Shown one piece after another: positions 1 through 8,999 of a stretch of 8,999 bases of DNA. Within the stretch, counting starts at the first letter, position 1; the number at the start of each line of letters is the position of its first letter. Source of the DNA: JAHJDO01 sp030671985 [NCBI: bacterium] (GTDB lineage: Bacteria; JAHJDO01); assembly GCA_030671985.1 (NCBI GenBank), contig DAOVHI010000052.1, positions 1-8,999 on the forward strand. Direction: 5' to 3'. The translations under genes and the position numbers were made by a program. Below the pieces are notes generated by a model. It searched no databases and was not told the origin of the DNA. It saw nothing but the letters and a program-made list of their open reading frames with translations.

Positions 1-1560
1 GAAGCGGGGGTGTCTGTAAAAGGCGTGTCTGAATTTACCGGTTCCCCGGAGATGCTTGACGGAAGAGTGAAGACTCTTCATCCTAAAATTCATGGCGGGC
101 TTCTCGCGGTCAGGAGCAACAAGGAGCATATGAGACAAGTTGAAGAATATTCTGTTCCGCTGATTGATATGGTCGTAGTGAATCTATATCCGTTTCAAAA
201 GACCATAGCCAAAGAAAATGTCAGCCTTGAAGAAGCGATAGAAAATATTGACATCGGAGGTCCGACAATGCTTCGCAGCGCAGCAAAAAACTACAAGGAT
301 GTTGCCGTTGTGATCGACCCGAACGATTACAAACTCATTGTTGATGAGCTTAAAAACTCGGGAGAAATATCTCTTGAAACAAAACAAAAACTCGCCGTTA
401 AAGTGTTTAGGCACACTGCGGATTATGACAGCGCAATAGACAAATATCTCAGCGAAAACTTATCTAAAGAAAAAATATTAAGACTGAAATTCACTCAAGG
501 AGTATCTTTAAGATATGGCGAAAACTCGCATCAGTCAGCTACCTTTTATATGGACAAAGATTGTACGGAATCAAACCTTGCAACGGCAAAAATTTTGCAT
601 GGCAAAGAGATGTCGTATAATAATTACATAGACGCAAACGGTGCTTTTGAAGCAGTAAAAGATATCAAAGAACAGATTGGAGCAGTTGTGGTAAAGCATA
701 CAAACCCATGTGGATATGCGACAGGCAAGACCCTGAAAGAGGCTGTTGAAAAAGCGTGGATGGGAGATCCGATATCCGCTTTTGGATCAATTGTTGCTGT
801 CACGAGAAAACTTGATTTAGAGACCGCAGAGTTTCTAAAAGGAAAGAATACAAAGCACCTGACATATGCAAAAGATGGAGACAAGTATGTACCTGAGGAT
901 GTTAAAACCAAGCATGTGGAAGTTATAATAGCTCCGGGATATGACAGAGACGCTTTGGAACTTTTAAAGTCTGAAGGCAAGGTATTGCGCATTCTTGAGG
1001 TAGTGCCTCTTGACAGCGGGGAAAGTGAAAAATTTACATATCGAAAGATTGTGGGCGGCATACTTGAGCAGGACAGGGATTTAAAGATCTTTGATATATT
1101 TGATGTCGTTACAAAAGCACCGTTTCCCGATAATAAAAAAGAATTAGCCAAATTTGCGTATAAAGCGTGCAAGCATACTAAGTCCAATGCAATTGTTCTT
1201 TGCAGGGAATATTCACCGGGATGTTTTCAGGTGTTGGGTATGGGTGCCGGTCAGCCAAATAGAGTTGATTCCCTGCGCAAGCTGGCAATTACAAAAGCAA
1301 TGGAGAATCTACAAATTGAATATGACATTCTGAAACCGGAAGGCTCATTAGACGATTATGTAAAAAAAGCGATGTCAGAACTGGTTCTTGCTTCTGACGC
1401 TTTCTTTCCATTTTCTGATACTGTTGAAGAAGCGGCTGGTTTTGGTATTCGCTACATCATTCAGCCGGGTGGATCAAAACGGGACGATGCCTCAATATCC
1501 AAGTCTGACGAGCTCGCTATAGCCATGGTATTTGCCGGAATGCGTCACTTCTTGCATTAA
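1..1560 (+). CDS. purH: Bifunctional AICAR formyltransferase / IMP cyclohydrolase, 5' partial
   Basis: Catalyses the last two steps of de novo IMP synthesis in the cytoplasm: formyl transfer from 10-formyl-THF to AICAR, then ring closure to IMP. The open frame runs in from the window edge, so the GTG at 10 is an internal valine. By comparison with E. coli PurH (529 aa) about 45 N-terminal residues are missing; 519 residues are visible. The MGS-like cyclohydrolase domain shows DGRVKTLHPKIHGG near the start and NIDIGGPTMLRSAAKN. The formyltransferase domain shows RYGENSHQ, the KHTNPCG active-site motif (Lys codon at 694, followed by His), KSNAIVL, GAGQPNRVDS and SDAFFPFSD. It ends in MRHFLH, close to the family's usual MRHF-x-H tail. 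Between the DLETAEFL segment and the conserved VEVIIAP motif there are about 20 more residues than in E. coli. The gene looks intact where visible and supplies the 10-formyl-THF-consuming member of the folate theme in this window. Confidence 0.96.
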   Translation, partial: EAGVSVKGVSEFTGSPEMLDGRVKTLHPKIHGGLLAVRSNKEHMRQVEEYSVPLIDMVVVNLYPFQKTIAKENVSLEEAIENIDIGGPTMLRSAAKNYKDVAVVIDPNDYKLIVDELKNSGEISLETKQKLAVKVFRHTADYDSAIDKYLSENLSKEKILRLKFTQGVSLRYGENSHQSATFYMDKDCTESNLATAKILHGKEMSYNNYIDANGAFEAVKDIKEQIGAVVVKHTNPCGYATGKTLKEAVEKAWMGDPISAFGSIVAVTRKLDLETAEFLKGKNTKHLTYAKDGDKYVPEDVKTKHVEVIIAPGYDRDALELLKSEGKVLRILEVVPLDSGESEKFTYRKIVGGILEQDRDLKIFDIFDVVTKAPFPDNKKELAKFAYKACKHTKSNAIVLCREYSPGCFQVLGMGAGQPNRVDSLRKLAITKAMENLQIEYDILKPEGSLDDYVKKAMSELVLASDAFFPFSDTVEEAAGFGIRYIIQPGGSKRDDASISKSDELAIAMVFAGMRHFLH

Positions 1561-1583
1561 ATTAAAACCTGTTTAGAGGTAAA

Positions 1584-3422
1584 ATGTTTCTAAAGATAAG
1601 TCGACATAGCAGGTATCTCCGATTCCGAAATCTTGTTCAAATAATTCTTGTTCTCGTCCTTCTGGCTGTCTTCAATTGGGCAATTGCGAGCTGGCTATTA
1701 TGGTCAAACTACAATCGGTTAGCTATTTCACTGCAGGATAGCCAGTGGCCGTTTGAAGAAGACAAAGTCAACGTAGCCGTATTCCGGGAAGAGCCAGGCT
1801 CAAAACAGAAGAAATTATTTGGACACATGGAGGTTCTGCGGGGCATTGACTGGTTCCACCTCCGGATCGAGTTTGAAAATAAAAGATTTGAAATTGGTGC
1901 AGGCGATACCACGCAGCTCTCACGACCAGAGAGAGGTGTCCATTTTATAGCCCAGCCAACTACCTTTCCAGAATCCCGCCAGGCCTTAGCTGAAGTGGCA
2001 GAATGGATGTCACGGCTAAGATGGTGGCAACGTGTGGCCCTTTCAGTAGTGGCTCATCCTGTGATTACAGGACTAACATACAAAAAGGACGGTCTTTATT
2101 GGCGTATTGCCCTTCGAGGTGGAAATGCTACTGTTGCCATGGATCAATGGCTGGATGAACTCTATGTGAAGGAACCAGCCTCTAAGTATGCATGGCGTAT
2201 AGTCCTGCAGCGTCAATCAGACACTGGAGATTCATCAACCGTTTTTCAAGCATCTTCTGTTCTGACAGTCAAAGTGCCAGTCAACGAAATTGATAAGTCT
2301 CTGGCTGCAGGAATACGAATTCTATGTTTAAACTTTCAGGAAATCAAACCTGAGCCGGATGATTTCCAGTATGAAGGAAAAGGCTGGCTGGTTGTGAAGA
2401 ATGGACAAAGATTATTGTATCTTGAGGGCACAGCGTACGATATCGGTTATCAGCACGGCAGATTGCTCTCATCTTCTGTTAAGCGGCTCTCAGAGCGTAT
2501 AGTTTACGGCGTGGGTCTTTACTATTCCATGGAGAAAGCACAATGGTTTCTTGACGAGGCCAGAAAACTAGTCAAACGACAGCGACCATTCATTGCTCCT
2601 GAATATTTTGAAGAAATGCGCGGTCTTTCGGACGGATCAGGCGTACCTTTGGAAATAATACGAGTGGCTAATATATTCCCTGAATTCTTTCATTGTAGCG
2701 GCGTAGCTGTATTTGGCCGGGCAACTAAAGACAGTAAACTCCTGCACGCGCGAGTATTGGATTATATGACTGAAGTAGGACTGCAGGATGAGGCTGTGGT
2801 CATGGCAGTTAACCGCGAAGGAGCTCTGCGTTTTGTTAATGCGAGTTACGCGGGTTTTATCGGTTCAGTCACTGGAATGAATGAAAAGAAGATTGCCATT
2901 GGTGAGATGGGCGGACGTGGTGAAGGACTCTGGGATGGAACACCTATGAGTCTGCTGCTTCGGGGAGCTCTTGAACATGCGACCACACTTGAAGAAGCTA
3001 TTTCCTATATGCGTGACCGTGCCAGAACCTGTGAGTATTACTATGTAATCAGCGACGGAAATATTCCAGACGCAGTTGGAATTATCGCCAGACCTGATAC
3101 TTTTCAGGTTATTCAGTCCGGAGAAGCTGTAAAGATACTGCCTGAGTCAATTGATAACGCAGTGTTAATGTCGGGAGGAAACCGGTATAAACACCTTGTC
3201 CAGCGCATTCGTGAGCACTATGGACAGATTGATGCCAAAAAACTCTTTGAGATTATAAAAAGACCTGTAGCTATGCAATCGAATCTTCACAATGTTATCT
3301 TTGAGCCGCAAGTACTCCAGGTGTGGGTGGCTAATGCTGCACGGAATGAACCAGCTTGTGACCAAAAACCAGCAATCTATTTCTGGCCGGAACTGTTCCC
3401 CGAGGCGAAGACTAAGAAATAA
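1584..3422 (+). CDS. Membrane-anchored C45-family autoproteolytic acyltransferase/hydrolase
   Basis: A 612-residue protein. Residues about 18-42 form a single hydrophobic segment after a basic N-terminus (KISRHSRYLRFR), suggesting a signal anchor with the bulk outside the membrane. Residues about 45-275 are a domain I do not recognise. From about 280 the C45 (penicillin acyltransferase-like, Ntn-hydrolase) fold is visible: G-x-A-Y-D-I-G-Y-Q-H-G at 282-292, the probable nucleophile Cys371 in FHCSGVAVFGRAT, then ARVLDYM with Arg390 and Asp393, and a C-terminal NLHNVIFEP (Asn567, His569). Family members release an N-terminal Cys by autocleavage and cut or transfer amide/acyl bonds; the substrate here is unknown. 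The residue before the Cys is His, where the fungal acyltransferase has Gly. A GAGG ribosome site lies at 1576-1579, 4 nt before ATG. Codon use seems richer in G/C-ending codons than in purH or the hdr genes, hinting at transfer. Family assignment is firm; role is not. Confidence 0.8.
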   Translation: MFLKISRHSRYLRFRNLVQIILVLVLLAVFNWAIASWLLWSNYNRLAISLQDSQWPFEEDKVNVAVFREEPGSKQKKLFGHMEVLRGIDWFHLRIEFENKRFEIGAGDTTQLSRPERGVHFIAQPTTFPESRQALAEVAEWMSRLRWWQRVALSVVAHPVITGLTYKKDGLYWRIALRGGNATVAMDQWLDELYVKEPASKYAWRIVLQRQSDTGDSSTVFQASSVLTVKVPVNEIDKSLAAGIRILCLNFQEIKPEPDDFQYEGKGWLVVKNGQRLLYLEGTAYDIGYQHGRLLSSSVKRLSERIVYGVGLYYSMEKAQWFLDEARKLVKRQRPFIAPEYFEEMRGLSDGSGVPLEIIRVANIFPEFFHCSGVAVFGRATKDSKLLHARVLDYMTEVGLQDEAVVMAVNREGALRFVNASYAGFIGSVTGMNEKKIAIGEMGGRGEGLWDGTPMSLLLRGALEHATTLEEAISYMRDRARTCEYYYVISDGNIPDAVGIIARPDTFQVIQSGEAVKILPESIDNAVLMSGGNRYKHLVQRIREHYGQIDAKKLFEIIKRPVAMQSNLHNVIFEPQVLQVWVANAARNEPACDQKPAIYFWPELFPEAKTKK

Positions 3423-3526
3423 ATCGAATAAAAAACGTATCTGTTTCATTCTAATCGGCCAGGACATGAAATTTGCTGATAAAGTCTTCGAGGTATTCGC
3501 CAAGGAAGGATTCGCGGAACGCCGGC

Positions 3527-3796
3527 AGGGTAAATCCAATTATTTTAAGCGGGTACTTACCCTCCGCGTATGTGCATAAAATTGCTCCCCGTCCTTTGCT
3601 TTTCCAAAATGCTCTGAATGATGATTTAATACCACGATCATCCGTGGAAATCCTGTACAATACTGCGGGTCCGCCGAAGCAAATTATCTGGTACGATTGT
3701 GTTCATGGCCGTATTGAGAAAGATGCGGTTGTCAACATTGTCCGCGATGGCCTGGCGTGGCTGAAAAATCAACAGACTTTGTCAGCTAAACTATAA
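3527..3796 (+). pseudogene. Alpha/beta-hydrolase, C-terminal remnant
   Basis: Only the last part of an alpha/beta-hydrolase is readable, in the frame opened by a TTG at 3473. Homologous-looking sequence starts near codon 19 of that frame (VNPIILSGY) and continues through HKIAPRPLLF, the acid-bearing loop NDDLIP (probable catalytic Asp50, counted from 3473), and the histidine loop YDCVHGRIE (His78), closing with the helix GLAWLKN. The nucleophile elbow (G-x-S-x-G) and the rest of the N-terminal core are absent in all frames between here and the C45 gene, so a functional enzyme is not possible. In another frame at 3466-3519 the stretch KFADKVFEVFAKEGFA resembles the early helix of such hydrolases and could be a second scrap of the same gene, implying an internal deletion, but this is weak. 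It lies directly behind the C45 gene, another acyl/amide hydrolase, and may have arrived with it. Confidence 0.6.
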
Positions 3797-3843
3797 TTTT
3801 AATCAGAAAGCGTTGCCTGCATGTACACAGCCAGAACAATTTT

Positions 3844-3872
3844 TTGTGAATTATTAAGCTTTATGGTAGGAT
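3844..3872 (+). promoter_or_regulatory. Possible promoter of the hdr-like/folD operon
   Basis: TTGTGA at 3844-3849 and TAGGAT at 3867-3872 are separated by 17 nt, each matching the sigma-70 consensus at 4 of 6 positions. It lies in the 131-nt gap between the hydrolase remnant and the first flavoprotein gene, where an operon promoter would be expected. The match is modest in an AT-rich region, so it could be chance. Confidence 0.25.
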
Positions 3873-3927
3873 ATTATCCAAAACAAAGCGTCCTGTACTT
3901 CAGTTAGATAATGATGATGAAAAAAGA

Positions 3928-4968
3928 ATGGTAGAATTCGATATGGAAGAGAAAAATGTACTGGTTATCGGAGCAGGAATAGCGGGCGTTACCACAGCTT
4001 TAAAGATTGCAGATAGAGGAATAGCGGTTCATTTAGTAGAAAAAGACTCTTCTGTCGGCGGGCATGCTCAGGAATCTTGCTGTAAAGCGGTGGACAATGT
4101 TTGCACAAAATGCGGGGCTTGTCTTCTAAAGGATAGGATGGACAAGGTAGAAATTCATCCTAATATCAAAATATATTTAGGCTCAAACATATCAGATATT
4201 TCTAAGTCCGAAGATAAATTTTCCGTTCGTATAAAACATAATGATAAAACTAATTCTGTAGAAGTGGATGCAGTAGTCGTTGCAACTGGTTTTACCCCAT
4301 TTGACGCAAGAGGGAAAGGCAGATTTGGCTACGGAAGAATTCCTTATGTTTTTACAGGGCTGGACATTGAGGAGCACTTCAAGAAAAATGGAGAATTCAA
4401 CGAAATCCCAAAGCGAGCAGCATTCATACAATGTGTTGGGTCCAGGGATCCGCATTTAAATAAAGGGTATTGTTCAAGAGTATGCTGCCGTTACGCTTTG
4501 AGGCTCGCCATGATGGTTAGGGAAGCGTTTCCCGAAGTTAAGGTTGATATTTTTCATATGGATATCCAGTCTTCAGGAAAAGAATTTAACATGCTGTATG
4601 ACCAATGTAAGAATGATTCAAAAATAGAATTTATAAAGAGTATACCAACAAGAGCGCGGGAAATTTCCGAGACCAAATCGGTAAGAGTTTTGTATGAAGA
4701 CATGGCAGAAGCTAAACTTATTGAGAGAGATTATGATCTTCTTGTTCTTTCTATAGGGATAATGCCATCAGAGGATAATCAGAGAGTCGAAAATCTTCTC
4801 GGGATTAATATGGACGAATTCGGTTTTTTTGAACCGGTTGATAGTTTTTCTACAAGAACAAATGTTCAAGGTGTTTTTCTATCAGGTACATGTGAAGGAC
4901 CAAAAAGCATATCGGAAGCTATTCGGCATGCAGATAAAACCGCAGTAGATGTAATGGAGTACTTATGA
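3928..4968 (+). CDS. HdrA-like FAD/[4Fe-4S] flavoprotein (HdrA core / QmoA type)
   Basis: A 346-residue soluble flavoprotein related to the FAD subunit of heterodisulfide reductase (HdrA) and to QmoA. Residues 11-39 are the Rossmann FAD-binding segment (GAGIAG at 15-20, ending in the ribose-binding Glu38). Residues 43-80 keep the HdrA pattern of a GG motif, a cysteine cluster (Cys51, 52, 59, 62, 65) and HPNI. The hallmark second cluster motif is IQCVGSRD...YCSRVCC (Cys169, 182, 186, 187), followed by the typical KVDIFHMDIQSSGKEF. An ATG (Val-Ala-Thr-Gly) nucleotide-binding turn is at about 118-121. It lacks HdrA's ferredoxin domains, which sit on the next protein. The ATG at 3928 is chosen as the longest sensible start; the only nearby Shine-Dalgarno-like bases are a weak AAAAGA, and ATG at 3943 (residue 6) is equally possible. 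Its stop overlaps the next start by 4 nt (ATGA), implying translational coupling and a shared complex. The electron donor and acceptor are not shown by sequence. Confidence 0.85.
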   Translation: MVEFDMEEKNVLVIGAGIAGVTTALKIADRGIAVHLVEKDSSVGGHAQESCCKAVDNVCTKCGACLLKDRMDKVEIHPNIKIYLGSNISDISKSEDKFSVRIKHNDKTNSVEVDAVVVATGFTPFDARGKGRFGYGRIPYVFTGLDIEEHFKKNGEFNEIPKRAAFIQCVGSRDPHLNKGYCSRVCCRYALRLAMMVREAFPEVKVDIFHMDIQSSGKEFNMLYDQCKNDSKIEFIKSIPTRAREISETKSVRVLYEDMAEAKLIERDYDLLVLSIGIMPSEDNQRVENLLGINMDEFGFFEPVDSFSTRTNVQGVFLSGTCEGPKSISEAIRHADKTAVDVMEYL

Positions 4969-6125
4969 GCATTCTTATACTCGGCGGCGGTATTGCAGGA
5001 ATAACTGCTGCAACATACCTTGGGGAACAGGGGCAAAAAGTAGCGCTAATTGAAAGAGAAGAAGGATTAGGCGGCAGGCTAAATAATCTTTTCAGCGTAT
5101 ACGATCTGGGTATATCCCCAAAGGATTTTGTCTCCCGGCAAATAACAAAATTAAAAAAGTTCTCAAATGTGGATATATTTACTTGCGCAGAATTAATAGA
5201 GACCAAAGGACATGTTGGGAACTTTAATTCAAAACTCAAAATTAAAAACTCAAAACCAGTTAAAATCAAGCATGGGGCGATTATTATTGCGACGGGGGTT
5301 AATGTATCCGCGCCAAAGATGGATTGCAATTCTCAAAAGATAATTAACCATACTCATCTCGAAGACTACATTTCAAACAACAAGATAAAAAGATTATCCA
5401 AAGTCATATTCTTATGTGATTTTGCTAAAGAAGATTCTCAAATAATAGCATTATCTACGTTAAAGAATGCCTTGCTTCTTAGAGAAAAACTAAGATGCGA
5501 AGTATCTGTCTTGTCTCGCAATATAAAAGTTGCCGGCAAAAAGTTCGAGCAGTTATATACAGCTGTCAGAGAAAAAGGGGTTATATTTTCTGCTGTAGAA
5601 GGCGTAGACGTAGAAGGCTTGCATTTAATATGTGACTGGCTGGTGATTGGGGAAAGCATTCTTCCCGATCACGGTACAGAAGTTCTCTCTCTTACACTTG
5701 GCGTTGAGAGGGATAAGCAAGGATTTTTCCAGAATAACAATGTTCACTTTATGCCAAACTTATCAAATAGGAAAGGCATATTCTTTGCCGGGGCGTGTCA
5801 TATTGATGCAGGGCTGAATGATATATTAGATGATTCGTTGACAGCCGCATATGCTGCTCATAATTTACTTGAAAAGAACACGATAGAAATTGATGAGAAG
5901 ACAGCGGAAGTAGACGAGGAAAAATGCGCGCTTTGCCTTACATGCATACGTTCGTGTCCTCATAAAGCAATAGATATAGAGTTTTCTCGCGAAGTGGGCA
6001 AGAAAGCTGCAAAGATTGTTGAAGAGGCATGTTTTGGATGCGGGATCTGTGCATCTCTATGCCCCTCAAGAGCAATACAGCTTAGAGAATATGAAGATGA
6101 GAAGATACTTAAACTTATAGGATGA
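4965..6125 (+). CDS. HdrA-like flavoprotein with C-terminal 2x[4Fe-4S] ferredoxin domain
   Basis: A 386-residue partner of the preceding protein. The N-terminus is a second FAD-binding Rossmann fold (GGGIAG at residues 7-12, Glu at the end of strand 2, then GLGGR). An IIIATG turn follows, and a C-terminal FAD motif (GIFFAGACHIDAGLNDIL) resembles HdrA's G-x-C-x-x-P region. Residues about 317-375 are a bacterial-type ferredoxin domain with two C-x2-C-x2-C-x3-C motifs: Cys321/324/327/331 and Cys356/359/362/366, the latter closing with PSRAIQL. The central part lacks the CVGSR...YCSRVCC cluster motif present in its neighbour, so the two proteins look like an HdrA divided or duplicated into complementary halves. 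The start ATG lies within the upstream stop (4-nt overlap). An A-rich direct-repeat insert around 5229-5260 encodes a Lys/Asn/Ser-rich loop. Probable role: carry electrons between FAD and ferredoxin or MvhD in a soluble complex. This is inference. Confidence 0.85.
   Translation: MSILILGGGIAGITAATYLGEQGQKVALIEREEGLGGRLNNLFSVYDLGISPKDFVSRQITKLKKFSNVDIFTCAELIETKGHVGNFNSKLKIKNSKPVKIKHGAIIIATGVNVSAPKMDCNSQKIINHTHLEDYISNNKIKRLSKVIFLCDFAKEDSQIIALSTLKNALLLREKLRCEVSVLSRNIKVAGKKFEQLYTAVREKGVIFSAVEGVDVEGLHLICDWLVIGESILPDHGTEVLSLTLGVERDKQGFFQNNNVHFMPNLSNRKGIFFAGACHIDAGLNDILDDSLTAAYAAHNLLEKNTIEIDEKTAEVDEEKCALCLTCIRSCPHKAIDIEFSREVGKKAAKIVEEACFGCGICASLCPSRAIQLREYEDEKILKLIG
5229..5260 (+). repeat. A-rich short direct repeat inside the second flavoprotein gene
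   Basis: The 10-mer AAACTCAAAA occurs at 5232-5241 and again at 5246-5255 within a stretch made almost only of A, C and T. In frame it encodes NSKLKIKNSK, a low-complexity loop between two conserved strands. It resembles the TTCAAAATTAAAAA-type simple sequence dispersed in many AT-rich genomes, but no second copy occurs in this window. Confidence 0.4.
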
Positions 6126-6132
6126 TTTTATA

Positions 6133-6528
6133 ATGGCATATAAACCAAATATAACAATTTTTTGCTGTGAGAATTCAGTTTATGAAACCGCCTTAAATGT
6201 TAGCAAACGCCACAGCAATATTCAGATTATAAAGGTTCCATGTTCCGGGGAGATCAGCAGTATTCACATCCTCAAATGTTTTGAATCAGGCAGGGACATG
6301 GTTATAGTAATTGCATGTATAGAGGAGGCATGCCACTTTATAAATGGGAATATAAAAGTTGGAAAAGTTGTAGAAGCTGCTCGTAACAGGTTGAAGGAAT
6401 TGGACATCGATGATAAACGCTTGCAAATTCTCAATTTTGCTCCTAATATGGATGAAAAATTCCATAGTGCTTTTGAGGACATAGTATTACAGGCTTCAGA
6501 ACTTGGGTCAATATATAAAAAGCGATAG
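6133..6528 (+). CDS. MvhD/FlpD-like hydrogenase delta-type iron-sulfur electron-transfer protein
   Basis: A 131-residue protein covering the whole MvhD domain. MvhD family proteins carry a [2Fe-2S] cluster and pass electrons between HdrA and a hydrogenase or other electron donor. Family landmarks: the N-terminal strand ITIFCCENSVY (Cys11, Cys12), IIKVPCSGEISS (Cys37, the invariant CSG), the ESGRDMVIVIACIEEACHFINGN segment (Cys62, Cys67, matching G-C-x4-D-C-H-Y-x2-G-N), and RLKELDIDDKRLQILNFAP. Where the family usually has F-C-C-x-x-C, this protein has Ser15 in place of the last Cys, and the glycine of the usual GC pair is Ala61. It therefore looks divergent, and its cluster ligation may differ. 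AGGA at 6119-6122, inside the end of the upstream gene, sits 10 nt before the ATG. The gap to the flavoprotein gene is 7 nt and to folD 16 nt, so all four genes appear co-transcribed. Confidence 0.85.
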   Translation: MAYKPNITIFCCENSVYETALNVSKRHSNIQIIKVPCSGEISSIHILKCFESGRDMVIVIACIEEACHFINGNIKVGKVVEAARNRLKELDIDDKRLQILNFAPNMDEKFHSAFEDIVLQASELGSIYKKR

Positions 6529-6544
6529 AAAGGATACTAGGCAT

Positions 6545-7435
6545 ATGGCTGCAAAAATAATAGATGGTAAGGCAATTGCTGCTGAGATGCAGGATGAGAT
6601 GAAGGTTGAGGCGGAGAGTCTTAAGCGTGAGTACGACTTAACCCCCGGGCTTGCTGTTGTGCTCGTAGGTGATAATCCGGCTTCAAGGGTTTATGTGAGC
6701 ATGAAAAAAAAGGCATGCGCGAGATTGGGCATATATTCTGAGGAGCACAAACTGTCATCAGATACTCCGGAACACGACTTGCTGGAACTTATTAATAAGC
6801 TCAATGTAAATGAGAAAATTCATGGCATTCTTGTTCAGCTTCCTTTGCCAGACCACATTAATGAAGATAAAATTCTTAACGCTATTGATCATTTAAAGGA
6901 TGTTGACGGTTTTCATCCTATCAATGTAGGCAATCTTGTTATTGGCAAGCCTTCTTTTCTGCCGTGCACTCCATATGGAATTCAGCAGCTTCTTCTTAAA
7001 AGCAATATTCAGATTGAAGGCAAACACGTGGTTGTGGTCGGCAGAAGCAATATTGTAGGGAAACCTGTTGCGCTAATTCTGCTTCAAAAGACGCAGGATG
7101 CTAATGCAACGGTGACGGTATGCCATTCACGAAGCGGGGACTTGTCTTATTATACTAAGCAGGCGGATATATTGATCGCGGCTATCGGAAGAGCAGAAAT
7201 GATAAAGAAGGATATGGTCAAGGATGGTGCGGTAGTTATAGATGTTGGAGTTAATCGGGTTGATGATCCAAGCAGAGAAAGAGGATACAAACTTGTTGGG
7301 GATGTGGATTTCAATGAAGTGAAGGAGGTAGCAAGCGCCATTACACCTGTTCCGGGCGGGGTTGGTCCTATGACAATTACAATGCTTATGCACAATACTA
7401 TAAAAGCTGCAAGACTAAGAACAATCAAACATTAA
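6545..7435 (+). CDS. folD: Methylene-THF dehydrogenase / methenyl-THF cyclohydrolase
   Basis: A 296-residue FolD, the family's usual length. It reversibly oxidises 5,10-methylene-THF to methenyl-THF with NAD(P)+ and hydrolyses that to 10-formyl-THF, in the cytoplasm. Catalytic residues line up with E. coli numbering: Tyr50 and Lys54 in YVSMKKKA, Gln98 in VQLPLPDH, Asp121 in DVDGFHPIN. Other signatures are PCTPYGI (140-146), the dinucleotide loop GRSNIVGKP (166-174), CHSRSGDL, DVGVNRV, GDVDF and the C-terminal TPVPGGVGPMTITMLMHNT. The ATG at 6545 is chosen because AGGA at 6531-6534 lies 10 nt upstream and the protein then begins like other FolDs (AAKIIDGKAIA). An upstream TTG at 6503 would overlap mvhD and add 14 non-homologous residues. 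As last gene of the hdr-like/mvhD operon it links that redox module to folate chemistry, in either the biosynthetic or the Wood-Ljungdahl direction. No active-site residue is missing. Confidence 0.97.
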   Translation: MAAKIIDGKAIAAEMQDEMKVEAESLKREYDLTPGLAVVLVGDNPASRVYVSMKKKACARLGIYSEEHKLSSDTPEHDLLELINKLNVNEKIHGILVQLPLPDHINEDKILNAIDHLKDVDGFHPINVGNLVIGKPSFLPCTPYGIQQLLLKSNIQIEGKHVVVVGRSNIVGKPVALILLQKTQDANATVTVCHSRSGDLSYYTKQADILIAAIGRAEMIKKDMVKDGAVVIDVGVNRVDDPSRERGYKLVGDVDFNEVKEVASAITPVPGGVGPMTITMLMHNTIKAARLRTIKH

Positions 7436-7447
7436 AAATATGCGAAT

Positions 7448-7849
7448 TCACTCGTAATCCCAAAGAGAGAAATTTTCATTATGAAATATTTTTAAGGTTC
7501 TTTCTACAATCTTTGCCATATTCTTGACACTTGGAACTGCCGGTGAATGAATATCCCAAACGCCTAACCCTATCTGTCTTTTAAAATTCATTCCTTCAAA
7601 GTATCTTATAATATCGCCTTTGCTTCTGGATGCCTCAATAGTAATTACATCAAAATCCATCTTTTGAATATACTTTACAATCTCATTAAATTCGAAATAA
7701 CACATATGAGTATGGATTTAAGTCTCAGCCTACAAGCAAAGCGCAATTTGATAACTTACCTGATCAATAGAAATATCTTCTCTTACATAACTCCATGCCA
7801 GAATTGTAATTGGTCCTGTCAGCATTCCTTTCACTGGTTTTTTATCTTC
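7448..7849 (-). pseudogene. metE: Cobalamin-independent methionine synthase, decayed 3' fragment
   Basis: Remnant of the C-terminal catalytic half of MetE, which transfers the methyl group of 5-methyl-THF (polyglutamate) to homocysteine. Two homologous blocks share one frame. The upstream block (7840 down to about 7734) reads [14 protein letters not shown]...[15 protein letters not shown]. The downstream block (about 7717 to 7448) reads [13 protein letters not shown]...[10 protein letters not shown]...[12 protein letters not shown]. In E. coli MetE these blocks are separated by about 55 residues, including the IIQIDEPALREGLPL zinc/substrate region; here only a few codons and two stops intervene (TAG at 7730-7732, TAA at 7718-7720). 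The TAA sits exactly where MetE has Gln before IHTHM, so it looks like a CAA-to-TAA nonsense change. The 3' end also breaks off at LWDYE, without the VNPDCGLKTR terminus, 12 nt from the end of convergent folD. The first two-thirds of metE is absent; the remnant abuts thyX directly. Not functional as read. Confidence 0.88.
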
Positions 7850-8391
7850 CTAGCATATCCTTTTTTAAAGGAGCAAGGCCGCAAGAAAACTTGTCTTCCG
7901 GACAATACCCAAGTCTTAAACATTTTTGTCTCTGCCGCTTGAGGCAAAACATATCTTGCGTCCTGAAGCGATGTTGTTTGTAATATTGCGTTATAAGCTT
8001 TCGGAATTTCGTCCATAATATTTTGAAATTGTTTTTTTGGATTTTCATCTTTATCGATAGATGGCGGAACTATATATTCAAAATTGTTTTCTTTCACATA
8101 ACGCTGACTTTGCTGGGAATATGAAGCAATTCTGTGCCTTACGAGCTGATGCGTTAATGCCCTCGATACGCCTTCAATCGCAAAAGTAAATTTCACATGT
8201 TCAAGCGGGCTTAAATGACCTGAATTTATTATTATTTTTATAAATTCTTCTTGCTTACCAGAGTTCTTTTCGTTTTTTAAAATCTCTCCAGCAAATTCAG
8301 GCGAATAACACTGGCGAGCTGAAGAATAAATCACAGAAAGCTCGTTTTGAGTAACCTCAAGAAGCTGCACATTTAATTTAGATTGTTCCAC
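7842..8391 (-). pseudogene. thyX: Flavin-dependent thymidylate synthase with internal deletion and frameshift
   Basis: ThyX makes dTMP from dUMP using methylene-THF, FAD and NAD(P)H. From the GTG at 8391 the frame is good ThyX to about residue 156: the signature RHRIAS at 85-90, SQQSQRYV, VPPSI at about 108-112 and DARYVLPQAAETK. The next conserved block (typically N-A-R-E-L-x-H-F, with the R-A-Q-W-E-I-R region) is missing. The same frame continues with unrelated residues to a stop at 7831. The genuine ThyX tail instead appears one frame over: CLRLGYCPEDKFSCG, then a stop at 7842-7844, matching the C-x-x-G-x-C-P-E-G-x-x-x-C-G ending of many bacterial ThyX. This indicates loss of about 45-50 codons plus a frameshift near 7930, removing conserved substrate-binding residues. 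Start choice is uncertain: GTG at 8391 has a weak GGGA about 7 nt upstream, and a second GTG at residue 8 would begin VQLLEV, closer to typical ThyX starts. Probably inactive, unless an assembly error made the gap. Confidence 0.88.
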
Positions 8392-8416
8392 TTTTTATCC
8401 CACGTAAATTTACTGA

Positions 8417-8446
8417 ATTATATCATAGTGCTTTTGTCATTGCGAA
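8417..8446 (-). promoter_or_regulatory. Promoter candidate for thyX, extended -10 type
   Basis: On the minus strand a perfect TATAAT (plus-strand 8417-8422) is preceded by TGA, giving an extended -10 (TGnTATAAT). TTCGCA, matching TTGACA at 4 of 6, lies 18 nt further upstream, inside the outer arm of the palindromic repeat. Transcription would begin about 20 nt before the thyX GTG. The repeat may therefore have donated the -35 region. Confidence 0.45.
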
Positions 8447-8493
8447 CCAAACCAATGAGATTGCCGCGGGACTTTGTTCCCCGCAATGACAAA
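8433..8493. repeat. Palindromic interspersed repeat (TCATTGCG type)
   Basis: Perfect 12-bp terminal inverted repeats, TTTGTCATTGCG at 8433-8444 and its reverse complement at 8482-8493, enclose a second short hairpin (GCGGG at 8466-8470 with CCCGC at 8480-8484). The interior GAGATTGCCGCGGGACTT resembles the dispersed elements of the form TCATTGCGAG...GCAATCTC...CGCAATGAC seen in many bacterial genomes, including Rickettsia and various candidate phyla. No transposase is present, so it would be a non-autonomous palindromic or MITE-like element. Only one copy occurs in this window. Position between metF and thyX, with both genes reading leftward, could let it act as a transcription terminator or mRNA hairpin. 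Confidence 0.7.
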
Positions 8494-8547
8494 TAAAAAA
8501 GCCCAATCTGCAATGTTACGAAGTTTTATTTTTTCGTCAATAGACAT
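8437..8547 (-). CDS. Short ORF downstream of metF, possibly a gene start cut off by the repeat
   Basis: An ATG at 8547 lies 6 nt after the metF stop on the same strand and opens a 36-codon frame ending in TGA at 8437-8439. The first 18 residues (MSIDEKIKLRNIADWAFL) have ordinary protein-like composition. The remaining codons read straight through the palindromic repeat, so they are not original gene sequence. I do not recognise the N-terminal part. Either it is the stub of a gene formerly co-transcribed with metF and interrupted by the repeat, or it is chance. No clear ribosome site beyond the A-rich metF tail. Confidence 0.2.
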   Translation of the reverse strand: MSIDEKIKLRNIADWAFLFVIAGNKVPRQSHWFGSQ

Positions 8548-8553
8548 TTTAAA

Positions 8554-8999
8554 TTAATTTCTCAAAATGGACAAGACCTCTATTGCCGCAGAAACTCTAC
8601 CGAACGGGGGCATTATATATACGCCATCCACCATGTTTTTTGCTTCAAGAAGTGCTTCTTGAGCTATGCGAATACCTTCTTTTTTTGCTTCATCTTCCCG
8701 AGCATAAGAATGTATGCGCGACAATATCTTTTTGGGAATAGACATGCCGGGAACCTCATTGTGAAGAAAATCTGCGTTTCGCGCGCTGGCTAATGGCAAA
8801 ATGCCAACGAGAATAGGTATTTTATGGGAAGAAACTTTATCCAAAAAGGTTTCAAGAAGCTTTATAGTATAAACAGGCTGGGTCAAAGCATATTCTGCGC
8901 CGGCATCCACCTTGCGCTTAAATCGATCTATCTCTTTATCCAGATTAATAGCTCCCGGATTGGCTCCTATGCCAACCAAAAATTTTGTAGCTGCTCCTA
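8554..8999 (-). CDS. metF: 5,10-methylenetetrahydrofolate reductase (MetF/YitJ family), C-terminal part
   Basis: The C-terminal 148 residues of a methylene-THF reductase, which reduces methylene-THF to 5-methyl-THF using a TIM-barrel-bound FAD. The frame is open to the window edge (AATKFLVGIGANP), so the true start lies beyond position 8999; the TTG at 8979 is internal. Landmarks: IGANPGA, DKEIDRFKRKVDAGAEYALTQPVY (Gln of TQP contacts folate in the family), ILVGILPLASARNADFLHNEVPG and the closing GVYIMPPFGRVSAAIEVL. The combination NADFLHNEVPG plus VYIMPPF is most like the reductase half of bifunctional homocysteine methyltransferase/MTHFR (B. subtilis YitJ type) and related standalone enzymes; which one applies cannot be told because the N-terminus, including the catalytic Glu, is outside. 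It reads toward thyX and metE, so the three probably once formed a methionine/thymidylate gene group. Confidence 0.88.
   Translation of the reverse strand, partial: GAATKFLVGIGANPGAINLDKEIDRFKRKVDAGAEYALTQPVYTIKLLETFLDKVSSHKIPILVGILPLASARNADFLHNEVPGMSIPKKILSRIHSYAREDEAKKEGIRIAQEALLEAKNMVDGVYIMPPFGRVSAAIEVLSILRN

What the first reader, a model, noticed from the sequence alone, without database searches (positions are those of the whole stretch)
3928..7435. HdrA split into two flavoproteins, coupled to MvhD and FolD, with no HdrB/HdrC
Sequence shows two consecutive HdrA-related proteins with complementary parts. The first has the CVGSR...YCSRVCC cluster motif and no ferredoxin domain; the second lacks that motif but has two C-terminal [4Fe-4S] sites. 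An MvhD homologue and folD follow with tiny gaps. Known comparators are Moorella MetFV-HdrABC-MvhD (methylene-THF reductase with Hdr subunits) and QmoAB. Here HdrB and HdrC, the usual disulfide-reducing part, are not next door, and the module sits with FolD instead. Inference: a compact FAD/Fe-S complex that exchanges electrons, possibly by bifurcation, between NAD(P)H, ferredoxin and the folate C1 pathway, with the convergent MetF-family gene as possible partner.
Basis: partly seen in the sequence, partly recalled or inferred. Interest (0 to 1): 0.62.

Follow-up and report, generated by a model that had tools for sequence, protein, structure and literature searches.

The report
Paired HdrA-like flavoproteins beside folate genes
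Three neighbouring genes encode two complementary electron-carrying flavoproteins and a small iron-sulfur partner that, in relatives from two different phyla, sit inside a gene cluster for making methyl groups on folate; in this small genome the rest of that cluster was not found.

Summary
In detail: flavo1, flavo2, an MvhD and folD form a tight run. The flavo1/flavo2 pair occurs in 11 genomes of three phyla with complementary sites: the HdrA four-Cys cluster is kept in 11 of 11 flavo1 and 0 of 11 flavo2. Each has its own FAD domain; they fall with the N- and C-type halves of the double, Moorella-like HdrA, not with QmoA/QmoB.

In six genomes the trio is followed by (folD)-metV-metF; in four of these the run was read on through hdrC, giant hdrA, mvhD and NAD(P)H/Fe-S subunits, with no hdrB in the cluster. 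In three genomes of another phylum it follows hdrC-hdrB.

Best reading: an extra HdrA-type relay module of an NAD(P)H-linked Hdr-type methylene-THF reductase without HdrB in its cluster. The window's genome (92% complete) shows no HdrB, HdrC, giant HdrA, MetV, CODH or ACS: here the trio looks stranded, yet constrained. Its convergent MetF gene is the bifunctional kind. Against: three of four second-phylum genomes carry HdrB elsewhere.

The parts
3928..4968 (+). flavo1: HdrA-like FAD protein, 346 aa (orthologues in the genus start at Met6, 3943)
   Evidence: model TM 0.85-0.87 by query to HdrA/sHdrA
4078..4122 (+). N-terminal motif CCKA-x4-C-x2-C-x2-C of flavo1 (residues 51-65); possible extra Fe-S site
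   Evidence: CKA-x3/4-C-x2-C-x2-C kept in 11 of 11 orthologues, absent in the Qmo and giant HdrA rows; low model confidence there
4432..4488 (+). HdrA four-Cys cluster site of flavo1 (C169, C182, C186, C187)
4965..6125 (+). flavo2: HdrA-like FAD protein with C-terminal ferredoxin domain, lacks the four-Cys site, 386 aa
5904..6092 (+). two [4Fe-4S] motifs at the C terminus of flavo2
   Evidence: PF12838/PF00037; two CxxCxxCxxxC motifs in 10 of 11 orthologues, the 11th cut by its contig end
6133..6528 (+). MvhD/FlpD homologue, 131 aa, separate gene
   Evidence: PF02662 E 1.7e-26; MvhD of 5odc, 7bkb; alignment
6545..7435 (+). folD, bifunctional methylene-THF dehydrogenase/cyclohydrolase, 296 aa from the ATG at 6545
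   Evidence: (run from 6548)
7448..7705 (-). metE fragment (85 aa, profile positions 642-721 of 754): junction where relatives have metV-metF-hdrC-hdrA
8554..8997 (-).
   Evidence: NF006396 positions 459-602 of 611
1..1560 (+). purH (5' end cut): left neighbour of flavo1 in G002 and G003 too

Best explanation
flavo1, flavo2 and MvhD form one electron-transfer module of the HdrA kind, an unfused paralogous counterpart of the double-HdrA + MvhD unit of Hdr-type methylene-THF reductases. Shown by sequence: separate FAD domains, complementary Fe-S sites, a separate MvhD, and a neighbourhood in seven genomes (two phyla) with MetVF; six of these also show HdrC and the giant double HdrA, five a second MvhD and two Fe-S proteins, four the FAD/NAD(P)H protein; no hdrB in the cluster. 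Inferred: MvhD hands electrons to the ferredoxin domain of flavo2, they pass through the two flavins to the four-Cys cluster of flavo1 and on, through HdrC, to MetV-MetF, which reduces methylene-THF supplied by FolD; NAD(P)H enters through the FlxA-like subunit; bifurcation or confurcation with ferredoxin is done mainly by the giant HdrA. In the window's own genome the rest of this complex is not found, so here the trio either serves another NAD(P)H/ferredoxin partner, or is a remnant still held by selection, or its partners lie in the unassembled part.
For: purH-flavo1-flavo2-mvhD-(150 aa)-folD-metV-metF-hdrC-..-giant hdrA-mvhD-Fe-S-Fe-S-FNR in G003 and G002 (families of the G003 proteins); the folD-to-Fe-S part in G001 on another contig. 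In a second phylum: metV-metF-flavo1-flavo2-mvhD-metV-metF-hdrC-giant hdrA-mvhD-Fe-S-Fe-S-FNR in G268 and G385, up to the start of hdrA in G387; folD upstream in G385 and G386. G268 runs on into CooC, CODH and AcsB; G385 has a Prismane/CODH-family gene on the trio's contig (C153:19337-21031). HdrB family 0 of 5 in the window's genus; no hdrB hit in the 12 cluster stretches of the MetVF-type genomes. flavo1 and flavo2 each one clade (100/100), on the N-half and C-half side of giant HdrA. Passages of PMC9430772: Sporomusa MetF pulled down with HdrA, HdrB and MvhD; Moorella HdrA has the same TrxR-GltD-TrxR layout.
Against: In G046, G191 and G323 the trio is next to hdrC-hdrB and giant hdrA, with no metV, metF or folD in the stretches read. 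G268, G385 and G386 each carry an hdrC-hdrB pair on another contig, so HdrB could act in trans there. G386 shows no metF in its first metVF copy and no hdrC/hdrA in the stretch taken. The window's genome lacks all partners tested. G002/G003 have MetVF but no ACS, so the pathway direction is unknown. [quoted passage not shown] No biochemical data on the trio; no complex was modelled.
Confidence: 0.5

Rival explanations
1. The trio is a general second HdrA unit for HdrC-HdrB (thiol/disulfide or other acceptor), in cis or in trans, and the MetVF neighbourhood is secondary.
For: hdrC-hdrB-flavo1-flavo2-mvhD-giant hdrA in G046, G191, G323; hdrC-hdrB elsewhere in G268, G385, G386.
Against: 7 of 11 genomes with the pair have the folate version (six linked, G001 on split contigs), in two phyla; the window's genus has no HdrB found (0 of 5) and G387 none.
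Confidence: 0.25
2. In the window's genome the trio is a decaying remnant with no present function.
For: Partners not found, metE fragment and other gene debris beside it, small genome; G004 of the same genus shows no flavo1, MetV, MvhD or HdrC; flavo2 branch of G000 is 0.133 against 0.069 for G001.
Against: Frames intact, ligand cysteines kept, NG86 dN/dS of the trio 0.095-0.18 in pairs with G000 against 0.18-0.35 among G001-G003; the pairs with G000 are more diverged, so the two ranges are not strictly alike, and a recent loss would not show.
Confidence: 0.25
3. The trio is a self-sufficient FolD-coupled bifurcating complex.
For: folD follows in G000, and after a 150-aa gene in G002 and G003; the window's genus keeps E and K in flavo2 (E133/K167 in the window), the residue pair linked with bifurcating HdrA.
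Against: Relatives place it inside a larger cluster; no folD in the stretches of G046, G191 and G323; flavo1 lacks the Lys; FolD enzymes need only NAD(P) (general knowledge).
Confidence: 0.08
4. The pair is QmoA/QmoB with MvhD split off.
For: Similar domain sum (QmoA-size + QmoB-size + MvhD).
Against: AU test rejects flavo1+QmoA (p 0.0036) and flavo2+QmoB (p 0.0018); QmoB keeps the four Cys and both Qmo proteins keep Lys. Only one Qmo pair was in the tree. No QmoC or AprAB seen by eye in the neighbourhoods read; no search was made for them.
Confidence: 0.04

Closest known systems
Hdr-type methylene-THF reductase MetVF-HdrABC-MvhD of Moorella thermoacetica and Sporomusa ovata
   Same: MetVF, HdrC, MvhD and a giant HdrA with TrxR-GltD-TrxR layout in the relatives' clusters
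   Different: no HdrB in the cluster; an added flavo1/flavo2/MvhD trio; added FlxA-like NAD(P)H and Fe-S subunits; in the window itself only the trio and folD are seen
Double HdrA (type II of methane-metabolising archaea; the Moorella giant)
   Same: two TrxR-like FAD units, N-type and C-type; N and C halves form separate clades (PMC12054007, passages; our)
   Different: the trio is unfused, its C-type unit has lost the four-Cys cluster, and its N-type unit has Arg for Lys and a Cys motif not seen in the giant HdrA rows
QmoA/QmoB
   Same: two HdrA-like flavoproteins, MvhD domain in QmoB (recalled)
   Different: separate clade, other residues, other neighbourhood
sHdrA of Hyphomicrobium (6tjr)
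   Same: size and fold of flavo1 (TM 0.85/0.87)
   Different: sulfur-oxidation context (recalled); flavo1 has a flavo2 and MvhD partner
hydB-hdrAC of candidate phylum NPL-UPA2 (Unc8)
   Same: HdrA and HdrC without HdrB, HydB-like Fe-S protein instead (PMC6305446, passages)
   Different: the passages read name no flavo1/flavo2 pair and no MetVF linkage; placed with EtfAB

Membership tests
Hdr-type MTHFR (MetVF-HdrABC-MvhD) | MetV and MetF encoded with the Hdr genes | tested here: not met
   window genome: PF12225 none; met in G001, G002, G003 and seen in G268, G385, G386, G387
Hdr-type MTHFR (MetVF-HdrABC-MvhD) | HdrB present (CCG domain) | tested here: not met
   0 of 5 genomes of the genus; G268, G385, G386 have one elsewhere
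Hdr-type MTHFR (MetVF-HdrABC-MvhD) | giant HdrA, HdrC and MvhD | tested here: inconclusive
   in the window's genome only MvhD found, genome 92% complete; all three in G001-G003
Hdr-type MTHFR (MetVF-HdrABC-MvhD) | physical complex with MetVF and methylene-THF reduction | not testable with these tools
   needs protein
HdrA family | TrxR-like FAD domain with HdrA four-Cys cluster | tested here: met
   flavo1 yes; flavo2 has the FAD domain but not the cluster
Bifurcating HdrA | Glu356 and Lys409 equivalents | tested here: inconclusive
   flavo1 E yes, K replaced by R in 11 of 11; flavo2 E in 6 of 11 and K in 5 of 11, both in the window
QmoAB | clade with QmoA and QmoB | tested here: not met
   AU p 0.0036 and 0.0018, one Qmo reference pair only
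Wood-Ljungdahl pathway | CODH/ACS in the genome | tested here: not met
   PF03598 0 of 5 in the genus; PF03063 none in G000, G001, G004, one each in G002 and G003, 549 and 566 aa, of hybrid-cluster-protein size (that reading is mine)

The most novel reading that the evidence does not exclude
A new, HdrB-free architecture of the Hdr-type methylene-THF reductase, in which a heterodimer of two specialised HdrA paralogues (one holding the output cluster and a new Cys motif, the other the ferredoxin input) with its own MvhD replaces the HdrB end and links a double-bifurcating giant HdrA to MetVF; the trio can also outlive that complex and work alone in a reduced genome.
Probability: 0.22. Interest if true: 0.7.

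Novelty: new variant of a known kind. Interest (0 to 1): 0.5.

Why it matters
How acetogens and their kin couple methylene-THF reduction to energy conservation is open: for the Moorella Hdr-type enzyme the second acceptor is unknown (PMC9430772, passages). A conserved pair of extra HdrA-like subunits, in a cluster without hdrB and in two phyla, shows which parts may be exchangeable and gives sequence marks (R for K, the CKA..C..C..C motif, missing four-Cys site) that can be tested.

Tried and rejected
Qmo reading: rejected by tree, AU test and residues (one Qmo pair). Convergent MetF as partner: rejected, bifunctional type. Chance or misassembled pair: rejected, the pair recurs in 10 other genomes and its left neighbour purH in G002 and G003. 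K-to-R as a mark of flavo1 alone: one of the nine 'other' HdrA rows (H_G275a) also has R. Long-branch artefact for flavo2: two quick trees, each with one flavo2 family left out and the trait columns removed, still give one flavo2 clade (SH-aLRT 99) on the giant-C side (98 and 99). Naming the organism: the one named record of the genus found is G001 = DAOVKY01, 'bacterium isolate CSMAG_1431' (its contig L042 is identical to L036); the phylum name was not found. The genome-contig scan confirmed 3 of 366 stretches. In the survey of 385 genomes only four candidates per genome were scored, so orthologues in HdrA-rich genomes may have been missed. Models of single chains only: flavo1 pLDDT 77, flavo2 66, too weak for site geometry.

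Literature searches for an earlier description of the pair: (listings), passages of PMC9430772, PMC5736913, PMC7325909, PMC6085437, PMC6305446 and PMC12054007. None of the listings or passages describes it; the other papers were seen as listings only.
Full report
WHAT IS THERE. The window is the whole of contig C96 (8999 b) of a 1.25 Mb, 152-contig genome, 92% complete. One NCBIfam model, HdrA2, is hit piecewise by flavo1, flavo2 and MvhD. Both flavoproteins have their own FAD domain, so this is not one HdrA unit cut in two.

COMPLEMENTARY SITES. phmmer alignments to the solved HdrA 5odc place E148 and R192 of flavo1 at the E356 and K409 positions (counted by hand from the printed alignment) and C169, C182, C186, C187 at the four-Cys site. 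In my alignment of 47 rows the four Cys are kept in 11 of 11 flavo1 and 0 of 11 flavo2; K409 is R in 11 of 11 flavo1 (and in one of nine other HdrA rows); flavo2 has K in 5 of 11 and E in 6 of 11 (both in the window's genus, 4 of 4). All 7 giant HdrA used have four Cys, E and K in both halves. flavo1 has a motif CKA-x3/4-C-x2-C-x2-C in 11 of 11 that neither Qmo protein nor any giant HdrA row shows. flavo2 carries two CxxCxxCxxxC motifs in 10 of 11; G001 is cut by its contig end. Seven of 11 flavo1 have an inserted stretch with eight Cys; the four of the window's genus lack it. flavo2 of G191, G323 and the four G268-family genomes has about 146-152 extra N-terminal residues.

WHERE ELSE. A survey of 385 genomes with a flavo2 alignment gave 8 genomes at 295.9 bits or more (G000-G003, G046, G191, G323, G268), the next match being 227.5 bits to another HdrA-like frame (only four candidates per genome were scored). 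In the phylum of G268, 4 of 9 genomes have it (3 new: G385, G386, G387). In the phylum of G191, 3 of 4, none new. Total: 11 genomes in three phyla (kinship codes of the tool: the window's genus shares only the domain with the others). G004 of the window's genus has none.

NEIGHBOURS. G003 and G002: purH-flavo1-flavo2-mvhD-150 aa protein-folD-metV-metF-hdrC-(other genes)-giant hdrA (1482-1487 aa)-mvhD-Fe-S protein-Fe-S protein-FNR-like protein. Pfam on the G003 proteins confirms MetV (PF12225), MTHFR, HdrC-like Fer4, FlpD, Fer4_22 and FAD/NAD binding. G001 has the trio's start (cut in flavo2) and the folD-to-Fe-S part on two contigs. G268 and G385: metV-metF-flavo1-flavo2-mvhD-metV-metF-hdrC-giant hdrA-mvhD-Fe-S-Fe-S-FNR; G387 the same up to its contig end in hdrA; G386 the trio and second metVF, with metF of the first copy not seen and no hdrC/hdrA in the stretch. 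folD lies upstream in G385 and G386. In G268 CooC-, AcsE-, AcsC/D- and CODH-like genes (read by eye; the CODH frame also PF03063) and AcsB (Pfam) follow; in G385 a PF03063 gene lies on the same contig. G046, G191, G323: hdrC-hdrB-flavo1-flavo2-mvhD-giant hdrA (cut by the contig end in G323), then mvhD-hdrC-hdrB in G046 and G191. So giant hdrA is on the trio's contig stretch in 8 of 11 genomes (two of them cut), on another contig in G001, and not seen in G386 and G000. No hdrB matches in the 12 cluster stretches of the MetVF-type genomes, but G268, G385 and G386 carry an hdrC-hdrB pair elsewhere, in G268 next to another hdrA-like gene.

THE WINDOW'S OWN GENOME. No HdrB, no HdrC like that of G003, no giant HdrA (only flavo1 and flavo2 match), one MvhD, no MetV, no ACS, no CODH/HCP. 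Fhs is present. Right of folD, where relatives have metV, the window has a metE fragment, thyX and a bifunctional MTHFR tail, so a rearrangement or loss is visible; 8% of the genome may be missing. dN/dS (NG86) in pairs with G000: flavo1 0.14-0.17, flavo2 0.135-0.18, mvhD 0.095-0.10, folD 0.09-0.12, purH 0.085 (one pair); among G001-G003: flavo1 0.18-0.20, flavo2 0.25-0.31, mvhD 0.35 (one pair), folD 0.10-0.13. YN00 agrees where it ran (it failed for mvhD G003-G002 and hdrC G003-G002). The trio is thus constrained, though a recent loss of function would not show; flavo2's G000 branch is about twice that of G001.

TREE. IQ-TREE on 47 rows, 332 columns: flavo1 one clade (100/100) next to the N-halves of giant HdrA and kin (96/94 for the joint set of 21 rows), flavo2 one clade (100/100) on the side of giant C-halves (100/99 for the set of 23 rows), Qmo pair apart (100/98), on the N side. 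AU rejects joining flavo1 with QmoA (p 0.0036) and flavo2 with QmoB (p 0.0018) (one Nitrospira Qmo pair from L043, named by me from its sat-aprBA-qmoABC order). Robust to leaving out either long-branched flavo2 family and the trait columns. The tree is unrooted, so fission of a double HdrA and an unfused older state are not told apart. PMC12054007 (passages) reports separate N and C clades for archaeal type II HdrA.

STRUCTURE. flavo1 model (pLDDT 77) matches HdrA 5odi (TM 0.87 by query) and sHdrA 6tjr (0.85/0.87); flavo2 (pLDDT 66) matches HdrA weakly (0.61-0.64). No complex was modelled.

MECHANISM. Shown: parts, residues, neighbourhoods. Inferred: NAD(P)H enters at the FlxA-like subunit, MvhD subunits feed the ferredoxin domains of giant HdrA and flavo2, the giant HdrA (E/K in both halves) is the likely bifurcating flavoprotein, flavo2/flavo1 relay to HdrC and MetVF. 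A cluster without HdrB has a precedent: HdrA-HdrC with HydB in NPL-UPA2 (PMC6305446, passages). In Sporomusa MetF binds HdrA, HdrB and MvhD in pull-downs, though no stable complex was purified (PMC9430772, passages).

VERDICT. Observation confirmed; interpretation right about the folate link and the lack of HdrB in the window's genus, wrong about Qmo kinship and the MetF partner, and unsupported on self-sufficiency. A new variant of the Hdr-type methylene-THF reductase kind, seen in the window as a seemingly stranded part.

Noticed in passing
1584-3422: C45-type autoproteolytic acyltransferase/hydrolase between purH and flavo1; relatives G002 and G003 lack it there.
   Followed up: partly
3473-3793: 107-aa frame that reads like the C-terminal end of an alpha/beta hydrolase (by eye; no family hit): possible gene debris.
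   Followed up: no
7448-7705: metE fragment of 85 aa with both ends missing, at the junction where relatives carry metV-metF-hdrC-hdrA.
   Followed up: partly
L031:6684-11132, L091:11461-15900, L037:7214-11686: Giant HdrA of about 1480-1490 aa with a GltD-like insert, as described for Moorella, in three phyla.
   Followed up: partly
L031:15897-16349: Conserved 150-aa secreted- or membrane-like protein (by eye) between mvhD and folD in G002 and G003, no Pfam family, absent at that place in the window.
   Followed up: no
L091:4104-5659 and 9213-10819: Two divergent metV-metF pairs flank the trio in G268 (also G385, G387).
   Followed up: no
L036:1186-1838: Toxin-antitoxin-like gene pair (PIN-type, by eye) directly left of flavo1 in G001, where G002 and G003 have purH.
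   Followed up: no
L095, L096, L097, L099: Other large clusters with several HdrA-like ORFs, HdrC-like proteins and MvhD, in part beside NuoE/F/G-like ORFs (read by eye), in G275, G138, G107, G202.
   Followed up: no
L114:416-3272: hdrC-hdrB-hdrA-like run elsewhere in G268, i.e. an ordinary-looking Hdr set besides the trio's cluster.
   Followed up: partly
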